Shown piece after piece: positions 1 through 64,000 of a DNA stretch of 64,000 nucleotides. Source of the DNA: Aquibium carbonis (lineage in GTDB: Bacteria; Pseudomonadota; Alphaproteobacteria; Rhizobiales; Rhizobiaceae); assembly GCF_003970795.1 (NCBI RefSeq), contig NZ_RWKW01000031.1:62001-126000 (forward strand), read 5' to 3'. The notes beneath the pieces were generated by a model. That model worked only from the letters and a program-made list of their open reading frames with translations, was not told where the DNA came from and searched no databases. Position 1 is the stretch's first letter; the number at the start of each line of letters is the position of its first letter. The translations under genes and the position numbers were made by a program.

Positions 1-239
1 TCGAGGCGGTCTGCGCGGCCGTCACGAAACCCGTCAACGTGCTGGCGATTCCGGGCTTCACCGTTGCCGGCCTCGCGGAGGCCGGCGTCAGCCGCATCTC
101 GCTCGGCTCCAAGCTCTCGACCGCCGCCTTCGGCGCCGTGGAAGCCGCCGCCCGCGAGATGCTCGACCAGGGCACCTTCGACTATGCGCGCAAAGGCTAT
201 TCCTTCGCGAAGCTTCAGACGATGTTTTCGGCGGGGTGA
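1..239 (+). CDS. PEP mutase / isocitrate lyase family protein, C-terminal part
   Basis: Only the last 78 or so residues lie in the window; the reading frame is already open at base 3 and ends at TGA 237-239. The stretch VNVLAIPGFTVAGLAEAGV, followed by SRISLGSKLSTAAFGA, is the end of a (beta/alpha)8 barrel as in the phosphoenolpyruvate mutase / 2-methylisocitrate lyase superfamily. These enzymes make or break C-C or P-C bonds next to a carboxylate. The catalytic loop and metal ligands lie upstream of the window, so the substrate cannot be told. It may be oxaloacetate decarboxylase-like, methylisocitrate lyase-like or carboxyvinyl-phosphonate mutase-like. The family call rests on the C-terminal pattern only. 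Confidence 0.6.
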   Translation, partial: EAVCAAVTKPVNVLAIPGFTVAGLAEAGVSRISLGSKLSTAAFGAVEAAAREMLDQGTFDYARKGYSFAKLQTMFSAG

Positions 240-255
240 GGGGCCCGCGCCGGCC

Positions 256-783
256 TCACTCCCGCTCCAGCACCATCATCGTCGCGCCGGCCGCGTCGCC
301 CAGCGTCGCGCGACGTCCGTCCAGTTCGATCATCACGGCTTCCGAAAGCGCCCGGGCAATCGACTGCTCGGCCGCCATCACTGCCGGGTCGGGGCAGGCC
401 ATGCGGGTCATCGCCGCCGGCCCTGCATGCCAGGCGTCGCCGGTCTGCGTGATGCCGGCGGCGATCGCGTTGCATCCGGCCGTCGCCCGCGCCTGTCCGT
501 CGGCGGCGATGTCGACCCGCGCGGCAGCCGCAAGCGCGGCCGTGAACGGCGTGTAGCCGCCGCTGTGCGCGTCGGCGACGCCGAGAATGCGCCAGCCTCC
601 CACGATGGCGCTGTCCACGCTCCTTGTGCGCTGGTCGTCGGCCGAGATCAGGTGCGCCAGCGCCTTTGCGCTGGAAGGCCCGGCGATCACCCGCGCGCGC
701 TCGGCGGAAGCCTCCACCGCCATCACGCCGGCAATGCCGACGCCCAGGCTCAGAAAGACGGCGGCGAGCTGCGGAAGTTTCAT
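256..783 (-). CDS. META-domain (HslJ-like) exported protein
   Basis: A 175-residue protein. The N-terminus MKLPQLAAVFLSLGVGIAGV is a hydrophobic signal or anchor segment. From about residue 65 the sequence GGWRILGV, a loop with ATAGCNAIAAG, and TRMACPDP match the META domain found in E. coli HslJ and many secreted proteins. That domain usually ends in an M-A-C-x-x-P segment with a conserved Cys. The start at 783 was chosen because the signal peptide begins there; longer in-frame versions lack a signal. It is convergent with the gene before it and divergent from the PfpI gene after it. The cellular role of META-domain proteins is poorly defined (stress or envelope), so none is assigned. Confidence 0.7.
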   Translation of the reverse strand: MKLPQLAAVFLSLGVGIAGVMAVEASAERARVIAGPSSAKALAHLISADDQRTRSVDSAIVGGWRILGVADAHSGGYTPFTAALAAAARVDIAADGQARATAGCNAIAAGITQTGDAWHAGPAAMTRMACPDPAVMAAEQSIARALSEAVMIELDGRRATLGDAAGATMMVLERE

Positions 784-941
784 GGTGGATCCCCTCGATC
801 GATTTCGCTGATGACGATACTCTTGCCGCAACCCGGCTGAACCGCGCCTGAATGGACGGACCGCCGCACCGGTGTCGGGGCAGGCGAACCAATTCCGGCG
901 GAAGGCGTTGCACTGGCTCATCCCCCAACACGGAGTCCATC

Positions 942-1505
942 ATGCCCGCCATCGCAACGTCTCGCATCGCCATCCTCGCCACCCACGGCTTCGAGCAGTC
1001 CGAACTGGAAGTGCCCCTCAACGACCTGCGCGCGAAGGGGGCCACCGTCGACATCGTTTCGCTCGAGGCCGGCGAGATCAAGGGCTGGGACGAGAAGGAC
1101 TGGGGCGCCGCCGTTCCGGTCGACCGCACGCTGGCCGAAGCGAACGTGGCCGACTATGACGCCCTCGTCCTTCCGGGCGGCCAGATCAACCCCGACGTGC
1201 TGCGCGTCGAAAAGGCTGCGATCGACTTCATCAGGGCCTTTGACGGTGCCGGCAAGCCGATCGCCGCGATCTGCCACGCGCCTTGGCTGCTCATCGAGGC
1301 CGGGCTCCTGAAAGGCCGCCGCGCAACGTCCTATTCCTCCATCAGGACCGACATGATCAATGCCGGCGCCGTGTGGGAGGACCGTGCCGTGGTCCTCGAC
1401 GGGATGATCGCCACGTCGCGCAACCCCGGCGATCTCGACGCCTTCGTGGCGACGATCGTCGAGATGGTCGAGCAGGGGCGCGAAAAGCGCCAGGCGGCCG
1501 AGTAG
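942..1505 (+). CDS. DJ-1/PfpI family protein
   Basis: A 187-residue protein of the class I glutamine amidotransferase-like fold, in the PfpI/YhbO/DJ-1 group. These proteins are variously described as intracellular proteases, deglycases or glyoxalases. Key features are the Rossmann-like start RIAILATHGFEQSELEVPL, a glycine turn DALVLPGGQINPD, and the nucleophile elbow AAICHAPWLL with Cys111-His112. The late motif DRAVVLDGMIATSRNPGDL is typical of PfpI. Length is normal for the family. The ATG at 942 is preceded by CGGAG at 931-935. It appears to be a single-gene unit, followed at 1514-1545 by a strong hairpin. Whether it protects proteins from aldehydes or degrades them cannot be told. Confidence 0.88.
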   Translation: MPAIATSRIAILATHGFEQSELEVPLNDLRAKGATVDIVSLEAGEIKGWDEKDWGAAVPVDRTLAEANVADYDALVLPGGQINPDVLRVEKAAIDFIRAFDGAGKPIAAICHAPWLLIEAGLLKGRRATSYSSIRTDMINAGAVWEDRAVVLDGMIATSRNPGDLDAFVATIVEMVEQGREKRQAAE

Positions 1506-1513
1506 CCTCGACC

Positions 1514-1545
1514 GCCGGTCGCCGTCTCCATCGGCGGCGACCGGC
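1514..1545 (+). terminator. Strong GC hairpin after the PfpI gene
   Basis: An 11-bp perfect inverted repeat, GCCGGTCGCCG at 1514-1524 and CGGCGACCGGC at 1535-1545, with a 10-base loop. It lies 9 bases after the PfpI stop codon. No T-run follows, so it may act as a Rho-dependent pause or an mRNA 3' stabiliser rather than a classic intrinsic terminator. Confidence 0.45.
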
Positions 1546-1608
1546 TGACCGACCCCTGTTGACACCGCCCGTCCAGCCCGCTCCATTCGTCGCAGCGCGG
1601 GAGGGGCC

Positions 1609-2610
1609 ATGGACACGCTCGAGGTGATCGACATGCACACGGGCGGCGAGCCGGTCAGGATCGTCGTGTCCGGCTATCCGCCCTTGCCGAAGGGCACGAT
1701 TCTCGAAAAGCGCGCCTTCGTACGCGCCAATCTCGATCATCTGCGGAAGATCCTGATGTTCGAGCCGCGCGGCCATGCGGACATGTACGGTGCGCTGCTG
1801 GTCGAGCCCGATCTGCCGGGCGCCGACATGGCGGTGCTCTTCATGCACAACGAGGGCTATTCCACCATGTGCGGCCATGCCGTCATCGCGCTCGGGCGCT
1901 ATGCGGTCGACCAGGGCTTCGTCGCGCCGGTCGAGCCGGTCACGGTCGTCAACATCGAGTGCCCTTGCGGCATGGTCGTCGCAGAGGTGGCGGTGAACGG
2001 CGGCAAGGGAGGCGCGGTGTCCTTCGAAAGCGTGCCGTCCTTCCTGTTTGCGCCCGAGCGCACGGTCGACCTGCCGGGCTTCGGGCAGATCCGTTACGAC
2101 ATTGCCTACGGCGGCGCGTTCTACGCGCTCGCCGACGCAGGACAGTTCGGCCTCGCCTTCGGAGACAGCCCCGCCCGTGCCTTCGCCGATGCCGCTACTG
2201 CGCTGACGAAGGCGGTGAAGCAGGCCGGCCCGCTCGCGCATCCCGACAGTCCGGACCTCGCCTACCTCTACGGCTCGATCCTGACCGACGGCGGCGATGG
2301 GTCGAACGGCATCGCCACGAAGAATGTCTGCGTGTTCGCCGACGCGCAGGTGGACCGGTCGCCGACGGGGTCCGGCGTCACGGCGCGGCTTGCCGCGATG
2401 CATGCGCTGGGCGGGGTCGCGGTCGGCGAGGCCCGCCTGTTCGAATCGATCGTCGGCTCGCGCTTCACCGGCATGGTTGCGCGCGAAACGCGAACCGGCC
2501 AACATGAGGCCATCGTCGCGCGGGTCTCCGGCCAGGCGCATTATTGCGGCAGGGCAAGCTTCACCGTCGAGGCCGACGACGAACTGGGCCGGGGCTTTCT
2601 CGTCGTCTGA
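1609..2610 (+). CDS. Trans-3-hydroxy-L-proline dehydratase (proline racemase family)
   Basis: A 333-residue member of the proline racemase superfamily. The first catalytic cysteine is present in [12 protein letters not shown] (Cys88). The second, which in proline and 4-hydroxyproline epimerases lies in DRSPCGTG, is replaced by Thr253 in [12 protein letters not shown]. The Cys/Thr pair is the known signature of trans-3-hydroxy-L-proline dehydratase. That enzyme dehydrates the substrate to pyrroline-2-carboxylate instead of epimerising it. The other landmark MHTGGEP near the N-terminus is intact. Collagen-type 3-hydroxyproline or bacterial secondary metabolites would be the source. No other hydroxyproline genes are adjacent, so the pathway partner (pyrroline-2-carboxylate reductase) must lie elsewhere. 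Confidence 0.83.
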
Positions 2611-2696
2611 CGCATCGCACCGGAAGAGCCGGGCAACTATATCCGTCTGCCAGCAACCGACAACCCGCCTGCGGCGGACCCGAAGGGAGAAGACTG

Positions 2697-3659
<963 letters not shown>

Positions 3660-3671
3660 GGCGAACCGCGC

Positions 3672-3830
3672 TTACTGGAAGGTGATGCGTGCGCCGGTCG
3701 GTCTGACGCCGCTTTGGCGCGCGCATGCCGGCCCCGGGCCGCGCATGTAGTGCCGCTCCGGCCTGTAGCGCGGTGCGATGAAGTCGCGGATTGCTGCAGC
3801 GCAACCCATGAAGCTGCTCCAGAACGCCAT
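3672..3830 (-). CDS. Small hypothetical protein
   Basis: A 52-residue frame from ATG at 3830 to TAA at 3672. It starts MAFWSSFMGCAAAIRDFI and continues with the Arg-rich APRYRPERHYMRGPGPACA. It is convergent with cysK, only 12 bases from the cysK stop. No domain is recognised. The N-terminal third is hydrophobic enough to touch a membrane, and the remainder is basic with two Cys. The ribosome site is weak (GGGAATTGG). It may be a real small protein of the cysteine/aromatic-rich type seen in alphaproteobacteria, or chance. The downstream 230 bases up to the MaoC gene hold no other gene. Confidence 0.35.
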   Translation of the reverse strand: MAFWSSFMGCAAAIRDFIAPRYRPERHYMRGPGPACARQSGVRPTGARITFQ

Positions 3831-4061
3831 GATACCAATTCCCGTCCGTCGGACTGTCCCTTCCGATTGGAACGAAACAGTATCAGAAGAAGATGAATGC
3901 TCCGTGAATTTCCGCACTTTCCGGCCCGTCTGCACGGGATGGTTAACGGTAGGTAAACGATGGTCCATGGAGAATTCGGCGCTCGCTTCCGGCCTGCGCC
4001 TACCGTCACACGGGCGCTTGTTGCAGTGCAGCATGCCTCGCACCGGAAGAAAGGCAACAAG

Positions 4062-4529
4062 ATGGCCGAACGATCCCACCCTCTGGAAAAACTCGCAGGC
4101 CAGGTCGGCACGGAGCTAGGCGTCTCCTCCTGGGTCACCGTGGATCAGGCAATGATCGACCAGTTTGCCGCGACCACGGGCGACCACCAGTGGATCCACG
4201 TCGACACCGCGCGTGCGCAGCGGGAGAGCCCCTTCGGTTCGACGGTGGCGCATGGCTACCTGACGCTGTCGCTGGTCGCGGTCATGAGCTACGAGATCGG
4301 CGCCGTCCCCGACAATGTCGGCACGACGTTGAATTACGGGCTCGACAAGGTTCGCTTTCTCGCGCCGGTGAAATCGGGAAGCCGGGTGCGCATGCGCAGC
4401 CATCTCACCTCGCTGGATGAGAAGGCGCCCGGACAGTATCTGATGAAATGCGTTGCCACGATCGAGATCGAGGGCGAAGCGCGACCCGCGCTGATCGCCG
4501 AGACACTGGCGCTTCTCATCGTCGGTTGA
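4062..4529 (+). CDS. MaoC-like (R)-specific enoyl-CoA hydratase
   Basis: A 155-residue single hot-dog-fold protein. The hydratase-2 motif is intact: Asp41 and His46 in TGDHQWIHVD, then SPFGSTVAHGYLTLSL, which lines the acyl tunnel. Related short MaoC proteins hydrate trans-2-enoyl-CoA to (R)-3-hydroxyacyl-CoA, feeding beta-oxidation intermediates to polyhydroxyalkanoate or other pathways. The substrate range is not visible from sequence. The ATG at 4062 is preceded by GGAAGAAAGG at 4044-4053. A TTAA-N7-TAAA sequence lies 105 bases upstream. It seems to be monocistronic, with a short hairpin at 4546-4560 following. Confidence 0.88.
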   Translation: MAERSHPLEKLAGQVGTELGVSSWVTVDQAMIDQFAATTGDHQWIHVDTARAQRESPFGSTVAHGYLTLSLVAVMSYEIGAVPDNVGTTLNYGLDKVRFLAPVKSGSRVRMRSHLTSLDEKAPGQYLMKCVATIEIEGEARPALIAETLALLIVG

Positions 4530-4545
4530 CAGGTCGTCGCGTAAG

Positions 4546-4560
4546 GCCCCGCTACGGGGC
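4546..4560 (+). terminator. Short hairpin after the MaoC gene
   Basis: GCCCCG-CTA-CGGGGC: a perfect 6-bp GC stem with a 3-base loop, 16 bases after the stop codon. No U-tract follows, so it is a weak terminator candidate. It separates the MaoC gene from the iron-regulated promoter that starts about 40 bases later. Confidence 0.4.
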
Positions 4561-4599
4561 GTCAGGATGTCGCGGTGGACGTGAATCCCCGATAAAACA

Positions 4600-4614
4600 T
4601 GACCTTCAATATCA
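4600..4614 (+). promoter_or_regulatory. Possible RirA iron-responsive operator (TGA-N9-TCA)
   Basis: TGA at 4600-4602 and TCA at 4612-4614 are separated by exactly nine bases, which fits the minimal IRO consensus described for rhizobial RirA. It ends 7 bases before the Irr box. The six fixed bases alone are weak evidence; position in the promoter of an iron operon is what makes it worth recording. Confidence 0.35.
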
Positions 4615-4621
4615 AGTCCAC

Positions 4622-4638
4622 TTTAGAATTGTTCTAAA
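4622..4638 (+). promoter_or_regulatory. Irr box / iron control element (ICE)
   Basis: TTTAGAATTGTTCTAAA is a perfect 7-3-7 palindrome and matches the ICE consensus bound by Irr in rhizobia and related alphaproteobacteria. It lies 152 bases before the GTG start of the imelysin gene, in a locally AT-rich stretch of a GC-rich window. Irr is stable when haem/iron is low and can repress (storage and iron-using genes) or activate (uptake genes). Which of these it does here depends on the promoter position, which is not evident. The downstream operon encodes iron-binding, storage and di-haem proteins, which supports the call. Confidence 0.85.
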
Positions 4639-4790
4639 ACATTGATTTGAAAGGGCTTTTGCCGCACTCCGGATTGACAGGGCTCGCAAGTGGAGTCTTT
4701 ATGCATCGGATCGGGGCTTGCGGGCCGCACGGGGCGCGGATGCGCGTGTGCGGATTGTCTCCGCAAACCGACTGCCTGAAGGATCAAGCC

Positions 4791-6071
4791 GTGCCGAGAA
4801 CGACCGTTCGGACTGCCGCCGCGCTGCTTCTGCTGGGTGTGTCCCTCGCGGCGACGACCGCGCGGGCCGACACGGACCCGGTGGCGGTCCTCGCGACGTA
4901 TTCCGACATCGCCCTTGCCAAGTACGAGGATTCGCTAACGACCGCGAAGGCCCTAGACACGGCCGTGGACGCGTTTCTGGCGGCGCCTTCCGAGGCGACG
5001 CTCGCCACGGCGCGGGCGGCCTGGCGCGCTGCGCGCATTCCCTATCAGCAGACCGAGGCCTATCGCTTCGGCAATCCCATCGTCGACGAGTGGGAGGGCC
5101 GGGTGAACGCCTGGCCACTCGACGAAGGGCTGATCGACTACGTCGACGCCAGCTACGGTTCGGAATCGGACGACAACGCGCTCTATACGGCAAACGTCAT
5201 CGCCAATCCGACGCTCGAAATCAACGGCCGCCCCGTCGACGCGAGCGAGATCACGCCCGCTTTCCTGTCGGAAACGCTGCAGGAGGCCGGCGGCATCGAG
5301 GCGAACGTTGCCACCGGCTACCACGCGATCGAGTTTCTGCTCTGGGGACAGGATCTCAATGGCACCGGCCCGGGCGCCGGCGATCGGCCGTTCTCCGACT
5401 ACGACGCGGCCAATTGCTCCGGCGGCAATTGCGAGCGCCGCGCGCAGTACCTCGATGCGGCGACCGACCTGCTCGTGTCGGACCTGGAAGAAATGGTAGC
5501 GACCTGGCAGCCGGATGGTGCCGCCCGCGCGCATCTCCTCGATGGCGATCCGCGCGCCGGCCTGTCGGCCATCCTCACCGGCCTCGGCTCGCTGTCCTAT
5601 GGCGAACTCGCAGGCGAGCGCATGAAGCTAGGCCTGCTGCTGCACGATCCGGAGGAAGAGCACGACTGCTTTTCCGACAACACCCACATATCGCACCTCT
5701 ACGACGTGGTCGGCATCCGCAACGTTTACCGCGGCAGCTATACCCGCATTGATGGGGCGGTGGTGGAAGGCCCGTCGATGGCCGATCTCGTCAGACAGGC
5801 CGACCCCGCTCTCGATGCGGAGCTTTCCGCCAAGCTCGACACCACCGTCGCCGCAATGGAGGCGATCGCTGCGCGCGCCGAGGCGGGCGAGGCCTACGAC
5901 CAGATGATCGGCGAGGGCAATGCCGAGGGGAATGCGCTGGTGCAGGCAGGGATCGACAGCCTCGTGGACCAGACCCGCTCGATCGAACGCGTGGTCACGA
6001 CGCTGAAGCTCGACGCCATTGCCTTCGAGGGATCCGACAGCCTCGACAATCCGGACGCGGTCTTCCAGTGA
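4791..6071 (+). CDS. irpA: Imelysin family periplasmic iron-regulated protein (first copy)
   Basis: A 426-residue exported protein of the imelysin/IrpA family (Pfam peptidase M75 fold), thought to bind iron in the periplasm; protease activity is unproven. GTG at 4791 is preferred. It has AAGGA at 4779-4783 and gives a clean signal peptide (TTVRTAAALLLLGVSLAATT, cleavage near ARA-DT). The longer frame from 4647 would put about 48 odd residues in front of it. The family's conserved GxHxxE motif is present as GYHAIEFLLWG near residue 180. A second landmark is the DCFSDNTH segment in the C-terminal half. It heads an operon with bfd, bfr, a DUF1111 protein, a second imelysin and DUF1513, under the ICE box at 4622-4638. 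Confidence 0.88.
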   Translation: MPRTTVRTAAALLLLGVSLAATTARADTDPVAVLATYSDIALAKYEDSLTTAKALDTAVDAFLAAPSEATLATARAAWRAARIPYQQTEAYRFGNPIVDEWEGRVNAWPLDEGLIDYVDASYGSESDDNALYTANVIANPTLEINGRPVDASEITPAFLSETLQEAGGIEANVATGYHAIEFLLWGQDLNGTGPGAGDRPFSDYDAANCSGGNCERRAQYLDAATDLLVSDLEEMVATWQPDGAARAHLLDGDPRAGLSAILTGLGSLSYGELAGERMKLGLLLHDPEEEHDCFSDNTHISHLYDVVGIRNVYRGSYTRIDGAVVEGPSMADLVRQADPALDAELSAKLDTTVAAMEAIAARAEAGEAYDQMIGEGNAEGNALVQAGIDSLVDQTRSIERVVTTLKLDAIAFEGSDSLDNPDAVFQ

Positions 6072-6133
6072 GCGACGTCCAACCCCATCTCAAGCCAATG
6101 GCCTGACGGCCACCAGCCGGGACGAAGTGTGAA

Positions 6134-6445
6134 ATGCTTGTCTGCCAGTGCAACATGATCAAGCAGAGCGAAATCGAGCAGACGATCATCGGACTGCTGG
6201 ATGCCGATCCCTGGCAGCTCATCGTGCCTGCGAAGGTTTACCACGCCCTTTCGAAGCGTGGTCGCTGTTGCGGCTGTTTCCCAAATGTGGTGGAAACGAT
6301 CATTCGGGTCACCGAAGAGTACCACGCGCGCTCGGAGGCGAACGCCGTGGAAATCGTTTCACACCTGGACCGCGTGCGCAGTCTGCGCGGTCAATATGGG
6401 AGCAGGCGCCATGAAAGGCGAACCACAAGTCATCGAGCGGCTTAA
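6134..6445 (+). CDS. bfd: Bacterioferritin-associated ferredoxin
   Basis: A 103-residue [2Fe-2S] protein. Ligands are Cys4 and Cys6 in MLVCQCN, with Cys45 and Cys48 in [11 protein letters not shown], the BFD-like Fer2 pattern. E. coli Bfd docks on bacterioferritin and passes electrons to the haem so that stored Fe(III) leaves as Fe(II). This copy is longer than E. coli Bfd (64 residues), with a basic tail ending [13 protein letters not shown]. Its last 35 bases overlap the start of bfr in another frame, so translation of the two is probably coupled. The gene begins 62 bases after the first imelysin gene. No separate ICE box is seen in that gap. Confidence 0.9.
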
Positions 6446-6896
6446 CGAGGCTCTGTTTCTGGAGCTCGGCGCGGTCAACCAGTACTGGCTCCACTACCGT
6501 CTCCTCGACGACTGGGGCTACGCGAAGCTGGCCAAGAAGGAGCGTGAGGAGTCCATCGAGGAAATGCATCACGCCGACAAGATCATCGAGCGCATCATCT
6601 TCCTGGAGGGCCACCCGAACCTCCAGTCGATCGGTGCACTGCGGATCGGCGAGAATGTCAAGGAAGTGCTCGAGGCCGATCTCGCCGGCGAGTACGACGC
6701 CCGCACCTCCTACAAGAAGTCGCGTGAGATCTGCCATCAGCTTGGCGACTACGTCACCATGCAGCTCTTCGAGGAACTGCTGAAGGACGAGGAAGGGCAC
6801 ATCGATTTCCTCGAGACCCAACTCGACCTCATGAAGTCGCTCGGCGAGGAAAAGTACGGTCTGCTGAACGCCGCTTCGGCGGACGGCGACGACTGA
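6411..6896 (+). CDS. bfr: Bacterioferritin
   Basis: A 161-residue haem-containing ferritin, which forms a 24-subunit shell for iron storage in the cytoplasm. All ferroxidase ligands sit at the E. coli numbering: Glu18, Glu51, His54, Glu94, Glu127 and His130. Met52, the axial haem ligand at the two-fold axis, is present in [10 protein letters not shown]. Length is normal. The ATG at 6411 begins [20 protein letters not shown], standard for the family; it is preceded by GGAGCAGG and lies inside the end of bfd. Finding bfd-bfr embedded between two imelysin genes rather than as a separate unit is unusual; see findings. Confidence 0.97.
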
Positions 6897-6902
6897 GGCG
6901 CC

Positions 6903-8456
6903 ATGGTCATGCGGCCATCGCGCATCCTCGCGTGCCGCATGCGCTCCATGCTGTTGGTGACGGCGGTGCTCGGCGCGGGCGCCGCCGCTTTCGCGTCCGA
7001 TCCCGGAACGATCCCGACCACGCGTGAAGATCTGTCGCCCTCCGATCGCGACCGCGTCGCGGCGGTCACGGCGCCGACCACCGATTTTTCCAGACCGGAG
7101 AAATCCGAGAACATGCAAGGCGGCGCGGCCACGTCGCGCAAGCTGGTCAACCAGGATGCCTTTTCCCACTTCTCCGCCAATCTGGGCTTTGCGGAGGAGG
7201 AGACCTTCAAGCTCGGAAACGCGCTGTTCCGAAAACTCTGGGTCTCTTCTCCGTCGTCGACACAGGCATCCGATGGTCTCGGGCCGCTGTTCAATGCGCG
7301 CGCCTGCCAGAGTTGCCATCTCAAGGACGGTCGCGGCCATCCGCCCGAAGGTGCGGCAGACGCCACCTCCATGTTCCTGCGCCTGTCGCGCGCGCCGCGC
7401 ACGCCGCAGGAACAGCAACTCATCAAGTCGAAGTCGATCCTCAACCTGCCAGACCCGGTCTATGGCGGTCAGCTTCAGGATCTGGCCGTGCCGGGGCTGA
7501 AGGCCGAGGGCCGCGTGGTCATCGACTACGAGGACTTCACCGTCGCGCTGGACGACGGCACCGAAGTTCCGATGCGCCGGCCGACCTACTCCGTCACGGA
7601 CCTTGCCTATGGCCCGATGGACGTCACGACCACGCTCTCGCCGCGCGTCACCCCGGCGATGATCGGTCTCGGGCTCGTCGAGCAGATCCACCCTGCCGAC
7701 ATCCTGGCGCTGGCCGATCCCGACGATGCCGATGGCGACGGAATATCCGGCCGCGCCAACATCGTCCGCGATCGGGCGACCGGTGCTCTGGCGCTCGGCC
7801 GATTCGGCTGGAAGGCGCAGAACCCGACCATCCGCGCGCAGGTCGCGAGTGCCTTTTCCGGCGACATCGGCATTTCGACCCCGGATCATCCGGATCCCTG
7901 GGGCGATTGCACCGAAGCCCAGGCCGATTGCCGCGCCGCGCCGCACGGCGTTCAGTCGAGGCTCGGGGACACGGAAGCGCCGGACCCGGTGCTCGATCTC
8001 GTGACCTTCTATTCGCAGCATCTGGCCGTGCCGGCGCGCCGCGACGTGGACGACCCCGAGGTCCTCCGCGGCAAGGAGATGTTCCACGTCCTTGGTTGTG
8101 CCGGCTGCCACACACCGAAATTCGTCACCCGCAAGGACGCGCCCAACAAGGCGCTCGCCTTCCAGCTGATCTGGCCCTATTCGGATTTCCTGCTGCACGA
8201 TCTCGGTCCTGCCATGGCCGACTGGCAGCCGGTGGGCGATGCGCGCGGCGGTGAATGGCGCACCCAGCCGCTTTGGGGCATCGGCCTGACGCAGACGGTC
8301 AGCGGTCACACCTTCTTCCTGCATGACGGCCGCGCCCGCAGCCTGACTGAGGCCATCCTGTGGCACGGCGGCGAGGCCGAAGCCGTGACCGACGGCTTCA
8401 AGGCGCTGCCGAAGTCCGACCGCGACGCGCTCCTCAGGTTCCTGGAATCGCTGTGA
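6903..8456 (+). CDS. Di-haem cytochrome c-type oxidoreductase, DUF1111 family
   Basis: A 517-residue exported protein of the DUF1111 group, sometimes annotated as di-haem or thiol oxidoreductase and distantly related to MauG/CCP peroxidases. The signal peptide runs to about residue 31 (LLVTAVLGAGAAAFA-SD). Two c-type haem sites are present: CQSCH at 135-139 and CAGCH at 399-403. The segment DPDDADGDGIS at 272-282 resembles a calcium-binding loop. The C-terminus has PLWGIGLTQTVSGHTFFLHDGRA, a conserved family block. Genes of this family regularly sit between imelysin genes, as here, which suggests a redox role in periplasmic iron acquisition. The substrate is unknown. Confidence 0.88.
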   Translation: MVMRPSRILACRMRSMLLVTAVLGAGAAAFASDPGTIPTTREDLSPSDRDRVAAVTAPTTDFSRPEKSENMQGGAATSRKLVNQDAFSHFSANLGFAEEETFKLGNALFRKLWVSSPSSTQASDGLGPLFNARACQSCHLKDGRGHPPEGAADATSMFLRLSRAPRTPQEQQLIKSKSILNLPDPVYGGQLQDLAVPGLKAEGRVVIDYEDFTVALDDGTEVPMRRPTYSVTDLAYGPMDVTTTLSPRVTPAMIGLGLVEQIHPADILALADPDDADGDGISGRANIVRDRATGALALGRFGWKAQNPTIRAQVASAFSGDIGISTPDHPDPWGDCTEAQADCRAAPHGVQSRLGDTEAPDPVLDLVTFYSQHLAVPARRDVDDPEVLRGKEMFHVLGCAGCHTPKFVTRKDAPNKALAFQLIWPYSDFLLHDLGPAMADWQPVGDARGGEWRTQPLWGIGLTQTVSGHTFFLHDGRARSLTEAILWHGGEAEAVTDGFKALPKSDRDALLRFLESL

Positions 8457-9538
8457 TGTTCCTTCGACGCCTGCTCTTCGTCGCCTGCCTCGTGCCGGTT
8501 TCCTGCGCTTCGGCCATGTCCGCCGAACCCCCGGGCGCAACCGCCATGGTGCAAGGCGTGATCGAGCGCTACGTCGCGCCCGCCTATGGGACGTTTGCGT
8601 TGACGTCACGCGAATTGGGTGATGCCGTCGACGCGCTATGCGCGGAGCCGTCGCCGCAGCGGCTCGCGGGTGCGCGCGCCGCCTTCGCCGAAACCGTCGA
8701 TGCCTGGTCGCGGGTCGAACTGGTTCGCTTCGGCCCGGTCACGGACGGAAACCGCCTTGAACGCGTACTCTACTGGCCCGACCGGCGCTCGACCGGCCTC
8801 AAGCAGGTGCAGTCGCTCCTGGCGGAGGAAAACGCCGCCGCGCTCGACGTCGCGGCCCTCGCCTCCAAGAGTGTCGCCGTGCAGGGGCTCGGCGCGCTGG
8901 AATTCGCCCTCTTCGGCACCGGCGCCGACGACATGACCCGCCTGGCCGGCTACCGTTGCGCCTACGCTGCGGCGATTGCCGCCAACGTCGAGACGATTGC
9001 CGAAGCGCTTGAAACCGCCTGGTCTGCGGGCGAGGGCGCGGCCGGCCTCTGGGCGGCGCCCGGCCCCGACAATCCGCTCTACCGCGACGGCGGCGAGGCG
9101 CTGGGCGAACTGCTGGACATCATGATCCATGGCCTGGAACTCGTCCGTGACGTCCGCATCAACGGCTTCCTCGGCGCCGCCGCGTCCGGCGACAGGCCCA
9201 GGCAGGCGCTGCTCTGGCGGTCTGGTCAGACGGTCGCGACGCTGCGCGGCAATCTCGCCTCGATCGAGGGTCTGCTCGAGGCCGCCGACATGGAAGCCCA
9301 TCTCCCCGAGGATCGCCGCTGGGTTGTCCGCTCGGCCCTGTTCGAGCTCGCCAATGCGCAGCGAGCGCTGGCCGGGATCGAGGTCGAACCGGTGGAGGAC
9401 CTCCTCGCCGATCCCGAAAGCCGGGCCACGCTCGAATACGTCCGTCTCGTCACCGCGAGCCTGTCGGACGTCATCGGCCGCCAGCTCAGCGGCGAGTTCG
9501 GCCTGACCGCCGGCTTTTCCTCGCTCGACGGCGACTGA
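8456..9538 (+). CDS. Imelysin family protein (second copy)
   Basis: A 360-residue exported protein of the imelysin family. The ATG shares one base with the preceding TGA (TGATG at 8454-8458), so translation is coupled to the DUF1111 gene. The signal peptide is MFLRRLLFVACLVPVSCASA. Its equivalent of the family GxHxxE motif reads GLGALEFALFG: the glycine and glutamate are kept but the histidine is replaced by glycine. The first copy keeps the histidine. The two imelysins may therefore differ in metal binding or in partner. Length and the GYRCAYAAA and later helical segments fit the all-alpha imelysin fold. Confidence 0.85.
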   Translation: MFLRRLLFVACLVPVSCASAMSAEPPGATAMVQGVIERYVAPAYGTFALTSRELGDAVDALCAEPSPQRLAGARAAFAETVDAWSRVELVRFGPVTDGNRLERVLYWPDRRSTGLKQVQSLLAEENAAALDVAALASKSVAVQGLGALEFALFGTGADDMTRLAGYRCAYAAAIAANVETIAEALETAWSAGEGAAGLWAAPGPDNPLYRDGGEALGELLDIMIHGLELVRDVRINGFLGAAASGDRPRQALLWRSGQTVATLRGNLASIEGLLEAADMEAHLPEDRRWVVRSALFELANAQRALAGIEVEPVEDLLADPESRATLEYVRLVTASLSDVIGRQLSGEFGLTAGFSSLDGD

Positions 9539-9539
9539 C

Positions 9540-10649
9540 ATGCGCCACCGTCCGCGCGCGCCTCTGGTCGACCGCCGCGCTTTCCTGAAGGCGGCAGGCA
9601 GCGTCTTCCTCGCCGGGCTGGCACCCGGAGCCGCCAGGGCCATGCTCGCGACAGACGCGGTGTTCGCCACGGCCTATGCCGACCGCCAGGGCCGCTATGG
9701 AATTGCGCTGCTTTCCGAGACGGGCCGTCTGCTCCACGCGCTGCCTTTGCCCGACCGAGGCCACGACATCGCCTTCGATCGCACCTTTGGCCGCTCCGCG
9801 GCCTTCGCCCGGCGTCCGGGCACCTTCGCTCTCGTCTTCGACCATGCCGGCCGCGGCGAGCCGCTGGCCATCGCCGCCGCCCCAGGCCGCCATTTCTTCG
9901 GCCACGGCGTGTTTTCGCCAGACGGTCGGCTGCTATATGCCACCGAAAATGATGTCGACGCCGCCGCGGGCCGGATCGGCGTCTACGATGCGACCGACGG
10001 ATTTGCCCGCATCGGCGAGTTTCCGACCCATGGCATGGACCCGCACGAGCTTCTTTTGATGTCCGACGGCCGCACGATCGCGGTCGCCAATGGCGGTATC
10101 GAAACTCATCCGGATTACGGCCGTGCCAAGCTCAATCTCGCCACCATGAAGCCGTCGCTCGCCTTCCTCGACCGTGAGACCGGCGCCCTCGTCGAGCGCC
10201 ACGAACTGTCGCCCGACCTGCACAAGCTGTCGATCCGCCACATGGATCTCGACGCCCGTGGGCGTGTCTGGTTCGGCTGCCAGTACGAAGGGCCTGCCCT
10301 CGACCGCCCTCCTCTCGTCGGAACCGTGCGGCCCGGCGAGGCGATGGCTCTTCTCGACATGCCGCCGGACATTCTGTCGGGCTTGCGCAACTACATTGGG
10401 TCCGTCGCAGCGAACCCGGCCGCCGGCACGGTGGCCGTCTCCTCGCCGCAGGGGAACCGCATGGCGGTGATCGACGCCACGACCGGCACTGTTCTGGCGG
10501 TTCGTTCGCTCACCGAGGTCTGTGGCCTTGCGGCCGACCGCGACGGCTTCCTCGCCACGACGGGCGAGGGGCGCATCGTGCCGGTTTCGGGCGGCGAGGC
10601 GACGCTGCCCGACCATGTCTGGGACAACCATATCCTCAGGATCGGCTGA
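9540..10649 (+). CDS. DUF1513 family exported protein
   Basis: A 369-residue protein with a Tat-type leader, DRRAFLKAAGSVFLAGLAPG, then a predicted beta-propeller-like repeat body (GHGVFSPDGRLLYATEN, THGMDPHELLLMSDGRTIAVANGG). These blocks mark the DUF1513 family, which commonly closes imelysin/DUF1111 operons. It starts two bases after the second imelysin gene. Folding before Tat export suggests that a cofactor or metal is loaded in the cytoplasm, but none can be identified. Role inferred only from context: a periplasmic component of the same iron system. The operon ends here, convergent with phnN 25 bases later. Confidence 0.85.
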   Translation: MRHRPRAPLVDRRAFLKAAGSVFLAGLAPGAARAMLATDAVFATAYADRQGRYGIALLSETGRLLHALPLPDRGHDIAFDRTFGRSAAFARRPGTFALVFDHAGRGEPLAIAAAPGRHFFGHGVFSPDGRLLYATENDVDAAAGRIGVYDATDGFARIGEFPTHGMDPHELLLMSDGRTIAVANGGIETHPDYGRAKLNLATMKPSLAFLDRETGALVERHELSPDLHKLSIRHMDLDARGRVWFGCQYEGPALDRPPLVGTVRPGEAMALLDMPPDILSGLRNYIGSVAANPAAGTVAVSSPQGNRMAVIDATTGTVLAVRSLTEVCGLAADRDGFLATTGEGRIVPVSGGEATLPDHVWDNHILRIG

Positions 10650-10673
10650 CGCGACCCGGGTGCGCGACACGCC

Positions 10674-11306
10674 TTACAGATCGACCGGCGCCGCGGCCAT
10701 CTCGCCGGCAGAGCGGATTGCCGCGACCAGAGCTTCGCCGGCCTGTTCGATCGGTCCGTCATTGACGATCGACGTGACCGCGCCGCTGACACCGTCCGCA
10801 CCGGCGGCCGCGCGGGCAAGCCTTGCCGACACCTCGTCCGCGCTTTCGCGGCCGCGCGCCATCAGCCGCTTTGCCAGCGTTTCGGGGCTTGCGGTGATGG
10901 CCACCACGAGGACATGGCGATAGCGCACCTTGAGCGCCGGAAGAGCCGCCCGCGACAGGTTGGCGACGACGGTGTGACCGGCTGCGATCTGTCGATCGAC
11001 GCTCGCCGGCAATCCATAGTGCAGACCGTGCGCGTCCCATGACAGGGAAAAGGCCCCGCCCGCCCGCGCATGTTCGAAAGCCTCGGGCGACAGCGAATCA
11101 TGATCCTCCGTCGAACCGTCGGCCGCGCGCGTGATCACCCGGCGCACGAAATGCACCGGCGCGCGCTCGTCGGCGCCCAGCCGCGCCTTGGCATAGGCGA
11201 TCAGCGTGTCCTTGCCGACCCCGCTCGGGCCGACGATCGCCACGAACGCGCCCTGGCGTTCCCGCTGGTCGCGGCTTCTCGGCTTCACCTCCAGCTGCGT
11301 TTCCAT
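10674..11306 (-). CDS. phnN: Ribose 1,5-bisphosphate phosphokinase PhnN
   Basis: A 210-residue P-loop kinase of the guanylate kinase-like group. Walker A is GPSGVGKD, followed by FVRRVITRAADGSTEDHDSLS and LSWDAHGLHYGLP, the GMP-kinase-like substrate lid. PhnN phosphorylates ribose 1,5-bisphosphate to PRPP, the last step of C-P lyase phosphonate use. The start at 11306 is chosen because its ATG overlaps the phnM stop in ATGA, giving METQLEVKPRSR; the longer version would run into phnM. It is the last gene of the phosphonate locus on this strand. Confidence 0.92.
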   Translation of the reverse strand: METQLEVKPRSRDQRERQGAFVAIVGPSGVGKDTLIAYAKARLGADERAPVHFVRRVITRAADGSTEDHDSLSPEAFEHARAGGAFSLSWDAHGLHYGLPASVDRQIAAGHTVVANLSRAALPALKVRYRHVLVVAITASPETLAKRLMARGRESADEVSARLARAAAGADGVSGAVTSIVNDGPIEQAGEALVAAIRSAGEMAAAPVDL

Positions 11307-12445
11307 CAGGCCACGCGGCGGCCTTCGCGCCAAACGGAGCGGACCACCGGAATGTGCTCGTCCACGCGCACGCGCACGAGATCGGCCCGTTTGCCCACGG
11401 CGATCTCGCCGCGATCGGTCAGCCCGGTCGCCGCCGCCGGGTTCTTCGAAACCATCGCCACGGCCTGCGGCAGCGAGACTGAATCCACCACGTCGCCCAG
11501 GAAGAAAGCCGACTGGATGAGGCTGTAGGGGATGTAGTCCGATGACAGGATGTCGAGGCAGCCATGTTCGGCCAGTTCGCGCGCCGAGACGTTGCCCGAA
11601 TGCGATCCGCCGCGCACGACGTTCGGCGCGCCCATCAGAACGCCCATGCCGGCACGCTTGGAGGCGGACGCCGCCGCCAGCGTGGTCGGGAACTCGGCCA
11701 CCTTGATCCCTTGCTCGATCGCCTCGTCGACATGCGCTGTCGTTGCGTCGTCATGGCTGGCGAGCACGATGCCGCGCTCCTGGCAGGCTTGCGAGATCGC
11801 CATGCGATTGCGGCGCGAGTTGCGATCCGACTGGGCGATGCGCGTTTCGCAGAAGCGGATGAATTCCTCATCCGTCAGTTTCAGCTTACGCTGATAATAG
11901 TGGGAATAGGTCTCCAGATTGACGAACTGCCGTTGTCCCGGCGCGTGGTCCATCAGCGAGGCGAGCCTGACGCGGGCATCGCCATCGAAATGGGCGAAGC
12001 CGTCCAGGCAATCATCGGCCGAGACCTCGCAGCGAAGGTGAATGAAGTGGTCGGCGCGCAGCCGGTCCTTGGCGACGCCGTCCTCGATCGCGTCTGCGAG
12101 CTTGCGCATGTCCTGCGCCGTGATCTCCGGATCTTCGTCCATGCCGACGCGCAGGGCGTCGAAGACGGTGGTGATACCCGACGTCGCCACCTGCGCGTCA
12201 TGGGCCAGCACGGCGGCGAGCGGGTTCCAGCGCACTTTCGGCCGAGGGGCATAGTGGCCTTCCAGATGGTCGGTGTGCAGTTCCACCAGCCCGGGGATCA
12301 GGTAGTCGCCGCCGAGATCCTCGCCATGGCGCGTGGCACCCGGTGAGACGTCGGAGATCAGCCCGTCGCGGATGGCGACCGAGCCCTCGACGATCTCGTC
12401 GGCGAGCACGATGCGGGCGTTGGTGAAGATGAGGTCGGTCGACAT
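11306..12445 (-). CDS. phnM: Alpha-D-ribose 1-methylphosphonate 5-triphosphate diphosphatase PhnM
   Basis: A 379-residue amidohydrolase-fold enzyme. It removes pyrophosphate from the PhnGHI product to give ribose 1-methylphosphonate 5-phosphate, the PhnJ substrate. The metal-binding start is GLVELHTDHLEGHYAPRP. Later landmarks are HFIHLRCEVSADD, IVLASHDDATTAHV and SSDYIPYSLIQSAF, all typical of PhnM. The ATG at 12445 begins MSTDLIFTNARIVLADE. One base separates it from the DUF1045 gene and it overlaps phnN by four bases, so the last three genes of this strand form a tight unit. Confidence 0.95.
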   Translation of the reverse strand: MSTDLIFTNARIVLADEIVEGSVAIRDGLISDVSPGATRHGEDLGGDYLIPGLVELHTDHLEGHYAPRPKVRWNPLAAVLAHDAQVATSGITTVFDALRVGMDEDPEITAQDMRKLADAIEDGVAKDRLRADHFIHLRCEVSADDCLDGFAHFDGDARVRLASLMDHAPGQRQFVNLETYSHYYQRKLKLTDEEFIRFCETRIAQSDRNSRRNRMAISQACQERGIVLASHDDATTAHVDEAIEQGIKVAEFPTTLAAASASKRAGMGVLMGAPNVVRGGSHSGNVSARELAEHGCLDILSSDYIPYSLIQSAFFLGDVVDSVSLPQAVAMVSKNPAAATGLTDRGEIAVGKRADLVRVRVDEHIPVVRSVWREGRRVA

Positions 12446-12446
12446 G

Positions 12447-13154
12447 TCATGCGATCTTTCGTTGCGGCATCCGCCCGAGCGCGCGGTGCGCAAGGACGGT
12501 GAAGGGTGCGCCGGGCTCGGGCTCGACGAACAGCGCGATCGAGCCGACGACCAGAGGCTCGTCGAGCAGCGATCCGAAGTGGCTCTCGATCGCGCCGCGC
12601 AGCCGGTCCGCGTCCGCTGCCGGCACCTGGCCGGACAGGGTCATGTGAAAGCGGAAAGCCTCGAACACGTATGGATAGCCCCATTGCTGCAGATATTTGA
12701 GCTCGGCGGGCTTCAGTTTGCCGGGGTTGCGCCGCGCGAGATCAGACTCCGACATCGGGGCGCGAAAGCGGTCGAACGCAACCACGATGTCGCTTGCCAG
12801 CCGGTCGAGGGGCTCGCTGCGCTGTGCTGGCGTGAGAGCGAAGAAGCGGTCGATCTGCGACAGCCGAACCTGTGGCAGCACCACCGGCTCGACGGCTTCG
12901 GCGAAGGTATCGAAAGCCGTGAGCAGGCTGTTCTCCGTCTCGATTCCTGCCAGTTCGAAAGGCGCCTTCAAGGTGGCGTGAAAGCCGTATCGGCGGGCGG
13001 AGGCGGTGAAGTAGGCCAGTTCCTCGCGCGACAGGTCGGCCATGTCTGGCCGCTCGACCGCCAACCCCGTGAAAACGTCGCGGCCGAGCCACCGTGCCGC
13101 GGCGGACGTCATCGGGTCACCCTTCGGGGGCGTGAAATAAATGGCGTATCGCAT
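12447..13154 (-). CDS. DUF1045 phosphonate-operon protein, 2H phosphoesterase-like
   Basis: A 235-residue protein of the family found in many alphaproteobacterial phn clusters (TIGR03223/DUF1045). It carries two H-x-T motifs: His59-Ala-Thr61 in YGFHATLKAPF and His170-Met-Thr172 in FRFHMTLSGQV. This is the hallmark of 2H phosphoesterases, which open cyclic phosphates. The locus has no phnP, the usual enzyme for 5-phosphoribosyl 1,2-cyclic phosphate, and this gene lies directly before phnM and phnN. A cyclic phosphodiesterase role is therefore a reasonable inference, not shown. The ATG at 13154 begins MRYAIYFTPP; a longer in-frame start lacks similarity to the family N-terminus. Confidence 0.85.
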   Translation of the reverse strand: MRYAIYFTPPKGDPMTSAAARWLGRDVFTGLAVERPDMADLSREELAYFTASARRYGFHATLKAPFELAGIETENSLLTAFDTFAEAVEPVVLPQVRLSQIDRFFALTPAQRSEPLDRLASDIVVAFDRFRAPMSESDLARRNPGKLKPAELKYLQQWGYPYVFEAFRFHMTLSGQVPAADADRLRGAIESHFGSLLDEPLVVGSIALFVEPEPGAPFTVLAHRALGRMPQRKIA

Positions 13155-13317
13155 GGGAACATCCTCGCCGGAGGCGATGGCATAGGTGATTTTCGTGACA
13201 GAATGACGAAGCGGGACCCGCTTGCGTATAGCAGATGCGCCGCCCCCCGTCATGGCGCCGAAACCAAACGGTTGCCGTCGGGACGTATCCCTTCCGTGCC
13301 CGCTGTCGTCGCCGCCC

Positions 13318-14673
13318 TCAGAGGGCGGCCGGGTTCGTCGTGCGGCCAATCAGCTTCTGTCGCAGCCAGCCCGAAACGATGTCCATGGTGCTGACCATCA
13401 GCAGCGTCAGGATGATGTAGTAGCTGACCTCCTCCCAATCCTTCTGCGTCTGGATCGCCTGGGTCAACAGCAGGCCGATGCCGCCGCCAACGATGGCGCC
13501 GATGATCGTCGCGCTGCGGGTATTGGATTCCAGGTAATAGAGCACCTGGCTCAGGATCACCGGCGCAACCTGCGGGATGACGCCGAAGCGGTTGCGCTGG
13601 ATCGCATTGGCGCCTGTCGAGCGCAGGCCGTCGATCTGCTTGTTGTCGACGTTTTCCAGCGCTTCCGAAAACAGCTTGCCGAAGGAGCCGGTGTCGGTGA
13701 GCAGGATCGCCAGCGATCCCGTCAACGGGCCCGGGCCGAAGGCGCGCGACAGGATGATCGTCCAGATCAGCCCGTCCACGCCGCGCAGGAAGTCGAACAG
13801 CCGGCGGATGCCGAAACGCACCAGAAAGCTCGGCGAAAAGTTGATGGCCGCCGCGAAGGCGAGGGGAAAGGCGACCAGCATGGCGCCCATCGTGCCGAGA
13901 AACGCCATCAGCACGGTTTCGAAGATCGCCCAGACGACATCCTTGTGTCGCCACATCTCGTTGTTCCAGAAATCGGATGCCATGGCGCCGATGTTGGACT
14001 GGCCGGGCCGGACCTGGTCGCCGCTGACTGCGAGGCTGGCGAGTTCGCCCCAGGACTTGCCGGCGAACGGGCTGTCGAGCGTGAAGAAGAACAGTTCCCA
14101 CCCGGCGAAGTATCGCAACGCCTCGGTGCGGTTGCGGGTGACAGAGACGCGTCCTGCGGCCCGGTTGATCGAGACGCGTGTGTTCGAGGCATTGATCCAG
14201 TCGGGCAGCGGGCCTTGCGGCGTGTCGAGCACGATGCCGTCGTCGGTCCGGCGGATCGACACGAGCCCGTAGCCCGGAACGTCGTAACGCACCGCGCCCG
14301 GGTCGAAGCGGACGATCTCGCCGCCGCCGAGTTCGACCACCACCGACTGGCCGTCCCGCTGAACCCAGTCGGGCCACGCGTCGTCGGCATACTTGCCCTT
14401 GTTCTCGCCCTCGATAGCCACGCTCGTCTCGCCCGAGCGGTTGTCCTGCGACACGTGGACCTTGTGGCTGTAGGTGTCGGCGAGCAGGATTCTGGCGTTG
14501 TCCATCCGCGCCCGCTCGGCGAGGCCCGGAATGTCGAAGGCGAAGAACACGTAGACGAAGTAGGCGAGGATGATGGCGGGCACGCCGAAGGCGACAAGCC
14601 GCTTGCGGCGGAAGAGGCCCACGGCCGTCGCGCGGGTCCGTGCTGGATCATAGCCGATGTCGGCGACAGCCAT
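13318..14673 (-). CDS. phnE: Phosphonate ABC transporter permease PhnE (second)
   Basis: A 451-residue inner-membrane permease. After a first membrane helix (LVAFGVPAIILAYFVYVFFA, about 30-50) comes a long soluble stretch of roughly 190 residues. The MetI-like permease domain follows (VVWAIFETVLMAFLGTMGAM onward), with the EAA-type loop near GANAIQRNRFGVIPQVAP. The other PhnE has no such insert. It pairs with PhnC and PhnD for import of phosphonates or phosphate esters. The ATG overlaps the stop of the preceding phnE in ATGA at 14673, which fixes the start. Confidence 0.92.
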   Translation of the reverse strand: MAVADIGYDPARTRATAVGLFRRKRLVAFGVPAIILAYFVYVFFAFDIPGLAERARMDNARILLADTYSHKVHVSQDNRSGETSVAIEGENKGKYADDAWPDWVQRDGQSVVVELGGGEIVRFDPGAVRYDVPGYGLVSIRRTDDGIVLDTPQGPLPDWINASNTRVSINRAAGRVSVTRNRTEALRYFAGWELFFFTLDSPFAGKSWGELASLAVSGDQVRPGQSNIGAMASDFWNNEMWRHKDVVWAIFETVLMAFLGTMGAMLVAFPLAFAAAINFSPSFLVRFGIRRLFDFLRGVDGLIWTIILSRAFGPGPLTGSLAILLTDTGSFGKLFSEALENVDNKQIDGLRSTGANAIQRNRFGVIPQVAPVILSQVLYYLESNTRSATIIGAIVGGGIGLLLTQAIQTQKDWEEVSYYIILTLLMVSTMDIVSGWLRQKLIGRTTNPAAL

Positions 14674-15533
14674 CAGAACCCCCTCACGAGCTTGTTGCGG
14701 AAGTGGCTCGATGTCTGGTCGATCACCACGATTGTCAGGAAGAGCAGGATAAAGATTGCAGCCGCCGCGTCGTAGCGGCCGGTCCCCCAGGAGATGGCGA
14801 TGCGCAGTTCCGATCCGATGCCGCCCGCGCCGACGAAGCCCAGGATGGCCGAGGCACGCACATTGATCTCGAACCGCAGCAGCGCATAGGATAGATAGTT
14901 GGGCGCGACCTGCGGCATCACGCCGAGCCACATGCGCTGCAGCCAGGAGGCGCCGACAGACGTCAGGCCCTCGACCGGCTTCAGGTCGGCGTTTTCGTTG
15001 ACTTCGGAAAACAGTTTGCCCAGCGCGCCCGCCGTGTGGAAGGTGATGGCGATCATGGCCGGCACCGGTCCACCGCCGAGAATGAAGATCAGCACCAGCG
15101 CGATCACCACCTCGGGCAGGGCGCGCATGACGTCCATCGCGCGGCGGAAGACGCCGATCAGGCGGGGCCAGCGCGCCAGCCCGCGCGTGGAAAGAAGAGA
15201 CAGCAGGATGGCGAAAATCGCACCGATGAGCGTCGAGACGGCGGCGATGTTGATGGTTTCGACCAACGCAGGGAAATACATGGCCAGATTGCCGGGAAGC
15301 GCCGCCGACTTCTCGAACGCCTCCTTGATCAGTTCGGCCGGGAAATCGAAGATGCGGCTGAGGCCGGACCAGAAGCCGCCTGCGTTGCGGCTGTCGGCGA
15401 GATCGAACCCGGCCGCGAGCATGGCGACGAAGACGATGAGGACGATGCCGGAGTAAATGCGCTTGCGCTGCACCATGGCCATATAGCCGGCCTTGATGTT
15501 GTCGACCGGTGCGCCGATCGTCAGATTCGCCAT
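14673..15533 (-). CDS. phnE: Phosphonate ABC transporter permease PhnE (first)
   Basis: A 286-residue permease of normal PhnE length. Six or so membrane segments are visible, including IYSGIVLIVFVAMLAAGF, VSTLIGAIFAILLSLL and AIFILLFLTIVVI. The conserved loop GASWLQRMWLGVMPQVAPNY contacts the ATPase PhnC. It is encoded between phnD and the second phnE, with which it probably forms a heterodimeric channel. A 12-bp hairpin in the gap after phnD (15556-15583) may lower transcription from here on relative to phnD. Confidence 0.94.
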   Translation of the reverse strand: MANLTIGAPVDNIKAGYMAMVQRKRIYSGIVLIVFVAMLAAGFDLADSRNAGGFWSGLSRIFDFPAELIKEAFEKSAALPGNLAMYFPALVETINIAAVSTLIGAIFAILLSLLSTRGLARWPRLIGVFRRAMDVMRALPEVVIALVLIFILGGGPVPAMIAITFHTAGALGKLFSEVNENADLKPVEGLTSVGASWLQRMWLGVMPQVAPNYLSYALLRFEINVRASAILGFVGAGGIGSELRIAISWGTGRYDAAAAIFILLFLTIVVIDQTSSHFRNKLVRGF

Positions 15534-15555
15534 GCCCGTCCCCTTGAAAATGCGA

Positions 15556-15583
15556 ACGGACGGGCTCGCGAGAGCCCGTCCGT
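15556..15583 (-). terminator. Perfect 12-bp hairpin between phnD and phnE
   Basis: ACGGACGGGCTC and GAGCCCGTCCGT flank a GCGA tetraloop. On the minus strand it is followed five bases later by TTTT. It sits 14 bases after the phnD stop and before phnE, within one transport operon. Hairpins at this place often protect the binding-protein mRNA and partly stop read-through, which gives more PhnD than permease. It may be attenuation rather than full termination. Confidence 0.6.
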
Positions 15584-15597
15584 CGATGTCAGCCTGA

Positions 15598-16503
15598 TCA
15601 GTTGGTCTGTGCTTTGCGCAGGTCGATCATGGTCTGGTAAGCGTCGTGCGCGATCGGCATGAAGCCTGCTGTCTCGCCAGCGGCCATCTTGTAGGCGCAG
15701 TCCTTGTCCTTGGCGTGCAGGCCCTTCAGGAAGTCGACCATTTGGGTCTTCACGTCCGCAGGCAGCGCCTTGCGCAGCACGATCGGGCCCTCCGGGATCG
15801 GCTTCGACTTCCAGATCTCGACGATGTCGTTCATGTCGACGATGCCGGAGTCGACGGCCTTGCGCAGCGCGCCCGAATTGTATCCGTCTTCCCAGTCACC
15901 CTGGCCATCGGCCCAGGTCACGCCGGCATCCACGTCGCCATTGACGACCGCGACGATGGTCTGCTCATGGCCGCCGGTGAAGACGACCTCGCCGAAGTAG
16001 GCGCCGTTTTCCATGGTCGCGCCGGTTTCCTGCGGGATCTCGACGGCGGGAATCAGATAGCCCGAGGTCGAGTTCGGGTCGCCGAAACCGAACTTCTTGC
16101 CCTTCATGTCGGCCAGCGAGGTGATGCCGCTGTCCGTGCGGGCAAAGCCGATCGAATGATAGGCGAAGGAACCGTCGAGGTTGGTCTTGACCAGCACGAC
16201 GTCGACCGCTTCCGGGTCCGTCAGGTAGGTCTTGGCGTAGGCCGATGCGCCGAGCCAGGCCATGTCGATCGTGCCGCCGAGAAGGCCCTGAATCACGCCG
16301 TCATAATCGGCCGGGGTGAAGATCTTGGTCGGTACGCCGAGCAGTTCCTCGGTATAGGCGCGAACGCACTCGTTCGAGGTCATGCGGTCCTGGGCGTTCT
16401 CGCCGCCGAGGATGCCGATGCGGAATTCGCTGATCTTGTCCTGGGCCAGGGCCGGGGCGGCCAGGGCGGCAGTCGCGAGCAGCGCTGCGAGCAGTTTCTT
16501 CAT
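15598..16503 (-). CDS. phnD: Phosphonate ABC transporter substrate-binding protein PhnD
   Basis: A 301-residue periplasmic binding protein with signal peptide MKKLLAALLATAALAAPALA. Its body has EFRIGILGGENAQDR, GVIQGLLGGTIDMAWLGASAYAK and FGDPNSTSGYLIPA, which line the phosphonate pocket in PhnD proteins. VTWADGQGDW is a further family landmark. It delivers the ligand to the two PhnE proteins. Ligand range (2-aminoethylphosphonate, methylphosphonate, phosphite) cannot be read from sequence. It is the second gene after the Pho box at 17444-17461. Confidence 0.95.
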   Translation of the reverse strand: MKKLLAALLATAALAAPALAQDKISEFRIGILGGENAQDRMTSNECVRAYTEELLGVPTKIFTPADYDGVIQGLLGGTIDMAWLGASAYAKTYLTDPEAVDVVLVKTNLDGSFAYHSIGFARTDSGITSLADMKGKKFGFGDPNSTSGYLIPAVEIPQETGATMENGAYFGEVVFTGGHEQTIVAVVNGDVDAGVTWADGQGDWEDGYNSGALRKAVDSGIVDMNDIVEIWKSKPIPEGPIVLRKALPADVKTQMVDFLKGLHAKDKDCAYKMAAGETAGFMPIAHDAYQTMIDLRKAQTN

Positions 16504-16558
16504 GAAGTCTCTCCTTTGGACGATGGTCCGCGACCGTCGGTCGTCGGATGGGGCAAAC

Positions 16559-17377
16559 TCAAAGCGCGTAGGCGGGCTCGAGCGAGGGGGTCGGGCGCGA
16601 CAGGCTTTCGATGGACGTGGACGTGGCTTCCTCGGAGAAGCTCTCGTCGGCGCCGTAAATCTCGCGCGCGGCCGACGTGGTCAGGTCCTCGGGCAGGCCG
16701 TCGAACACGATCTCGCCGCCGCGCATCCCGATGACCCGGTCGCAATAGCGGCGCGCGGTGTCGAGCGTATGCAGGTTGCACACGATCATGCGGCCGTCCT
16801 CGTCGTGGATCTTGCGCAGCGCGTCCATCACCACCTGCGCGTTCATCGGGTCGAGCGAGGCGATGGGTTCGTCGGCGAGGATGATCTTGGGGTCCTGCAT
16901 CAGCGCGCGCGCGATCGCCACGCGCTGCTGCTGGCCGCCCGACAGCGCCTCCACGCGCTTCTGCGCATGATCGGCGATCCCCAGCCGCTCCAGGATGTCG
17001 ATCGCCTGGTGGATATCGTCGCGAGGAAAGAGGTTGAGCACGGTGCTCATGGTCGAGCGACGGTTCAGCGTCCCATGAAGCACATTCGAAACAACATCGA
17101 GGCGTGGCACGAGGTTGAACTGCTGGAAGATCATGGCGCAGTCGCGTTGCCAGGAGCGCAGTGCCGAGCCGTTCAGTGCAGAGACTTCGGTGCCGCCGAA
17201 GATGATCTTGCCTTCGGACGGATCGATCAACCGGTTGATCATACGCAGCAGCGTGGACTTTCCGGCGCCGGACCGGCCAATGATCCCCACCATCTGGCCT
17301 TCGGGAATGCGGACCTGGACGTTCTTCACGGCGACGTTGGCGCCGAAGCGGCGTGTCACCTTCTGGATCTCGAGCAT
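16559..17377 (-). CDS. phnC: Phosphonate ABC transporter ATP-binding protein PhnC
   Basis: A 272-residue ABC ATPase. Walker [10 protein letters not shown]-loop IFQQFNLV, signature LSGGQQQR, Walker B IILADEP and switch histidine CNLHTLD are all in order. [16 protein letters not shown] is typical of PhnC. The C-terminal 30 residues ([14 protein letters not shown] onward) extend beyond the usual PhnC length. It is the first gene of the transport operon. A Pho box lies 67-84 bases before its start, on the same strand. Confidence 0.95.
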
Positions 17378-17443
17378 GGAACTCCCTGTCGCGCTTTTGT
17401 CTCGCGTCGGGAGAACCGGGTATCGGAGTTCAGTGAAGGGTGA

Positions 17444-17461
17444 ATGTCAGGGATATGACAG
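17444..17461 (-). promoter_or_regulatory. Pho box upstream of phnC
   Basis: On the minus strand CTGTCATATCCCTGACAT gives two 7-base half-sites (CTGTCAT and CTGACAT) in direct repeat with a 4-base spacer, the PhoB-binding arrangement. A third, weaker unit (CCGTAAC) sits 11 bases further upstream in phase. PhoB would switch on phnCDEE-DUF1045-phnMN in phosphate limitation. Confidence 0.8.
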
Positions 17462-17556
17462 TTGTGTTACGGTTCACAGTTGCTCCGAAGGTTCGTCGGA
17501 TAATCTGGTGATCGTTCGACTTTTCAGTCCATGGCCGTGTCTTTCCGGGGCGGCAT

Positions 17557-18171
17557 CTACCCTTCGTGTTTCTCCAGAAACGCCTCCGCCGATAGCGTCC
17601 TGAAATCGTCGAGCGCGGCTCCCAGGCGGTCGTGACTCCAGTCCCACCAGCCGAGCGCCTGGTAACGTTCGGCCGTGCACTTGTCGAAGCGCTGGCGGAT
17701 CGGCCGCGCCGGCACGCCTCCGACGATGGTATAGGGCGCGACATCCCTGGACACGACCGCGCCGGCGCCGATCACCGCCCCGTCTCCCACGGTGACGCCG
17801 GGCAGAATCGTCGCGCCATGTCCGAGCCAGGTATCGTGGCCGATCGTCACCTTGTGGTCCCGTCGCCAGCCGAAGAAGGCGTCGTCATTCTCTGCGGCGG
17901 GCCAATAATCAGCCGAGCGGTAGGTGAAATGGTGCAGTGTCGGTCGCCAGGTCGGATGGTTGGTGGCGTTGATGCGGCAGGCGGCGGCGATGTTGGCGAA
18001 TTTGCCGATCTGCGCGCACCACGCCGAGCCGTCCCGCATGATGTAGGAGTAATCGCCGAAGGTGGTGTCGGTGATCTGGCAGCGCTCGGCGATCTCGGTA
18101 TACCGCCCCAGCGTCGAGTTAGAGACCTCCGCTGTCGGGTGGATGAGCGGCTCGGGAGACAGCCTGGTCAT
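17557..18171 (-). CDS. Phosphonate-locus hexapeptide-repeat acyltransferase
   Basis: A 204-residue left-handed beta-helix transferase of the DapH/LacA type that occurs in phn operons (TIGR03308 group). Hexapeptide turns include [29 protein letters not shown], cited here as a region near residues 130-158. [15 protein letters not shown] carries the active-site His region of xenobiotic acetyltransferases. It could acetylate aminoalkylphosphonates, the job done by PhnO in enterobacteria, but that is inference. The ATG at 18171 overlaps the phnL stop in ATGA. It closes the phnG-L operon; a 179-base gap with a Pho box follows before phnC. Confidence 0.88.
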
Positions 18172-18878
18172 GCCGCCACCTTCTTCGGTGCGAAGCGGGT
18201 GACGTCGATGACCGCGTCGGCCACCGCCTCGCGTACGTCCTGATCGTGAAAGATGCCGAGCAGGGCGACGCCGGCCTGCTTCTTCTCGGCGATCAGATCG
18301 ATGACGACCTGGCGATTCACCGCATCGAGCGACGCCGTCGGCTCGTCGAGCAGCAGGATCGGGTGACTGGTGATGAAGCCGCGCGCGATGTTGACGCGCT
18401 GCTGTTCGCCGCCCGAGAAGGTCGCGGGTGGCAGGGACCACAAGGTCTTCGGCAGGTTCAGCCGGGCAAGAAGGGCGGCTGCGCTGTCGCGTGCCGCCTC
18501 GCGGTCCGCACCCGCCGTGGTCAGCGGTTCGGCCACGACGTCGAGGGCCGACACGCGCGGCACCGTGCGCAGGAACTGGCTGACATAGCCGATCGTTTCG
18601 CGCCGCACCGACAGCACTACGCGCGGCGCTGCGCGGGCGATGTCGACGAGCATGCCGCGATGCTGCACGATGATCTGGCCGGTGTCGACGCTGTAGTTGC
18701 CGTAGAGCATCTTCAGGATGGAGCTCTTGCCGGCGCCCGACGGGCCGCCGAGCACGGCACATTCGCCGGCTCTCAGCGAGAAGGAAACGTCGTCGACGAC
18801 CGGCAGCTTCAGCCCACCGCGCAGATGCATTGTGAAGCCCTTGGCGACTTCGGATACGACGAGGGGAGTGGCCATCAT
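18168..18878 (-). CDS. phnL: Phosphonate C-P lyase system protein PhnL
   Basis: A 236-residue ABC-type ATPase of the C-P lyase machinery. Walker A is [10 protein letters not shown], the signature FSGGEQQR, and Walker [13 protein letters not shown]. PhnL is needed for phosphonate use in vivo and in E. coli binds with PhnK to the PhnGHIJ core. It is not a transporter subunit. Two ATG codons stand in tandem. The first (18878) overlaps the phnK stop in ATGA and is taken as the start. Confidence 0.94.
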
Positions 18879-19678
18879 CACACCTGCAGGATCGAGGAAA
18901 CGAGCAATTGCGTATAGGCTTCGCGCGGATCGTCGAGCACGCGGTCGGTCAGGCCGGTCTCGATCACGCGGCCGTCCTTCATCACCATCATGCGGTGCGA
19001 TAGAAGCCGCGCGACGGCCAAGTCGTGCGTGACCACGATCGCCGCCAGCCCGAGATCGGCCACCAGCCCGCGCAGGAGGTCGAGCAGCCGCGCCTGCACC
19101 GAGACGTCCAGCCCGCCGGTCGGCTCGTCCATGAACACCAGCCTGGGCGACGTGACGAGGTTGCGGGCGATCTGCAAACGCTGGCGCATGCCGCCCGAAA
19201 AGGCGCGGGGCTCGTCGTCGATGCGGTCGGCGCCGATTTCGACCCGACCGAGCCAGTCGATCGCGGTCGAGCGGATGTTGCCGTAGTGACGGTCGCCCAC
19301 CGCCATCAGCCGTTCGCCGACGTTCGCGCCGGCCGAGACGGTCATCCGCAGGCCGTCGGCCGGGTTCTGGTGCACGAAGCCCCAGTCCGTGCGCATCAGG
19401 AATCGCCGCTCGGCCTCGCTCATGCGGTAGAGTTCGCGCCACGTATGGTCGCGCATGCGGTAGGACACCGTGCCCGACGTCGGCATCAGCCGCGACGAGA
19501 TGCAGTTGAGCAGCGTCGTCTTGCCGGAGCCGGATTCGCCAACCACCGCCAGTACTTCGCCGGGCCACAGCTCGAAGGAAACGTCCTCGCAGCCGGTGCG
19601 CGCGCCGTAGGACTTGGAGACGGAGGAGACGCGCAGCAGGGGCGTGTCGTCCGCCGGTGAAGAAACCGTAACGCTCAT
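18878..19678 (-). CDS. phnK: Phosphonate C-P lyase system protein PhnK
   Basis: A 266-residue ABC-type ATPase that docks on PhnJ in the C-P lyase core. Walker [10 protein letters not shown], signature FSGGMRQR, and Walker [14 protein letters not shown] are intact. [14 protein letters not shown], after the Q-loop, is typical of PhnK. Start [13 protein letters not shown] at 19678 overlaps the phnJ stop by four bases; the longer frame reads into phnJ and is rejected. It works with PhnL downstream. Confidence 0.95.
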
Positions 19679-20562
19679 CGCACCGCCTCCAGGCCGTCCA
19701 CCGCCATGCCGAGTTCGCCGACATGTCCCGCCTCGCGCCGCTTCTCGCAGAAGTCGGTGTCGGAGCAGACGAACATCCGCCCGCCGCGATCGTCGAGGAT
19801 CACCTCGTCGAGATAGACCTGCTCGGCGCCGCACAGCGCGCAGGGCTTTTCGAACCTCTGCACCTCGAACGGATGGTCCTCGAAGTCGAGGCTCACGACG
19901 CTGGTGTGAGGCGGGATGGCGTAGATCCGCTGCTCGCGGCCGGCCCCGAAAAGCTGCAAGGCCGCCGACATGTGCATCTTCGGATTGTCGAACTTCGGCG
20001 TCGGCGACGGGTCCATCACGTAGCGCCCTTCCACCTTCACCGGATAGGCATAGGTCGTGGCGATGTGGCCGTTGCGGGCGATGTCCTCGTAGAGCTTCAC
20101 GTGCATCAGCCCGTACTCCTCCAGCGCGTGCATCTTGCGCGTCTCGGTCTCGCGCGGTTCCAGGAAGCGCAGCGGCTCGGGAATCGGCACCTGGTAGACG
20201 AGCGTCTGGCCCTCGCTGAGCGGATGCTCGGGGATGCGGTGGCGGGTCTGGATGATCGTCGCCCGGGCCGTGTCCGTGGTGGTTTCCACGTCCGCCACCT
20301 TGCGGAAGAAGGCGCGGATCGACACTGCGTTGGTGGTGTCGTCGGCGCCCTGGTCGATGACCTTGAGCACGTCGTCGGGACCGATGATCGAGGCCGTTAC
20401 CTGCACGCCGCCCGTGCCCCAGCCATAGGGCATCGGCATTTCGCGACTGGCGAAGGGCACCTGATAGCCCGGGATCGCGATACCCTTGAGAATCGCGCGC
20501 CGGATCATGCGCTTCGTCTGCTCGTCCAGATAGGCGAAGTTGTATGTGGCGATATCGCTCAT
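19675..20562 (-). CDS. phnJ: Alpha-D-ribose 1-methylphosphonate 5-phosphate C-P lyase PhnJ
   Basis: A 295-residue radical-SAM enzyme that breaks the carbon-phosphorus bond. The four conserved cysteines are at the exact E. coli positions: Cys241, Cys244, Cys266 and Cys272 (CALC and CSDTDFC). Three bind the [4Fe-4S] cluster and one, Cys272, is the thiyl-radical residue. N-terminal blocks GYQVPFASREMPMPYGWGTG are standard. The reaction yields alkane and 5-phosphoribosyl 1,2-cyclic phosphate. A 276-base gap to phnI holds a small opposite-strand frame, unusual for an otherwise overlapping operon. Confidence 0.97.
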   Translation of the reverse strand: MSDIATYNFAYLDEQTKRMIRRAILKGIAIPGYQVPFASREMPMPYGWGTGGVQVTASIIGPDDVLKVIDQGADDTTNAVSIRAFFRKVADVETTTDTARATIIQTRHRIPEHPLSEGQTLVYQVPIPEPLRFLEPRETETRKMHALEEYGLMHVKLYEDIARNGHIATTYAYPVKVEGRYVMDPSPTPKFDNPKMHMSAALQLFGAGREQRIYAIPPHTSVVSLDFEDHPFEVQRFEKPCALCGAEQVYLDEVILDDRGGRMFVCSDTDFCEKRREAGHVGELGMAVDGLEAVR

Positions 20563-20638
20563 TTTATCGATCCGCTTCGGCTGGTTTCAACGTTTCGCCA
20601 GTATTGTTTGCTATCAAATGGGTGGACGGGGAAACGAT

Positions 20639-20836
20639 ATGGACATCCTGACTCACGTGCTTCCGCTGAAGTCGGCAATTCTGGCGATCGGCTGCGTTTC
20701 GGCCGTCGGGGTGCTGTTTGCGCTCGGCCGTTCGAGTGCGCGCAACTGGGACCATTCCTGCATCAGCCCCTTCGGAAAGCATGACGGCGACGGCTGGTCG
20801 GAACGCCGCGAGGCGACCGTGAGGGGCGACGACTGA
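20639..20836 (+). CDS. Small single-span membrane protein, antisense in the phnI-phnJ gap
   Basis: A 65-residue frame opposite to the phn operon, filling the only large gap in it. The ATG at 20639 is preceded by GACGGGGAAA at 20626-20635, a fair ribosome site. Residues 9-30 (PLKSAILAIGCVSAVGVLFALG) form one convincing membrane helix. The charged tail contains WDHSCISPFGKHDGDGWSERRE. It ends two bases from the phnI stop, convergent with it. No family is recognised. It could be a small membrane peptide carried with the phn locus, or chance coding in an inserted spacer. Confidence 0.5.
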   Translation: MDILTHVLPLKSAILAIGCVSAVGVLFALGRSSARNWDHSCISPFGKHDGDGWSERREATVRGDD

Positions 20837-20838
20837 CG

Positions 20839-21945
20839 TCATTCGGCCGCTTCCTTGCGCTCGGCGGAGGCCCCCCGCCGCTCGTCGAATTCCGTGCGCA
20901 TCTGGCGCACCAATCCAAGCTCGGCCTGGAAGTCGACATAGTGCGGCAGCTTCAGGTGCTCCACGAAGCCCGTTGCCTGCACGTTGTCGGAATGGGCGAT
21001 GACGAATTCCTGGTCCTGCGCCGGCGCGACGATGTCCTCGCCGAACTCGGCGGCCCTCAAGGCCCGGTCGCATAGCGACATCGCCATCGCCTTGCGCTCG
21101 GACTGGCCCATCACCAGCCCGTAACCCCGGGTGAACTGCGGCGGCGCCTTCATCGATCCCTTGAACTGGTTGACCATCTGGCACTCGGTCACGCGGATCC
21201 GGCCCAGGGGGACGGCGAAAGGCAGTTCGGGCACGTCGAGCTCGACGTCGACTTCGCCGATGCGGATCTCGCCGACGAAGGGATGCGTGCGGCCGAAGCC
21301 GCGCTGCGTCGAATAGGCGAGCGCCAGCAGGAAACCTTCGTCGCCGCGCGACAGCGCCTGCAGCCGTACATCGCGATCCATCGGGTACTCGGCCGGCTGG
21401 CGCGTGATATCGCCGGGCTCCGTGCCGGCCCCCGCAGCGCCGTCGGGCTCGATCAGACCTTCCTGCGCCAGGATCTCGGTCACGCGCGGCATCGGCTCGG
21501 GCGCCTCCGGTCGGACGGCCGGTGCCTCGACCGGTGCGTCGCCGGCCAGTTCCGGATCGAGGAGCCGGTGGGTGTAGTCGAAGGTCGGGCCAAGCAGCTG
21601 TCCGCCCGGCAGGTCCTTGTAGGTTGCCGATACGCGCCGCTCCACTAGCATCGCGCCGGTCTCCACCGGGCGCGAATAGCCGAAGCGCGGCAAGGTGGTG
21701 CGGTAGGCGCGGGTTAGGAAAATCGCCTCGATCATGTCCCCGCGGGCCTGGCGTATCGCGAGGGCCGCCAGTTCACGGTCGTAAAGCGAACCTTCCGCCA
21801 TGACGCGGTCGACGGCGAGCGCCAGCTGTTCGACGATCTGGTCGAGCCTCAGCGCCGGAACGTCGCGGTCGCCACGGCGGCGGTCGGCGAGCAGGCGATG
21901 CGCGTTGTCGATGGCGACCTCGCCGCCCTTTACGGCAACATACAT
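20839..21945 (-). CDS. phnI: C-P lyase core protein PhnI
   Basis: A 368-residue core subunit. PhnI, with PhnG, PhnH and PhnL, transfers methylphosphonate to the ribose of ATP with loss of adenine, giving ribose 1-methylphosphonate 5-triphosphate. Diagnostic segments are MYVAVKGGEVAIDNAHRLL at the start, LARAYRTTLPR-like AIFLTRAYRTTLPRFGY, and RGFGRTHPFVGEIRIGEV. NQFKGSMKAPPQFTRGYGLV and VEHLKLPHYVDFQAELGLVR complete the match. The start lies three bases after the phnH stop. Confidence 0.96.
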   Translation of the reverse strand: MYVAVKGGEVAIDNAHRLLADRRRGDRDVPALRLDQIVEQLALAVDRVMAEGSLYDRELAALAIRQARGDMIEAIFLTRAYRTTLPRFGYSRPVETGAMLVERRVSATYKDLPGGQLLGPTFDYTHRLLDPELAGDAPVEAPAVRPEAPEPMPRVTEILAQEGLIEPDGAAGAGTEPGDITRQPAEYPMDRDVRLQALSRGDEGFLLALAYSTQRGFGRTHPFVGEIRIGEVDVELDVPELPFAVPLGRIRVTECQMVNQFKGSMKAPPQFTRGYGLVMGQSERKAMAMSLCDRALRAAEFGEDIVAPAQDQEFVIAHSDNVQATGFVEHLKLPHYVDFQAELGLVRQMRTEFDERRGASAERKEAAE

Positions 21946-21948
21946 GGC

Positions 21949-22566
21949 TCAAGCCTCCGTTTCGAAGATGCGCGTGGTGCGCGGCAGACAGGAGATCGCG
22001 TCGGGCGCGGCCAGGATCAGGTCGACGCCCCGCGGGAACCGGGCCCGGTTCTGCTTCCACTGGGCAGCGAAATGGCGCGGCAGCGGAAACGGCGAAAGCG
22101 CCGCAGACGTCTCGATCCCAGGCCCTTCGAGATGGAGTTCGCGCCCCTTGGTGAGCGTGTCGACCTGCAGGATCAGCGTCGTCGACCGGTCGGGATATTC
22201 CTGCGATCCCTGAGCGAAGTTCTCCAGCGCCATCAGTTCGCCGGGGCTGCTTGCAAGAACGAAATGCGCGTCGGCCGGAATGGTCGTCAGCGGCGCACCG
22301 CAGTGAAAGCCGAGCCAGCCGCGGACGTCGGTCGATACGTCGAGCCGGGCGTCCAGCCAGAGCGGCGTGTCGTGGTCGCACAAGGTGAGAGCCACGGAAG
22401 CGGCGGTCGACGTCAGCGGTGCCGGTGGCAGGGCCAAGGCCGCGACGGGGTGCACGGTCCCGGGGCGCGCCATGGCGTCCATCAACGCACGAAACACGGC
22501 CTGCGCGGCCAGGGGCGGATTCTGGAAGCCGCCCTCGATGGGCGTCGTGGTCAGGAAGCCGTTCAT
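21949..22566 (-). CDS. phnH: C-P lyase core protein PhnH
   Basis: A 205-residue PLP-transferase-like-fold protein without catalytic activity of its own, part of the PhnGHIJ core. It has the family start GGFQNPPLAAQAVFRALMDAMARPG, the central SPGELMALENFAQGSQEYPDRSTTLILQV, cited here as two adjacent blocks near residues 108-136, and NRARFPRGVDLILAAPDAI at the end. The ATG at 22566 begins MNGFLTTTPIEGG. It lies one base after the phnG stop and is translated with phnG and phnI. Confidence 0.95.
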   Translation of the reverse strand: MNGFLTTTPIEGGFQNPPLAAQAVFRALMDAMARPGTVHPVAALALPPAPLTSTAASVALTLCDHDTPLWLDARLDVSTDVRGWLGFHCGAPLTTIPADAHFVLASSPGELMALENFAQGSQEYPDRSTTLILQVDTLTKGRELHLEGPGIETSAALSPFPLPRHFAAQWKQNRARFPRGVDLILAAPDAISCLPRTTRIFETEA

Positions 22567-22567
22567 C

Positions 22568-23047
22568 TCAATCCTCTCCGCGCACCATGGTGAAGAAGTC
22601 GACCCGGGTCGCCGCGGTTTCGGCGCGCTGCTGCGCCTCGGCCTGCGCCGCCCTGGCGGCCAGAGGCAGGATGATCCGTTCCTCGACGGTCGCGCGCATG
22701 TCGGCGCGCTGCCACAGCGCGTCGATCGTTGCCGACAAGGTCGCCTTCTCGCGGTCGCGACCGAGGGCATAGGCATGCCCGATCTCGCCGGTCGCGAGTC
22801 GAACCGTAGCGCGCGTCACCGTCGCTTCGCCGAAGTTGAACGGTGCACCGCCGCCGCCCATGCGCCCGCGCAGCGTCACCAGGCCGGTTTCGGGGCCGCG
22901 CAAGGTCCTGGCCTCCACACATATCCCGGCCTCTCGCCAGAGGGCCCGGAGGTCTTCGGCCGGCGCGGCGGAAAGGGCCGCCATCGCAGCCTTGCGTCGG
23001 GCGTTTTCTTCCTGATCGCGCGAGCGATCCCTCGGGGCGCTGGCCAT
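22568..23047 (-). CDS. phnG: C-P lyase core protein PhnG
   Basis: A 159-residue core subunit. FNFGEATVTRATVRLATGEIGHAYALGR is the diagnostic block (near residues 79-106), with the active-site-like GEATVTRA. The start is set at ATG 23047, beginning MASAPRDRSRD, because GGAGA stands 9-13 bases before it. The frame can be extended to a TTG at 23095, but that would overlap the PhnF-type palindrome. First gene of the phnGHIJKL unit. Its promoter region holds a Pho box and the palindrome. Confidence 0.93.
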   Translation of the reverse strand: MASAPRDRSRDQEENARRKAAMAALSAAPAEDLRALWREAGICVEARTLRGPETGLVTLRGRMGGGGAPFNFGEATVTRATVRLATGEIGHAYALGRDREKATLSATIDALWQRADMRATVEERIILPLAARAAQAEAQQRAETAATRVDFFTMVRGED

Positions 23048-23077
23048 GCTGCGGGTCTCCGCTTGTTCTTTCAATTC

Positions 23078-23093
23078 GTCTATTGATATAGAC
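23078..23093. promoter_or_regulatory. Probable PhnF operator between phnG and phnF
   Basis: GTCTATTGATATAGAC is a perfect 6-4-6 palindrome. It is followed at 23094-23108 by the AACTATACA/AACTATAC direct repeat. HutC-type GntR regulators such as PhnF bind GTxTA-like palindromes. The site lies 31 bases before phnG and 65 bases before phnF, so it could control both directions. The AT-rich composition contrasts with the flanking coding DNA. Confidence 0.65.
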
Positions 23094-23129
23094 AACTATA
23101 CAAACTATACGTTTTCCTATTCCCTGTCC

Positions 23130-23147
23130 ATGACGGACAGATGACAG
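23130..23147 (-). promoter_or_regulatory. Pho box upstream of phnG
   Basis: On the minus strand CTGTCATCTGTCCGTCAT contains CTGTCAT and CCGTCAT in direct repeat with a 4-base spacer, the PhoB layout. It ends 83 bases before the phnG ATG and just precedes the PhnF-type palindrome, so PhoB activation and PhnF repression could be combined. It also overlaps the 5' leader of phnF. Confidence 0.7.
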
Positions 23148-23157
23148 GAGACGTCCC

Positions 23158-23901
23158 ATGGCCGTGAAGGCCGCGACGACCATGGACCGAAGGACGGGTG
23201 TCGCCCTGTGGCGGCAGATCGCCGACCGAATCCGCCAGGGCATCGCAGCGGGCGAGTTCGGCGAAGGCGGGCGGCTGCCGCCGGAAACGGCGCTGGCCGA
23301 ACGTTTCGGCGTCAACCGCCACACCGTGCGCGGCGCCATTGCCGCGCTCGTGCAGGAGGGCGTGCTGCGGGCCGAGCAGGGCCGCGGCACCTTCGTCGAG
23401 CGTCGCAAGCGGCTGTCCTATCCGATTGCCCGGCGCACGCGCTTTTCAGAAGGATTGCGCGACCAGGCGCAGGATCGCCGGGGGCATCTGCTTGGCGAGA
23501 CCCGCGAGGATGCGGATACCCGCGTGGCCGAGGCGCTCGGGCTCCAGCCCGGCGCGCCCGTCTTGCGCGTCGAAACGATGAGCGAGGCCGACGGCCGTCC
23601 GGTTTCGTGCGCAACGAGCTGGTTCGACGCGGCGCGCTTTGCCGGCATGGGCGAGGCCATCGCCGAGACCGGCTCGGTCACGCTCGCCTATCGCCGCCAT
23701 GGCGTGGAGGATTATTTCCGTCAGTCGACCACCGTTTCGGCCCGGCACGCCGACGTCGGCGACCTGGCCGCGCTGAAGCTGGCGCCTGGCGCAATCGTCC
23801 TCGTTGCGCTGGCGGTGAACGTCGACGTCGAGGGCCGGCCGATCCAGTTTTCCGAGACGCGCTTCGCCGCCGATCGCGTCGAACTGGCGGTGGCCGAATA
23901 G
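23158..23901 (+). CDS. phnF: Phosphonate locus GntR-family regulator PhnF
   Basis: A 247-residue GntR regulator of the HutC subfamily. The winged helix at about 10-78 includes WRQIADRIRQGIAAGEF, LPPETALAERFGVNRHTVRGA and VLRAEQGRGTFV. A UTRA ligand-binding domain follows (LRVETMSEADGRPVSCATSWF and later HADVGDLAALKLAPGA). PhnF usually represses the C-P lyase genes until the proper ligand is present. It is divergent from phnG, with a GTCTAT-N4-ATAGAC palindrome between them. The ATG at 23158 has ACAGGAG at 23144-23150. Confidence 0.93.
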   Translation: MAVKAATTMDRRTGVALWRQIADRIRQGIAAGEFGEGGRLPPETALAERFGVNRHTVRGAIAALVQEGVLRAEQGRGTFVERRKRLSYPIARRTRFSEGLRDQAQDRRGHLLGETREDADTRVAEALGLQPGAPVLRVETMSEADGRPVSCATSWFDAARFAGMGEAIAETGSVTLAYRRHGVEDYFRQSTTVSARHADVGDLAALKLAPGAIVLVALAVNVDVEGRPIQFSETRFAADRVELAVAE

Positions 23902-23905
23902 CTGC

Positions 23906-24109
23906 TCAGCCGTTCGGGTCGTCCCCGTCCGGCGGCACCTTGTAGGCGTAGAGCAGGCTCCAGGCGCCATAGGCCGTCACCGCCGCCGCGATCAGGGTCC
24001 AGGTCTGGTCGCCATAGGCCCATTCGACGACGGCCCAGCCGGCGCAGACGACAACGATGGCGACCCGCCGCCCGAGCGGCCGAAAGAATGTATCGCCTGC
24101 TTTCGCCAT
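23906..24109 (-). CDS. Small two-helix membrane protein
   Basis: A 67-residue protein convergent with phnF, with stop codons five bases apart. Two hydrophobic spans, VAIVVVCAGWAVVEWAYG and TWTLIAAAVTAYGAWSLLYAY, are separated by a short polar turn, and the tail is acidic (PPDGDDPNG). The ATG at 24109 has GAGGATCAG just upstream; the longer in-frame start does not. The layout suits small alphaproteobacterial inner-membrane proteins of unknown role. No function is assigned. Confidence 0.55.
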   Translation of the reverse strand: MAKAGDTFFRPLGRRVAIVVVCAGWAVVEWAYGDQTWTLIAAAVTAYGAWSLLYAYKVPPDGDDPNG

Positions 24110-24298
24110 TCGCTGATCCTCGTTCCGTCCTAGCAGCGACGTCTCTCGAGGCCGCAAGATGCGATGCCTCGCATGTTTCGCCGCGTCACGAAAGTCTCAC
24201 GCCTAAGTGAGGCGATTGTGTCGCCGCGTTCGGTTGACCGCCCTCCGTCGCCCATGCTCAATCCAGGGCCGATACGCCTGCCGCCCTGGAGACTTCCG

Positions 24299-25516
24299 AT
24301 GAAGACACTCGCCCTGTCCATGTTCGCGCTGGCCGCGACGACACTTGGCGCCGTAGCCGATCCGGACCCGAAGGACTGGGACGCCGTGCTGGCCGCCGCG
24401 AAGGGCGAGACCGTCTACTGGAACGCGTGGGGCGGCTCGGAAAACATCAACGCCTACATCGAGTGGGCGGGCGCGGAGCTCAAGGCGCGTCATGGCGTCA
24501 GCCTCGTCCACGTCAAGCTCGACGACACCGCCAACGCGGTCGCCAAGGTGGTGGCCGAAAAGGCGGCGGGCAAGGACAGCGGCGGATCGGTCGACCTCAT
24601 CTGGATCAATGGCGAGAATTTCGCGTCGATGAAGCGCCAGGGGCTGCTGCTGTCGCCGGGCTGGGCCGAGGATCTGCCGAACTGGACCTATGTCGACGTC
24701 GACAACAAACCGACCATCCGCACCGATTTCACCATTCCGGTCGAGGGTCTGGAAAGCCCTTGGGGCATGGCCAAGCTGGTCTTCTTCCATGATCAGGCGC
24801 GCACGGACGCCAAGGCCATGCCGACCGACGCGCGGTCGCTTCTCGACTGGGCCAAGGCCCACCCCGGCCGCTTCTCTTATCCGCAGCCGCCGGACTTCAT
24901 CGGCTCGTCCTTCCTGAAGCAGGTGCTGTCGGAACTGGTCGAGGACCGCTCGGTCCTGCTCGAACCCGTGGACGACGCCAGCTTCGAGGCCATCGTCGCG
25001 CCGCTCTATTCCTATCTCGACGCGTTGCACCCGCTGATGTGGCGCTCCGGCCGCGCCTACCCGGCAAACTATCCGGCCATGAAGCAGCTGCTCGCCGACG
25101 GCGAGCTCGACATCATCTTCGCCTTCAATCCCTCGGAAGCCTCCAGCGCCATCGCCAACGGCGAACTGCCCGACACGGTGCGCTCCTTCACCTTCCCGGG
25201 CGGCACGCTGTCCAACACCCATTTCGTCGCGATTCCCTACAATGCCGCTTCCGCGGCCGGTGCGCTGGTCGTCGCCAATTTCCTGATCTCGCCGGAGGCG
25301 CAGGCGCGCAAGCAGGATCCGAAGGTGTGGGGCGACCCGACCGTGCTGGCCATGGACAGGCTGGAACCCGACGACCGCGCCCGCTTCGAGGCGCTCGAAC
25401 TCGGCGTCGCCACCCTGAAACCGGACGAACTGGGACCCGCGCTCGACGAGCCGCACCCCTCGTGGATGGATCGTCTCGAAGGCGAGTGGAAGCGTCGCTA
25501 CGGCGTGGCCAACTGA
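24299..25516 (+). CDS. ynjB: ABC transporter substrate-binding protein, YnjB family
   Basis: A 405-residue periplasmic binding protein with signal peptide MKTLALSMFALAATTLGAVA. The body has GETVYWNAWGGSENINAYIEW, VDLIWINGENFASMKRQGLL, and FAFNPSEASSAIANGELPD, as in the E. coli YnjB family (type 2 binding-protein fold, related to iron/thiamine/polyamine binders). The substrate of YnjBCD systems has not been settled. The ATG at 24299 gives the signal peptide directly. Upstream, CGCCT-N5-AGGCG at 24200-24214 is a small dyad of unknown meaning. It forms an operon with the next two genes. Confidence 0.88.
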   Translation: MKTLALSMFALAATTLGAVADPDPKDWDAVLAAAKGETVYWNAWGGSENINAYIEWAGAELKARHGVSLVHVKLDDTANAVAKVVAEKAAGKDSGGSVDLIWINGENFASMKRQGLLLSPGWAEDLPNWTYVDVDNKPTIRTDFTIPVEGLESPWGMAKLVFFHDQARTDAKAMPTDARSLLDWAKAHPGRFSYPQPPDFIGSSFLKQVLSELVEDRSVLLEPVDDASFEAIVAPLYSYLDALHPLMWRSGRAYPANYPAMKQLLADGELDIIFAFNPSEASSAIANGELPDTVRSFTFPGGTLSNTHFVAIPYNAASAAGALVVANFLISPEAQARKQDPKVWGDPTVLAMDRLEPDDRARFEALELGVATLKPDELGPALDEPHPSWMDRLEGEWKRRYGVAN

Positions 25517-25544
25517 TGCGGCCGGATCGGCCCTAGCGCGAACC

Positions 25545-27221
25545 ATGCTCACCCGCCTGGGGCCGCCGGCCGCCATCCTGCTGTTGTCGGGACCCATCCT
25601 GGCGGGGCTTGCCGGTACGATGCTGCCGGCTTTCGGCTATCTGCCGGCGCTGGGCGGCGAGGCCTTTTCACTCGATCCGTTGCGCCAGCTCGCCGCCGTG
25701 CCCGGCATCGCCGGTTCGGCGCTGCTCAGCCTGCAGGCCGGTCTCGCTTCGGCGGCTCTGTCGCTCGGCGTCGTCATGCTGTTCGTCGCCGCCTGGGCCG
25801 GAACCTCGGCCTTTTCCCGCGTCCAGCACCTGATCTCGCCGCTCCTGTCGGTGCCGCATGCGGCGGCGGCCTTCGGCTTCGCCTTCCTGATCGCCCCGAG
25901 CGGGCTCGTCGCGCGCTTCCTTTCGCCAGAGCTCACCGGCTGGGAGCGCCCCCCTGACCTGCTCATCGTCAACGATCCGATGGGGTTTTCACTCATCGCC
26001 GGACTGGTGGCGAAGGAGATTCCCTTTTTGTTGCTGGTGACGCTCGCCGCCCTGCCGCAGGTGCCGCTCGCCCGCACGCGGCAGCTCGCCGCCTCGCTCG
26101 GCTACGGCCGTATCGCCGGCTTCCTCTATTGCCTGTGGCCGCTGATCTACCGGCAGATCCGCCTGCCGGTCTTCGCCGTCATCGCCTTCGCCTCCTCGGT
26201 GGTCGACGTGGCCGTCATCCTCGGTCCGTCGACGCCGCCGACGCTGGCCGTGCGGCTGGTCGGCTGGATGAACGATCCGGAACTCTCCATGCGCTTCCTC
26301 GCCTCGGCGGGCGCTCTGCTCCAGCTCGGCGTCAGCGCTGCCGCGATCCTCGCCTGGCTCGTCGTCGAACGGATCGGCGCAGGCATGCTGCGCGTCTTCT
26401 GCGAAGAGGGCCGCCGCTTCAGCCGCGATGCCGCCTTGCGCTGGCTGTCTTTCGCGCTGATGCTCGCCTCCGCGCTTTCGGTTTTTGCCGGCCTCGGGGC
26501 GCTCGCCATCTGGTCGGTGGCCGGTCTCTGGCAATTTCCCGACGCGCTGCCGCGCTCCGTTTCGCTCAAGACCTGGATCGCCACCGCGCCGCGCGTGGTG
26601 GAGCCGCTCGCCACGACGCTCGCCGCCGGGCTGATCTCGACGGTTCTGGCGCTGGTGCTGGCGCTGCTCTGCCTCATGCGCGAGGACGAGACCGGCAGGC
26701 GCGGCCGCCGCGCCGCGGCGCTGATCTACCTGCCGCTGATCGTGCCGCAGGCGGCCTTCCTGTTCGGGCTGCATCTCCTGTTCCTGCTCGGCGGGGTCGG
26801 CGCCAGCCTGTGGGCGCTGGTCTTCGTCCACCTGGTGTTCGTCCTGCCCTACGTCTTCCTGTCGCTGTCCGATCCCTGGCGCGCCTTCGACCGCCGCTAC
26901 GAGGCGATTGCCGCCGGCCTCGGCAGGTCGCGGGCGGAGACGCTCTGGCGCGTGCGCCTGCCGATGCTGGCGCGGCCGGTGCTGACGGCCTGCGCGGTCG
27001 GCTTCGCCGTCTCGGTCGGGCTCTACCTGCCGACGGTGCTGATCGGCGCCGGGCGCCTGACGACGATCACCACCGAGGCCGTCGCGCTGGCCTCTGGCGG
27101 CAACCGCCGCGTCATCGGCGTCTACGCCTTCCTGCAGATGCTTTTGCCGCTCGCCGGCTTTGCCGTTGCAACCCTCGTCCCGGCGCTGTTATTCCGGCGC
27201 TTCCGCGCCATGCGGGTGTGA
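25545..27221 (+). CDS. ynjC: ABC transporter permease, YnjC family (fused double permease)
   Basis: A 558-residue inner-membrane protein with about twelve hydrophobic spans. It is made of two MetI-like permease halves. The first has an EAA-type loop near LAASLGYGRIAGFLYCLWP (about 180), the second near IAAGLGRSRAETLWRVRLP (about 455). Fused permeases of this kind are usual for YnjC and ThiP/FbpB relatives. It starts 28 bases after ynjB and ends 10 bases before ynjD, so the three genes encode one importer. Substrate unknown. Confidence 0.9.
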   Translation: MLTRLGPPAAILLLSGPILAGLAGTMLPAFGYLPALGGEAFSLDPLRQLAAVPGIAGSALLSLQAGLASAALSLGVVMLFVAAWAGTSAFSRVQHLISPLLSVPHAAAAFGFAFLIAPSGLVARFLSPELTGWERPPDLLIVNDPMGFSLIAGLVAKEIPFLLLVTLAALPQVPLARTRQLAASLGYGRIAGFLYCLWPLIYRQIRLPVFAVIAFASSVVDVAVILGPSTPPTLAVRLVGWMNDPELSMRFLASAGALLQLGVSAAAILAWLVVERIGAGMLRVFCEEGRRFSRDAALRWLSFALMLASALSVFAGLGALAIWSVAGLWQFPDALPRSVSLKTWIATAPRVVEPLATTLAAGLISTVLALVLALLCLMREDETGRRGRRAAALIYLPLIVPQAAFLFGLHLLFLLGGVGASLWALVFVHLVFVLPYVFLSLSDPWRAFDRRYEAIAAGLGRSRAETLWRVRLPMLARPVLTACAVGFAVSVGLYLPTVLIGAGRLTTITTEAVALASGGNRRVIGVYAFLQMLLPLAGFAVATLVPALLFRRFRAMRV

Positions 27222-27231
27222 CGGGCAGGCC

Positions 27232-27873
27232 ATGGACCATCAGGGGCTGAGACTGGACGGCGTGACGATCGCGCTCGGGCCGCGCGCGCTGATCGCGATC
27301 AGCCACACGGTCGCGCCGGGCGAGGTGCTGACGATCATGGGGCCGTCCGGCTCCGGCAAGTCGACGCTGCTCGCCTATGTCGGCGGCTTTCTCGACAAGG
27401 CGTTCACCGCGTCGGGCCGCGTGCTGGCCGGCGAACTCGACCTGACCGCCCTGCCGCCGCAGGAGCGGCATGTCGGCATCCTGTTCCAGGATCCGCTGCT
27501 GTTTCCGCACATGAGCGTCGCCGGCAACCTCCTGTTCGCGATCCCGCAGGCGGTCCAGGGCCGCGCCGCGCGGGAAAGCCTCGCGGAGTCCGCACTGGCC
27601 GGCGTCGACCTCGCCGGCCTGGGTGCGCGCGACCCCGACACGCTGTCGGGCGGCCAGAAGGCGCGCGTCGCGCTCGCCCGCGTGCTGGTCTCGGCGCCGC
27701 GCGCGCTCTTGCTCGACGAACCCTTTTCCAAGCTCGACGCCGACCTGCGCCACCAGATGCGCGAGCTGGTCTTCGCCAAGGCCCGCGCCAGCGGCCTGCC
27801 GGTCATCCTCGTCACCCATGACGAGGCCGATGCGGCGGCCGCCGGCGGAACCATCGTGCGGATCGGCGCATGA
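27232..27873 (+). CDS. ynjD: ABC transporter ATP-binding protein, YnjD family
   Basis: A 213-residue ABC ATPase of the short YnjD/ThiQ type. Walker A GPSGSGKS, Q-loop ILFQDPLLFPHMSV, signature LSGGQKAR, Walker B RALLLDEPFSKLD and switch His in VTHDEADA are all present. There is no C-terminal regulatory domain. The ATG at 27232 begins MDHQGLRLDGVTIALG; the longer frame overlaps the end of ynjC and is not needed. The last codons overlap the hrpB start (ATGA at 27870), so hrpB is likely cotranslated. Confidence 0.92.
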   Translation: MDHQGLRLDGVTIALGPRALIAISHTVAPGEVLTIMGPSGSGKSTLLAYVGGFLDKAFTASGRVLAGELDLTALPPQERHVGILFQDPLLFPHMSVAGNLLFAIPQAVQGRAARESLAESALAGVDLAGLGARDPDTLSGGQKARVALARVLVSAPRALLLDEPFSKLDADLRHQMRELVFAKARASGLPVILVTHDEADAAAAGGTIVRIGA

Positions 27874-30353
27874 CGAGGCCCGCTTTGCCGCCGCTTCCGG
27901 TGACGGAGGCGTTGCCCGCGCTGCTGGATGCGCTCGCGAAGGGCAGGTCGGCCGTGCTCGTCGCGCCGCCCGGCGCGGGCAAGACCACGCTGGTCCCGAT
28001 CGCGCTGATGGACGAAGCCTGGCGCGGCGGCGGCACGATCCTGCTGCTCGAGCCGCGCCGCCTCGCTGCCCGCGCCGCGGCCCGGCGCATGGCGTCGCTG
28101 CTCGGGGAGGAGGTCGGCGGCACCGTCGGCTATGCCATGCGCATGGAGAACCGGACCTCGGCCAAGACCCGCATCCTCGTCGTCACCGAGGGCGTGCTCG
28201 CCCGCATGATCCTCGACGATCCCGAACTGACCGGCATCACCGCCATCCTTTTCGACGAGTTTCACGAACGTTCGCTCGACGGCGATTTCGGCCTCGCCCT
28301 GGCGCTCGACGTGCAAGGCGCGCTGCGGCCTGACCTTCGCCTCCTCGTAATGTCCGCCACGCTCGACGGCGCACGGGTGGCGCGCCTTCTTCGTGATGCG
28401 CCGGTGATCGAAAGCGCCGGCCGCAGCTTCCCGATCGAGATCCGCCACGAGGACCGAACGGCCGAGACCGCCATCGAGGACGCGATGGCGCGCGCGATCC
28501 GCTCGGCGCTCGCGTCGGAGACGGGCAGCGTGCTCGCCTTCCTGCCCGGCCAGCGTGAGATCGAGCGAACCGCCGAGCGGCTGACAGGCGCCGTCGCCGC
28601 CAATGTCGACATCATCCCCCTCTTCGGCGCGATGGACGGAAAGGCGCAGGATGCCGCGATCCGCCCGCCCGCGCCCGGCCGTCGCAAGGTCGTGCTCGCC
28701 ACGTCGATCGCCGAGACCTCGATCACCATCGACGGCGTGCGGGTGGTGGTGGACTCCGGCCTGTCGCGCCAGCCGCGCTACGAGCCGGCGACCGGCTTGA
28801 CCCGGCTGGAAACCGTGCGCGTCTCCCGTGCCTCCGCCGACCAGCGCGCCGGCCGCGCCGGGCGCACCGAGCCGGGCATCGCGATCCGCCTCTGGCGCGC
28901 CGAGCAGACGGCGGCGCTGCCGGCCTTCTCGCCGCCGGAGATCCTCGAGGCCGACCTCTCCGGCCTGCTGCTCGACTGCGCAGCCTTCGGCGTCGCCGAT
29001 CCGACGATGCTGTCCTTCCTCGATCCGCCTCCGGTCCCCGCATTGGCGGAGGCACGCGCGCTGCTTTCCGATCTCGGCGCGATCGGCGCCGACGGGCGAC
29101 TGACCCCGGACGGCGAGGCCATGCGGCGCCTCGCGCTCCCCGTGCGCTTTGCCCACATGGTCGCGAAGGCAGCCTTCACCGGCAATGAACTCGCCGCCGC
29201 CGAACTCGCCGTCCTGATGACCGAGCGTGGCCTCGGCGGCACCAGCGCCGATCTCGAAGCCCGCCTGTCCCGCTTCCGCTCCGAGCGCGGGGTTCGTGCC
29301 GATGCCGCGCGCGGACTGGCACGGCGGCTTGCCGCAACCGCCGTTTCCGTGGCGAAGGCCGACCGCGAGCGCATCGATATCGAGCCTGAAACGGCCGGTT
29401 CGCTTCTCGTCGATGCCTGGCCCGACCGGGTCGCCAGGGCGCGTGGCGCGCCGGGTCGCTTCGTCCTGGCCAATGGCCGCGGCGCCATGGTGGAGGAGGC
29501 CGATCCGCTTGCCCGGCACGCCTTCCTCGTCGTTGCCGACCTGCAGGGCAAGGCGCAGAACCCGCGCATCATCTCAGCGGCGCCCGTTTCGGAGGACGAG
29601 ATCCGAGCAAAGCTGGCGCATCGCATCGAAACCACGACAGAGGTCCGGTTCGATGCCGAGCGGCGATCCGTGCGGGTGCGCGAGACGACCCGGCTCGGCG
29701 CCATCACCCTCTCGGAACGCGCGCTGCCAGCGCCGCGCGGCGAGGCGGCCGATCGCGCCATCCTCGAGGCCCTGCGCCAGCATGGCGTCGCCATCCTGCC
29801 CTGGGGCAAGGCCTCGACCACCCTGCGCAACCGCCTTGCCTGGTTGCGCACCGGCCTCGGCGACCCCTGGCCCGACGTCTCCGACGCCGCCCTGGCGGCC
29901 AGGCTCGACGACTGGCTTGCGCCGTTCCTGCGCGGCGACGCCTCGCTCGCGTCCCTGCCCGAACAGGCGCTTGTCGATGGGTTACGGTCGCTGGTGCCCT
30001 ACGATCTGCATCGGCGGATCGACGAGCTGGCGCCGACCCATTTCAACGCGCCGTCCGGCAGTCACGTCCCCATCGATTACGAGGGCGAGCAGCCGGTGCT
30101 GGCGATCCGCGTCCAGGAGCTCTTCGGCCTCGCCACCCATCCGTCGATCGCCGGCGGCGCCGTTGCGCTGACGCTGGAGTTGCTGTCGCCCGCCCATCGG
30201 CCGATCCAGACGACGCGCGACCTGCCCGGCTTCTGGCGCGGCTCCTGGACCGACGTCCGCTCCGACATGCGCGGGCGATATCCGAGACACGTCTGGCCCG
30301 AGAACCCGCTGGAGGCGCAGGCGACCGCGCGCGCCAAGCCGCGGGGAACCTGA
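27870..30353 (+). CDS. hrpB: ATP-dependent helicase HrpB
   Basis: An 827-residue DEAH-type helicase, usual length for HrpB. Motif I is APPGAGKTT (32-40). Motif II is DEFH (129-132), the variant typical of HrpB. Motif III is MSATLD, and motif VI is in ASADQRAGRAGRTEPG. The second helicase domain, HA2 and the HrpB-specific C-terminal domain (LPGFWRGSWTDVRSDMRGRYPRH-type end, near residues 790-812) are complete. The role in bacteria is not settled; RNA or DNA unwinding linked to growth or stress. The overlap with ynjD looks like chance operon neighbourhood rather than common function. Confidence 0.94.
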   Translation: MTRPALPPLPVTEALPALLDALAKGRSAVLVAPPGAGKTTLVPIALMDEAWRGGGTILLLEPRRLAARAAARRMASLLGEEVGGTVGYAMRMENRTSAKTRILVVTEGVLARMILDDPELTGITAILFDEFHERSLDGDFGLALALDVQGALRPDLRLLVMSATLDGARVARLLRDAPVIESAGRSFPIEIRHEDRTAETAIEDAMARAIRSALASETGSVLAFLPGQREIERTAERLTGAVAANVDIIPLFGAMDGKAQDAAIRPPAPGRRKVVLATSIAETSITIDGVRVVVDSGLSRQPRYEPATGLTRLETVRVSRASADQRAGRAGRTEPGIAIRLWRAEQTAALPAFSPPEILEADLSGLLLDCAAFGVADPTMLSFLDPPPVPALAEARALLSDLGAIGADGRLTPDGEAMRRLALPVRFAHMVAKAAFTGNELAAAELAVLMTERGLGGTSADLEARLSRFRSERGVRADAARGLARRLAATAVSVAKADRERIDIEPETAGSLLVDAWPDRVARARGAPGRFVLANGRGAMVEEADPLARHAFLVVADLQGKAQNPRIISAAPVSEDEIRAKLAHRIETTTEVRFDAERRSVRVRETTRLGAITLSERALPAPRGEAADRAILEALRQHGVAILPWGKASTTLRNRLAWLRTGLGDPWPDVSDAALAARLDDWLAPFLRGDASLASLPEQALVDGLRSLVPYDLHRRIDELAPTHFNAPSGSHVPIDYEGEQPVLAIRVQELFGLATHPSIAGGAVALTLELLSPAHRPIQTTRDLPGFWRGSWTDVRSDMRGRYPRHVWPENPLEAQATARAKPRGT

Positions 30354-30396
30354 ACCGGACGGGCTGCTTCAAAGCCGCACTGAAAGGGTTTAAGCC

Positions 30397-31722
30397 TTGG
30401 CCATGCAGACCGATTTTCGTACGCTCGACTATCAGGAAAGCCGCCAGCTCCGGCTCAACACGCTGATCCGCCTGCGGTGGCTCGCCATCGTCGGCCAGAG
30501 CGCGGCCATCATCATCGTCGACTACTGGTTCGATTTCGCAACGCCGGTCGGCTTGTGCTTCGCGCTCATCGCCTGCTCGGCCTGGATCAACCTGTTCCTG
30601 GCCTTCCGGTTTCCCGCAACCCATCGTCTCGAGCCGCCGGCCGCCCTGGCGATCCTGGTCGTCGATGCCATGCAGATGGCGGGCCTGCTTTTCCTCACCG
30701 GCGGGCTCACCAATCCCTTCGCCATCCTGATGGCCGTCCCGGTGGTCATTTCGGCCACGGCGCTGCCCCTTCAGTTCACAGCGGTGCTCGGGCTCCTGGT
30801 CACCGTGGCCGTCACCATCCTCGCCATCTATCATTTCCCCTTGCCCTGGTTCGACGAGGCCGGGCTGGCGGTGCCCTTCCTCTATGTCGCCGGCATCTGG
30901 ATGGCGGTGGTCTCCACGATGGCGTTTACCGCCGTCTATGTCTGGCGGGTTGCGGAGGAGGCGCGTCAACTCGCCGCCGCCCTGACGGCGACCGAACTCG
31001 TGCTGCAGCGCGAACAGCACCTGTCCGCGCTCGATGGTCTGGCCGCCGCCGCCGCGCACGAACTGGGCACCCCGCTCGCCACCATCGCGCTGGTTGCCAA
31101 GGAAATGCAGCGTGCGATCGGAGACGATCCGAAGCTCAAGGACGATCTGGTGCTGCTGCGCTCCCAGAGCGAGCGCTGCAAGGAAATCCTCAAGCGGCTG
31201 ACGAGTCTCTCCTCGCAGAGCGAGGAACATTTCGCACGCCTGCCGCTGACCTCTCTGATCGAGGACGTGATCGCGCCCCACCGCGATTTCGGCATCGCGA
31301 TCAGCCTCGAGCCCGGGCAGGCGGCCGGACCGGAGCCGGTCGGGCAGCGCAATCCCGGCGTCATCTACGGCCTTGGCAATCTGGTCGAGAACGCCGTCGA
31401 CTTCGCCCGCGAGAAGGTCTCGATACGCTGGACCTGGGACACCGATCGCGTCACCATCGGCGTGACAGACGACGGGCCCGGCTATCCGCCCGAGATCATC
31501 GATCGCATCGGCGAGCCCTACATGACGACGCGCGGCTCGGGCCAGTCGAGCGGCGGCGGGCTCGGGCTCGGCCTGTTCATCGCCAAGACGCTGCTCGAAC
31601 GATCCGGCGCCGTGGTTTCCTTCCGCAACGCCGGCGCGCCGGGGCAGGGCGCCGAAGTGGTGGTCACCTGGCCGCGCGATGTGTTTTTGCGCCAGAACGC
31701 CGTGCTGGAAGCGGCCGGTTGA
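30397..31722 (+). CDS. actS: Redox sensor histidine kinase ActS/RegB
   Basis: A 441-residue membrane kinase with six N-terminal hydrophobic spans (about 25-185). The quinone-binding GGLTNPF loop is at 102-108. The phosphorylated His221 stands in AAAAHELGTPLATI. The redox-active Cys261 in SERCKEIL corresponds to RegB Cys265. The HATPase domain has NLVENAVDFA, DDGPGYP and GGGLGLGLFIA. RegB/PrrB/ActS proteins sense membrane quinone redox state and control energy, nitrogen and carbon genes in alphaproteobacteria. It is followed 71 bases later by its partner actR. Confidence 0.95.
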   Translation: MAMQTDFRTLDYQESRQLRLNTLIRLRWLAIVGQSAAIIIVDYWFDFATPVGLCFALIACSAWINLFLAFRFPATHRLEPPAALAILVVDAMQMAGLLFLTGGLTNPFAILMAVPVVISATALPLQFTAVLGLLVTVAVTILAIYHFPLPWFDEAGLAVPFLYVAGIWMAVVSTMAFTAVYVWRVAEEARQLAAALTATELVLQREQHLSALDGLAAAAAHELGTPLATIALVAKEMQRAIGDDPKLKDDLVLLRSQSERCKEILKRLTSLSSQSEEHFARLPLTSLIEDVIAPHRDFGIAISLEPGQAAGPEPVGQRNPGVIYGLGNLVENAVDFAREKVSIRWTWDTDRVTIGVTDDGPGYPPEIIDRIGEPYMTTRGSGQSSGGGLGLGLFIAKTLLERSGAVVSFRNAGAPGQGAEVVVTWPRDVFLRQNAVLEAAG

Positions 31723-31793
31723 CGCAGGTCGAATGGACATGGCCGGTTTTTTGAATACATAAGGGCCACAAAGCGCCCGAAAGAAGAAAAAAC

Positions 31794-32348
31794 ATGGATC
31801 CAGACCCGCACGACGCCCTCGGAGACGATCGCACGCTCCTGATCGTCGATGACGACAAGCCTTTTCTCACCCGCCTGGCCCGAGCGATGGAGACGCGCGG
31901 CTTCGCGGTCGACACCGCCGAGAGCGTCGAGGAGGCTCTGGCAAAGGCGAAGTCCGCCGCACCGGCCTACGCGGTGGTGGACATGCGGCTCGGCGACGGC
32001 AATGGCCTGGACGTGGTGTCCGCCATTCACGAGAAGCGGGCCGACTGCCGCGCCATCATCCTCACCGGCTACGGCAACATCGCCACCGCGGTAACCGCCG
32101 TGAAGCTCGGGGCGATCGACTATCTGGCCAAGCCGGCCGATGCCGACGACATCTATGCCGCCCTGACCCGCACGCGGGCCGACCGCATCGACCCGCCGGA
32201 GAACCCGATGTCGGCCGACCGGGTCCGCTGGGAGCATATCCAGCGCGTCTACGAGATGTGCGAGCGCAACGTCTCCGAAACGGCGCGCCGGCTGAACATG
32301 CACCGCCGCACGCTGCAGCGCATCCTGGCCAAGCGCGCCCCGCGATAG
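31794..32348 (+). CDS. actR: Response regulator ActR/RegA
   Basis: A 184-residue regulator. The receiver domain has the acidic pair in LLIVDDDKPF, phospho-acceptor Asp63 in AVVDMRLGDG (same number as RegA), and LTGYGNIATAV. A Pro-rich linker leads to a Fis-type helix-turn-helix, NVSETARRLNMHRRTLQRIL, the most conserved part of the RegA/PrrA/ActR family. It pairs with ActS upstream. Global targets include respiration, nitrogen fixation and carbon fixation genes where those are present. Confidence 0.96.
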   Translation: MDPDPHDALGDDRTLLIVDDDKPFLTRLARAMETRGFAVDTAESVEEALAKAKSAAPAYAVVDMRLGDGNGLDVVSAIHEKRADCRAIILTGYGNIATAVTAVKLGAIDYLAKPADADDIYAALTRTRADRIDPPENPMSADRVRWEHIQRVYEMCERNVSETARRLNMHRRTLQRILAKRAPR

Positions 32349-32359
32349 CGCGCGTCGCA

Positions 32360-32391
32360 CCCGTTCCGGCTGGACTGCTTGACCGGACGGG
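32360..32391 (+). terminator. Weak hairpin after actR
   Basis: CCCGT-T-CCGG at 32360-32369 can pair with CCGGACGGG at 32383-32391, with one bulged T and a 13-base loop. It lies 12 bases after the actR stop and 50 bases before purD. No U-run follows; recorded as a possible 3' end only. Confidence 0.3.
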
Positions 32392-32441
32392 CTTCACGTC
32401 CTAGGCGAGCCGCTGGATACGCGGCGACGGAAGGATAAGGC

Positions 32442-33719
32442 ATGCGGGTTCTGTTGATCGGCTCGGGCGGCCGCGAACACGCGCTGGCGTGGAAACTCGC
32501 CGCATCGCCCCTGCTGACGAAGCTGTGGGCCGCACCCGGCAACCCGGGCATCGCCCGGGAGGCGACCTGCATCTCCCTCGACATCGATGATCATTCCTCG
32601 ATCGTCGCTTTTTGCGCCGAAAACACCGTCGATCTCGTCGTCGTCGGGCCGGAGGCGCCGCTCGTCGCCGGCCTCGCCGACACGCTTCGTGCCGCAGGCA
32701 TCGCCGTCTTCGGCCCCTCGGCCCTCGCCGCGCAGCTCGAAGGGTCGAAGGGCTTCACCAAGGATCTCTGCGCCCGAATGAGCATTCCGACCGCTGCCTA
32801 TGGCCGCTTCAACAATGCGCCGAAGGCCAAGGCCTACCTGCGCCAGGTCGGCGCACCCGTGGTGGTCAAGGCCGACGGTCTGGCCGCCGGCAAGGGCGTG
32901 ACCGTCGCCATGACGCTCGACGAGGCGCTCGACGCCGTCGATGCCTGCTTCGAAGGCGCTTTTGGCGGCGCCGGGGCCGAGGTCGTCGTCGAAGCCTTCC
33001 TCGAAGGCGAGGAGGTCAGCTTCTTCTGCCTCTGCGATGGGACGGTGGCGCTGCCCTTCGGTACCGCGCAGGACCACAAGCGCGTCGGCGACGGCGACAC
33101 GGGACCGAACACCGGCGGCATGGGCGCCTATTCGCCGGCCGCCGTGATGACGCCCGGGCTCGTCGAGCGCACCATGCGCGAGATCATCGAGCCCACCATG
33201 CGCGGCATGGCCGAGGCCGGCGCACCGTTCTCCGGCGTGCTCTTCGCCGGGCTGATGCTGACGAAGGACGGCCCGCAGCTGATCGAATACAATGTCCGCT
33301 TCGGCGACCCGGAATGCCAGGTGCTGATGATGCGCCTGAAGGACGACCTTCTCGTGCTGCTCAAGGCAGCGGCCGACGGCCAGCTCGGCCACGTTTCGGT
33401 GCGCTGGCGCGACGAGGCGGCACTGACGGTGGTGATGGCCGCGAAGGGCTATCCGGGCGCGCCGCAAAAAGGCGGCGTGATTTCCGGGCTCGACGAGGCG
33501 GCGACCGGCGGCGTCGAGATCTTCCACGCTGGCACCGCCGAGGCCGAGGGGCGTCTGGTCGCCAATGGCGGCCGCGTCCTCAACGTCACCGCCACCGGCA
33601 GGACGGTCGCGCAGGCCCAGGCCAGCGTCTATGCCGCCATCGACCGGATCGACTGGCCGGACGGCTTTTGCCGCCGCGACATCGGCTGGCGCGAAATCGG
33701 GCGCGAGAAGGCTGGCTGA
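32442..33719 (+). CDS. purD: Phosphoribosylamine-glycine ligase
   Basis: A 425-residue ATP-grasp enzyme of purine synthesis joining 5-phosphoribosylamine and glycine to GAR. Start [19 protein letters not shown] is the family hallmark. The ATP-grasp part has [31 protein letters not shown] and [20 protein letters not shown]. Normal length. It stands alone between the actSR pair and a small zinc-ribbon gene, on its own promoter as far as can be seen. Confidence 0.97.
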
Positions 33720-33732
33720 GCCGAGGGCGCCT

Positions 33733-33942
33733 TCAAGACTCCATCGTGGGCTTGTCCGGCCGCGTTCCTTCCGCAATTCGCCTCTTCGTGTGCGCGAGCG
33801 AGCATTCCGGTGTGCACAGGGCGCCGCGGTCGCAGTAATAGGCCGGGCCGTTCTCCACGCGCCCGTAATGGAAGCGGAAAAGGGGATCGGTCGAGGACCG
33901 GCCGCATTCGATGCAGCGATAGGTCGTGGGCGGTGCGAGCAT
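33733..33942 (-). CDS. Small Cys-rich zinc-ribbon-like protein
   Basis: A 69-residue protein with Cys pairs CIEC near residue 10 and a second cluster CDRGALCTPEC near 37-47, flanked by aromatic residues (FRFHYGRVENGPAYYC). The spacing looks like a zinc-binding knuckle pair. It is convergent with purD, 13 bases away, and precedes matB on the same strand... in fact it lies just after the matB stop (38 bases), so it may be the last gene of that transcript. No family is recognised. Confidence 0.6.
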   Translation of the reverse strand: MLAPPTTYRCIECGRSSTDPLFRFHYGRVENGPAYYCDRGALCTPECSLAHTKRRIAEGTRPDKPTMES

Positions 33943-33980
33943 GTCGATGTCCGTTTTTCGTGGTTCGTGGAGGCGGGCGC

Positions 33981-35492
33981 TCAGCCATACAGGCCCTTGT
34001 AGCTGTCGCGCAGAACGTTCTTCTGCACCTTGCCCATGGTGTTGCGCGGCAGTTCGTCGACGAAGATCACGCGCTTCGGCTGCTTGAATCGGGCCAGCCG
34101 TTCGCCCAGCCCCGCCATGATGCCCGCCTCGTCGATCGTCGAGCCCTTCTCGCGCACCACCACCGCCGTCACGCCCTCGCCGAAGTCGGGATGGGCGATG
34201 CCGATGACGGCGCTTTCGACGACGCCCGGCAACTGGTCGATCTCGGTCTCTACCTCCTTGGGATAGATGTTGAAGCCGCCGGAGATGACCAAGTCCTTGC
34301 CACGCCCGACGATCTGGACGTAGCCGCGATCGTCCAACAGGCCGAGGTCGCCGGTGATGAAGAAGCCGTCCGGCCTGAACTCCGATGCCGTCTTCTCGGG
34401 CATGCGCCAGTAGCCGGAAAACACGTTCGGTCCGCGCACCTCGATCATGCCGGTCTCGCCGGTCGCCAGCGTCGCGCCGCTCTCGGGGTCGACGATCCGC
34501 ACGTCCACGCCCGGCAAGGCCTGCCCCACGGTGCCGGCGATCCGGTCGCCGTCATAGGGGTTCGACGTGTTCATGTTGGTCTCGGTCATGCCGTAGCGTT
34601 CGAGGATCGCGTGCCCCGTCCGCTCGACGAACTGTCGGTGGGTGTCGGCCAGCAGCGGCGCCGAGCCCGACGTGAACAGCCGCATGCCGGCCGCCGCCTC
34701 GCGTGTCAGCCCGGGATGCTGCAGGAGCCGCGTGTAGAAGGTCGGCACGCCCATCATCGTCGTGCAGGCGGGCATCAGCCGCAGGATCGCGTCGGGGTCG
34801 AACTTCGACAGGAACACCATCGACCCGCCCGACAGGAGCACCACGTTCGACGCCACGAACAGCCCGTGCGTGTGGAAGATCGGCAGCGCGTGGATCAGCC
34901 GGTCGGCGGCGGTGAAGCGCCAGACGTTCACCAGCGTCAGCGCGTTGGACAGGAGGTTGTCATGCGTCAGCATGGCGCCCTTCGAGCGCCCGGTGGTGCC
35001 CGACGTGTAGAGGATGGCGGCGAGATCGTCCGGCCCGCGCGCCACGTCGTCGAAGTCCGGCGCCAGCGCGTCCAGCCCGTCCATCAGGCTGCCGCCGCCG
35101 GTCTCGTCCAGCGTCTCGATCCGAGCGCCGTGGCGAGCCGCCACGTCCCGTGCCGCTTCGGCGCGCTGCGGCGCGACGACGAGCAGCCGCGGCTCGGCGT
35201 CGCCCACGAAATAGTCGAGTTCGGCCAGCGTGTAGGCGGTGTTGAGCGGCAGATAGACCGCGCCGGCCCGCAGGCAGGCGAGATAGAGCATCAGCGCCTC
35301 GGCGCTCTTCTCCACCTGGACGGCCACCCGGTCACCCGGCTCCACCCCGCGCTCGACCAGCCGTCGCGCCAGCCGGCCCGAAAGGTCGAGCATGTCGCGG
35401 TAGCTCCAGCGCCGGCCGTCGAGCGTCTCGATGAAGGGCTGGTCGCCCGCGCCCGCCGCCGCGCGGATCGCGTCGAACATGTGGTTGGCCAT
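33981..35492 (-). CDS. matB: Malonyl-CoA synthetase MatB
   Basis: A 503-residue adenylate-forming ligase. The P-loop-like motif AAILYTSGTTGRSKGAMLTH is intact, with YGMTETNMNTSNPYDG and GYVQIVGRGKDLVISGGFNIYP further on, and the acyl-adenylate lysine in LPRNTMGKVQKNVL. Start MANHMFDAIRAAAGAGD and the whole order of motifs resemble rhizobial MatB, which makes malonyl-CoA from malonate, CoA and ATP. Usually matB neighbours matA and matC; neither is seen here, so malonyl-CoA may serve fatty acid or methylmalonate metabolism. A different short-chain acyl-CoA ligase is possible. Confidence 0.85.
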   Translation of the reverse strand: MANHMFDAIRAAAGAGDQPFIETLDGRRWSYRDMLDLSGRLARRLVERGVEPGDRVAVQVEKSAEALMLYLACLRAGAVYLPLNTAYTLAELDYFVGDAEPRLLVVAPQRAEAARDVAARHGARIETLDETGGGSLMDGLDALAPDFDDVARGPDDLAAILYTSGTTGRSKGAMLTHDNLLSNALTLVNVWRFTAADRLIHALPIFHTHGLFVASNVVLLSGGSMVFLSKFDPDAILRLMPACTTMMGVPTFYTRLLQHPGLTREAAAGMRLFTSGSAPLLADTHRQFVERTGHAILERYGMTETNMNTSNPYDGDRIAGTVGQALPGVDVRIVDPESGATLATGETGMIEVRGPNVFSGYWRMPEKTASEFRPDGFFITGDLGLLDDRGYVQIVGRGKDLVISGGFNIYPKEVETEIDQLPGVVESAVIGIAHPDFGEGVTAVVVREKGSTIDEAGIMAGLGERLARFKQPKRVIFVDELPRNTMGKVQKNVLRDSYKGLYG

Positions 35493-35720
35493 GGTCCCTC
35501 CTGCGTCGCTGCCATCGACCGGTGCCGGTCGATCCGGTCGTCCTATAGCACGAAGCAGGGTCTGGATTTGAAGCCGGGATTCGTCGGGCGGGATGAATTC
35601 GTGCGGCTGAACGCCGGCTGAATGCCCGGTTCAGCCCCGGTTCCGGACGGCGTCCCTACAACCGGAACCGTCAGCACGCGGCGCCCCCGAGCCGCCGGAT
35701 CCAAGAGAGGAAGACCCCCC

Positions 35721-36155
35721 ATGTTCCGCAAGATCGTCGCCACCGCCCTCGTCGCCGCTTCGCTCGGCATCGTCTCCGCCCCCGCCATGGCCAACCAGGT
35801 CAAGATCCAGCAGTGGGGCCTCGGCCACACCGCCGGCGGCGCGCAGACCGGCAAGTTCAACAAGATCGGCACCTACCAGACGGGCAAGTGGAACCAGGCC
35901 GTCGCCAACCAGACGGGCCGCCGCAACCAGTCCGCCATCGGCCAGGAGGGCGTCAACAACTTCGCCGATACCTGGCAGAACGGCCGCGGCAACGCCGCCG
36001 GCGTGGGTCAGTTCGGATCCAACCACACGGCCATCCTGACCCAGGACGGCAACCGCAACGTCGCCGCCGGCGTCCAGGTCGGCCACGGCTGCGACGCCAA
36101 CGTCACGCAGGCCGGCCGCGGCAACGTCGCTGCTTTCGTCCAGACCTGCAACTGA
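35721..36155 (+). CDS. Curlin-repeat secreted protein (first)
   Basis: A 144-residue exported protein. Signal peptide MFRKIVATALVAASLGIVSA, cleaved near AMA-NQ. The mature part is a run of curlin-type units of 20-23 residues with Asn/Gln/Gly spacing, for example GTYQTGKWNQAVANQTG, RRNQSAIGQEGVNN and RGNAAGVGQFGSNH. Such repeats stack as a cross-beta solenoid in CsgA/CsgB amyloid. The last units carry two Cys (GHGCDAN and FVQTCN), uncommon in curlins. The ATG at 35721 has AGAGAGGAAG just upstream. It forms a small cluster with csgH and another curlin gene. Confidence 0.85.
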   Translation: MFRKIVATALVAASLGIVSAPAMANQVKIQQWGLGHTAGGAQTGKFNKIGTYQTGKWNQAVANQTGRRNQSAIGQEGVNNFADTWQNGRGNAAGVGQFGSNHTAILTQDGNRNVAAGVQVGHGCDANVTQAGRGNVAAFVQTCN

Positions 36156-36232
36156 CGGACAAGTCCGCACAGCCCCGGGCCGGGACACCGCAACGCTTCC
36201 CGGCCCCGCCCCCAAATTCAGAGGAGCAAGCC

Positions 36233-36616
36233 ATGCCCCACGTCAGCAAGCGTTTCGTCGCCGCCGCCGCGATCCTCGTGATCGGAGCGGGAGCAGCGGT
36301 CGCCACGGCCGGCCCTTCGCCCGATCCCAACCGCTGCGAGATCGTGGCGGAAAAGCACGGCGCAGCAGTCACGCTCATCGGCCTCTACTACGCCGCCAAG
36401 GCGCTGGATGGTGAATACACTTTCCGCGTGCGGGGCGCCGGCCGGTCGGGCACAACGGACATCGCCCAGGGCGGCGAATTCTCCGTCGATCCGAGTCAGC
36501 CGGCCGAAATCGGCCAGGTCATGCTCGGTGGTGGGGGCACGTCGTATGACGCGACCCTCGTCGTGAAGGCCGCCGGCAAGACGTGGCGCTGCAGCGAGCG
36601 CATCGGCGGGCGTTGA
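36233..36616 (+). CDS. csgH: Curli assembly chaperone-like protein CsgH
   Basis: A 127-residue exported protein. Signal peptide about 1-26 (RFVAAAAILVIGAGAAVATA). The mature part, with RCEIVAEKHGAAVTLIG, GEYTFRVRGAGRSGTTDIAQGG and KTWRCSERIG, fits CsgH, the alphaproteobacterial periplasmic protein that keeps curlin from forming fibrils inside the cell. Two Cys, one near each end of the mature domain, could form a disulfide. The ATG at 36233 follows GAGGAG. It lies 77 bases after a curlin gene, and 208 bases before another. A hairpin follows at 36645-36673. Confidence 0.8.
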   Translation: MPHVSKRFVAAAAILVIGAGAAVATAGPSPDPNRCEIVAEKHGAAVTLIGLYYAAKALDGEYTFRVRGAGRSGTTDIAQGGEFSVDPSQPAEIGQVMLGGGGTSYDATLVVKAAGKTWRCSERIGGR

Positions 36617-36644
36617 ATCACGCCAATCCGGTCATCCGTTCAGA

Positions 36645-36673
36645 AAAGGGCTCCGGCGCGTCCGGGGCCCTTT
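36645..36673 (+). terminator. Hairpin terminator after csgH
   Basis: AAAGGGC-T-CCGG and CCGG-G-GCCCTTT pair across a five-base CGCGT loop with one T-G wobble, ending in TTTC. It lies 28 bases after the csgH stop and separates csgH from the second curlin gene, which would then need its own promoter in 36674-36824. Confidence 0.65.
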
Positions 36674-36824
36674 CACGTTCGCGGACCGGCGGATCCCGGC
36701 AGCCGCTGAACGCCTTCTGAACAAGCGGTTCCGGTTCGGTTCAGCGGCCCTGTTCCAATCTCTCCTCATCGCCGGATGAGTACCGCCGGCCAGGCCACCG
36801 AACCGCAGAACCTGGGAGAAGACC

Positions 36825-37232
36825 ATGAAGACCGCAAACGCCCTGATCGCCAGCCTCGTCGTCCTTTCCATCGGCACCGCGGGCATGGCAGGGCCCGCTT
36901 CCGCCAGCGGATCGGTGTCCATCTCGCTCGCGCCCGCCAATGCCAAGCAGGAGCAGGCCATGCGCGCCGGGCTGGGCATCTACGCCCTCTACAACGGCAT
37001 CAAGAACGGCGGAATCACGCAGAAGGGCGTCAACAACAGCGCCGGGCTGGCGCAGAACGGTTCCGGGAATCTCGGTGTCGTCCACCAGAAGGGCAACGGT
37101 CACAATGGCACCCTGCAGCAGAACGGCAATGGCAACAGCCACGGCCTTTTCCAGTTCGGCAGAAACACCAACGGCCATGTCGTCCAGACCGGCAATGGCG
37201 GCACCGGTGCGATCTTCCAGTTCGGCTGGTGA
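36825..37232 (+). CDS. Curlin-repeat secreted protein (second)
   Basis: A 135-residue exported protein with signal peptide about 1-27 (ALIASLVVLSIGTAGMAGPA). The mature part begins with a non-repeat segment (SVSISLAPANAKQEQAMRAG), then five or six short units with N-x-G and Q-x-G spacing: GITQKGVNNSAGLAQNGSGN, LGVVHQKGNGHN, GTLQQNGNGNSHGLFQFG. Ends in QFGW. The two curlins are not copies of each other; they may act as major subunit and nucleator. The ATG at 36825 has GGGAGAAG upstream. Confidence 0.83.
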   Translation: MKTANALIASLVVLSIGTAGMAGPASASGSVSISLAPANAKQEQAMRAGLGIYALYNGIKNGGITQKGVNNSAGLAQNGSGNLGVVHQKGNGHNGTLQQNGNGNSHGLFQFGRNTNGHVVQTGNGGTGAIFQFGW

Positions 37233-37359
37233 GAACGGCTTATCGTAGCCGCTCCGGTAGGCGGGGCGAACTGATCGGCGAGCCCGCCCACCCGGCCCCG
37301 CTCTCGCGCCACTACGAGGCGTCCGCCCGTCGTCGATTTCGGGGAAGCAGGACGTCCCG

Positions 37360-38313
37360 TCAGTACCCGGCGGAGCGGTCCACCAGATTTTCCAGGGTCT
37401 CGCCGCGATCGCAGGCGTCCATCTGGTCGAGCATCGGCCCGGCCAGGTGAGTCGGATCCGACGTCGCGGCAGCGTGGGGCGTCACGAAGACCTTTTCGTG
37501 TGTCCAGAGCGGGCTCGTCTTCGGCAGCGGCTCGGTCTCGAAAACGTCGAGGCTGGCTTCCTTGAGGACGCCCTCGTCCAGCGCGCGAGCGATGTCGGCG
37601 TCCTTTTGAAGACGGCCGCGGCCGGCATTGATCAGCACCGCCCCGCCGAGCGCGTTGTCGCGACGAAGCTTCGACAACAGTTCGAAATTGACCACGCCGG
37701 TCGTTGCCGGCGTCAAGGGCAGCAGCACCACGAGCATGTCGGTCGCGCGCAGGAACGGTTCGAGACCTTCCTTGCCGCCGAAGCAGGCAACGCCCTCCAT
37801 CGTCGTTCCCGTGCGGCTCCAGCCATTCACCCTGAAGCCGAGCATGAGCAGCGCGCGCGCCGCCGCGCGGCCGAGGTTGCCCAGTCCCATGATGCCGACC
37901 GACACGGCGTCCGCCGCCGGTTGCGCAGGCTCACGCCAGATCCGACGCTTCTGCTGCTGTCGATGGAGCAAGCCCTGGCGATGATGGTCGAGAACGCGCC
38001 AGCAGACGTATTCCGTCATGTGCTGGGCCAGATTTTCGGCCACGACGCGCACGATCGGCACGTCGGGCAGGCCGGGATCGGAGAAGAGGTGGTCGACGCC
38101 GGCGCCGATCGAAAACACCGCCCTCAGGTTCGGAAGGTTCGAGAGCGCGTGCGGCTTCTGCTTCCACACCACGGCGTAGTGGATCGACGGATCGCTCGGG
38201 GTCTGCGGCTCGAGCACCACCTCGCGACGAACCGACAGCAGCTCGTGCCAGCGTTGCGGATTGAAACCGGTCACGGAAAGGAGAATCCGTCCCTTGGCTG
38301 CTTCGGTCATCAT
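37360..38313 (-). CDS. ghrA: Glyoxylate/hydroxypyruvate reductase (D-2-hydroxyacid dehydrogenase)
   Basis: A 317-residue NAD(P)-dependent enzyme. Rossmann motif VGIMGLGNLGRAAA (about 138-152) is followed by WSRTGT, where Arg suggests NADPH preference. The catalytic Arg is in NAGRGRL, Glu in DVFETEPLP and His in VTPHAAA. AVFSIGAGVDHL near residue 66-77 is typical of the GhrA group. It reduces glyoxylate and hydroxypyruvate to glycolate and glycerate. It stands 26 bases after the yejF stop on the same strand and may be cotranscribed with the yej operon. Confidence 0.88.
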   Translation of the reverse strand: MMTEAAKGRILLSVTGFNPQRWHELLSVRREVVLEPQTPSDPSIHYAVVWKQKPHALSNLPNLRAVFSIGAGVDHLFSDPGLPDVPIVRVVAENLAQHMTEYVCWRVLDHHRQGLLHRQQQKRRIWREPAQPAADAVSVGIMGLGNLGRAAARALLMLGFRVNGWSRTGTTMEGVACFGGKEGLEPFLRATDMLVVLLPLTPATTGVVNFELLSKLRRDNALGGAVLINAGRGRLQKDADIARALDEGVLKEASLDVFETEPLPKTSPLWTHEKVFVTPHAAATSDPTHLAGPMLDQMDACDRGETLENLVDRSAGY

Positions 38314-38339
38314 GTCCCCGTCGATCTCGATCCTGCGCG

Positions 38340-39971
38340 CTACTCGCTGACCACGCCCTGCGGCGCGGTGGCGATGTCGAAGGCCGCCGCGATCAGCGCC
38401 TTCGTATAATCGGTCTTCGGCCGGTCGAAAATCTCGTCAGACGAGCCGGCCTCGACCACCTTGCCATTGCGCATGACGATCACCTCGTTGGCCAGCGCCC
38501 GGACCACCCGCAAATCGTGGCTGATGAACAGGTAGGCGAGATCGTGCTTCTTCTGGAGATCGCGCAGGAGATCGACGACCTGCGCCTGCACGCTCATGTC
38601 GAGCGCCGACGTCGGCTCGTCGAGCATGACGAATTTCGGCTTCAGCACCATGGCGCGGGCAATCGCGATGCGCTGGCGCTGTCCACCGGAGAATTCGTGC
38701 GGATATCGGAAGCGCGTCTGCGGATCGAGGCCGACCTCGTTCAGGACCCCGACCACGAGATCGTCGCGGTCGTCGGCCGAGAGCTTCGGCTGGTGGATGC
38801 GAAGGCCTTCCTCGATGATCTCGGAGACCGACATGCGCGGGCTGAGAGAACCGAACGGATCCTGGAAGACGATCTGCACTTCGCTGCGCAGCGGACGCAT
38901 GTCGTTGAAGGAGAGGGTGTCGATCTGGCGGTCGCCGAAGCCGATCTTGCCGCGTGACGAGATCATCCGGCAAAGCGCCAGGCCCAGCGTCGTCTTGCCA
39001 GAGCCGGATTCGCCGACCACGCCCACCGTCTGTCCGGCGCGAACGGTCACGTCGATACCATCGACCGCCTTCACATGGTCGACCGTGCGGCGCAGGAATC
39101 CCTTCTTGATCGGGAACCAGACCTTCATGTCCTCGCCCGTCATGACCGCGCGTGCGGAGGGATCGCTTTTCGGCGGCTGGCCCTTCGGTTCGGCCGCCAG
39201 CAGATGCCGGGTGTATTCGTGCTGCGGGTCTGCGAAGATGCGCTCGGTCGGGCCGGCTTCGACGATCCGGCCCTTGCTCATGACGCAGACGCGATCGGCG
39301 ATCCGGCGCACGATGCCGAGGTCATGGGTGATGAACAGCATGGACATGCCGTTCCTGGCCTTGAGCCCATCGAGAAGTTCGAGGATCTGCGCCTGCACGG
39401 TCACGTCGAGCGCCGTGGTCGGTTCGTCGGCAATCAGCAGCTTCGGCTCGTTGGCGAGCGCCATGGCAATCATGACGCGCTGGCGCTGACCGCCGGAAAG
39501 CTGGTGCGGATAGGCATCGAGCCGCTTCTCGGGCTCGCGGATGCCGACTTCCAGGAGAAGCGCGATCGCGCGGTCGCGGGCCTGACGGTCGCTCATGCCC
39601 TGATGCAGCTTCAGGACCTCGCCGATCTGCCGCTCGATGGTGTGAAGCGGGTTGAGCGAGGTCATCGGCTCCTGGAAGATCATGGTGATGTCGCGACCGC
39701 GGACCTTGCGCAGGTCCGCGTCGTCCTTCGCCAGCAGGTCCTGGCCATTGAACAGGATCGACCCCGACGGATGGCTGGCAGACGGATAGGGCAGCAGCTT
39801 CAGGACCGACAATGCCGACACCGATTTGCCCGAACCGGATTCGCCGACGAGCGCGATCGTCTCGCCGGGAGCAATGTCGAAGGAAATGTGGTCGACGGCG
39901 ATCTGCTCGCGCCCCCCTTGCGTGAACGCGACGGACAGATCCCGGACGGACAGGAGGGGGAATCTAGTCAA
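38340..39971 (-). CDS. yejF: Peptide ABC transporter ATP-binding protein YejF (fused double ATPase)
   Basis: A 543-residue protein with two complete ABC domains. First: [30 protein letters not shown]. Second: [29 protein letters not shown]. It powers the YejABE importer for oligopeptides and peptide-nucleotides. The family N-terminus ([11 protein letters not shown]) begins right after TTG-ACT-AGA at 39971, which is taken as the start. Reading further upstream in frame goes through the PIN toxin DNA in another frame and gives about 45 unrelated residues. The TTG start overlaps the 3' end of the toxin gene by eight bases. Confidence 0.88.
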
Positions 39972-40470
39972 TTTGGGGCTCGCTCCGGGTGATAGTGCGA
40001 AGTACGTCCGGGTCTGGCCGAAGCACATCCAAGATGGAAGGCCCTCGAGTGAGCCCCCAACGCGTATGAAAGAGCTCGATCCGATCGGGAATACGCGTAT
40101 CGCCACTGAGGAAATGACTGCAGCCGAAGCCTATTGCCGTCGACAGGTGAATCGCGTCGGGGAGCTTGATGGACCCGTACTGGGAGCGAAGAACGGCTGC
40201 GTATCGCAACGCAGAACTGTGAACTGGGCCGATCTCCATGAACCCGCCGGGGGTCATCCAACTTTCGTACTGCTGGATGAGACGGTCATCCTGCTCGCGG
40301 TAGGGTTTCACTAAAAGTTCGGCCAGGGTCAATTCGCTCGTGCACAGAAAAGGCGTGGAAGACGTCTCCTGTCCGACGGCCAACTCTGTAAGGAGAGACG
40401 CCCGCTCATCCTTTCCCTCACCGAGCAGAATCAGGATGTTGGCGTCGAGATAGAGACGCTTGATCTCCAT
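39964..40470 (-). CDS. PIN-domain toxin (VapC-like)
   Basis: A 168-residue PIN-fold protein, expected to be a Mg-dependent ribonuclease acting in the cytoplasm. The acidic residues of the active site are present: Asp9 in LYLDANILI, Glu51 in LTLAELLVKP, Asp105 in KLPDAIHLS and Asp124 in FLSGDTRIP. The ATG at 40470 overlaps the antitoxin stop in ATGA, and the protein starts MEIKRLYLDANILI as PIN toxins do. It is somewhat longer than classic VapC (about 130-140). The GC content drops visibly here compared with the surrounding yej genes, a sign of acquisition. It lies between yejE and yejF on their strand. Confidence 0.87.
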   Translation of the reverse strand: MEIKRLYLDANILILLGEGKDERASLLTELAVGQETSSTPFLCTSELTLAELLVKPYREQDDRLIQQYESWMTPGGFMEIGPVHSSALRYAAVLRSQYGSIKLPDAIHLSTAIGFGCSHFLSGDTRIPDRIELFHTRWGLTRGPSILDVLRPDPDVLRTITRSEPQID

Positions 40471-40703
40471 CAACGCTCCCACTCGTCGCGCAACTCGCGA
40501 ATGCGGGCAACGGCTTCATCCATGGTGACACCGGGTGCGTTTTCGCGGGCTGCCCGTAGGCTCTTCAACAACGCCTCGCGACCGAGCGGTATCCGCTCTT
40601 CCTCTTCGATCGTAACGCGCACTGACGCGCCAATGGCAATCCCCTCCCGCAACTCGGCAGGCAGTTTCGACGCAGGATAGTTTTCACGCACGACCTTGTT
40701 CAT
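40470..40703 (-). CDS. Antitoxin of the PIN-domain pair
   Basis: A 77-residue protein directly before the toxin, sharing ATGA with it. The N-terminal half (ASKLPAELREGIAIGASVRVTIEEEE) looks like a short beta-rich DNA-binding element. The C-terminal half (REALLKSLRAARENAP and MDEAVARIRELRDEWER) is helical and charged, as expected for the toxin-wrapping tail. Its family among VapB/Phd/AbrB types cannot be named. Assignment rests on size, order and overlap with the PIN gene. Confidence 0.78.
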   Translation of the reverse strand: MNKVVRENYPASKLPAELREGIAIGASVRVTIEEEERIPLGREALLKSLRAARENAPGVTMDEAVARIRELRDEWER

Positions 40704-40774
40704 GTCTGGGCAGCCATCTTGACGCGGACATCGTAGTGGTCACGGTGCTTTCGATCAAACCAACTTTCCATCAT
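40700..40774 (-). CDS. Possible 24-residue linking peptide between yejE and the antitoxin
   Basis: The frame ATG-ATG-GAA at 40774 runs to TGA at 40700-40702 and encodes MMESWFDRKHRDHYDVRVKM plus four residues. Its first ATG shares its A with the yejE stop (TGATG), and its stop shares ATGA with the antitoxin start. It therefore occupies the whole yejE-antitoxin gap in a coupled way. It may be a leader peptide that carries ribosomes from yejE to the antitoxin, or the remains of a longer gene. The peptide is highly charged, with no recognised domain. Confidence 0.35.
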   Translation of the reverse strand: MMESWFDRKHRDHYDVRVKMAAQT

Positions 40775-41925
40775 CACCGGAACGTCTTCCTCGGGTCGAA
40801 GGCGTCGCGGGTCGCCTCGCCGATGAAGATCAGCAGCGACAGCATCAGCGAGATCACGAAGAATCCCGACATCGCGAGCCAGGGGGCGTTGAGATTGTTC
40901 TGCCCCTGCTTGAGGAGTTCGCCAAGCGAGGCCGAGCCGGGCGGCAGGCCGAAGCCGAGGAAATCCAGAGAGGTGAGAGTCGTGATCGAGCCGTTCAGGA
41001 TGAAGGGCAGAAAGGTCAGCGTCGCCACCATCGCGTTCGGCAAGAGGTGCCGGAACATGATGGTGCGGTTGGGCACGCCGAGCGCCCGCGCGGCGTTGAC
41101 ATATTCGAAGTTGCGCGCCCGCAGGAACTCCGCGCGCACGATGCCGACGAAGCCGACCCAAGAAAACAGCAGCATGATGCCGAGCAGGATGAAGAAGCCC
41201 GGCGGCAACACGGCCGCGATGATCAGGAGCAGGTAGAGCACGGGGATCGACGACCAGATCTCGATGAAGCGCTGGAAGATCAGGTCGGTCCAGCCGCCGA
41301 AATAGCCCTGGATGGCGCCGGCCGAGACGCCGATGACGGCCGAGCAGAGCGTCAGGGCCAGGCCGAACAGCACAGAGATGCGGAAGCCGTAGATGACGCG
41401 GGCGAGCACGTCGCGGGTCTGGTCGTCGGTTCCGAGCCAGTTCCAGTTGCCGATCGTGCAGGCCGGATCCTCGGCGCCCAGCGGGTAGCGCTGGCAGCGC
41501 GTCTCCCGGTCGTACATCCAGGACGGTTTGGCGGGGGCGGCTTCGGGAATCTCGTTGTTGACCGTGCGGTAGGAATAGCGGACCGGCGGCCAGAGGATCC
41601 AGCCATTGGCCTCGATTTCCTCGTAGATCACCGGGTCACGATAGTCGGTCACCGCGAGGAAGCCGCCGAACTTCTCCTCGGGATAGTCGACGACGACCGG
41701 GAACAGCAGTTCGCCCTGATAGGAAACGAGGATCGGCTTGTCGTTGGCGATGACGTTGGCCAGCATCGACAGCACGAAGAGCACGATGAAGATCCACAGC
41801 GACCAGTAGCCGCGACGGTTGGCCTTGAAATTCTGCCAGCGCCGCTGGTTGAGCGGCGACAGGAATGGCCGGATGCGGCGCGAACGGATGCGCTCGACCT
41901 CGCCCTTCAGGATGACGTCCGACAC
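40774..41925 (-). CDS. yejE: Peptide ABC transporter permease YejE
   Basis: A 383-residue inner-membrane permease of the OppC/DppC class. A helix near the N-terminus (YWSLWIFIVLFVLSMLANVI) is followed by a periplasmic stretch of about 100 residues (containing PSWMYDRETRCQRYPLGAED) typical of YejE. GTDDQTRDVLARVIYGFRIS leads into the permease core with the EAA-like loop NAARALGVPNRTIMFRHLLP. Start codon is GTG at 41925 (VSDVILKG), one base after yejB. It forms the channel with YejB. Confidence 0.93.
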   Translation of the reverse strand: MSDVILKGEVERIRSRRIRPFLSPLNQRRWQNFKANRRGYWSLWIFIVLFVLSMLANVIANDKPILVSYQGELLFPVVVDYPEEKFGGFLAVTDYRDPVIYEEIEANGWILWPPVRYSYRTVNNEIPEAAPAKPSWMYDRETRCQRYPLGAEDPACTIGNWNWLGTDDQTRDVLARVIYGFRISVLFGLALTLCSAVIGVSAGAIQGYFGGWTDLIFQRFIEIWSSIPVLYLLLIIAAVLPPGFFILLGIMLLFSWVGFVGIVRAEFLRARNFEYVNAARALGVPNRTIMFRHLLPNAMVATLTFLPFILNGSITTLTSLDFLGFGLPPGSASLGELLKQGQNNLNAPWLAMSGFFVISLMLSLLIFIGEATRDAFDPRKTFR

Positions 41926-41926
41926 C

Positions 41927-43027
41927 TCAGACCTCCCTGCGCTCGAAATCGATCCGCGGATCGATCCAGGTGTAGGTGAGGTCGGAGATCAGCGCGACGA
42001 AGAGGCCGATCAGCGAGAAGATGTAGAGATTGGCGAAGACGACGGGATAATCGCGGTCGAGCACCGAGCGGAAGCCGAGCAGCCCGAGACCGTCGAGCGA
42101 GAAGATGTTCTCGATCAGGAGCGAGCCGGTGAAGAATGCCGAGATGAACGCTCCGGGGAAGCCGGCGATGATGATCAGCATGGCGTTGCGGAAGACGTGC
42201 CGGTAGAGCACCTGGCGCTCGGACAGGCCCTTCGCCCGCGCGGTGATCACGTATTGCTTGCGGATTTCCTCCAGGAAGGAGTTCTTGGTCAGCAGCGTGG
42301 TGGTGGCGAAGGCCGACAGGACCATGGCCGTCAGCGGCAGTGTCAGGTGCCAGAAATAGTCGACGATCTTGCCCCAGAGCGACAGCTGGTCCCAGTTGTC
42401 GGATGTCAGGCCGCGGAGCGGGAAGAAGTCCCAGAACGACCCGCCGGCGAAGAGCACCAGCAAAAGGATGGCGAACAGGAAGCTCGGGATCGCATAGGCG
42501 ACGATGATCACCCCGCTCGTCCAGACGTCGAAGGTCGAGCCGTCCTTCACGGCCTTGCGGATGCCGAGCGGGATCGAGATCGCATAGGAGATCAGCGTCA
42601 GCCAGAGCCCCAGCGAGATCGACACGGGCATCTTTTCGAGGATCAGGTCGAGAACCGAGATGTCGCGGAAGAAGCTCTCGCCGAAATCGAAGCGGGCATA
42701 GTCCCACAGCATGCCGAAGAAGCGCTCGAGCGGCGGCTTGTCGAAGCCGAACTGTATCTCCAGCTGCTTGATGAATTCCGGGTCCAGCCCCTGGGCGCCG
42801 CGATACCGGGAGGACATCTCGCCGCTGGCGTCGAAGTTCTGGCCGACCGAATCGCCGCCGCCGCCCGAAATGCGGTCGGTCGCGTCGCCCGCCTGGCCGG
42901 AAATGCGGGCGATCACCTGCTCGACCGGTCCACCCGGTGCGAACTGAATGACGGTGAAGGATATCGCCATGATGCCGAAAAGCGTCGGGATCATCAGCAG
43001 AAGGCGTCGAAGGATGTAGGCGCCCAT
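41927..43027 (-). CDS. yejB: Peptide ABC transporter permease YejB
   Basis: A 366-residue inner-membrane permease of the OppB/DppB class. Start [20 protein letters not shown] at 43027 is the family hallmark, followed by a Gly-rich periplasmic loop ([20 protein letters not shown]) and [27 protein letters not shown]. The EAA-type loop is [21 protein letters not shown]. It starts 68 bases after yejA and ends one base before yejE. In enterobacteria the YejABEF importer takes up oligopeptides and microcin C. Confidence 0.93.
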
Positions 43028-43095
43028 CAGGTGGATCCGGATTTCGATTCGCGGCGGGGTCGAGAATGGCTCATCTGTGTCATGCGAAGCTTGCG

Positions 43096-45003
43096 TCAGC
43101 CGGACATGCCGGTTGCCTGGATGCGATCGGGCCGCGTCCACCAGGTGTCGAGTACGCCGAGACCGAACCGTTGCGCAACCTCGGGCCTGTCATAATGATC
43201 CCAGTAGGCCAGCCAGCGCGTCGGCTTGTACCATTGGAAGATGTAGTAGTGCTGCGCGCGCAGGATCCGGTCCAGCGCCCGGTTGGCGGTCCTGAACGCC
43301 TCCCAGCTCTCTGCCCCGATGGCCTTGTCGAGCATGGCGTCGACGGCCGGGTGGGCCACGCCCGCCATGTTCATCGAGCCGGGCGCGTTGGCGCTCTCGG
43401 ACCCGAAGGACTGCCGGATGCCGCGGCTTGGATAGGGCGACATGGAATGGCGAGAGACGATCATGTCGAAATCGAACTGCCGCGTGCGCAAGGAATATTG
43501 AGACGCGTCCACCAGCCGGTAGGTCGCGTCGATGCCAACCTGCCGGAGATTGCGGATGAAGGCATTGTGGTGCGGTTCGAAGGTCTGGCTGTTGTTGAGG
43601 AACTCGATCGTCAGCCGCTCGCCCGACGGGAGAACGATGCGCCCGCCCTGCCGCGTGCATCCGGCCGCCTCCAGCAGCGCGATCGCGTCGCGCTGGCGCT
43701 CGCGAATGCGGCCCGAGGCGTCGCTGACCGGTGGAACGAACGGCTCGGCGAAGACGGAATCCGGCAGTTCGGCCCGGAACGGCTCCAGCAACGCCAGCTC
43801 GGCGTCGTCGGGGCGTCCGACGGCCTTGTGCTCGGTCATTTCGTAGAAGGACATCGAACGCTCGTAGGAGTTGAACATGATGTTCTTGTTCGTCCATTCG
43901 AAGTCGAACAGAAGCGCGATGGCCTCGCGGACCTTCGGATCGGCGAATTTCTCCCGGCGCGTGTTGAAGAACCAGGCCTGGCCGGCCGACGGCGTCTCGT
44001 CGGGCACTTCGGCGGTCTTGACCCGGCCGTCGGCGATGGCCGGAAAAGTGTAGTCGCTCGCCCAGTTGCGCGAGGTGAACTCCTCACGAAAGAGGATGAC
44101 ACCCGCCTTGAACGCCTCGAAGGAGGCGTTTCGGTCGCGAAAGTAATCGAAGCGGATGCGATCGAAATTGAAGCGTCCGCGCATGACCGGCAGGTCGGCC
44201 GCCCAGTCGTCCTCGACCCTGTCGAACTCGATGAAGGTGCCGAAATTGTAGCGACCCACCCGGTAGGGGCCCGAGCCCAGCGGTCCTTCCGAGAGCGTGG
44301 CGTCGAAGGTACGCCCCTCCCACCAGGCACGCGACATGATGGGGCAGCCCGCCGCGACGGTGAACACGGTCGAAATGCCGGCCAGCGGATGCAGCCGCAC
44401 GGAAACGGTGCGGGCGTCCGGCGCCTCGATCGCCTCGATCTGCCGCAGCGTGCTCGCCAGGTTCTCGTGCCCTTCGTCTCGCAGCTTCTCCAGCGAGAAG
44501 ACCACGTCGTCGGCCGTGATGGGGGTGCCGTCGTGGAAGGCCGCCTGGGGGCGCAGCGTGAAACGCCAGGTCGAGCGGTCCTCGCCGAGCGTGATCGATT
44601 CGGCCGCATAGGCATAGTAGGCGCCCATTTCGTCGGCCGAGCCGGCCAGAAGGGTGGCGAATGTCAGCCCCATGCCGGCGGCGCCGTTTCCGCGCAGCAC
44701 ATAGGCATTGAGCGTGTCGAACGTGTCGGGTGCCTGGTTGAGCGACCACTGGGACAGTTGCGTGACGATGCGTCCGCCCTTGGGCGCCGCCGGGTCGACA
44801 TAGTCGAAATGCTCGAAATCCGGACCGTATTTCAGTTCACCGAACGGCGAGATGCCGTGCAGCGTCGTGCCGGTTTCGATCTGGGCAAAGGCATCGCGCG
44901 CCAGCAGCGGCACGCCGGCCAGTGCCGAGAGGAACGGCGCCAGCGCGCCAGCACCCGACGCCTTGAGGAAGTCGCGACGAGACGATCCGCCCATCATGGT
45001 CAT
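43096..45003 (-). CDS. Peptide ABC transporter substrate-binding protein, YejA-like (second in operon)
   Basis: A 635-residue periplasmic binding protein of the SBP_bac_5 family. A Tat-type leader, [20 protein letters not shown], suggests folding before export. The body has [41 protein letters not shown] and the ligand-pocket block near residues 230-260 ([16 protein letters not shown]). It is about as long as E. coli YejA (604). It follows the other binding-protein gene by nine bases. The two share order of motifs but differ in leader type. Confidence 0.9.
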
Positions 45004-45012
45004 GCTCCGCGC

Positions 45013-46893
45013 TCAGTTCTGGCTTCGGTACTTGGCGGCGAGGGCTGCTTCCTTCTCGGTGTCGACCCACCAGGAATCGATGTCCACGCCGGCATAGGCG
45101 GGCTGCGTGTCCGGCATGCCGAACTTGTTCCAGTAGGCGAGCCAGACCTCCGGCCGGTGCCATTGCGGCACGACGTAGAAGTTCCACAGAAGGACCCGAT
45201 CCAGCGCGTGGGTCGCCGCCACCAGTTCATCGCGATCCTTCGCGAAGATGACCTTGTCGACCAGCGCGTCGACCACGGGATCCTTGATGCCGACGAGATT
45301 GCGCGATCCCGGCTGGTCGGCGGCCTCCGATCCCCAGAATTCGCGCTGCTCGTTGCCGGGCGAGAGCGATTGGGCGAACTGGCCCGTGAGCGAATCGAAA
45401 TCGAACGCGCGATAGCGGTTCACGTATTGCGCCGGATCGATGATGCGGAGCGATGCGTCGATGCCGAGCTTGCGCAGGTTGGCGATGAAGGAACCGGCGA
45501 TGATCTCGTCGGTCGGGCCGCGTCCGAGGAACTCGATCCGGAACTGCTCGCCGCGTTCGTTCACGAGCCTCCCGCCCTTGACCGTCCAGCCGGCCTCGGC
45601 AAACAGACGCACCGCCTCGCGGAGGTTCTGGCGCTCGGACTGCGGCGTGTCGTAGACCGGCAGCTTGAACTCCTTGTCGAAGACCTCCGGCGGAAGCCTG
45701 TCGCGGAACTCCTCCAGGATCTCCAGTTCGCGCCCTTGCGGCAGGCCCGAGGATGCGAGTTCGCCGCCTTCGAAATAGGACGTCGTCCGGGTGTTGGAAT
45801 TGTAGAACAGGTTGCGGTTCATGCTTTCGAAGTCGAGCGCCCATGTCAGCGCCTCCCGCACGCGGCGATCCTGGAACTGCGGCCGCCGCAGATTGAGCAC
45901 GAAGGCCTGCATGGCCTCCCCATGCTCGGTCGGGAACTCGGCCTTGACCACGTCGCCTGCCTGCAGGGCCGGGAAATTATACTCGGTGTGCCAGCGCCGC
46001 GAACTGTTCTCGAACCGCATGTCGTCCAGCCCGCCCTTGATGAAGGCCTGCCATCCGGCATTCTCGTCCTGGATGTAGACATAGCGGCGGCGATCGAAGT
46101 TCTTGCGGCCGACATTGACGGGCAGGTCTCTTGCCCAATGATCTTCCACACGGGTCCAGATGATCTCGGCGCCGGGCCGGAAGCTCGCGATGCGGTAGGC
46201 GCCGGAGCCGAGCGGCGGTTCAAGCGTCGGCCGGGTAATGTCGCGGGTGCCGCCCCGATCGTCCGTGCCCTCCCACCAGTGCCGCGGCAGAACCGGCATA
46301 TCGCCGAGAATGAGCGGAAGCTCGCGGTTTCCGGTCTGGTCGAAGGTGAACAGCACGTCGCGCTCGCCGACGGCTTCGGCGCCGGTCACGTTGGCGAAGT
46401 AGCGATTGAAGAAGGGGCTGATCTCCTTCAGCTTGTCGAAGGTCCAGACCACGTCGTCCGCCGTGATCTGTTCACCGTCGTGCCAGCGCGCCGCCGGGTT
46501 CAGCCGATAGGTGGCCGATGAATAGTCTTCGGGATAGCGGAAGGCTTCGGCGACCAGAGGATGGCTGGTGCCGGGTTCGTCGATCGACTGCTCCATCAGC
46601 GTGTCCCACAGCACCCCGCCCACCTGCGAGAAGCCGGCGGCAGGCGTTCCACGCACGACGAAGGGATTGAACGAATCGAACGTCCCGGACGTGACCGTGT
46701 TCAGGGTTCCGCCTTTCGGGGCGTCGGGGTTCACATGCTCGTAGCGTTCGAAGCTCCCGGCATATTTCGATTCGCCGATCAGCGAAGCCGTGGTGCGCCA
46801 TTCGCCTTCGGTCGACTGAGCCTGGATGGTGGTGGGCATGCCCGCCAGAACGATGGACAGGAGGGCGGCGGCGAAGGGTTTCGTCAGCTGCAT
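45013..46893 (-). CDS. Peptide ABC transporter substrate-binding protein, YejA-like (first in operon)
   Basis: A 626-residue periplasmic binding protein of the SBP_bac_5 family with a Sec-type leader, MQLTKPFAAALLSIVLAGMP, cleaved near IQA-QS. YEHVNPDAPKGGTLNTVTSG, RWHDGEQITADDVVWTFDKL and PPLGSGAYRIASFRPGAE mark it as YejA-like. The start at 46893 has GAGAAACGG before it. An in-frame ATG at 46935 would add MTFRRRKPTNVRNG and cannot be excluded. First gene of the yej operon; a bidirectional terminator lies upstream at 46989-47015, so its promoter must lie within about 46894-46985. Confidence 0.9.
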   Translation of the reverse strand: MQLTKPFAAALLSIVLAGMPTTIQAQSTEGEWRTTASLIGESKYAGSFERYEHVNPDAPKGGTLNTVTSGTFDSFNPFVVRGTPAAGFSQVGGVLWDTLMEQSIDEPGTSHPLVAEAFRYPEDYSSATYRLNPAARWHDGEQITADDVVWTFDKLKEISPFFNRYFANVTGAEAVGERDVLFTFDQTGNRELPLILGDMPVLPRHWWEGTDDRGGTRDITRPTLEPPLGSGAYRIASFRPGAEIIWTRVEDHWARDLPVNVGRKNFDRRRYVYIQDENAGWQAFIKGGLDDMRFENSSRRWHTEYNFPALQAGDVVKAEFPTEHGEAMQAFVLNLRRPQFQDRRVREALTWALDFESMNRNLFYNSNTRTTSYFEGGELASSGLPQGRELEILEEFRDRLPPEVFDKEFKLPVYDTPQSERQNLREAVRLFAEAGWTVKGGRLVNERGEQFRIEFLGRGPTDEIIAGSFIANLRKLGIDASLRIIDPAQYVNRYRAFDFDSLTGQFAQSLSPGNEQREFWGSEAADQPGSRNLVGIKDPVVDALVDKVIFAKDRDELVAATHALDRVLLWNFYVVPQWHRPEVWLAYWNKFGMPDTQPAYAGVDIDSWWVDTEKEAALAAKYRSQN

Positions 46894-46988
46894 TCCGTTT
46901 CTCACGTTGGTGGGTTTCCTTCGTCGAAAGGTCATTTCCTGAACATGAACGAGCGTCTCGTCCGCGCGATACGGGTCGACGTTAACAA

Positions 46989-47015
46989 AAAAAGCCGGGC
47001 GGAACCCGGCTTTTT
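46989..47015 (-). terminator. Strong intrinsic terminator after the cytochrome c gene
   Basis: AAAAAGCCGGG and CCCGGCTTTTT pair across a CGGAA loop, giving a GC stem flanked by A-run and T-run. It can act in both directions. On the minus strand it ends the cytochrome c transcript 30 bases after the stop and isolates it from the yej operon. Confidence 0.9.
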
Positions 47016-47044
47016 CATGGTGATGGGATTACGTTTTCGTCAGG

Positions 47045-47923
47045 TCACTGCGCTGCGGGTGCCGTTCCGTCGGCGGGCTGCTCGAGCACCGGCGTTTCGG
47101 TGGCGGGCTCGACCGGCGTCGCCGGTTCGGTCGCCGGAGTCTCCGTAGCGGGAGTCTCGGTGGCAGGCGTTTCCGTTGTCGGAGCGGCAGGTGCGGTCTC
47201 CGTCGGAGCCGGTGCGGCTTCCTCGGCGGCGGGAGCCGTGTTCTCGGTCGCCGGCTCTTCGGCGGCAGGCTCTTCCACGGCCGGCTCTTCGGTCGCCGGC
47301 GCCTCGGCAGCCGGCGCCTCGGGCGCGGCCTCCTCGGCAGCGGGCTCTTCCGGCGCTTCGGCAGCATCGGCCTCGACCTCCGGCAGGGGTGCCGGATTGT
47401 CGGACAGCGTGTGCAGGTAGGCGATGATGTCGGCGCGATCCTGCGGGTTCCTCAGGCCGGCGAAGCCCATCGCGGTGCCGCGGATCAGGCCGCGGGGGGA
47501 TGCGATGAAATGATCCAGGTGATCATAGTCCCAGACCACCGTGCCACCTTCGGAGAACTCGCGCATGGCGCCGGAATAGGCGAAGCCTTCATGGGTGGCG
47601 ACCGGGCGGTTGACGATGTCCCAGAGGTTGGGGCCGACCTTGTTGGCGCCGCCGTTCTCGGCGGTGTGGCAGGCCACGCACCGTCCATAGAGGGATTCGC
47701 CCTTGGCGACATCGACCGATGCGAGGCGCACGGCGATGGACTCGACCTCGGGCTCTGCCGGGCCGGATGCGCCTTCTTCCGGCTCGGCCACCGCGATGGC
47801 GTAGCCGGGGGTCTCCGGCGCCGGGCTCGCGAAGATCGCGTCCGAGGCGAGCGAGACGGAGAACATGACGAAGACAGCGCCGAGAAGGCCGCCCAGCAGT
47901 TTGTTGAGTTCGAAGGAATCCAT
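47045..47923 (-). CDS. Membrane-anchored cytochrome c (CycM-like) with low-complexity tail
   Basis: A 292-residue protein. Residues 8-30 (KLLGGLLGAVFVMFSVSLAS) form an uncleaved anchor. A class I cytochrome c domain follows, with haem site CVACH near residues 82-86, KVGPNLWDIVNRP, and the axial Met in GTAMGFAGL. Rhizobial CycM (c552) passes electrons from the bc1 complex to the aa3 oxidase. After about residue 180 comes an unusual 110-residue tail of Ala, Glu, Pro and Thr, partly in exact TETPA repeats. CycM proteins normally stop soon after the haem domain, so the tail is an addition that may span the periplasm or bind a partner. Confidence 0.88.
   Translation of the reverse strand: MDSFELNKLLGGLLGAVFVMFSVSLASDAIFASPAPETPGYAIAVAEPEEGASGPAEPEVESIAVRLASVDVAKGESLYGRCVACHTAENGGANKVGPNLWDIVNRPVATHEGFAYSGAMREFSEGGTVVWDYDHLDHFIASPRGLIRGTAMGFAGLRNPQDRADIIAYLHTLSDNPAPLPEVEADAAEAPEEPAAEEAAPEAPAAEAPATEEPAVEEPAAEEPATENTAPAAEEAAPAPTETAPAAPTTETPATETPATETPATEPATPVEPATETPVLEQPADGTAPAAQ
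47091..47178 (-). repeat. Tandem repeat coding for TETPA units in the cytochrome c tail
   Basis: On the minus strand about four 15-base units (ACGGAAACGCCTGCC-like) encode TETPATETPATETPATEPAT. Third-codon bases differ between units, so the array is old enough to have drifted or is held by selection on the protein. The flanking region 47179-47380 codes for further, less regular EEPA/EEA units. Confidence 0.7.
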
Positions 47924-48095
47924 AGACCAGAAGCTCCCGAGGGCGGTGGCAGGCGCCGGCCACGCGCCATATTTCCGACCGGGCGGAGCCGGTCAAATTC
48001 GCGCGGAAACTAGGTCTTTTGCTCCTGCGATGCAACTCCTATAAGGGCCGCTCCACGTGAGACCTTTTGACACTTATCCCCCGTCCAGACCGAGC

Positions 48096-48830
48096 ATGTC
48101 CGTCCTCATTCTCATCCCCGCGCGGCTGGCCGCGACGCGCCTTCCCGGCAAGCCGCTGGCCGACATCCACGGCCGGCCGATGATCGTGCACGTGGCGGAG
48201 CGCGCCGCCGCGAGCGGCCTTGGGCGCACGGCGGTGGCAACCGACAGCGACGAGGTGTTGCGGGCCGTTCGCGCGCATGGATTCGAAGCCGTGATGACCA
48301 GTCCCGACCATCAATCCGGCTCCGACCGCATCCACGAGGCGCTGACCGCGCTTGACCCGGCCGGCAAGGTCGAGTTCGTGGTGAACGTCCAGGGCGACCT
48401 CCCGACCATCGACCCCGCCATCATCGGCGCGGCTCTCGAGCCGCTCGCCGCCCCGGAGGTGCAGATCGCCACGCTCGGTGTCGAGATCGTCCGCGAGGAA
48501 GAAAAGACGAACCCCAACGTGGTGAAGATCGTCGGCTCGCCGCTGGGCGACGGCCGGCTGCGCGCGCTGTACTTCACGCGGGCGACGGCCCCCTGGGGCG
48601 ACGGGCCGCTCTACCATCATGTCGGGCTCTACGCCTATCGCCGCGAGGCGCTCGAACGCTTCGTGGCGCTGCCGCCCTCGCCTCTGGAACGGCGCGAGAA
48701 GCTGGAGCAGCTGCGGGCGCTGGAAGCCGGGATGCGGATCGACGCCAGGATCGTGGATACGGTGCCGCTCGGCGTCGACACGCCGGATGAACTCGAGCGG
48801 GCGCGCCGCCTGCTCGCGCAAGGACAATGA
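48096..48830 (+). CDS. kdsB: 3-deoxy-manno-octulosonate cytidylyltransferase
   Basis: A 244-residue nucleotidyltransferase that activates Kdo with CTP for lipopolysaccharide synthesis. Start motif [18 protein letters not shown] (the CTP-binding loop) comes first, then [28 protein letters not shown] and [17 protein letters not shown]. The ATG at 48096 ([10 protein letters not shown]) is preferred over an in-frame ATG 39 bases upstream, since family members begin with the ILIPAR strand. Divergent from the cytochrome c gene. Its stop overlaps the pheA start in ATGA. Confidence 0.95.
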
Positions 48831-49708
48831 GCATGCCGAACACCGCCAAGACGAACAAGATCTCCTTCCAGGGCGAGCCGGGCGCCAATTCCGACACCGC
48901 CTGCCGCAACATGTTTCCAAACATGGAGCCGCTGCCCTGCGCCACGTTCGAGGACGCCTTCGCCGCCGTGGAGACGGGCAAGGCCGACCTGGCGATGATC
49001 CCGATCGAAAACACCATCGCCGGCCGCGTCGCCGACATCCACCACCTGCTGCCGGACTCCAAGCTGCACATCGTCGGCGAGTACTTCCTGCCGATCCATT
49101 TCCAGCTGATGGTCCTGCCGGGCGTCGGGATCGAGGAGATCAAGGCAGTCTACAGCCACATCCACGCGCTCGGCCAATGCCGCAAGGTGATCCGCAAGCA
49201 CAAATGGAAGCCGGTCGTGGCCGGGGACACGGCCGGTGCGGCGCGGCTCGTGGCCCAGGAAGGCGAGCGGGCCAATGCCGCGCTGGCGCCGCGGCTGGCC
49301 TCGCAGCTCTACGGGCTCGACATCGTGGCGGAGGATGTCGAGGATGCCGAAAACAACGTCACACGCTTCGTCGTGCTGTCGAAGACGAAGCGCTGGACCG
49401 AGCGGACGGGCGCCGCGCAGCGCATGATGACGACCTTCATCTTCCGGGTGCGCAACGTGCCCGCCGCGCTCTACAAGGCGATGGGCGGCTTCGCCACCAA
49501 TGGCGTCAACATGACCAAGCTCGAGAGCTACCAGCTCGGGGGCAAGTTCTTTTCGTCGCTGTTCTACGCCGACATCGAAGGCCATCCCGACGACCGCAAC
49601 GTCAAGCTGGCGCTGGAAGAGCTGCAGTTCTTCTCGCGCGAGGTGCGCATCCTCGGCGTCTACGAGGCGCATCCGTTCCGCATGACCCAGTCCGAGGACG
49701 ACGAATAG
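48827..49708 (+). CDS. pheA: Prephenate dehydratase
   Basis: A 293-residue monofunctional enzyme converting prephenate to phenylpyruvate for phenylalanine synthesis. The catalytic domain has [40 protein letters not shown], and the Thr of [12 protein letters not shown]-terminal ACT domain ([33 protein letters not shown], residues about 200-232) binds phenylalanine for feedback control. There is no chorismate mutase domain. The ATG at 48827 overlaps the kdsB stop; a second in-frame ATG at 48833 is also possible. Confidence 0.96.
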
Positions 49709-49732
49709 CAAACAGGCGGGCGCGCCGGCCGG

Positions 49733-50677
49733 TCAGGCGCCGGCTTCGGCCCATGCCTTGATCAGATGGTGCGCGATCGCCATCGGCGGCGGCGCGGTGA
49801 TGCCGTCCGGATGAGAGCGTGACAGGATCGCCCGCGTCTCTTCGCGGGTGAACCAGCGGCAGTCTTCCAGTTCCGTGCGGTCGGCGTCGATGTCGTGCGA
49901 CACCGCCTCGCCGAAGCAGCCGATCATCAGGGAATAGGGGAACGGCCAGGGCTGGCTGGCGTGGTAGACCACCCGCCCGACGCGAATGCCGGATTCCTCG
50001 AAGGTCTCGCGCCGCACCGCCGCCTCGATGGTCTCTCCCGGCTCGATGAAGCCCGCCAGGCAGGAATACATGCCCGGCGCAAAATGCGGGCTTCGGCCCA
50101 TCAGGCAATGGTCCGGCGTGACGGCGAGCATGATGGCGACCGGATCGGTGCGGGGAAAATGCTCGGCGCCGCAGGCCTCGCATTTGCGCTTGTAGCCGCC
50201 GGCGCGCATCTGGGTGGCGCCGCCGCAGCGGCCGCAGAACCGGTGCGTCTGGTGCCAGGCGAGCAGGGCCGCGGCCTGGGCCAGTGCGCCGAGCGTGTCG
50301 TCGCCGAGCAGGCCCTGCGCATAGATCGAGCGGTAGTCGATCGCCTTCATCTCGTCCGGCAGCGCCTCCGGATCGAGGGCGGCCGGCGCGGCGAGCACCG
50401 GACCGGCCTCGTCCCAGCCGAGCAGGACCGCATGTTCGAGCTTCGCCGACAGCGCCTCCGCTTCGGCGCGGTTCATGTAGCCTTCGAAGCCTTTGCCATT
50501 CAGGCGCAGATGCATCCGGCCGCCGCGCAAGAGCATGAGGCGGCACGTCGGGTCGGCCAGTGCCGTCTCCACGCAGTCGTCCCGCCGGTTTTCCGAAAGC
50601 CGATCGATGCGGTTTCCGGCAAAGCCGACGAAATGGCTCGGCTCGCGTTCGGGCGCGTCGAACAGGGTGAAGCTCAT
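49733..50677 (-). CDS. nudC: NAD(+) diphosphatase / NADH pyrophosphatase NudC
   Basis: A 314-residue Nudix hydrolase. The zinc ribbon has CGRC and CEAC (near residues 147-168). The Nudix box GFIEPGETIEAAVRRETFEESG is complete in its acidic residues. The NudC-specific array SQPWPFPYSLMIG follows. NudC cleaves NADH to NMNH and AMP and removes NAD caps from RNA. Start MSFTLFDAPEREPSHFVGF at 50677; the longer frame runs toward the HIT gene without similarity. Convergent with pheA. The HIT-protein gene is directly upstream on the same strand. Confidence 0.95.
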   Translation of the reverse strand: MSFTLFDAPEREPSHFVGFAGNRIDRLSENRRDDCVETALADPTCRLMLLRGGRMHLRLNGKGFEGYMNRAEAEALSAKLEHAVLLGWDEAGPVLAAPAALDPEALPDEMKAIDYRSIYAQGLLGDDTLGALAQAAALLAWHQTHRFCGRCGGATQMRAGGYKRKCEACGAEHFPRTDPVAIMLAVTPDHCLMGRSPHFAPGMYSCLAGFIEPGETIEAAVRRETFEESGIRVGRVVYHASQPWPFPYSLMIGCFGEAVSHDIDADRTELEDCRWFTREETRAILSRSHPDGITAPPPMAIAHHLIKAWAEAGA

Positions 50678-50702
50678 GCGGGGTGCCTTCTGGACATGCA
50701 GG

Positions 50703-51122
50703 TCAGAGCGATGCGCGAATCTGCTCGGCGAAGCGGTAGAGATCCTCGCGCGGCCACGGCTCGCGCGTGCCATGGCCCCAGACCGGGCCGGGCCAGTTCG
50801 GATCGCCTTCGCTGCGCGCGACGACGTGGACGTGGAGCTGGCGCACGATGTTGCCAAGCGCGCCGGTGTTGATCTTGGTGCAGCCGGTCGCCTTCTTCAG
50901 CGCCTCGCCGACGAGGTTCATCTCGAAGGTGAGCATCGCCTGGTCGAGCGGCGTCAGGTCGTGCAGTTCCTGCATGTCCGGCCGCTGCGGAACGAGGATC
51001 AGCCACGGCCAGCGCCTGTCGTTCATGATGCGCAGTTCGCAAAGGCCAAGCCAGGTGACCGGCTCTGTGTCGTTGTCGAGCCGACGATCGAGCACGACGC
51101 CTTTCCCATGGTTCTTCAGCAC
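50703..51122 (-). CDS. HIT domain protein
   Basis: A 139-residue histidine-triad protein of the nucleotide hydrolase/transferase superfamily. The triad region reads RQLHVHVVARSEGDPNWPGP: two His of the H-x-H-x-H pattern are present, with Gln in the first place. This is common in the alphaproteobacterial branch. NTGALGNIVRQLH is the usual lead-in. The substrate is unknown, perhaps AMP-lysine or dinucleoside polyphosphates. It lies 25 bases before nudC and both may deal with nucleotide by-products. Confidence 0.88.
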   Translation of the reverse strand: MLKNHGKGVVLDRRLDNDTEPVTWLGLCELRIMNDRRWPWLILVPQRPDMQELHDLTPLDQAMLTFEMNLVGEALKKATGCTKINTGALGNIVRQLHVHVVARSEGDPNWPGPVWGHGTREPWPREDLYRFAEQIRASL

Positions 51123-51303
51123 GCAATTCCCCCGGATTCGCCCTGGACGCTAGAGCGCCGGTCCCGCACCCGCAAGGGCCAACCGTCCGTGGCGACCGGT
51201 GCAAGCCTGCTCTGCGCGGAATAGGGTGGGCAACGGGTGCAGACCTTGGCTAAAAGAGACGCGGCGTCGGCAACGAGGCCCAGGCAATTCGCGGGAGGGG
51301 CAA

Positions 51304-52932
51304 TTGACCGAAGACAACGGCATCGCCGCGTTCGACTACATCATCGCAGGCGCGGGTTCGGCGGGCTGCGTGCTGGCGAACCGGCTGTCGGCCAATCCGA
51401 AGAACCGGGTGCTTCTGCTGGAGGGCGGAGGACGGGACAACTGGGTCTGGTTCCACATTCCGGTCGGGTATCTCTTCGCGATCGGCAATCCCCGCGCCGA
51501 CTGGCTGTTCACCACCCAGCCGGAGCCCGGTCTCAACGGCCGCACACTCGCCTATCCGCGCGGCAAGGTGCTCGGCGGCTCCTCGGCCATCAACGCCATG
51601 ATCTACATGCGCGGCCAGGCGCGCGACTATGACGGCTGGCGCCAGATGGGCCTGACAGGCTGGGGCTGGGACGACGTGCTGCCCGTCTTCATGAAGCACG
51701 AGGATCACGAGAGGCCGCCGAACGAACTGCATGCCAGGGGCGGCGAATGGCGGGTGGAATATCCCCGCCTGCGCTGGGACGTGCTCGATCGCATCCGTGA
51801 CGCTGCCGAACAGGCCGGCATCGAGAAGATCGACGACTTCAATGCCGGCGACAACACGGGCTCGTCTTATTTTCAGGTCAACCAGAAGATGGGGCGGCGC
51901 TGGTCGGCCGCGCGCGGCTTTCTGCGGCCGGCGCTCTCGCGTCCGAACCTGACGGTGGAGACCGGCGCACTGGTCGACCGCGTCGAGATCGTCGACGGAC
52001 GCGCCAAAACGGTCGTCTATCACAAGGACGGCCAGCTGAGGCGGGCGAGCGCGCGGGGCGAGATCGTGCTGTCGGCGGGTGCCGTGGCCTCGCCCGCCAT
52101 CCTGGAGCGCTCCGGCATCGGCGACGGAATGAGGCTGGGCGCGCATGGCATCGAGACGCTGGTGCATTCGCCCGGTGTCGGCGAGAACCTGCAGGACCAT
52201 CTGCAGATCCGGCCGATCTACAAGGTGACCGGCATCACGACGCTGAACGACATGTATGCGAACCTGTTTCGGCGGGCGATGATGGGCGTCGACTACGCGC
52301 TGCGAAGGCGCGGGCCGCTCACGATGGCGCCGTCGCAGGTGGGGGCCTTCGTGAAATCCTCGCCGCAATACGAGACGGCCAATCTCGAGTTCCACTTCCA
52401 GCCGCTGTCGCTCGACAAGTGGGGCGACGGGCTGCACCCCTTCCCGGCCTTCACCGCCAGCGTCTGCAATCTGCGTCCCTCCTCGCGCGGTTCGATCCAC
52501 GTGTCGGGGCCGAAAGCCACGGACGCGCCGGCGATCCAGCCGAACTACCTCTCCACGGAGGAAGACCGGCAGGTGGCGGTGGATTCGCTCAAATGGGCGC
52601 GCAGGATCGTCGCACAGAAGGCGCTCGAACCTTTCCGGCCGGAGGAATACAAGCCTGGCGCCCACATCCAGTCCGACGAGGAGATGCTGGTGTCGGCGGG
52701 CGACCTCGGAACGACGATCTTCCACCCGGTCGGCACCGCGCGCATGGGTATCGACGGCGACCGCATGGCCGTCCTCGACGAGCGCCTGCGCGTGCGCGGC
52801 GTCGACGGCCTGCGCGTCATCGATGCGTCGGCCATGCCGACCATCACCTCGGGCAACACCAATTCCCCCACGATCATGATCGCCGAGAAGGGCGCCGGCA
52901 TGATCATCGAGGATGCGAGGCAGCGCGGCTGA
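51304..52932 (+). CDS. GMC-family FAD oxidoreductase
   Basis: A 542-residue flavoenzyme of the choline dehydrogenase/alcohol dehydrogenase group. FAD-binding [15 protein letters not shown] (about 14-28), GMC signature 1 around [18 protein letters not shown], signature 2 [15 protein letters not shown], and the C-terminal [10 protein letters not shown] and [16 protein letters not shown] with the catalytic His and Asn. The start is taken as TTG 51304 ([16 protein letters not shown]), with GGGAGGGG at 51293-51300. No ATG gives a suitable N-terminus. Substrate is probably an alcohol or polyol; choline is not excluded but betaine genes are absent nearby. Confidence 0.88.
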
Positions 52933-52944
52933 GACGTCGCGCGC

Positions 52945-54477
52945 CTACATCACCGCGCCGATCTGCCAGGGGACGAACTCCGAATCGCCGTAGCCGAGGT
53001 CTTCGGATTTCGACCGCTTGCCTGACGCGACCGCCAGAATCTCGCGAAAGATTTCCTCGCCCTTCTCCTGCACGGACACCCCATCGAGGATGTCGCCGCA
53101 GTTGATGTCCATGTCCTCGCGCATGCGCTCGTACATCGGCGTGTTGGTGGCGAGCTTGATGGAGGGCGCGGGCTTGCAGCCATAGGCCGAGCCGCGGCCG
53201 GTCGTGAAACAGACGACGTTGGCACCGCCAGCGACCTGCCCGGTCACCGAAACAGGATCGTAGCCGGGCGTGTCCATGAACACGAAGCCTTTTTCCGTCA
53301 CGGGCTCGGCATATTCATAGACGGCATTGAGCGTCGTCGACCCGCCCTTGGCGGCTGCGCCAAGCGACTTCTCGAGAATCGTGGTCAGCCCGCCGGCCTT
53401 GTTGCCGGGCGATGGATTGTTGTTCATCTCGCCGCCGTTTCGGGCCGTGTACTCCTCCCACCACTTGATGCGCTCGATCAGCTTTTCGCCGACGTCGCGG
53501 TTCTTGGCCCGACGGGTGAGAAGATGCTCTGCGCCGTAGATCTCCGGCGTCTCGGAGAGGATTGCCGTACCGCCGTTGCGAACGAGAATGTCGGCGGCAA
53601 CGCCCAGCGCCGGGTTGGCCGTGATGCCGGAATAGCCGTCCGACCCGCCGCATTGCAGCGCCAGCGTCAGTTCCGATGCCGGGATCGTCTCGCGCTCGAC
53701 CTTGTTGGCGGCGACCAGCATCTCGCGAATCCGCTCCAGGCCCTGCTCGATGGTCTTCTTCGTTCCGCCCGAGTCCTGGATGGTCATGGTGCGGAAGGTC
53801 TCGCTCTCTTCGATGCCGTAGAGCTGCTTCATGCGGCCGATCTGGAAGACTTCGCAGCCGAGACCGACGAGCAGCACGCCGCCAAGGTTGGGATTGGCGG
53901 CATAGCCCCACTGCGTGCGTTTCAGGAGTTCGAAGCCCTCGCCCGAGGCCGCCATGCCGCAGCCGGTGCCGTGGGTGAAGGAGACGACACCATCGACATT
54001 GCCGAACGCGTCCAGCATCCCCGAGCGCATGGCCGCCTCCGCCATGAAGCGGGCGACGGAGGCCGAGCAGTTCACCGAGGTCAGGATGCCGACATAGTTG
54101 CGCGTGCCGGCTCTGCCATTGGCGCGGCGGAAACCCTGGAAGGTCTCTTGCTCCTCGACAGGCAGGACGTTGACCGGCCGCGCGGCCTCGGCGAAGCGAT
54201 AGTCGCGGGCGAAGTCGTGCATTTCGACATTGTGCTCGTGCACCCAGTCACCGGGCGCGATCGGTTTGGATGCGAAACCGATGATCTGGCCGAACTTCAC
54301 GATCGGCTCGCCGGTCGCGATCGCGCGTGCCGCGATCTTGTGGCCGAAGGGGATTCGCTCGCGCAGCGTGAGTCCTTGTGCGATCTCCGCGCCGGGTTCG
54401 ATCTTGCCCGCGGCAACGAGGATGTTGTCGTCCTCGGCAAGGCGCAGCGTTCGCGCGTTCGTCTGGGTGGCGTCCAT
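52945..54477 (-). CDS. UxaA family hydro-lyase (altronate/galactarate dehydratase type)
   Basis: A 510-residue dehydratase. An N-terminal SAF-like domain (about 10-85, ending [22 protein letters not shown]) is followed by the catalytic part with [52 protein letters not shown] and [19 protein letters not shown]. Altronate dehydratase UxaA makes 2-keto-3-deoxygluconate; galactarate and galactonate dehydratases share the fold. Which sugar acid is used cannot be told. It is convergent with the GMC gene (12 bases) and divergent from soxB. Confidence 0.88.
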
Positions 54478-54669
54478 GGCTTCCCTCTCCCTGTCGCGAC
54501 CGGCTGGCCTCGCCCGCCAATCGGCACATTCCTCGATTCCGGTCTACAGAAAAGCGCCGGGCGACGCCATCCGGCCGACGCTGCCACTAATGTTCGTGTC
54601 GCAAGCCCCGCTTTGTGGGCAACGCCCGGGCGTGTAGACAACAGTCCTGACCCTGGATGGAGACGTCGA

Positions 54670-55923
54670 TTGACGCGCCGCTACTCAGCCTGGACGCTGG
54701 CCAAGGAAGGTCTGCGTGGCCAAACCGGCTGGCAACCCGCCTGGCGCACGCCCGAGCCGAAGCCGACCTATGATGCGGTCATCATCGGCGGCGGCGGGCA
54801 TGGGCTCGCCACCGCCTACTATCTCGCGAAGAACCACGGCATCCGCAACGTCGCGGTGATCGAGAAAGCCTGGCTCGGCGGCGGCAACACCGGTCGCAAC
54901 ACCACCACCATCCGCTCCAACTATTTCTATCCCGAGAGCGTCGCGCTCTATGATTTCGCGCTGACGCTCTACGAGGGGCTGGGCCGCGAGCTGAACTACA
55001 ACATCATGTTCTCGCAGCGCGGCGTGCTGACCGTCGCGCATTCCGAGGGCGAGATGGAGATCGCCGCGCGCACCGTGAACGCGATGCAGATCAACGGGAC
55101 CGATGCGGAACTGCTGACGCCCGCGCAAGCTCTCGACAAGGCGCCCTTGCTCAACCGCGATCCCCGCGCGCGCTATCCGGTATTCGGGGCGGTCTGGCAG
55201 GGGCGGGCGGGCGTTGCGCGCCACGATGCCGTTGCCTGGGGCTATGCGCGCGCCGCCGACGGGCTCGGCGTCGACATCATCCAGGATTGCGAAGTGACGG
55301 ATTTCCTGGTCGAGAACGGCCGCTGCGCGGGCGTCGAGACCACGCGCGGCACGATCCGGGCCGGCACCGTCGGTCTCGCGGTCGCCGGGCACTCCAGCGT
55401 GCTGGCGGCGAAGGCCGGCTTCCGCTTGCCGATCCAGTCCTACTCGCTGCAGGCGATGGTGTCGGAGCCGGTCAAGCCCTGCCTCGACACGGTGGTTCTC
55501 TACATGGGCACCGGCACCTACCTGTTCCAGTCGGACAAGGGCGAGATCGTGGTCGGCGGCGGGCTCGACCGCGTGCCCTCCTACGCGCAGCGCGGCAACC
55601 CGCCGATGCAGCGCACCGTGCTGTCTGGCATGCTGGAGATGTTCCCGTCCTTTGGCCAGCTCAGGATGCTGCGGCAATGGGCGGGAAACGTCGACGTGGT
55701 GCCCGATTCCTCGCCGCTCATCGGCCCTTCGCCGCTGCCGGGGCTCTATCTCAACTGCGGCTGGGGCACCGGCGGCTTCAAGTCCATTCCCGCCGGCGGC
55801 TGGCTGCTCGCGCACCTGATGGCAACAGGCGCTCACCATGCGATCAGCCGGCCCTTCGACCTCGACCGTTTCGCTACCGGACGGCTTGTGGACGAGGCGG
55901 CCGGCTCCGGCATCGCGCATTGA
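54670..55923 (+). CDS. soxB: Sarcosine oxidase beta subunit
   Basis: A 417-residue flavoprotein subunit. The FAD-binding start is AVIIGGGGHGLATAYYLAK. ARHDAVAWG with His185 is the candidate site for covalent FMN. GLYLNCGWGTGGFKSIPAGG closes the FAD domain. TTG 54670 is taken as the start because family members begin MTKRYSAF-like, here TRRYSAWTLAKEGLRGQTGW, and TGGAGA lies just before. No ATG gives that N-terminus. The heterotetramer oxidises sarcosine to glycine, peroxide and a C1 unit on folate. First gene of soxBDAG. Confidence 0.95.
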   Translation: MTRRYSAWTLAKEGLRGQTGWQPAWRTPEPKPTYDAVIIGGGGHGLATAYYLAKNHGIRNVAVIEKAWLGGGNTGRNTTTIRSNYFYPESVALYDFALTLYEGLGRELNYNIMFSQRGVLTVAHSEGEMEIAARTVNAMQINGTDAELLTPAQALDKAPLLNRDPRARYPVFGAVWQGRAGVARHDAVAWGYARAADGLGVDIIQDCEVTDFLVENGRCAGVETTRGTIRAGTVGLAVAGHSSVLAAKAGFRLPIQSYSLQAMVSEPVKPCLDTVVLYMGTGTYLFQSDKGEIVVGGGLDRVPSYAQRGNPPMQRTVLSGMLEMFPSFGQLRMLRQWAGNVDVVPDSSPLIGPSPLPGLYLNCGWGTGGFKSIPAGGWLLAHLMATGAHHAISRPFDLDRFATGRLVDEAAGSGIAH

Positions 55924-55933
55924 GGCCCTGACG

Positions 55934-56197
55934 ATGCAGCTCTTTCCGTGCCCCTTCTGCGGCCCGCGTGACGAGACCGAGTTCCAGTTCGCCACCGAGG
56001 CCGGAAAGGCTCTACCCGAGCCGGCGGGCGACGTGTCCGCTGACCGCTGGGCGGCCTATCTCTATCTCAAGGACAACCCGAAAGGGGTGACGCGCGAGGT
56101 GTGGCTGCATTCGACCTGCGGCGAGTTCTTCCTGATGGAGCGCGACACGGTCACCCATGCGGTGATCGGCTCGCGGGCGATGGGGGGCGAGGCATGA
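55934..56197 (+). CDS. soxD: Sarcosine oxidase delta subunit
   Basis: An 87-residue zinc-binding subunit. Cys6 and Cys9 (MQLFPCPFCG) with His59 and Cys62 (LHSTC) match the zinc site of known delta chains. RWAAYLYLKDNPKGVTREVW is strongly conserved. It packs against the alpha subunit. The ATG at 55934 lies 10 bases after the soxB stop, and its own stop overlaps the soxA start in ATGA. Confidence 0.96.
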   Translation: MQLFPCPFCGPRDETEFQFATEAGKALPEPAGDVSADRWAAYLYLKDNPKGVTREVWLHSTCGEFFLMERDTVTHAVIGSRAMGGEA

Positions 56198-59046
56198 CTG
56201 CCCGGCGCATCTCCTCCCACGGCGCAGGCCGCTCCATCGCGTTCACCTTCGACGGCCAGGCTCTGTCCGGCGCCGAAGGCGACACGATCGCCTCGGCGCT
56301 GCTGGCGGCCGGCGTGCGCGTCGTCGGGCGTTCGTTCAAGTATCACCGGCCGCGCGGCATCGTCGGCGCAGGCGCCGAAGAGCCGAACGCCATCGTCGAC
56401 GTCACGCTGTCGGGAAAGACCACGCCCAACGTCCGCGCCACGACCGAACCGCTCGTCGACGGCATGTCCGTGCGATCGGTCAATGCATCGCCCACGGCCG
56501 CGACCGATCGCGCCGGCATTCTCGACCGTTTCGCGTCCTTCATCCCGGCCGGCTTCTATTACAAGACGTTCCTGTGGCCCGACTGGCACCTGTTCGAGCC
56601 GCGCATTCGCGCGATGGCCGGGCTTGGCCGGCTCGATCGCTCGCATGAGCCTGCGGCCGAAAGCCCGGCGATCAACGCGCGCTGCGATGTGCTCGTGGTC
56701 GGCGCCGGCCCGGCGGGATTGGCGGCGGCGCGGGCATTGGCCCGGAACGGCGAGAGCGTGGTGATGGTCGACGACCAGGACGCGCCGGGCGGCTCGTTGC
56801 GACATCGGCACGCGGACATCGACGGGATGCCTGGCGTCGACTGGGCGGAGGCCATCGTCGCGCAGCTGCGCGCCGCCGGGCACACGGTGCTGTCCCGCAC
56901 CACCGCCTTCGGTGTCTACGACCACGGGCTTGTCCTGCTTTGGCAGCGCCGCACCGGCCTGCCCGACGCGCTGTGGCAGGTGCGGGCCAGGCGCATCGTG
57001 GTGGCGGCCGGCGCCATCGAACGGCCGCTGGTCTTCCCCGACAATGACCAGCCGGGCGTGATGTCGGCGGAAGCGGCCCTCGTCTACCTGAAACGCTTTG
57101 GCGTGCTGGTCAGTCAGCGCATCGTGGTGGCCACCAACAACGACAAGGCCTATGGGGTCGCCGCCGCGTTGCACGAGGCCGGCGCATGGGTGATGATCGC
57201 CGACACGCGGCCGCGCGGGGCGGTTGCGCCGCACGCCGGCGTCGAGGTGATCCACGAGGCGACGATCGACCGCGTTTCGGGCGCCCAAGGCGTATCGTCC
57301 GTCACGGTCTCCGGCCGCTCCATCAAGGCGGACTGCCTGTTGACCTCCGGCGGCTTCACACCGACCGTACACCTGTTCTGTCAAGCAAAGGGCAGGCTGC
57401 GCCTCGACGAGACGATCGCAGGCTTCGTCCCCGGCGATCCGGTCGCCGGCATGGCGGTGGCGGGCGCGGCCAACGGCGCGTTTTCGCTGTCGCGCGCGCT
57501 GGCCGAAGGACATGCGACGGCACGCGGCGCGAGCGAAGCGCCGCGAGCATCGTCCCCGGACGACAGCTACGCCATCGCCGCTGTCTGGCCCGCGCCACGC
57601 GGCAAGGCGCGGCAGTGGATCGACCTCCAGAACGACGTCACCGTCAAGGACGTGGCCCTGGCGGCGCGCGAGAACTTCCGCTCGGTCGAGCACCTGAAGC
57701 GGTACACCACGCTCGGCATGGCGACCGACCAGGGCAAGACGTCGAACATGAACGGGCTGGCGGCGATGGCCGCCATCACCGGCCGCACGATCGAGGAGAC
57801 GGGCACGACGACCTATCGACCGCCCTTCGTGCCTGTGCCGTTCACCGTGGTTGCCGGGCGCCGGCGCGGTGAATTCTTCAACCCCGTCAAGCGGCTGGCG
57901 CTGGAGAACCAGCATCGCGCGGCGGGCGCCGTGTTCCGCGAATATGGCGGCTGGCTGCGGCCGGGCTGGTACGGAAAGGGCAAGCCCGCCGACGAGATCG
58001 CGCGCGAGGCGCGGCAGGCCCGCGAGACGGTCGGCATCCTGGACGGCTCGCCGCTCGGCAAGATCGAGGTCATCGGACCGCAGGCCGGCGCCGTGGTCGA
58101 CTACAATTCCTACCAGACGCTGGCGACGCTGAAGCCGGGCCGTATCCGTTACGGCTTCATGCTGACCGAGAGCGGGGTGATCTACGACGACGGCGTGGTG
58201 TCGAAGGTCGCCGACGATCACTATGTCGTCTCCTGTTCGTCGGGCCATGTCGGCGGCGTGGTTCTGCGGCTGGAGGAATGGCGGCAGGACCGCTTCGACC
58301 GGCGCCAGGTCATGGTTCACAACTCGACGCCCGAATGGGCGACGCTGACGGCGACGGGTCCCCGCTCGCGCGACCTTGTCGCCATGCTCGCGCTCGGTGT
58401 CGATCTTTCCGACGAAGCGTTGCCGCACATGGGTTTCGCCGACGGCGGCTTCTCCGGCGGCCCGGCCCGCGTATCCCGCGTCTCGTTCACCGGCGACCGC
58501 TCCTATGAGGTGTCGGTGCCGACGGGAAAGGCCTTGGCGCTCCACCTCGCGATGATGGAGGCCGGCAGAGCGCTCGATGCCGTCCTGCTCGGCTCGGAGG
58601 CGCTGCTTCTGCTGCGCGCGGAGAAGGGCTACATCATCGCCGGCAAGGACACCGACGGCACGACCATGCCGCAGGATCTCGGCATCACCGGCCCGCGCGA
58701 CAGGCGGGCGGGCGAGTTCGTTGGCAAGCGGTCGCTGTTCACCGAGAACGCGCTGCGCGATGACCGGCAGCAAGGCGTCGGCCTGACGGTGGCCGATGGC
58801 GAACCGCCGCTGCCCACCGGCGCGCATGCGGTCGAGACACGTGGCGGCGCGCGCCGATCGATCGGTTTCGTCACGTCGAGCTACCAGAGCCCCGTGCTGG
58901 GCCGGCCGGTGGCGCTGGCGCTGGTCGAGCGCGGGCTCTCGCGCATGGGCGAGACGATCGAGTTCGTCCATCTCGGCGCGACCCGGCGGGCGACGATCGC
59001 GCCCGTCTGCGCCTTCGACCCGGAGGGAACGCGCATCCATGGCTAG
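56194..59046 (+). CDS. soxA: Sarcosine oxidase alpha subunit
   Basis: A 950-residue subunit. The N-terminal ferredoxin-like region (FDGQALSGAEGDTIASALLA, FKYHRPRGIVGAGAEEPNAI) precedes a NAD-binding oxidoreductase part (VVGAGPAGLAAARALARNGE; second dinucleotide motif near VLVSQRIVVATNNDKA). The C-terminal third is a GcvT-like folate domain (about 580-940, with GILDGSPLGKIEVIGPQA and YSYEVSVPTG-like RSYEVSVPTGKA). It transfers the methyl group of sarcosine to tetrahydrofolate. Slightly shorter than many homologues (about 1000). Overlaps soxG by eight bases. Confidence 0.96.
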   Translation: MTARRISSHGAGRSIAFTFDGQALSGAEGDTIASALLAAGVRVVGRSFKYHRPRGIVGAGAEEPNAIVDVTLSGKTTPNVRATTEPLVDGMSVRSVNASPTAATDRAGILDRFASFIPAGFYYKTFLWPDWHLFEPRIRAMAGLGRLDRSHEPAAESPAINARCDVLVVGAGPAGLAAARALARNGESVVMVDDQDAPGGSLRHRHADIDGMPGVDWAEAIVAQLRAAGHTVLSRTTAFGVYDHGLVLLWQRRTGLPDALWQVRARRIVVAAGAIERPLVFPDNDQPGVMSAEAALVYLKRFGVLVSQRIVVATNNDKAYGVAAALHEAGAWVMIADTRPRGAVAPHAGVEVIHEATIDRVSGAQGVSSVTVSGRSIKADCLLTSGGFTPTVHLFCQAKGRLRLDETIAGFVPGDPVAGMAVAGAANGAFSLSRALAEGHATARGASEAPRASSPDDSYAIAAVWPAPRGKARQWIDLQNDVTVKDVALAARENFRSVEHLKRYTTLGMATDQGKTSNMNGLAAMAAITGRTIEETGTTTYRPPFVPVPFTVVAGRRRGEFFNPVKRLALENQHRAAGAVFREYGGWLRPGWYGKGKPADEIAREARQARETVGILDGSPLGKIEVIGPQAGAVVDYNSYQTLATLKPGRIRYGFMLTESGVIYDDGVVSKVADDHYVVSCSSGHVGGVVLRLEEWRQDRFDRRQVMVHNSTPEWATLTATGPRSRDLVAMLALGVDLSDEALPHMGFADGGFSGGPARVSRVSFTGDRSYEVSVPTGKALALHLAMMEAGRALDAVLLGSEALLLLRAEKGYIIAGKDTDGTTMPQDLGITGPRDRRAGEFVGKRSLFTENALRDDRQQGVGLTVADGEPPLPTGAHAVETRGGARRSIGFVTSSYQSPVLGRPVALALVERGLSRMGETIEFVHLGATRRATIAPVCAFDPEGTRIHG

Positions 59047-59569
59047 CGACGCCGTCCACGATTCCGCCGCCAAATGGCCGGTCTTCCCCGACTGGAGCGG
59101 TGCCGTCATCGAACGCCCGGGCTGGTCCGGCCGGCCGGTGCTCGGCCTGTCGCAGGTGCTGGTCAGCGGCGATTTTCGCGCCGCGCTCTCCGCCCACGCG
59201 CCCACCGCGGCGGAAGCGGGGCTGTGGAGCATCGCGCCGACGGACCCGATTGCCGCGCGCATCGCCCGCGACCGCGTGCTTCTCGTCGGCTCCAGACCGC
59301 TCGACCTGCCGTCCGGCTGGAACGGCACCTGGGCCGCAAGCCCGGCGAGCGATGCCTGGTTCGTCGTCGACCTGGAAGGCCCCGCGGTGGAGCACGTGAT
59401 CCGCGAAGGCACGGCCGCCGATCTCGGCGCGTCGAGCCCGTCGGCCGCGATCCTGTTCGCGGGCGTTCAGGCGATCCTCTACCGCACGGCCGACCGGTGT
59501 GCGCGGCTGCATGTGGAAAGCCCCTTCGGGCCATATCTCTGGCGCTGGCTGGAAGCCCGCGCGGGCTGA
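59039..59569 (+). CDS. soxG: Sarcosine oxidase gamma subunit
   Basis: A 176-residue GcvT-related small subunit. ATG 59039 overlaps the end of soxA. IAPTDPIAARIARDRVLLVG, WFVVDLEGPAVEHVIREGTA and VESPFGPYLWRWLEARAG are typical of gamma chains; the last is the conserved C-terminal helix. No enzymatic residues are expected; it supports the alpha subunit. Last gene of the sox operon in the usual B-D-A-G order. No folate-processing genes (glyA, purU, folD) follow in the window. Confidence 0.93.
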   Translation: MASDAVHDSAAKWPVFPDWSGAVIERPGWSGRPVLGLSQVLVSGDFRAALSAHAPTAAEAGLWSIAPTDPIAARIARDRVLLVGSRPLDLPSGWNGTWAASPASDAWFVVDLEGPAVEHVIREGTAADLGASSPSAAILFAGVQAILYRTADRCARLHVESPFGPYLWRWLEARAG

Positions 59570-59970
59570 GGCGCTCGGCGCGCCCTGGCGAAGGATCGGG
59601 AACTGGCGCCCGTGACGGTCCAGGTGCCGAACGGCGCCAGCCGGCCGGCGATGAAGTTCAGGGGCCCCGCAGCCTGTACCCGCCCACCGAGTGCTCTCAC
59701 GGCCGCATGTCAAGGGATCAGGTGGACGGCGGGTGCGATCGGCCCTTGGCTCGCTCCCCGCTCGGCAGCGCAAGAAAATCACATATGTCTGGGCAAAAAT
59801 ATGACATGTGTCCGGTGGGGCACACTTGTCCAAGAAGTGGACGAAAGAAAACGGTTGGGTTAATACTTGTAGTTGACCGCCATTTTATTGATGCTAGCGT
59901 TGGTGTGTTACAGATTCAGCCAGTTGCGCCTGCCCGGCTCTGAGAGGCGACGCAGCAACGGAGGCCGATT
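59570..59970. other. 401-base intergenic region before the giant repeat protein
   Basis: No convincing gene. The first 190 bases are GC-rich like the sox genes. From about 59770 to 59930 the composition becomes AT-rich. That part holds three stacked inverted repeats (see 59781-59842), then TTGACC at 59873-59878 as a possible -35 element with loose -10 candidates some 16-17 bases later, and a GGAGG ribosome site at 59960-59964. It reads as the control region of the downstream gene. Confidence 0.55.
59781..59842. promoter_or_regulatory. Cluster of three dyads upstream of the repeat protein
   Basis: Three dyads stand in 62 bases: ACATATGTC (59781-59789) against GACATGTGT (59803-59811), one mismatch; GTGT/ACAC around CCGGTGGGGC (about 59808-59825); and GTCCA-AGAAG-TGGAC (59828-59842), perfect. 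The core TGTCC/GGACA recurs. The arrangement looks like multiple sites for one regulator. Its identity is unknown. Confidence 0.45.
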
Positions 59971-62900
59971 GTGCCCAGCGCGTCGCGAATCCTGGAAACG
60001 CAAGCCAGAGATCATTCCCTCCCGCCGGGCACGGCAGAATGCCTTCGCCTGGCGATCGCAAGCCCGGTCGATCTGCGGATGTCGAGGCGGATGGCGTTGT
60101 GGAGCGGCCTCCTGCCAGCGTCTGCGCTCCTCATTCTGGCCGGCACGGCGCACGACGCGCGCGCCGCGTGCGTCCCGAGCGGGGCGACGATGAACTGCGT
60201 CGACCCGCCCGCGGGCGGTGCGCAGTTCTCTGCGCCGGCAGTCACCACGCTGAACGTGAACGGTCTCACGACAAACATCGCCCCCGGCTCGGGCACGGCA
60301 GGCGTGTCCTTGTCGGCAGGCCCCGACAATGGCGGAAACGGCGGGAGCGGCCTTTTCGGCGGCGATGGCGACAATGGCCAAATCGGTGCCGATGTGACCG
60401 TCAATCATGTCGGTGGCGCCTTCTCCATCATCGGCACCAATGCTCCAGGGATCCACGCCGTCAGCCGGGGTGGCAGCGGCGGAAGCGGCGGCGACGGGAT
60501 CGGACTCATCGCCACACCCGGAATCGGTGGCGACGGCGGCGATGGCGGGGCCGGCGGCACCGTGACGATCACGAGTTCCGGCGTCATCTCCACCACCGGT
60601 GACCGTGCCCACGGCATTCTTGGCGAGAGCATCGGCGGCAATGGTGGGCAGGGCGGAGATGGAACCGGCGCGTCGGTCTATGCGAAGGGCGGCAACGGTG
60701 GGGACGCGGCGGGCGGCGGGACGGTCTTTATCGACACTTCCAGCAACATCACGACCAACGGCACCTCCGCTCACGGCATCTTCGGCCAGAGCACCGGCGG
60801 AAAGGGCGGCGCAGGCGGTGACGGATTCGGCATCGTCGCTGACTGGGGACCCGGCGGAACTACGGCTGCGGGCGGCGAGATCTTCGTGACCAGTTCCGGC
60901 GCCATCGAAACGCTTGGAACCTATTCATACGGCATCTTTGCGCAGAGCGTCGGTGGGTTCGGGGGCGACAGCGGCGGCGGCGGCGGCCTTGTCGCCTTCG
61001 GGGAGGACGCGGGCAGCGCCGGACCGGGCGGTGCGGTGCACGTCACCAACAGCGGAACGATCGACACCCACCTGATCGGCTCGCACGCGATTTTCGCGCA
61101 AAGCGTGGGCGGCGGCGGCGGCAGTGGCGGTTCGGGAGGCGGCCTCGTGGCGCTCGGTGCCGGCGGCACGACCGGCGGCGCGGGTGGAGCCGTGACCGTC
61201 ACCAACAACGGACCTGGCCATCTCGAGACCCGGGGCGTCAACGCCAAGGGCATTTTCGCCCAGTCGATCGGCGGCGGCGGCGGCGATGGCGGCAATTCGG
61301 GTGGGCTTGTCTCGATCGGCGGCAGCGGCAGTTCGACGAGTTCGGGCGGCGTGGTGACGGTGATCAACTCGCAAGCGATCACCACGCATGGCGACCGCGC
61401 GGACGCCATCTATGGGCAAAGCATCGGCGGCGGCGGCGGCAGTGCCGGCGTATCGGGCGGGCTCGTCTCGATCGGCGGCTCCGGGGGTGGCGGCGGCGAT
61501 GGCGAAACGGTCGATATCACCAACAGCGGCGAGCTGATCACGTCGGGCACGTTCGCGCGCGGCATCTTCGCGCAATCGGTGGGCGGCGGCGGCGGCGATG
61601 GCGGCTTCTCCGGAGGGCTCGTTTCGATTGGCGGGTCCGGTGCGGAGGGCGGCCGCGGCAAGAAGGTCTCGGTCGACAATTCCGGCGCGATCACCACCGA
61701 AGGCGATGATTCGGCGGCGATCTTCGCGCAGAGCGTCGGCGGCGGCGGCGGCGCGGGCGGAAATTCGCTGGGCGTCGGCGTGTTCGTGACCGTTGCGGTG
61801 GGCGGCGGCGGCGGAAAAGGCGGTGCCGGCGGCGATGTCGCCGTGAACGAGGGCAACAATGCCGGCTCGGCCGCCGCACGCATCGAAACGATGGGGGACC
61901 GCTCGGCCGGCATCCTGGCACAGTCGGTCGGCGGCGGCGGCGGCACGGGTGGCTTTGCCATCGGCGCCGCTGGTGCGCCATACGGAAACGTCACCCTCAC
62001 CTTCGGCGGTAGCGGTGGCGATGGCGGCGACGGCGGCGTCGTGTTCGTCGGGGCCAATGGCGAGATCTTCACCCGCGGCTCGTTCTCGTCGGGCATCGTG
62101 GCCGAATCGATCGGCGGCGGTGGCGGCAGCGGCGGGTTCACGGTCGCCGTGTCGGCGTCGACGGGTGGGTCGGTGGCGCTCGGCATGGGCGGCACCGGCG
62201 GCAAGGGCGGCGCCGGCGGTACGGTCGACGTCAACAATTTCGCGCGCATCCAGACCGGCTGCGCCGACTGCACCCAGTCCCACGGAATCCTGGCCAGCAG
62301 CATCGGCGGCGGCGGTGGATCGGGCGGCTTTGCGATCTCAGGCTCCGCTGCCCTGGTGGGAAGCCTGTCCCTCGGCTTTGGCGGTACCGGCGGGGAAGGC
62401 AACACCGGCGGCACCGTCAACGTCGTCAGCAACATCACCGACGCGGCGGGCATCCGCACCGACGGCGACATGTCGCACGGCATCCTGGCGCAGTCGATCG
62501 GCGGCGGCGGCGGCAATGGCGGATTCAGCGTCGCGTTGGGTGTCGCGATCCAGGGCCCTGCGGCCAGCCTGGCCTTTGGCGGTGACGGCGGCGAGGGTGC
62601 CATGGGCGGCGTGGTGACGGTCGATAACACCGGCAACATCACCACCAGCGGCGACGGCTCGAACGGCATCCTCGCGCAGTCGATCGGCGGCGGCGGCGGC
62701 ACCGGCGGCTTCTCCGGCTCCCTGGCCTTCAGCGTGCAGGGGGCGGCCGGGGCTGCCTCCTTCGGCGGGTCGGGCGGCGAAGGATCGGAAGGCAACGACG
62801 TCACGGTGCATCACTCCGGCGACATTCGCACGACCGGCAACAACGCGGTCGGCATCCTCGCCCAGTCGATCGGTGGCGGCGGTGGCACCGGCGGCTTCAG

Positions 62901-64000
62901 CATCGGCGCTGCCGGCTCGATCAAGTCGACGGCCGCCGTCATGTCTCTCGGCGGCGAAGGCGGCGCAGGCGGCGGCAGCGGAACGGTGACGGTGACCGAC
63001 GTCTTCGGCTCCATCGTGACCACCAGCGAGCAGTCGCATGGCATCCTTGCGCAGTCGGTCGCGGGTGGCGGCGGCAGCGGCGGGTTCAGCATCGGCGCGA
63101 GCTTCTCGCTCCAGAGCGATTCCTACGCAAATGCGGTGGGCGGCGGCGGCGGCACGGCCCAGAATGCGGGCGACGTGATCGTCGTCAACGACGCCGCCAT
63201 CACCACGGGCGGCGACTTCGTGATGTTCGGCGGGCGCCCGGTCGCCATGGGCGTCGGCTCTCACGGCATCCTTGCCCAGTCGATCGGCGGCGGCGGCGGC
63301 ACCGGTGGTTTCAGCGGAGCGATCGCGATCAGCTTCGAGGGAGACGCATCGGCCAGCACGACCGGCGGAGACGGGGCAGGCGGCGGTGACGGCGGTTCGG
63401 TCGACGTCACCTCCAACGGCGTGATCGTCACGCGCGCCGACAATTCCATCGGCGTCTTTGCCCAGTCGGTGGGCGGCGGCGGCGGCAATGGCGCATTCTC
63501 GATCGGCGTCGGTGGTTCGGTGAAGTCGGATGCCGACACCAAGAGCGTCGGCGGCAAGGCCGGCGCCGCGGGTGGCGGCGGCGAGGTGACCGTCGCGATC
63601 AACAATCACATCACCACGTTCGGCGCCTTGTCGCATGGGGTGCTGGCTCAGTCGGTGGGCGGCGGCGGCGGCAATGGCGGCTTCTCCATCGGGTTTGGCG
63701 GCTCCCTGGAAGGCGATTCCAAGGTCGACAGCGTGGGCGGCGATGGCAGCGGCGGTGGTGACGGCGGCGCGGTGACGGTGACGGTGGGAACGGAAGACGA
63801 CCTCCTGTTCCCGCTCATCCAGACCTTCGGCGACGGAGCGGCGGGGGTCTTCGCCCAGTCGGTGGGCGGCGGCGGCGGTTCCGGCGGTTTCTCCGGCGGG
63901 TTGAGCCTCGCCATCGACGGCGCCGCCGAGAACAAGGTCGGCGGCGGCGGTGGCGGCGCGGGCGGCGCTGGCGGTGACGTCCATGTCACCAACTTCGGCA
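59971..64000 (+). CDS. Giant Gly-rich repeat surface protein, autotransporter type (N-terminal part)
   Basis: An open frame of at least 1343 codons that runs off the window. GTG 59971 has GGAGG six bases before it. It gives a 36-residue N-terminal extension before a signal peptide (MALWSGLLPASALLILAGTA, cleavage near ARA-AC), like extended signal peptides of autotransporters. ATG 60079 is the alternative. After a Cys pair (AACVPSGATMNC) come 19 copies, about 61 residues apart, of the core HGI-L/F-AQS-I/V-GGGGG-x-GGF, alternating with short beta-strand segments such as GAVTVTNSG. This predicts a long beta-solenoid. A C-terminal beta-barrel, if any, lies beyond the window. Likely an adhesin or surface layer protein. 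Confidence 0.85.
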   Translation, partial: MPSASRILETQARDHSLPPGTAECLRLAIASPVDLRMSRRMALWSGLLPASALLILAGTAHDARAACVPSGATMNCVDPPAGGAQFSAPAVTTLNVNGLTTNIAPGSGTAGVSLSAGPDNGGNGGSGLFGGDGDNGQIGADVTVNHVGGAFSIIGTNAPGIHAVSRGGSGGSGGDGIGLIATPGIGGDGGDGGAGGTVTITSSGVISTTGDRAHGILGESIGGNGGQGGDGTGASVYAKGGNGGDAAGGGTVFIDTSSNITTNGTSAHGIFGQSTGGKGGAGGDGFGIVADWGPGGTTAAGGEIFVTSSGAIETLGTYSYGIFAQSVGGFGGDSGGGGGLVAFGEDAGSAGPGGAVHVTNSGTIDTHLIGSHAIFAQSVGGGGGSGGSGGGLVALGAGGTTGGAGGAVTVTNNGPGHLETRGVNAKGIFAQSIGGGGGDGGNSGGLVSIGGSGSSTSSGGVVTVINSQAITTHGDRADAIYGQSIGGGGGSAGVSGGLVSIGGSGGGGGDGETVDITNSGELITSGTFARGIFAQSVGGGGGDGGFSGGLVSIGGSGAEGGRGKKVSVDNSGAITTEGDDSAAIFAQSVGGGGGAGGNSLGVGVFVTVAVGGGGGKGGAGGDVAVNEGNNAGSAAARIETMGDRSAGILAQSVGGGGGTGGFAIGAAGAPYGNVTLTFGGSGGDGGDGGVVFVGANGEIFTRGSFSSGIVAESIGGGGGSGGFTVAVSASTGGSVALGMGGTGGKGGAGGTVDVNNFARIQTGCADCTQSHGILASSIGGGGGSGGFAISGSAALVGSLSLGFGGTGGEGNTGGTVNVVSNITDAAGIRTDGDMSHGILAQSIGGGGGNGGFSVALGVAIQGPAASLAFGGDGGEGAMGGVVTVDNTGNITTSGDGSNGILAQSIGGGGGTGGFSGSLAFSVQGAAGAASFGGSGGEGSEGNDVTVHHSGDIRTTGNNAVGILAQSIGGGGGTGGFSIGAAGSIKSTAAVMSLGGEGGAGGGSGTVTVTDVFGSIVTTSEQSHGILAQSVAGGGGSGGFSIGASFSLQSDSYANAVGGGGGTAQNAGDVIVVNDAAITTGGDFVMFGGRPVAMGVGSHGILAQSIGGGGGTGGFSGAIAISFEGDASASTTGGDGAGGGDGGSVDVTSNGVIVTRADNSIGVFAQSVGGGGGNGAFSIGVGGSVKSDADTKSVGGKAGAAGGGGEVTVAINNHITTFGALSHGVLAQSVGGGGGNGGFSIGFGGSLEGDSKVDSVGGDGSGGGDGGAVTVTVGTEDDLLFPLIQTFGDGAAGVFAQSVGGGGGSGGFSGGLSLAIDGAAENKVGGGGGGAGGAGGDVHVTNFG
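60610..63900 (+). repeat. Tandem DNA repeats coding for the AQS-GGGGG units
   Basis: Nineteen diverged units, on average about 182 bases apart, each with a core like GCGCAGTCGATCGGCGGCGG. First core near 60622, last near 63853. The cores are close to identical in DNA while the sequences between them are not. This gives many short perfect matches that could support slippage or unequal recombination, and it could cause assembly error. Confidence 0.85.

Follow-up and report, generated by a model that had tools for sequence, protein, structure and literature searches.

A DUF1045 protein with a predicted 2H phosphoesterase fold as the probable stand-in for PhnP in the C-P lyase locus of Aquibium carbonis

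C-P lyase provides phosphorus to soil and ocean bacteria, takes part in the breakdown of glyphosate and yields methane from methylphosphonate. In E. coli, according to the available part of the published account, phnP mutants accumulate ribosyl 1,2-cyclic phosphate and cannot make phosphonate phosphorus usable (PMC3463581). The phn locus considered here lies in a stretch of 64,000 nucleotides of the Aquibium carbonis genome (hereafter, the window) and raises the question of how the cyclic phosphate is opened in this bacterium, as a sequence-only reading of the window had found no phnP in the locus. Our searches likewise gave no phnP match within it. The same reading had pointed to a DUF1045 protein as a possible replacement.

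The locus begins with a divergent phnF-like regulator gene on the plus strand (23158..23901), which has an equal place in related loci. The other genes follow on the minus strand in the order phnG-H-I-J-K-L, an acyltransferase-like gene, phnC-D-E-E, the DUF1045 gene, phnM and phnN. The open reading frames of phnI (20839..21945) and phnH (21949..22566) match annotated PhnI and PhnH, respectively, and that of phnG (22568..23095) lies ahead of phnH, a position conserved among related loci. The C-P lyase gene itself, phnJ (19675..20562), is matched by PF06007 with 494 bits (G000:C120:81732-82547, i.e., window positions 19732-20547), and is followed by phnK (18878..19678; TIGR02323, 404 bits) and phnL (18168..18875; TIGR02324, 331 bits). 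The product of the hexapeptide-repeat acyltransferase-like gene (17557..18171) matches annotated DapH/DapD/GlmU-related genes in other phn loci; relatives are annotated in those of Thermus, Halorientalis and Mesobacillus. The phnC product (16559..17377) matches phosphonate ABC ATPases annotated on named plasmids. Profile matches identify phnD (15598..16503), the second phnE (14673..15533) and phnM (11306..12445; ribosyl phosphonate 5-triphosphate diphosphatase), and the other phnE is a long reading frame (13318..14931) with a PhnE match over residues 299-527. The DUF1045 gene stands directly before phnM and phnN, as first read from the sequence: a single base separates its stop codon from the phnM start, and phnN (10674..11333; ribose 1,5-bisphosphokinase; TIGR02322, 213 bits) comes next. 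As in the window, DUF1045 adjoins phnM on pSymB of S. meliloti and, by report in the accessible portion of PMC8235418, in Aminobacter.

The DUF1045 gene occupies positions 12447..13154 of the minus strand, exactly as originally placed, and its bases translate into 235 residues followed by a stop codon. The opposite (plus) strand of this segment is likewise open, antisense frames being common in this window of 67% G+C. The DUF1045 frame is not a product of chance, since its protein exceeds the cut-offs of both TIGR03223 ("putative phosphonate metabolism protein"; 273.4 bits versus 248.95, residues 1-228 on profile positions 1-228) and PF06299 (DUF1045; 197.7 bits versus 24.3). It is a full-length protein with no notable difference from the family, and the best protein match found (86% identity) is from Aquibium sp. 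ELW1220. The profile of the 2'-5' RNA ligase superfamily (PF13563) is barely passed, at 27.4 versus a cut-off of 27. Among the NCBIfam profiles, TIGR03223 was the sole match at E up to 0.001, so that the protein falls outside both the PhnP model (TIGR03307) and the PhnPP model (NF041661). It may work like PhnP, yet it is not a member of the PhnP family. A scan of viral contigs, made to see whether phages are carriers, gave no relative.

An AlphaFold2 model of the protein, calculated with 42 sequences (mean pLDDT 89.5, pTM 0.84), was compared with known structures. It aligns with YjcG (Z 15.5, rmsd 3.1, 165 aligned), the Arabidopsis protein 1jh6 (Z 14.5, rmsd 3.1, 167 aligned) and E. coli LigT (Z 13.4), and trypanosomatid mitoribosomal chains also came within E 0.001. 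In the predicted model the fold is that of a 2H phosphoesterase, and the protein carries the two H-x-(T/S) motifs of this superfamily; residues 59, 61, 170 and 172 are H, T, H and T, in agreement with the motifs initially noted. His59, Thr61 and His170 are invariant in 84 of 84 aligned rows, and residue 172 is Thr in 82 and Ser in two (in this alignment, contig-end reading frames and those outside 190-300 residues, such as L038 and the G554 fragments, were left out, and two genes are counted twice: L017 = L089 and L057 = L106). Arg2, Tyr56, Pro65, Arg131, Gly159 and Tyr160 are also invariant in the 84 rows. A second alignment of 42 closer rows retains all of these residues except Tyr160, which is nearly invariant there and was consequently dropped from the fully invariant set. 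A sequence search of the PDB found no DUF1045 structure. According to the part of the source available, the Arabidopsis protein shares with DUF1045 the fold, the 2H class and the ring and bond to be broken (the DUF1045 side being predicted), whereas the two are only 13% identical over the aligned part and differ in length (181 versus 235 residues).

Could a phnP gene reside elsewhere in the genome? The source assembly (5.34 Mb in 188 contigs, given as 100% complete) contains none above the TIGR03307 cut-off. Its sole PhnP-like match (51 bits versus 272) is a beta-lactamase-fold gene with a Lactamase_B_2 domain on contig G000:C163, which is not the phn contig; the genes ahead of it are presumably metG and tatD, recognised by sequence. 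Matches below the TIGR03307 cut-off (E up to 0.001) were also present in 10 control genomes without PhnJ, including Caulobacter. This candidate was rejected because of its low score and the similar matches in the PhnJ-negative controls, and by the TIGR03307 test the genome thus lacks phnP.

We then assessed the distribution of the two enzymes. In the first survey (385 alphaproteobacterial genomes), PhnJ was found in 65 genomes and DUF1045 over the cut-off in 80, and PhnP passed its cut-off in none of the 65. DUF1045 accompanies PhnJ in 64 of these 65 genomes, compared to 16 of the 320 PhnJ-negative ones; the 64 include G259, in which DUF1045 occurs only as a diverged SAR11 protein (49.8 bits) on a contig other than that of the phn locus. 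The two genes are at most 15 kb apart in 50 of the 64 genomes having both. A second survey of 398 Pseudomonadota genomes revealed PhnJ in 83, of which 73 were not in the first survey; 52 of these 73 contain DUF1045 and 19 contain PhnP. The check proposed at the outset, namely whether phn loci with DUF1045 lack phnP across genomes, came out in favour of the replacement: among 138 PhnJ-positive Pseudomonadota, 116 have DUF1045, 19 have PhnP, none has both and three (G161, G720 and G723) have neither (Fisher 1.5e-20, a value that ignores the kinship of the genomes, the sample being weighted towards the Alphaproteobacteria, the class of the window). The TIGR03307 cut-off was passed by none of the 113 PhnJ-positive alphaproteobacteria. 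Outside this class, the corresponding numbers are 4, 19, 0 and 2 of 25 genomes (Fisher 0.0012, kinship again ignored), and the four DUF1045 genomes represent two families.

Individual loci show the same alternation. Within family f193, the DUF1045 gene of G605 overlaps phnN, and in G713 it is the PhnP match that overlaps the phnN match. On named plasmids of Marinobacter and Methylibium, phnP follows phnN and no DUF1045 is annotated. In the 80 loci closest to the window (the best 80 of 580 and hence skewed to near kin), DUF1045 and phnM are no more than 1 kb apart in 74 and the fetched stretch includes phnN in 68; a PhnP query from gammaproteobacteria matched none. G443 contains three PhnJ genes and three DUF1045 genes. 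In Paracoccus (L190 7748-10181) and likewise in several genomes of family f25, DUF1045 is found between phnM and phnN on the opposite strand. In G011, a calcineurin-like phosphoesterase gene adjoins phnF (L101 6168-6950), and a different contig carries the DUF1045 gene next to phnM. A diverged PhnJ is encoded at three alphaproteobacterial plasmid loci, and the stretch read of each is annotated with neither DUF1045 nor phnP.

The company of PhnN bears on the product of the reaction. A PhnN match (E up to 1e-15) occurs in 26 of 31 sampled genomes with PhnJ and DUF1045, i.e., in 22 of 27 alphaproteobacteria (hand-picked, mostly one per family; in large genomes, the first look scored only 36 candidates) and in all four outside the class; the match of G605 is under the family cut-off. 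It also occurs in all 19 genomes with PhnP, and is absent from all 12 PhnJ-positive Pelagibacterales that have neither DUF1045 nor PhnP in the phn locus. Since PhnN accompanies both DUF1045 and PhnP and is absent from these Pelagibacterales, the product of DUF1045 should be a substrate of PhnN, and ribose 1,5-bisphosphate would be the likeliest one. G720 and G723 contain PhnJ and PhnN with neither PhnP nor DUF1045, and are probably natural phnP losses. At the G723 locus (L073), tandem repeats occupy the site that holds phnP in its congener G539, and a phnP remnant was rejected there on this account; at the G720 phn locus (L072), nothing recognisable as a remnant was seen. Some strains may therefore manage without the step or carry it out by other means.

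The idea that a 2H protein (RcsF/DUF1045) replaces PhnP is already in print as a proposal, from 2009 by a review's account and from 2013. The available text of that review (PMC10574752, citing Podzelinska 2009, JBC) gives phnP in 27 of 54 phnM operons and rcsF, a 2H phosphodiesterase, in the 16 without phnP. In the portion of PMC3840354 at hand, a Rhodobacteraceae fosmid with the 2H gene "rcsF" and no phnP enabled E. coli delta-phnHIJKLMNOP to grow on methylphosphonate, and rcsF was proposed as the phnP replacement. DUF1045 appears as the proposed phosphoribosyl cyclic phosphodiesterase in an excerpt of PMC8235418, after Hove-Jensen 2014 (MMBR). Probably, rcsF is the same as DUF1045, because the place given for rcsF, with phnM and phnNL, in the accessible part of PMC5649143 is that of DUF1045 in Paracoccus. 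As partially available, PMC10132767 lists the Phaeobacter DUF1045 protein as increased under phosphate stress along with PhnI, PhnJ and PhnL; PhnM is listed with P 0.28. An excerpt of PMC8774927 assigns phnP, by KEGG number, to seven Marivita genomes, and a housekeeping beta-lactamase-fold gene may explain these calls. The literature searched yielded neither a direct enzyme assay of DUF1045 nor a non-enzymatic PRPP route.

Both genome tests, the predicted fold, the invariant catalytic residues and the fosmid complementation (as described in the available part of PMC3840354) uphold the role originally suggested. We consider it very likely that the DUF1045 protein acts as a 2H phosphoesterase in place of PhnP and opens the ring to ribose 1,5-bisphosphate; it is probably a phosphoribosyl 1,2-cyclic phosphate phosphodiesterase. 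We infer the substrate, the bond broken, the product and what each residue does as follows. PhnJ releases 5-phosphoribosyl 1,2-cyclic phosphate (PRcP). In DUF1045, the two histidines would act as general acid and base and the two threonines would hold the phosphate, such that water would be added to the ring and the O2-P bond would break, leaving ribose 1,5-bisphosphate. PhnN, encoded two genes on, would then turn this product into PRPP. The conserved Arg2 and Arg131, outside the 2H motif, might, as a guess, hold the 5-phosphate.

DUF1045 and E. coli PhnP (TIGR03307) would thereby share a predicted reaction and a place in the pathway, and they are mutually exclusive in the survey. Unlike DUF1045, PhnP has a metallo-beta-lactamase fold. 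A further unrelated family, PhnPP (NF041661; phosphoribosyl 1,2-cyclic phosphate 1,2-diphosphodiesterase, PHP family), has the same predicted substrate. The phn locus of the Bacillota species Mesobacillus foraminis codes for a PHP-domain protein akin to PhnPP (L196 4074-4952; 252 bits versus a cut-off of 500) and, unlike most DUF1045 loci, has no annotated phnN.

Alternatively, the housekeeping beta-lactamase-fold protein on G000:C163 might open PRcP, and DUF1045 would then trim a side product, e.g., ribosyl 1,2-cyclic phosphate or 2',3'-cyclic nucleotides. The genome gave no other PhnP-like match, the protein has the Lactamase_B_2 domain, and each of the 65 PhnJ-positive alphaproteobacteria contains some match below the TIGR03307 cut-off; but its score is far from the cut-off and the PhnJ-negative controls have such matches as well. 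This explanation would also leave unaccounted for the concentration of DUF1045 in PhnJ-positive genomes and its exclusion with PhnP, and the fosmid functioned in E. coli without phnP (available part of PMC3840354), all of which makes it very improbable. Still less credence can be given to the possibility that DUF1045, in the manner of PhnPP from the PHP family, cleaves both ester bonds and yields ribose 5-phosphate and phosphate with PhnN bypassed. The five of 27 sampled alphaproteobacteria in which PhnN was not found would fit such a reaction, whereas its presence in the other 22, in all four genomes outside the class and in 68 of the best 80 of 580 loci would not; moreover, the 2H reactions that one published account names end at a monoester.

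A main role of DUF1045 outside the C-P lyase pathway, e.g., on another cyclic phosphate, with later recruitment to phn loci, is compatible with the PhnP role and seems unlikely, if less so than the two preceding alternatives. It would account for the 16 genomes that have DUF1045 without PhnJ, in none of which PhnN was found, and for the diverged SAR11 branch, whose members come from both PhnJ-positive and PhnJ-negative genomes. On the other hand, of the nine lone rows not from SAR11, seven share branches with phn-linked rows, as leftovers would (some branches are weakly supported and the root is arbitrary), and five of the 16 lone copies are still beside phnM or a phnN-like piece. Since these 16 of 320 PhnJ-negative genomes keep DUF1045, the family either does something else too or lingers. 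In the 16 loci (L074-L089), phnM is beside DUF1045 in four and a phnN-like piece in one, and no phnF-N gene was seen beside it in the other 11; an acyltransferase-like piece is present in one of these. The phnN-like piece, in G281, scored 48 bits and was not reported by the genome PhnN search. Repair of PRPP damage by a lone DUF1045 followed by PhnN is unlikely, given the lack of PhnN matches in all 16 genomes. The SAR11 rows form their own long branch in the tree; these diverged DUF1045-like proteins of 205-206 residues (L075 9460-10080, L088 9618-10235 and L096 9677-10294) are each preceded by the gene of a similar, probably membrane, protein of 318 residues.

A PF01261 TIM-barrel protein is encoded in a series of C-P lyase loci (L071 17970-18857, L070 13166-14068, L188 12648-13457, L193, L194, L195 and L200-L209), of SAR11-type bacteria and haloarchaea among others, in which phnN, phnP and a phn-linked DUF1045 are all missing. 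In G161 and G259, it is found near phnJ (the proteins being 44-46% alike) together with a phosphatase, calcineurin-like in G161 and of the HAD type in G259. In an order survey of 150 Pelagibacterales genomes, PhnJ was present in 12 and the TIM barrel (E 1e-30) in 22: all 12 PhnJ-positive genomes contain it, compared to 10 of the 138 PhnJ-negative ones (Fisher 3.8e-12, kinship ignored). In the former, the two genes are always on one contig and at most 10 kb apart. Window and gammaproteobacterial queries detected phnN, DUF1045 and phnP in none of the stretches read of the 12 loci. All three f33 loci have a HAD match upstream of phnG, on the opposite strand, and a calcineurin-like match, one of them weak, occurs in eight of the nine f143 loci, the ninth of which begins inside phnI. 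Because a DUF1045-like match exists elsewhere in the genomes of G259 and G746 (diverged) and of G798 (sub-threshold), a trans-acting DUF1045 may operate in these three.

In haloarchaeal phn loci, the TIM-barrel gene directly follows phnM in the four loci read (a partly circular count, as three were found via the TIM-barrel protein itself), and two have a HAD gene; the PhnJ listing has just two haloarchaeal rows (H54 and H58), and both belong to these four. On Thermus pVV8, the TIM-barrel gene is further off and accompanied by a metallophosphoesterase. The nearest named family is CbiR, a cobamide remodelling phosphodiesterase, for which three haloarchaeal proteins score 67-81 bits and that of G161 scores 33, versus a cut-off of 105. 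The haloarchaeal proteins also match deoxyribonuclease IV and sugar epimerases (35-48 bits), and those of G259 and Thermus match deoxyribonuclease IV models only (19-20 bits). A profile search of the PDB, with a profile that includes the Thermus protein, returned TTHB071 of Thermus and MJ1311 first, followed by sugar epimerases and endonuclease IV. On the basis of the CbiR, endonuclease IV and epimerase matches, the TIM-barrel protein is likely a phosphodiesterase, or possibly an isomerase. Its invariant residues are H71, H109, E152, D186, H189, H216 and E272, which we take to resemble the metal ligands of endonuclease IV. In SAR11 and haloarchaeal loci without phnN, the TIM barrel would open the ring and a HAD or calcineurin-like phosphatase, often encoded next to it, would release phosphate, without the formation of PRPP. 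Among the literature matches listed, there was no earlier report of such a protein ("sugar phosphate isomerase", CbiR or endonuclease IV) in C-P lyase. The chances seem about even that at least four unrelated enzymes meet the cyclic phosphate in C-P lyase loci: PhnP, DUF1045, PhnPP and the TIM barrel related to CbiR and endonuclease IV.

Most PhnJ-positive genomes sampled, in a sample heavy in the class of the window, have DUF1045 and not the textbook PhnP. It would therefore be misleading to call such pathways incomplete, or to call a housekeeping beta-lactamase-fold gene phnP. The DUF1045 replacement itself has already been proposed in print; what deserves to be pursued is the wider pattern, together with the TIM-barrel lead. 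In this pattern, several unrelated enzymes would serve a single step and two of them would be followed by PhnN, so that how the pathway ends in SAR11 and haloarchaea becomes a question that can be tested.
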